Shown here one piece after another: positions 1 through 11,952 of a stretch of DNA of 11,952 bases. Each line of letters begins with the position of its first letter. Position 1 is the stretch's first letter. Both the position numbers and the translations under genes were made by a program. The notes under the pieces are model-generated. The model saw only the letters and a list, made by a program, of their open reading frames with translations, was not told where the DNA came from and searched no databases. Source of the DNA: Betaproteobacteria bacterium (GTDB lineage: Bacteria > Pseudomonadota > Gammaproteobacteria > Burkholderiales > Rhodocyclaceae); assembly GCA_028065725.1 (NCBI GenBank), contig JAPTVL010000109.1, positions 1-11,952 on the forward strand, given 5' to 3'.

Positions 1-1
1 G

Positions 2-97
2 CTGACGCGCGTGGCGCTGCGGCGGGGGTCGCTGGTGGTGAACTCGTCGCAGGGCGGCGGCAGCAAGGATACGTGGATCGTGCAGGGCGTCTGCTGA
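2..97 (+). CDS. C-terminal end of circularly permuted ATP-grasp protein (partial)
   Basis: Only the last 31 codons are in the window, ending at TGA 95-97. The end reads [21 protein letters not shown]; the [12 protein letters not shown] ending is a hallmark of the circularly permuted ATP-grasp family (COG2308 type). These proteins are thought to form amide or peptide bonds using ATP; the substrate is unknown. The stop codon shares its final A with the ATG of the alpha-E gene, the usual partner of this family, so the two are translationally coupled. Nothing can be said about the catalytic core, which lies off the left edge. Identification rests on a short but distinctive tail. Confidence 0.85.
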
Positions 98-1053
98 TGC
101 TGGCCCGCGTCGCCGAGAGCCTGTACTGGATGGCGCGTTATCTCGAACGCGCCGAGGACACTGCGCGCCTCATCAACGCCACCACCATGATGCTGATGGA
201 CATGCCGCGCGGCGCCAGCTTCGGCTGGGAGGATCTGCTGAAAGTGGTGGGCCTCGACGAAGCCTTCCACACGCTGTACGACGAGGCGAGCGAGACTGCG
301 GTGATGAGCTTTCTGATCCAGGACGAGCGCAATCCGTCGTCGATCTTCACCTGCGTGCGCCATGCGCGCGAGAACACCCGTACCTTCCGCGAAGTGCTGC
401 CGCGCGAATCGTGGGAGTGGGTCAACGAACTGTATCTATACGCCAGCACGCACATGACCCAGGCGCTCGACCGGCGCAAGCGCTTCGAAGTGCTGACCGA
501 GATCATCCGGCGACGCCAGGCCGTTGTCGGCCTGCTCGCCGGCACCATGAGCCGCGACGAAGCCTTCCAGTTCATGCGGCTGGGACGCAATGTGGAGCGC
601 GCCGACATGACGACCCGCGTGCTCGACGTCAGCTACGCCATCAACTTGCCGTTCCAGGACAGCCAGTATCACGACCTCATCTGGATGAGCGTGCTGCAGG
701 CCCTGTCGGCGCACCAGATGTACCGTCGTCATGTGGGCGTTCATGCCAAGGGGTACAAGGTGCTGGCCTTCCTGCTCAACGACGTGATGTTCCCGCGCAG
801 CGTGCGCCACTGCCTGCACGAAATCCAGTTTGCCCTGGATGAGCTGCCGGGCGCCGAGCCGATGCGGAGTCTGCAGGGCATGCTCAACCAGGTGGACCGC
901 GCCGATTTCCGCCGGCTTGCCGATCACGGTCTGCATGAATTCTGCGACGACATCCAGGCCCGGCTGGCCGACTTCAACGCAGTCATCGGCCAGACCTGTT
1001 TCCGTGCGGCACATCCGCAAAAAATGACTCAAACCCAGTTCAGCCTCGTGTGA
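97..1053 (+). CDS. alpha-E domain protein (COG2307 family)
   Basis: A 318-residue, all-helical protein. The N-terminus reads [21 protein letters not shown], matching the family opening with its conserved YWMxRYLERAE stretch, and a second ExR-rich segment (FMRLGRNVERADMTTRVLDV) lies near residues 160-180. No signal peptide or membrane segment is visible. The start at 97 is preferred over the in-frame ATG at 73, because it begins exactly at the family N-terminus and overlaps the ATP-grasp stop by one base. Alpha-E proteins almost always accompany ATP-grasp and transglutaminase genes and are predicted to help amide-bond synthesis; their biochemistry is unresolved. The next gene begins four bases after the stop, suggesting one transcript. 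Family assignment is firm; role is inferred. Confidence 0.92.
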   Translation: MLARVAESLYWMARYLERAEDTARLINATTMMLMDMPRGASFGWEDLLKVVGLDEAFHTLYDEASETAVMSFLIQDERNPSSIFTCVRHARENTRTFREVLPRESWEWVNELYLYASTHMTQALDRRKRFEVLTEIIRRRQAVVGLLAGTMSRDEAFQFMRLGRNVERADMTTRVLDVSYAINLPFQDSQYHDLIWMSVLQALSAHQMYRRHVGVHAKGYKVLAFLLNDVMFPRSVRHCLHEIQFALDELPGAEPMRSLQGMLNQVDRADFRRLADHGLHEFCDDIQARLADFNAVIGQTCFRAAHPQKMTQTQFSLV

Positions 1054-1057
1054 ACCC

Positions 1058-2290
1058 ATGACTTCATCACTTGGTTTTGCCCGCGCCGGAGACAAACTGA
1101 ACTCGCCCGCTTTCGAGGACTATCTCGGCCAGCTGCTGGAAGAGCGCGACCGCATCGGGCTCACCGACTGCATCCGCCAGATCGACGCGCTGATGATCAC
1201 CGTCGAGCCTGCGCATTCGCTCGCCTACGTCGCCGAGCTGTGCGTGATGACGCCGTATCACTACCTCGTCACGCTCGAATCGGAATCGCACTTCACCCAC
1301 ATCCTGCGCATCGACATGCGCGCGCCCGACATCCTGGTGCGCGAGGTGAAGGATCCCAACGTGCGCGGCATCTTCCGCAGCCTCAACGAGGTCTATCCCA
1401 TCGGTGCGGTCAAGCCCAACTCGCGCTACATGGGCGAGGTGCTGCGCGTCACCGACCCGCACGCCGTGGTCGACATGCAGAAGGCACGCGACATCCGCTT
1501 CTTCAACCAGGACCAGATCCGCAAGCTCGAACTGCCGGGCAACCTGGCCGTGGTCAAGCCCAGCCCCTACACCCACAACATCGTCGCCTACTGGGAGCGC
1601 CCCGAGGCGGATATCCGCGTCTATGCACTCGGCTGGAGCAGCATCCGCGAAGACATGCAGGTCGCCTACGAAGGTGCCAAGACGACGCAGAAGAAACTCG
1701 GCATCGACGCGCTGCTGCTGCCGATCGACCATCTGGCCACCCGCATCTACAGCCAGAACCGCGAAGCCGCGATCCTCGAATACCTCACCCTGTCGAGCTA
1801 CTACTACTGGGGTTCGTACGACATCTCCGACCAGAATTCCTCGACCAACGTCACCAAGAGCGTGCACATCGAAAACGAGCTCGAATGCCCGGCCAAGGTC
1901 TTCACCGCCGCCAACCACCCGTATTTCATGAACCACCTGCTGATCGAGTCGCCCACCGAAGCCTTCGTGCGCAATTTCGGCCCGCGCCTGCACCACATCG
2001 CCGTGGCGGTGAAGGATGGCGAGACGGCCGGTCTGGCCAATATCGACTTCGTCGTGCAGTCCTTGCGCGACTGCGGGCAGAAATTCCTGCTCGACGTCAT
2101 CGGCTCGAAGGAAGCGGGCCTCAAGCAGATATTCTCCAGCGCGTCGGAGTACTCCTCGCTCATCGTCGAATACGTCCAGCGCTTCGGCGGATTCCAGGGG
2201 TTTTTCACCAAGGACAACGTCGCCGAACTGACCCACGCTGCGGGCGTGGAGGAAAGCCTGAAAGCCTTGCAGCAAAATGCACAGGCGTAG
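1058..2290 (+). CDS. HPPD-like VOC-fold protein, putative Fe(II)-dependent dioxygenase
   Basis: 410 residues, soluble. The C-terminal half resembles the catalytic domain of 4-hydroxyphenylpyruvate dioxygenase (HPPD). IDHLATRI (His225) matches the first metal His, LHHIAVAVKD (His313) the second, and LKQIFSSAS...IVEYVQR (Glu371) the carboxylate ligand, followed by GGFQGFFTKDN like the GFGxGNF tail of HPPD. So a 2-His-1-Glu iron site looks intact. The N-terminal half (about 1-215) is not recognised; in HPPD this is a degenerate VOC domain. It need not act on hydroxyphenylpyruvate: the body of the domain is divergent. It starts four bases after alpha-E, suggesting a role with the ATP-grasp system. 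No clear Shine-Dalgarno precedes the ATG, so translation may be coupled. VOC membership is fairly sure; dioxygenase activity is inferred. Confidence 0.75.
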   Translation: MTSSLGFARAGDKLNSPAFEDYLGQLLEERDRIGLTDCIRQIDALMITVEPAHSLAYVAELCVMTPYHYLVTLESESHFTHILRIDMRAPDILVREVKDPNVRGIFRSLNEVYPIGAVKPNSRYMGEVLRVTDPHAVVDMQKARDIRFFNQDQIRKLELPGNLAVVKPSPYTHNIVAYWERPEADIRVYALGWSSIREDMQVAYEGAKTTQKKLGIDALLLPIDHLATRIYSQNREAAILEYLTLSSYYYWGSYDISDQNSSTNVTKSVHIENELECPAKVFTAANHPYFMNHLLIESPTEAFVRNFGPRLHHIAVAVKDGETAGLANIDFVVQSLRDCGQKFLLDVIGSKEAGLKQIFSSASEYSSLIVEYVQRFGGFQGFFTKDNVAELTHAAGVEESLKALQQNAQA

Positions 2291-2388
2291 TCATACCAAT
2301 GGATTTTTATGCGCAGACACCTCAAGCCGGTGTGCTTGTTGCCGATTAATCAGTAGTTAATTAATTACTCATAATGCGGAGAAAAACG
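2291..2388 (+). promoter_or_regulatory. AT-rich gap, likely promoter region of the small protein/chemoreceptor unit
   Basis: A 98-base gap markedly richer in A+T than its surroundings, including GTTAATTAATTACTCATAAT just before the next gene. ACACC (2317-2321) can pair with GGTGT (2329-2333) over a 7-base loop, but no T tract follows, so it is at best a weak terminator for the dioxygenase-like gene. TTGCCG (2339-2344) could be a -35 element, but no good -10 hexamer sits at the right distance. CATAAT at 2370-2375 is too close to the start codon. A promoter here is inferred from composition and context. Confidence 0.35.
2378..2381 (+). promoter_or_regulatory. ribosome binding site GGAG that decides the start at 2389
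   Basis: GGAG lies seven bases before ATG 2389. It lies inside codons that would follow the alternative in-frame ATG at 2374, which has no Shine-Dalgarno of its own. This favours 2389 as the true start. Confidence 0.6.
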
Positions 2389-2691
2389 ATGGATCGCGAA
2401 ACCCTGAACGAGATGGTGAAACTGAAATTCGGCGCCCGCAAAGCGGGCGGGCCGGAAATCGATCTGGTGAAACTGGCGGCGGATGCCGTCTACGCCGATG
2501 CAACATTGAGCGCAGTCGAAAACCTGCCCGACGAATCGCTGGTGTTGCTGGCGATGACCCTGCGCGATAAGTTCGGTTTGCTCGCGGCGCAACCCGTGGC
2601 CCCCCCCGCTCCAGCCACCCCGGCAGCCGAAGCCAAGCCGGCAGCCGAAGCCAAGCCGGCATCACGCTACATTCTTGGCGCAAGGAGTTAA
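2389..2691 (+). CDS. small hypothetical protein with Ala/Pro/Glu/Lys repeat tail
   Basis: A 100-residue protein that I do not recognise. Residues 1-65 look like a compact helical domain (MDRETLNEMVKLKFGARK, then DLVKLAADAVYADATLSAVENLPDESLVLLAMTLRDKFG). The C-terminus from about 67 is a flexible linker-like stretch (QPVAPPAPATP) followed by two copies of PAAEAK and a short basic end. There is no signal peptide or membrane segment. The stop lies two bases before the chemoreceptor-like gene's ATG, and this gene's last codons carry that gene's ribosome site, so the two are co-translated. A role as adaptor or partner of the chemoreceptor is guesswork from position. The coding call is supported by the ribosome site, high-GC codon use and tight spacing. 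Confidence 0.75.
   Translation: MDRETLNEMVKLKFGARKAGGPEIDLVKLAADAVYADATLSAVENLPDESLVLLAMTLRDKFGLLAAQPVAPPAPATPAAEAKPAAEAKPASRYILGARS
2621..2661 (+). repeat. 18-base tandem repeat, about 2.3 copies, within the small protein gene
   Basis: The unit CGGCAGCCGAAGCCAAGC occurs perfectly at 2621-2638 and 2639-2656, with a 5-base partial third copy. It encodes the PAAEAK repeat in frame, so copy-number change would lengthen or shorten the tail by six residues without breaking the reading frame. Confidence 0.9.
2682..2687 (+). promoter_or_regulatory. strong ribosome binding site AAGGAG for the chemoreceptor-like gene
   Basis: AAGGAG lies six bases before ATG 2694, inside the last codons of the preceding gene. 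It fixes the start of the 373-residue protein. Confidence 0.8.
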
Positions 2692-2693
2692 GC

Positions 2694-3815
2694 ATGCAGC
2701 ATGCTGAAACAAACGTTGTCAGTCTGCACAGGAAGGAAAAGAAATCGGCTGTGGAGAATGCGTCGGCAGAAGAGCATGCCCAACAGATGATCGGCCTGTC
2801 GCAGGGCATGCTCAAGGAGGTTGTCGAGGCCCTCGACAAGATCAAGCGGGTCAATCGAACCATCCATATCCTGTCCATGAATGCCCGCGTGGAAGCGGCG
2901 CGCGCGGGTGAAGCCGGGCGCGGCTTCGCCGTCGTTGCCGAGCACCTTTCCGGGCTGGCCGCTTCGACGGAACAGACGGCCCAGAACATCGAGGACACCT
3001 CCAAGTCGATCACAGGCGAGCTGAATGTCGTGGCCGAACGCCTGTCGAAAGACGTCACGGATAACCGGATGTGCGATCTGGCGCTGAACGCCATTGACCT
3101 GATCGACCGCAATCTCTACGAACGCAGCTGCGACGTGCGCTGGTGGGCGACGGATTCGGCGCTGGTCGAGGCCGCGAAGGATCCGAGCCCGGACAATCTG
3201 CGTTATGTCAGCCAGCGCCTGGGTCAGATTCTCGATTCCTACACCGTCTATTTTGACCTGGTGCTGGCCAATCTCGACGGCCGGGTGATTGCCAACGGGC
3301 GGCCACAGCAGTGGCCGCAGGCACGGGGCGCGAATGCGGCCGGTAGCGAATGGTTCAAGCGCGCGCTGGCGACGCGCAGCGGCACCCAGTTCGGATTCGA
3401 GTCCGTGCATTCCAGCGCGCTGGTGTCCGGCCAGAACGCCCTGGTGTATTCCTGCGTGGTGCGCGAACGTGGCGCGGTCCACGGCAAACCGCTCGGCGTG
3501 CTCGGCATCGTCTTCAATTGGGATGCGCTGGGGCAGGAAACCCTGAAGCGCATCCCGTTATCGAGCCGGGAGGCGAGCGTTACGCGTGCCGTCCTTGCCG
3601 ATGACAGCGGGCGCGTGCTGGCCGATTCGGATCCGCGGCGCATCGGTGAGTCGATTGCGTTCGACGGCAGGGATGTCTTGTTTTCCAAAGCGCGTGGGGC
3701 GACGACTGCGCGCATCGGCGGGAGCATGTGGCGGATAGCCCATGCGAGTTCGCCTGGATTCGAGACCTATGCAACCGGCTGGCACAGCCTGCTGCTGCGG
3801 AAAGCCGATGCCTAA
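2694..3815 (+). CDS. soluble chemoreceptor-like protein: N-terminal MCP hairpin, C-terminal Cache-like sensor
   Basis: 373 residues with no hydrophobic segment long enough to cross a membrane, so cytoplasmic. Residues about 59-89 (ILSMNARVEAARAGEAGRGFAVVAEHL) are the conserved tip of the methyl-accepting chemotaxis protein signalling hairpin, which binds CheA/CheW. The hairpin is short: about residues 25-115 instead of the longer usual bundle. The rest (about 125-365) looks like a Cache/PDC-type sensor: DVRWWATDSALVEAA near 147-161, YFDLVLANLDGRVIANGRP near 186-203, and a second strand-rich part with VLADDSGRVLADSDPRRIG near 300-318. This order is the reverse of classical receptors, in which the sensor precedes the signalling part. 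It is paired with the small upstream gene. The MCP call is firm; the Cache call is moderately sure; the ligand is unknown. Confidence 0.85.
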   Translation: MQHAETNVVSLHRKEKKSAVENASAEEHAQQMIGLSQGMLKEVVEALDKIKRVNRTIHILSMNARVEAARAGEAGRGFAVVAEHLSGLAASTEQTAQNIEDTSKSITGELNVVAERLSKDVTDNRMCDLALNAIDLIDRNLYERSCDVRWWATDSALVEAAKDPSPDNLRYVSQRLGQILDSYTVYFDLVLANLDGRVIANGRPQQWPQARGANAAGSEWFKRALATRSGTQFGFESVHSSALVSGQNALVYSCVVRERGAVHGKPLGVLGIVFNWDALGQETLKRIPLSSREASVTRAVLADDSGRVLADSDPRRIGESIAFDGRDVLFSKARGATTARIGGSMWRIAHASSPGFETYATGWHSLLLRKADA

Positions 3816-3971
3816 GCGTCGAACGGCGGACGAATGTCGTCAGCCCGCATATGTCTGCAGGACAGCCGGCAAGCGTGAATGACGAGGCGTGTGCCTGGTT
3901 TGCGCGACTTGTTGGTGCTCAGATCAGGCATGGCACGTGTGCCCGTGTCATCGATCCCCAGGCGCCGCTCG
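3816..3971. other. convergent intergenic region without a gene
   Basis: The chemoreceptor-like gene (plus) and the smaller transglutaminase gene (minus) both end here. GGCAC (3932-3936) and GTGCC (3939-3943) form a short inverted repeat with only two bases between the arms, too tight for a normal hairpin, and no T tract follows on either strand. I see no convincing terminator and no supported small gene. Confidence 0.5.
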
Positions 3972-4826
3972 TCAAGCCAACTCAGTCACCCATACGCCCA
4001 CATCGAGATTCGCTCCCGGCGGTCCGACAAACGAACCTGCGACCGGGGGCACGGACTCGGGCAGCCTGGCCACCGCGACGGCGATATGACTGCTTCCCAC
4101 GACTTCACCGAGGGTGGGGTCGAATCCCTTCCAGCCTGCGCCAGGCAGAAACACTTCGGCCCAGGCATGGGTCGCACCGAAGTTGACCGTTGAAGGCGGC
4201 GCGTGCAGGTAGCCGCTTACAAAACGCGCGGCGAAGCCCAGGCGTCGCGCTGCTTCCATGAACAGATACGCGGAGTCGCGGCAGGATCCGGTGCCGCGTG
4301 CCAGCGTGTCTGCTGCGGCCTGAACTCCGGGTTCCTCGCGCAGCCGATAGGTCAGCGTCTTCTGGATGCGGACGCACAGACGCTGCAACAGGGCATAGGT
4401 CTGAATTCGTTCGCCCGGCTGCCAAACGGTCTCAAGCCATGCGGTCAGCGGATCCTGGTCCGGGTGCGCGGCGGCGAGCATGTAGGGCGAGAGCAGCATA
4501 CGGTCGTCTGCTCGATGGGAAAACGGATAGTAAGTCGCATCGTCGGCCATCAGAAAGTCGAGGGGAGCCTGGTTGAATTGCTGAATGATGACCTTGCTCT
4601 CGATCAGGAGCTGGCGGGTGACCGAATCGAACGTCGCTGTCGCGACGGAATTGTCCTCCGCGTCGCGATGCCAGCGCAGGGTGGCCGGAGGCGTGATTTC
4701 CAGGCTCGACGATTCGATGCGCAGTTCATGGCCCTCTCTTGGCCGGAGTCGCAGCGTGTGGGGTTCGAGCCGCACCGGCCCGGAAAAGTTGTAGTAGGTG
4801 CGATGAAGAATATTAAAGCGCTGCAT
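3972..4826 (-). CDS. transglutaminase-like cysteine protease family protein (COG1305)
   Basis: 284 residues. Residues 1-80 are the beta-rich bacterial transglutaminase N-terminal region (MQRFNILHRTYYNFSGPVRLEPHTLRLRPR). The papain-like core follows, with all three catalytic residues visible: Cys182 in GSCRDSA, His220 in GATHAWAEV and Asp236 in GFDPT. There is no signal peptide, so it is cytoplasmic. This fold may hydrolyse or transfer amide bonds; in this gene neighbourhood it is predicted to act on the product of the ATP-grasp/alpha-E pair. The ribosome site is weak (TGAGA close to the ATG). The gene stands alone after a 248-base gap rather than joined to alpha-E as is often seen, and ends facing the chemoreceptor gene. 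Family and catalytic triad are clear; the substrate is unknown. Confidence 0.92.
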   Translation of the reverse strand: MQRFNILHRTYYNFSGPVRLEPHTLRLRPREGHELRIESSSLEITPPATLRWHRDAEDNSVATATFDSVTRQLLIESKVIIQQFNQAPLDFLMADDATYYPFSHRADDRMLLSPYMLAAAHPDQDPLTAWLETVWQPGERIQTYALLQRLCVRIQKTLTYRLREEPGVQAAADTLARGTGSCRDSAYLFMEAARRLGFAARFVSGYLHAPPSTVNFGATHAWAEVFLPGAGWKGFDPTLGEVVGSSHIAVAVARLPESVPPVAGSFVGPPGANLDVGVWVTELA

Positions 4827-4848
4827 GTCTCATTTCGCCCGCCCACGC

Positions 4849-4860
4849 CATGGCGCCATG
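4849..4860. repeat. perfect palindrome CATGGCGCCATG upstream of the transglutaminase gene
   Basis: Self-complementary over all 12 bases and centred about 28 bases before the start codon of the minus-strand transglutaminase gene. It could be an operator half or just a short GC-rich palindrome; nothing shows a bound protein. Confidence 0.5.
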
Positions 4861-4863
4861 TCT

Positions 4864-4879
4864 GGGCCGGACGCGGCCC
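4864..4879. repeat. short GC hairpin GGGCCG-GACG-CGGCCC
   Basis: Six perfect pairs around a four-base loop. On the plus strand it is followed by only three Ts, and on the minus strand by no T tract, so terminator function is doubtful. If a promoter lies near 4900, it falls in the transglutaminase 5' leader. Confidence 0.5.
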
Positions 4880-4951
4880 TTTGCGATGGGATTCAGCTTA
4901 TACCCTTGTCTGCCAGGTTCGGGGAACTGTCGCATAAGGCGGCGCCAATCG

Positions 4952-4985
4952 GATCCGTGACGACGTTACGGACTACGCACGGATC
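4952..4985. repeat. inverted repeat GATCCGTG ... CACGGATC with nested dyad
   Basis: Perfect 8-base arms at 4952-4959 and 4978-4985 with an 18-base spacer. Inside and overlapping it is CCGTGACG (4955-4962)/CGTTACGG (4964-4971), a second dyad with one imperfect pair. No T tract follows on either strand. It is more like an operator than a terminator, but no regulator is identified. Confidence 0.45.
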
Positions 4986-5074
4986 AGGCCCGGCCCTGGC
5001 TTTTGACCGACGCCACCGGAATCCTGTCGAGCATCCTGGGCAATTGGACACGGTACGGAAGGCTTTGCGTCAGG

Positions 5075-5133
5075 CTACACATGCAAGGTGTCAATTTCGC
5101 TGTAGGCGTTTTTCAGCCACAGTTTGACGCGCG
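5075..5133 (-). pseudogene. displaced C-terminal tail of the MinD-like gene in another reading frame
   Basis: Read on the minus strand in the frame not used by the MinD-like gene, this stretch encodes VKLWLKNAYSEIDTLHV and stops at TAG 5077-5075. The peptide has the look of a normal amphipathic helical tail, whereas the annotated frame ends abruptly in RQRASNCG. Removing one CG from the run of three CG dinucleotides at 5128-5133 would join ...GILERQR directly to this tail, giving a protein of about 228 residues. This points to a two-base insertion, natural or a sequencing error. I cannot tell which. Confidence 0.55.
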
Positions 5134-5766
5134 TTGCCTTTCCAGAATTCCCAGCGCAGGGGCGTCGCTGCGCTGGGTGGCAGACCAGAAGCTGCTGCTG
5201 TGGCTGTCGATCTTGATCATCGCGGTTTCGTGCAGGCGCCTGATGTTGATGATGCGGGCGTGCAATTCCAGCGCCCGCTGTTTTTCGCCAGAGGCGTCCA
5301 GCAGGTCGAAGTTGTCGCCGCGGATACGGTTCTGCACCAGCACATAGTTCAGGCGCGATTCGAAGCGGTCCAGCAGCTTCTTCAGCAGGTCGACGGAATC
5401 GCGGCCCGAATCCATCACGTGCCAATAGGTGATCGCCAGTCCCAGTTCGCTCGACAACTCCAGCAGATCGGAATCGTCCATCCATTGCGTCAGCGCATCC
5501 TGCGTCTGCGCGGCCAGGTCGACGAGGATGCTGCGGTCGGGATCGGCCGCCGCGGCTTCGACGATGGCGTCGAGGATTTCGGAGCGATCCACGACGACAG
5601 GTGACGCGTAGCCGGCATAAAAGCGCATCAGCGTGCCGTGCGATTTGTCGGTGTCGAAGCCGAGGAAGGAACGTTCGTGATCGATCAGGTACTGCGCGAG
5701 GATGCGCGCGACCAGCGATTTGCCGCCCCCGCCTTTCTCGCCGCCGATAAAGTGGATGTGGGGCAT
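5113..5766 (-). CDS. MinD/ParA-like P-loop NTPase, C-terminus probably frameshifted
   Basis: 217 residues as read. The N-terminus IHFIGGEKGGGGKS (about 4-17) is a deviant Walker A of the ParA/MinD/ArsA class, with the signature Lys11 before the GxGKS lysine (Lys16). FDTDKS at 37-42 fits the switch region with its aspartate, and ILVDLAAQ (80-87) fits Walker B. No membrane segment is seen. Such ATPases dimerise around ATP and usually position or regulate a partner; the partner here is unknown. The gene starts 24 bases after the transglutaminase-DUF2126 stop and so probably shares its transcript. Its C-terminus seems disrupted by a two-base change at 5128-5133 (see the neighbouring entry). Automatic names such as mobilization protein would not be supported. 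The NTPase class is firm; the function is open. Confidence 0.85.
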   Translation of the reverse strand: MPHIHFIGGEKGGGGKSLVARILAQYLIDHERSFLGFDTDKSHGTLMRFYAGYASPVVVDRSEILDAIVEAAAADPDRSILVDLAAQTQDALTQWMDDSDLLELSSELGLAITYWHVMDSGRDSVDLLKKLLDRFESRLNYVLVQNRIRGDNFDLLDASGEKQRALELHARIINIRRLHETAMIKIDSHSSSFWSATQRSDAPALGILERQRASNCG

Positions 5767-5790
5767 GTGATTTTCCGTTGTGGTGAGGCG

Positions 5791-8700
5791 TTAGCGCCGA
5801 CGCAAGTCGAGCGTGTGCGGGAATTCGCCTGCCGGTTCTTCCGGTGGGGGCGCCATCGGCCCCGGCGGCGTACCGCCGGGGAAGAAGCGGGCGAGCGGGG
5901 CGATCCACGGCGGAGGGGTGAAGCTGCCTGCGGTGTGGCCCCAGTCCTGGAAGCGGATGTGGCGGCGCGCTTCGCCTTCCACTGCGTTGACCGGGAAGCG
6001 GTGGTAGCTGCGTCCGCCGGGGTGGACCACGCGGTAGGTGCAGCCGCCGATGACACGGCCGTTCCAGGTGTCGATCAGATCGAATACCAGCGGCGAATGA
6101 ATGCCGATGGTGGGGTGCAAGGCCGACGGCGGCTGCCACGCCCGATAGCGCACGCCGGCGACCGCTTCGCCGTGCACGCCGGTCGGCGCCAACGGCACGC
6201 GGCGGCCGTTGCACGCGAGCACATAGCGGCTGTCGGTGAGGCCATTCACCTTCACTTGCAGGCGCTCTACCGATGAATCGACATAGCGCGCGGTGCCGAG
6301 GCTGGTCGATTCCTCGCCCAGCACATGCCAGGGTTCGATCGCGGTCCGTAGCTCGATCGAAATATCGCCTACCTGCAGGGTGCCATAGCGCGGGAAGCGG
6401 AATTCGAGGAAGGGCCTGTACCAATCGAGCTGGAACGGGAAACCGGCGGCGTCGAGGTCGTCGATCACGTCCTTGAGATCCGTCCACAGATAGTGCGGCA
6501 GCATGTGGCGGTCGTGCAGCAGCGTACCCCAGCGCACCAGCGGCTTGCGGTAGGGCTGCGCCCAGAAGCGCGCAACCAGCGCGCGCAGCAACAGCATCTG
6601 CGCCAGGCTCATGCGCGCGTGCGGCGGCATTTCGAAGGCGCGGAATTCGAGCAGTCCCAGCCGCCCCGGCGTCGAGTCGGGCGAATACAGCTTGTCGATG
6701 CAGAACTCCGAGCGATGGGTGTTGCCGGTGAGGTCGGTCAGCAGGTTGCGCAGCAGGCGGTCGACCAGCCAGGGCTGCGGCGTCTCGCCGGCGGGCATTT
6801 GCTGGAAGGCGATTTCGAGTTCGTACAGACGCTCCGGCCGCCCTTCGTCGACGCGCGGTGCCTGGCTGGTGGGGCCGATGAAAAGGCCCGAAAACAGATA
6901 CGACAGCGACGGGTGGTGCTGCCAGTAGGTGATGAGGCTGGCGAGCAGGTCGGGGCGGCGCAGGAAGGGGCTGTCGGCGGGCGTCGCACCGCCGAGCGTC
7001 ACATGGTTGCCGCCGCCGGTGCCGGCGTGGCGGCCGTCGAGCATGAATTTCTCGGCGGCCAGCCGCGACAGCCGTGCTTCGTCGTAAATCATTGTGGTGG
7101 TGTCCACCAGTTGCTGCCAGCTGTGTGCCGGGTGGATGTTGACCTCGATGACGCCGGGGTCGGGGGTGACCATGAGCTTTTCGATGCGGCTGTCGCCGGG
7201 TGGGGTGTAGCCTTCGATTGTCACCGGCATCTTCAGCAGGGCGGCGGTGGATTCGATGGCTGCCAGCAGGTCAAGGTACTGCTCCAGCGTGGTAGCGGGC
7301 GGTATGAACACGTGCAGGCCGCCGCCGCGCGCCTCGATGCACAGCGCGGTGTGCGGAACCTCCACGGTTTTCTGCGTGGTCGGTGTCTGCGGATGAATCT
7401 CGGGATGGGCGGACGCGGGATCGAGGTGGAGGCTGTAGCGCGCCGCGACTTCGCCGTGAAAATTCGCCAGCGGCGGCTGCAGCGCGAACGGGTCGGCCTC
7501 CACCCACGGTTCGCGCGCGTCCTCTGCCACCCACGGTAGCGAGGCCAGCGGCAGGCGCAGCCCCATCGGCGAATCGCCCGGGGTGAGATAGAGCCGGTCG
7601 CGGCGGAATACCCAGGGCGCGCTGTGCCAGCGCTGTTCGTGCATGCGCCAGGCCAGCGGCAGCACGTAGCCGGTCGGCGTGTTGAGTCCGCGCGACAGCT
7701 TGTTGGCGAGGTCGCAGCGCAGCACCGGATCGCCGAGATCGGCACGCGCCGGATCGAGGTTGGGCGGAAGTTCGGCTTCCTGCTGCAGCGCGGCGAGCGC
7801 GTCTTCGTAAGCCGGCTGCGCATAGCGCGCAGCGAGCCCGAGGTGCTGCGCCAGGGTGGCGGCAAAGCGCTGGGCGTCACCGACGCTGTGGCCATAATCC
7901 CAGTCGGCCTCGGCCAGCAGCGCGTCGTCCTTCCATACCGGCACGCCGTCGCGCCGCCAGTACAGGCCCAGCGCCCAGCGCGGCAGCGGTTCGCCCGGAT
8001 ACCACTTGCCCTGGCCGGTATGCAGCAGCGCCCCGGCCGGCAGTTTTTGCTTCAGCCGCCGCACCAGCACCTCGGCGCGCTCGCGCTTGTGCGTTCCCAG
8101 TGCGTCGATGTTCCATTCCGGTGCATCCATGTCGTCGATGGAGACGAAGGTGGGCTCGCCGCCGTGGGTCAGGCGCACGTCCATCGCCTGCAGTTTCTCG
8201 TCGACAGCGCGCCCGAGCGCCAGCATCGTCTGCCACGCTTCGTCGCTGTAGGGCAGCGTTACCCGCGGGTCTTCGCGGATGCGGGTGACGGTGTTGGAGA
8301 ATTCGAACTCGACCTCGCACGGGTCGGTCATGCCGTCTATCGGCGCGGCGGACGACGGCTGTGGCGTGCAGGCCAGCGGAATGTGGCCTTCGCCGGCGAA
8401 CAGGCCTGAGGTGGGGTCGAGCCCGATCCAGCCGGCACCCGGCAGATAGACTTCGGCCCAGGCGTGCAGGTCGGTGAAGTCGGCCTCCGGCCCGGACGGG
8501 CCGTCGAGGGATTTTTCGTCGGCCGTGAGCTGCACCAGATAGCCCGACACGAAGCGCGCCGCCAGCTCCAGATGACGCAGAATCTGCACCAGCAGCCAGG
8601 CCGTGTCGCGGCAGGAGCCGAGCGCCTTCTCCAGCGTCTCCTCGCAGCTTTGGATACCCGGCTCCATGCGTACGGTGTAGGCGATATCGCGCTGCAGGCG

Positions 8701-9150
8701 CTGATTGAGCGCGACCAGAAAGTCGTTGCTGTGCGCGCGTTCGCGCGGCACCGTGGCCAGCCATGCGGCGAGCCGCGCGCCTGCCGGCTCGGTTTCAAGG
8801 TAGGGCGCGAGCTCGCGTTTCAGCGCCGCATCGTAGTCGAACGGCCAGTACTCTGCGCTGTCCTCGATGAAGTAATCGAAGGGGTTGATCACCGTGAGGT
8901 CGGCGATCACCTCGACGTCGACCGAGAACTCGCGCGTCGCCTCGGGGAACACCAGCCGCGCCAGGTAATTGCCGAACGGATCCTGCTGCCAGTTGATGAA
9001 ATGCTTCTCCGGCGCGATCTTCAGCGTGTAGGCGAGGATGGGCGTGCGCGAATGCGGCGCCGGACGCAGCCGCACCACGTGCGGGCTCAGGGTCACGCGG
9101 CGGTCGAACCTGTAGACGGTGGTGTGGCGAAGCGCGACGTGGATGCTCAT
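5791..9150 (-). CDS. transglutaminase-like / DUF2126 fusion protein
   Basis: 1119 residues. Part one (1-260): transglutaminase N-terminal beta region ([18 protein letters not shown]), then the core with Cys180 (GSCRDTA), His229 (DLHAWAEV) and Asp245 (GLDPT), a complete triad. Part two (about 325-1090): DUF2126 (COG4196), beginning [20 protein letters not shown]. It contains [12 protein letters not shown] (711-721), [14 protein letters not shown] (813-826) and [17 protein letters not shown] (832-848), resembling the nucleotide/metal motifs of glutamine synthetase-type ligases, to which DUF2126 has been linked. So one chain may pair amide-bond making with amide-bond breaking or transfer. The C-terminus is Pro/Gly-rich (about 1079-1108). 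The start is fixed by the family N-terminus, but there is no Shine-Dalgarno; a hairpin lies directly upstream. It lies between Anbu and the MinD-like gene. Confidence 0.93.
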
Positions 9151-9153
9151 GGC

Positions 9154-9179
9154 AACAGACAGGGTGGGGGCTGTCTGTT
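9154..9179 (-). promoter_or_regulatory. 9-bp hairpin directly before the transglutaminase-DUF2126 start codon
   Basis: AACAGACAG (9154-9162) and CTGTCTGTT (9171-9179) are perfect complements around an eight-base, G-rich (C-rich in the RNA) loop. The structure ends three bases before the ATG at 9150, where a ribosome binding site would normally sit, and no Shine-Dalgarno is present. It could block or present the start codon, or act as a DNA operator. Downstream T tract is absent, so it is not a classical terminator. Confidence 0.65.
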
Positions 9180-9215
9180 ACAAGCAAGGGATGAGCCAAG
9201 AGGGTGGGGCAGGAT

Positions 9216-9245
9216 TCAGGGGATGGGCGGCACTGGGCGGGGCAC
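9216..9245 (-). CDS. possible proline-rich 9-residue leader peptide
   Basis: GTG at 9245-9243 opens a nine-codon frame, MPRPVPPIP, ending in TGA 9218-9216. A perfect AAGGAGG (9258-9252) precedes it by six bases. Five of nine residues are proline, including a PP pair, a context that can slow ribosomes. It lies between Anbu and the hairpin before the transglutaminase-DUF2126 gene, so it could be a regulatory leader. The evidence is only position, ribosome site and composition; such a short frame could be chance in GC-rich DNA. Confidence 0.3.
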   Translation of the reverse strand: MPRPVPPIP

Positions 9246-9251
9246 TCCGGG

Positions 9252-9258
9252 CCTCCTT
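9252..9258 (-). promoter_or_regulatory. unusually strong ribosome binding site AAGGAGG with no known gene
   Basis: A perfect seven-base Shine-Dalgarno starts two bases after the Anbu stop, but the next established gene starts about 100 bases further on. The only start codon at suitable spacing opens the proline-rich 9-codon frame. Confidence 0.5.
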
Positions 9259-9260
9259 GT

Positions 9261-10043
9261 TTATCCCTGCATCTGCCCGCTCGTATTGCTCGCCACCACC
9301 TGCAGCGGCTGCGGCTGGTTTTCCCATTCGAAGGGCGGCAGGTTGTTCAGCGCCTGGCGCAGGCCTTCGTTCCAGGCATCGCCCAGCGCACGGTAATAGG
9401 GATGGTCTTCGGAAAACAGCAGGCGGCGGCCGCCGTCGAGCGCGTTGGCAGAATAGATCAGCAGTTCGACCGGCGGGCCGACGGTGAGGTTGGAGCGGAT
9501 GGTCGAGTTGATCGATACCAGTGCGCAGCGGGCGGCCTGTTCGAGCGGGGTGTCGGGGCGGATGACGCGGTCGAGGATGGGCTTGCCGTACTTGGTCTCT
9601 CCGATCTGCAAAAACGGATGCGCAGCCGATTCGTGGATGTGGTTGCCCTGCGGGTAGATCATGTAAATTTCGGGTGTCTGCCCGGCGATCTGGCCGCCGA
9701 AGATGAAGGTGGCCTCGAAGTTGGTGGTGGCGGTGTCGCGCGCGGCCTGGGTGCGCTGTATGTCGGCCGAGATCGAACCGACGTAATCGACCGCGTCGCT
9801 CATCGACGCGATGGTGCTCAGGCATGGCAGGTTGCCGAGCTGGCAGTCGTCGCGCAGCCGCTTCACCACGGCCTGCGTGGTGGCGAGATTGCCGGCGGCC
9901 AGCAGCACGAACATGCGGTTTCCAGGCTGCACGAAGGTGTGCAGCTTGGAATAGGTGCTGACGTGATCGATCCCCGCGTTGGTGAGCGAGTCGGACGCAA
10001 AAACCAGTCCGCTGTCGGTCTTGATGGCAACGCAGTAAGTCAT
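9261..10043 (-). CDS. anbu: Anbu, proteasome-type NTN-hydrolase peptidase (HslV/proteasome homologue)
   Basis: 260 residues beginning MTYCVAIKTDSGLVFASDSLTN, the typical Anbu N-terminus. After removal of Met1, Thr2 would be the N-terminal nucleophile; Asp18 in the FASDS motif and Lys33 in TYSKLHTF match the proteasome Asp17/Lys33 positions. Also visible are LLAAGNLATTQAV (48-60), a family stretch, and ARCALVSINSTIRSNLTVGPPVELLIY (171-197). Anbu forms ring or helical assemblies and is a predicted or weak peptidase; its substrate is unsettled. It normally sits beside ATP-grasp, alpha-E and transglutaminase genes, as here. The longer open frame upstream is rejected, since Thr2 requires this start. 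Seventeen bases separate it from the Cache-membrane gene, suggesting one operon. The ribosome site is weak (GAAGAA). Confidence 0.95.
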   Translation of the reverse strand: MTYCVAIKTDSGLVFASDSLTNAGIDHVSTYSKLHTFVQPGNRMFVLLAAGNLATTQAVVKRLRDDCQLGNLPCLSTIASMSDAVDYVGSISADIQRTQAARDTATTNFEATFIFGGQIAGQTPEIYMIYPQGNHIHESAAHPFLQIGETKYGKPILDRVIRPDTPLEQAARCALVSINSTIRSNLTVGPPVELLIYSANALDGGRRLLFSEDHPYYRALGDAWNEGLRQALNNLPPFEWENQPQPLQVVASNTSGQMQG

Positions 10044-10060
10044 GTCGTGGGGGAAGTTCT

Positions 10061-11044
10061 TCAGTCGGTCTTCATCGTGCCTGTTTTTGGTTTTTGACTC
10101 AAGAGCAATTGTTCTGCGCGTGCCCCAAGGTACACGTACAGGCCCAGTCCGATAAGCAGGCCGACTGCGGCCAGCATCACCCATACGCCGTCCATGACGT
10201 GCTCGCCGTCGCCGACGGCGGATTTGAACATCAGCAGCAGGCCCTCGATCGACACCGCGATCAGGATCGCCGCCATGAAGCGCGTGATGGTGCGGCGAGT
10301 CGAACTGTGGCGATACACGTCCTTGTGCATCAGCACTTCTTCTTCGAGGATGGTTTTGCCGAGATCGAAGACTGCCAGCCCCAGCGTCAGGAAAATGATC
10401 ACGCCAAAGGGTTTCAGATGCAGGTCGGCGGCGGCCTCGGCGGAACCGAATATTTCGGCCAGTTCCTTCAATGCTGCATAGCCCAGCAGCAGCACCACCG
10501 CGAACAGTCCAGCGACGATGACGCTGTATACACTCTTGAAAAACGGCACGAAGCGCTTGCGCGAGGCATCGCCCATCAGGAAAGCCACGGCTTCGGCGAG
10601 GTCGATGTCCAGCACCAGATAACCGGTGTCCTGTCCGCCGCTTTGATTGGGGTGGGCTATACGGACGATGGCGGTGATGCAAAGCAGGCCGCTGGCGTTG
10701 GAGAGATATGGCGCGGTGATCGCCACGCCGTCCGGCCGGTCGTATGCCAGCACGAAATACGGGCGCTGGGCGCGGCTGGCCCCCAGTCCCTGTCCACCGG
10801 CCGGGTGTCCCTTGCGCACCGGCAGGTTGGGCGTGAGCTGCACGCCGGCGGCATCCAGCAAATAAAGCAGATCGATGAAAGGGTAATGGCGACCGGCGCA
10901 GCGCACTGCCTGCCCGCGCGCGCCCGCATCGTCGAACAGCGCGGGGCTGGCGATGCCGGTGACGATGGACCCGATCAACTCATCCAGCGCGTGACGGTAT
11001 TCTTCATAGCGTTCGATGACGGCAAGCGTGCTGGGACTCGCCAT
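10061..11044 (-). CDS. Cache/PDC-like sensor protein with four C-terminal membrane segments
   Basis: 327 residues. Residues 1-30 form a charged helix (VIERYEEYRHALDELIGSI), and about 50-150 resemble a Cache/PDC sensor fold (PFIDLLYLLDAAGVQLTPN; RPYFVLAYDRPDGVAITAPYLS; GYLVLDIDL). Hydrophobic segments follow at about 171-191, 212-228, 255-272 and 287-308. No kinase, cyclase or MCP output domain is present and there is no N-terminal membrane anchor, so the sensor-like part may face the cytoplasm. The start at 11044 is chosen because it lies seven bases after the ATPase stop; translation upstream of it in this frame overlaps the ATPase and is Arg/Trp/Cys-rich nonsense. It lies between an ABC transporter and Anbu. 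It may sense the transported solute or couple to Anbu; function is not known. Confidence 0.75.
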   Translation of the reverse strand: MASPSTLAVIERYEEYRHALDELIGSIVTGIASPALFDDAGARGQAVRCAGRHYPFIDLLYLLDAAGVQLTPNLPVRKGHPAGGQGLGASRAQRPYFVLAYDRPDGVAITAPYLSNASGLLCITAIVRIAHPNQSGGQDTGYLVLDIDLAEAVAFLMGDASRKRFVPFFKSVYSVIVAGLFAVVLLLGYAALKELAEIFGSAEAAADLHLKPFGVIIFLTLGLAVFDLGKTILEEEVLMHKDVYRHSSTRRTITRFMAAILIAVSIEGLLLMFKSAVGDGEHVMDGVWVMLAAVGLLIGLGLYVYLGARAEQLLLSQKPKTGTMKTD

Positions 11045-11051
11045 GCGTGGA

Positions 11052-11849
11052 TCAGGCCGCCTCTTTCGGCCGCATTTGGCGGCTGTACAGGAATTCCAGC
11101 ACCCGGCTGCGCAGGTCGTGGTAGTGCGGATCGTGCGCCAGCGCCAGACGGTCGCGCGGACGCGCCAAGTCGACGCTGAGAATCTCGCCGATGGTGGCGG
11201 CCGGACCATTGGTCATCATCACGATGCGGTCGGACAGCAGCACTGCTTCGTCGACGTCGTGGGTGACCATGATGACCGTGCTCTTGGTTGTAGCGACGAT
11301 CTTCATCAGTTCGTCCTGCAGGTGGGCGCGGGTCAGGGCGTCCAGTGCGCCGAAGGGCTCGTCCATCAGCAGCACTTTCGGCTCCATCGCCAGCGCGCGC
11401 GCGATGCCGACGCGCTGCTTCATGCCGCCGGAGATTTCGCCCGGCAGCTTGGCCGCGGCGTGGGTCAGCCCCACCAGTTCCAGCGCGGCCTGGGTGCGTG
11501 CCTTCAGCTGTTTTTTCGATTCGCTGCCGCCGAAGACTTTTTCCACCGCAAGGTAGACATTCTCGAATGCGGTGAGCCAGGGCAGCAGTGAATGGTTCTG
11601 GAACACCACCCCGCGTTCCGGCCCCGGCCCATTGATCTCCTTGTTGGCAAGCAGCAGTACGCCGCCGGTGGCGTCGAGCAGACCGGCCACCAGGTTGAGC
11701 AGCGTCGACTTGCCGCAGCCGGAATGGCCGATCAGTGCGATGAACTCGCCCTGATCGACATGGAGATTGATGTCGGTGAGCGCGGTGAACTTGCCTTTTT
11801 TGGTGCTGAACACCATGCCGGCGTTCTCGATCTGGACGTAGCTTTGCAT
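11052..11849 (-). CDS. nitrate/taurine-type ABC transporter ATP-binding protein (NrtD-like)
   Basis: 265 residues with the full ABC ATPase set: Walker A GHSGCGKST (41-49), Q-loop Gln84 in VVFQNHSLLPW, signature ISGGMKQR (139-146), Walker B VLLMDEP (159-165) and H-loop His197 in VTHD. The FQNHSLLPWLTAFENV stretch and SGGMKQR signature fit the nitrate/nitrite (NrtD) branch of the SsuB/TauB/NrtD group; sulfonate or another anion cannot be excluded without the binding protein. The start at 11849 has GGGAG six bases upstream; an in-frame upstream ATG (11888) would overlap the permease gene and add 13 residues unlike the family. It follows the permease stop by 13 bases and precedes the Cache-membrane gene by seven. 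Confidence 0.88.
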   Translation of the reverse strand: MQSYVQIENAGMVFSTKKGKFTALTDINLHVDQGEFIALIGHSGCGKSTLLNLVAGLLDATGGVLLLANKEINGPGPERGVVFQNHSLLPWLTAFENVYLAVEKVFGGSESKKQLKARTQAALELVGLTHAAAKLPGEISGGMKQRVGIARALAMEPKVLLMDEPFGALDALTRAHLQDELMKIVATTKSTVIMVTHDVDEAVLLSDRIVMMTNGPAATIGEILSVDLARPRDRLALAHDPHYHDLRSRVLEFLYSRQMRPKEAA

Positions 11850-11855
11850 GTTTGA

Positions 11856-11860
11856 CTCCC
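11856..11860 (-). promoter_or_regulatory. ribosome binding site GGGAG for the ABC ATPase
   Basis: GGGAG on the minus strand lies six bases before ATG 11849 and supports the shorter start of the ATPase. Confidence 0.6.
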
Positions 11861-11862
11861 AA

Positions 11863-11952
11863 TCAATCGTAGCTGAAACGTTTCGCAATCAGCATCAGCA
11901 GCTGTTCGAGCAGCAGTCCGACGATGCCGACGACGAAGATGGCGATGATGAT
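11863..11952 (-). CDS. C-terminal end of ABC transporter permease (NrtB-like, partial)
   Basis: The last 29 codons of a gene that continues beyond the right edge. The peptide IIIAIFVVGIVGLLLEQLLMLIAKRFSYD is a hydrophobic final membrane helix followed by a short basic tail, the usual ending of nitrate/sulfonate-type permeases. It stops 13 bases before the ATPase gene in the same direction, as expected of one transport operon. The substrate cannot be deduced from this fragment. Confidence 0.8.
   Translation of the reverse strand: MIIAIFVVGIVGLLLEQLLMLIAKRFSYD

Follow-up and report, generated by a model that had tools for sequence, protein, structure and literature searches.

An unnamed family of HPPD-fold, putative Fe(II) oxygenases is associated with the ATP-grasp/alpha-E amide module of Proteobacteria

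The peptide-synthesis module that combines ATP-grasp, alpha-E, transglutaminase and Anbu genes with DUF2126 has a physiological role and substrates that are described as unconfirmed in the available portions of two accounts (PMC5666114, PMC6376114). The same portions cite Anbu as upregulated in nitrogen-limited Pseudomonas putida (PMC5666114) and as strongly expressed during nitrogen starvation (PMC6376114); the accessible text of other reports describes marine metagenomes in which module domains associate with domains of urea metabolism (PMC3597751), and a DUF403/404/407/transglutaminase cluster of Burkholderia cenocepacia that depends on NtrC and sigma-54 (PMC5491218). As far as the available text of these accounts extends, no oxygenase is named as part of the module (PMC5666114, PMC6376114, PMC3597751), the word 'dioxygenase' having no occurrence in the text of PMC5666114. 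Likewise, no published link between the module and an enzyme of the 4-hydroxyphenylpyruvate dioxygenase (HPPD) type was found in the literature searched, which covered few subscription papers and did not include Iyer et al. 2009, a source that other papers cite for the module. The Rlo operon of Pseudomonas was considered and set aside, being a different ATP-grasp/transglutaminase system in the part of its description available (PMC12239564).

Here we analyze a stretch of 11,952 nucleotides, referred to as the window, in which a gene of this type lies within such a module. We consider, with a probability of about 0.6, that it represents a new family of HPPD-fold Fe(II) oxygenases acting as an accessory enzyme of the module, whose catalysis and substrate we infer. 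The window carries alpha-E, transglutaminase, DUF2126 and Anbu genes, together with the end of an ATP-grasp gene (Table 1). The original prediction, made from the letters of the window, placed the oxygenase four bases behind alpha-E, and the coordinates bear this out: the alpha-E stop codon ends at 1053 and the oxygenase ATG follows at 1058. The ATP-grasp/alpha-E pair named in the same prediction is present in part. Alpha-E is secured by Pfam and, by our reading of the sequence, starts at 97 with an ATG that shares bases with the ATP-grasp stop codon; the ATP-grasp gene is represented only by its last residues (about bases 2-97), and the COG2308 label of this fragment comes from the original prediction. 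In the closest relative, L001, a Hydrogenophilales MAG whose oxygenase protein is 97% identical to that of the window, the ATP-grasp gene is complete (5592-7043) and ends in the same way as the window fragment.

Table 1. Features of the window discussed in the text
Feature	Position	Strand	Remarks
Circularly permuted ATP-grasp gene (COG2308 type), C-terminal end, cut by window edge	2..97	+	Sequence reading
Alpha-E gene	97..1053	+	Listed ORF 73-1053; Pfam PF04168, E 2.1e-84
HPPD-fold putative Fe(II) oxygenase gene	1058..2290	+	410 aa; ATG at 1058, stop ends 2290
N-terminal part of HPPD-like fold, residues 39-180	1172..1597	+	Two beta-alpha-beta modules in model
Catalytic-domain core, residues 220-385	1715..2212	+	Two beta-alpha-beta modules in model
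His225, first predicted metal ligand	1730..1732	+	363/363; on HPPD H161 of L087
Arg229, in motif DHxAxR	1742..1744	+	363/363
His313, second predicted metal ligand	1994..1996	+	363/363; on HPPD H239 of L087
Gln357	2126..2128	+	363/363; aligned to conserved Gln of HPPD LLQIF motif
Glu371, third predicted metal ligand	2168..2170	+	362/363, one Asp; on HPPD E319 of L087
Transglutaminase-like gene, module partner	3972..4826	-	PF08379 + PF01841
Transglutaminase-DUF2126 amidoligase fusion, module partner	5791..9150	-	PF09899, 1326.8 bits
Sigma-54-like -24/-12 site	9184..9198	-	Score 9/11; 33 bases before DUF2126 start codon
Anbu, proteasome-like module partner	9261..10043	-	PF00227, E 3.6e-9

Several other genes share the window. 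Downstream of the oxygenase, on the plus strand, lie two further genes. The first (2374-2691) encodes a 105-aa protein without Pfam match, whose relatives lie ahead of the cluster or behind it in several Thiobacillus-type loci; the product of the second (2694-3815) combines chemotaxis-signalling and Cache domains. On the minus strand, a small ParA/TraL-like ATPase (5113-5766; TraL-type model, E 1.3e-9, below cut-off) stands beside DUF2126; its relatives occur in 10 of 80 loci, and in L037 one directly adjoins the oxygenase. A Cache-like sensor domain protein (10061-11041; dCache_1, sub-threshold) separates Anbu from a nitrate-type ABC transporter ATPase (11052-11952; TIGR01184, 342.5 bits, above cut-off), which is flanked by an apparent permease end at the window edge. 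This ATPase continues the minus-strand run that contains Anbu and DUF2126, and fits a nitrogen theme.

The window protein matches no Pfam family and no NCBIfam model at E 0.1. At E 0.001 or better its relatives fall into 2,451 protein clusters or more, scoring having been confined to the 7,998 candidates with the most words in common; among the matches listed (120 per search), those named by a source are called hypothetical, uncharacterized or conserved hypothetical. The family is compact: pairwise identity is at least 65% among 32 chosen members and at least 62% among 150 members chosen for diversity, with a mean column identity of 76% over 146 members. In 249 Pseudomonadota genomes, six matches at E 8.9e-156 or better were followed by none at 1e-3, that is, by no intermediate homologues, and PHROGs returned weak matches only (best E 0.0052, to the unnamed family phrog_7003). 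The family is thus unnamed in the sequence libraries searched; the fold itself is known. By record title, carriers are often Thiobacillus, Acidithiobacillus, Halothiobacillus, Gallionellaceae, Methylotenera, Methylomonas and Zetaproteobacteria, all Proteobacteria, which we take to be sulfur and iron oxidizers and methylotrophs.

Neither of the two family HMMER profiles matched a PDB sequence, and the window protein alone gave a single, unrelated-looking match there (E 0.39); kinship was therefore taken from profile-profile and fold comparisons. Aligned by hhalign with eight bacterial HPPDs, the family is covered over residues 221-394 with the triad of His225, His313 and Glu371 in register, so that the claim of a C-terminal domain aligning with the HPPD catalytic domain, with these residues at the metal-ligand positions, is sustained. 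None of 100 controls with permuted columns reached the score of 32.6 (their maximum was 26.6 and their mean 17.1); with a probability of 15% and a P of 0.0017, the kinship in sequence is marginal. Beyond the triad, Asn286, Gln357, Gln374 and Arg375 coincide with residues that all, or almost all, of the eight HPPDs share, and the HPPD-like QIF, E..QR and GF motifs are aligned in register. The equivalent positions in the structure of Pseudomonas fluorescens HPPD (1cjx), counted from the alignment, are H161, H240 and E322, its iron ligands.

An initial structure model made from 32 close sequences had a pLDDT of 55 and was set aside. In the model used, strands 220-229, 312-318 and 369-375 carry His225, His313 and Glu371, respectively, and beta-alpha-beta modules are paired in an HPPD-type arrangement, a trait of the vicinal oxygen chelate (VOC) superfamily. 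Fold comparison (VIA, the 50 best matches in each list) gave HPPD and 4-hydroxymandelate synthase (HMS) as best matches, at about 10-20% sequence identity to the solved structures of both. The HPPD fold spans both domains of the model, since the N-terminal range falls within the alignment to HPPD 3isq, which takes in model residues 28-404. The original prediction had restricted the likeness to the C-terminal domain, and must be widened to almost the whole protein; the structure comparison it proposed did bring out HPPD, together with HMS, the single metal site formed by the three residues being a predicted one. We conclude that the protein is HPPD-fold, belongs to the VOC superfamily, and carries a near-invariant triad on the right strands. 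Binding of Fe(II) by this triad is probable. In the N-terminal half, His81 (1298-1300) and His173 (1574-1576) are also invariant (363/363), and a second metal site or a substrate site there is conceivable.

A His-His-Glu site is common to several VOC enzymes, and the Pfam trace of the family leads to the general family Glyoxalase_4, which is matched weakly by 17 of 32 members (E 0.012 at best) and not by the window protein. The protein might accordingly be a VOC enzyme of other chemistry (extradiol ring cleavage, an epimerase or glyoxalase type, or another metal) that still serves the module. We hold this to be unlikely, as the whole-length matches among the 50 best in each list belong to the HPPD/HMS group of 2-oxo-acid oxygenases and the HPPD-like motifs stand in register. 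The extreme conservation of the whole protein could also reflect protein contacts, as expected if it were a catalytically dead VOC protein acting as sensor or scaffold; the retention of the triad in 363, 363 and 362 of 363 sequences makes this highly improbable.

The neighborhood of the oxygenase was surveyed by tblastn, with the window proteins and the L001 ATP-grasp as queries. Relatives are encoded on 207 genome stretches, the best 80 of which were kept as loci L001-L080; selected by match quality and clustered in phylogeny, these loci do not give independent counts. A module gene (ATP-grasp, alpha-E, DUF2126 or Anbu) lies at most 500 bp from the oxygenase in 59 of the 80 loci, so that the proposed partnership withstood a survey that had been named beforehand as its possible refutation. 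The other 21 loci, some of them short, hold no module gene anywhere; where at least 3 kb were available on both sides, a module gene was found within 500 bp in 46 of 62 loci. Alpha-E is upstream on the same strand in 46 of the 59 linked loci, six of which also have DUF2126 downstream, and in the remaining 13 a DUF2126, Anbu or ATP-grasp gene adjoins the oxygenase. Spacing is often tight: where alpha-E is upstream on the same strand (51 loci), the tblastn matches of the two genes are 0-15 bp apart in 21. Stand-alone copies make up 18 of 77 loci with usable flanks, and ORF lists of six of them, inspected by eye, had no partner in common.

A quick tree was built from the 80 proteins and labeled for 77 rows (three with too little flank were left out). 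The arrangement changes 15 times on it, where the least possible number is 5 and the mean after shuffling is 28.7; arrangements thus also follow kinship. The distinction between linked and unlinked changes eight times on the same tree. The tree is modestly supported, with stars on 21 of its 76 inner branches; when these branches only are considered, fewer changes are required, for example three for the alpha-E-upstream group and five for the unlinked group.

Alpha-E and DUF2126 are both present in 20 of the 21 genomes of unlinked loci; the remaining one, G301, is a MAG of unstated completeness and has neither. An even sample of 249 Pseudomonadota genomes, which includes the centre G001 and G006, both known beforehand to be carriers, contains the oxygenase in 6 genomes, alpha-E in 132 and DUF2126 in 70. 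All six carriers have alpha-E and four have DUF2126 (G001 and G116 are without it); in G116 the oxygenase is about 126 kb from alpha-E. Conversely, 126 of the 132 alpha-E genomes are devoid of oxygenase. The oxygenase is therefore nearly always found with alpha-E, most alpha-E genomes do without it, and we regard it as an accessory of this widespread module, not as one of its core components; as the genomes are related, these co-occurrences are not independent trials. The association of the oxygenase with the amide module is real, and the linkage hints that oxidation is part of the module's job.

Regulation was approached by scanning up to 150 nt upstream of each gene for TGGCACG-N4-TTGC, which we take to be the sigma-54 consensus, with GG and GC required and at least 9 of 11 matches. 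One copy per gene per locus, with its best match, was counted; related loci are not independent, and rows in which the upstream region ran off the locus were left out (ATP-grasp 3/57, alpha-E 2/57, DUF2126 7/37, Anbu 1/21, transglutaminase 2/35, oxygenase 0/80). Of 54 usable loci, 40 have such a site ahead of ATP-grasp, where shuffling predicts 0.94; 14 of these sites are perfect (0.01 expected). They are absent before alpha-E, inside the operon (0/55), and recur before DUF2126 (6/30, 0.43 expected), Anbu (6/20, 0.35 expected) and transglutaminase (5/33, 0.63 expected). An NtrC-like palindrome (at least 10 of 12) was present in 17 of 54 loci before ATP-grasp against 1.27 expected and in 0 of 55 before alpha-E; the signal before the oxygenase is weak (2/29 against 0.58). 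Taken with the published NtrC control of such a cluster, the sigma-54-type sites point to a nitrogen-limitation regulon for the module.

Oxygenase genes without a module gene just upstream carry such a site in 6 of 27 cases, against 0.38 expected. All six lie at -50 to -61 (L060, L061, L065, L074, L076, L077); other module genes adjoin the oxygenase in L065, L074 and L076, and L060 and L077 are on very short contigs. A further site (score 10 at -53) precedes the oxygenase of L058, which the rule used classes as in-operon. Among the 27 first-in-unit copies, 21 stay below a score of 9 and 19 below 8, and the Acidithiobacillus copies inspected (L042, L044, L051, L055, L079) have no sigma-54-like site of at least 8. 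The sites before the module and before some first-in-unit oxygenase genes are new here. They tie the oxygenase to the regulation of the module rather than to its chemistry.

The oxygenase might alternatively belong to the same nitrogen-limitation regulon and serve a separate pathway, linkage then reflecting co-regulation without a common product. The stand-alone copies, one of which (L061) has its own site with a score of 9, would fit, as would the own sites of the first-in-unit copies beside module genes. The closeness to alpha-E in many loci, the fact that lineages differ in the module gene to which the oxygenase is attached, and the retention of alpha-E and of DUF2126 in 20 of 21 unlinked genomes speak against it, and we consider it rather doubtful, although not to the degree of the alternatives above.

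The nature of its substrate may be read from Arg229, four residues past His225 in the window motif DHLATR. The eight HPPDs have DHLTHN or DHVTHN at this place, and DHxAxR is absent from them. It is present in two of three PF07063 proteins (L097 and L099, not L098) and in the solved hydroxyglutarate synthase 6w1k, presumably FLO7, where the motif Arg counts as position 63. The relevant paper states, in the part available, that Arg74 of HglS binds the distal carboxylate of 2-oxoadipate, that R74A abolishes activity, and that the substrate-binding Arg64 of FLO7 lies in nearly the same place (PMC7286885). Since the motif Arg of 6w1k is at 63 and the substrate-binding Arg of FLO7 is reported at 64, the motif Arg is probably the substrate-binding one; as far as this motif goes, Arg229, apparently at the place of an HglS-type substrate Arg, suggests that the substrate is a 2-oxo acid with an acidic or other charged group.

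A plausible reaction can be outlined on this basis. Fe(II), held by His225, His313 and Glu371, would be chelated in bidentate fashion by a 2-oxo acid whose second, acidic group would be held by Arg229; activation of O2 would be followed by decarboxylation and hydroxylation of the same molecule, as in HMS or HglS. The oxidized acid might be a building block for the module's amide, or a breakdown product of it, under nitrogen limitation, and we infer, as did the original prediction, an iron-dependent oxidation that could make the building block or tailor the amide product. More tentatively, and at less than even odds, the nitrogen-controlled module of lithotrophs and methylotrophs, with its built-in oxygenase family, may make or recycle an undescribed oxidized amide, for example one containing an alpha-hydroxy acid. 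The oxygenase offers a chemical handle on the module, as the compound it forms would be a lead to the metabolite of the module, and the sigma-54-type sites indicate when to look, namely during nitrogen shortage.

Compared with known systems, the family resembles HPPD in fold and in the two His and one Glu at the predicted metal-ligand positions, and differs from it as follows. The TIGR01263 model of HPPD, like all other NCBIfam models, gives no match at E 0.1, and identity to 3isq is about 16%. Bacterial HPPDs have about 350 aa, the window protein being about 60 residues longer, and where they have Asn at four residues past the first His, the family has Arg, in addition to near-invariant motifs of its own. 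The neighborhood, that of the amide module, differs as well: 8 of 10 scanned window proteins match Pfam, and none of these eight is a homogentisate-pathway enzyme. A true HPPD of tyrosine catabolism, making homogentisate and merely adjoining the module, would share the fold and triad, and of 22 carrier genomes tested a single one has a curated-level HPPD (TIGR01263 above cut-off), so that replacement of HPPD is conceivable. Given the low identity, the absence of DHxAxR from HPPDs, and carrier G001, which has both the oxygenase and an HPPD, we regard this as the least probable reading, and HPPD as a family name is rejected in view of the TIGR01263 non-match and the survey of carrier genomes. 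HMS (2r5v), an enzyme of antibiotic-type pathways, has about 17% sequence identity to the window protein. The HglS/DUF1338 hydroxyglutarate synthase family (PF07063) shares DHxAxR, with its Arg at the first His +4, and was considered as the closest family for this reason; its profile score is lower than that of HPPD (24.6 against 32.6), in a comparison that is not strong since the PF07063 alignment has three rows. PF07063 is matched neither by the window protein (Pfam, E 0.1) nor by the 32 members (E 1), and HglS and extradiol dioxygenases are not among the 50 best fold matches, an absence compatible with kinship. An unnamed branch is added to the HPPD fold, and its home is a window that carries the genes of the ATP-grasp/alpha-E/transglutaminase/Anbu (DUF2126) peptide-synthesis module.
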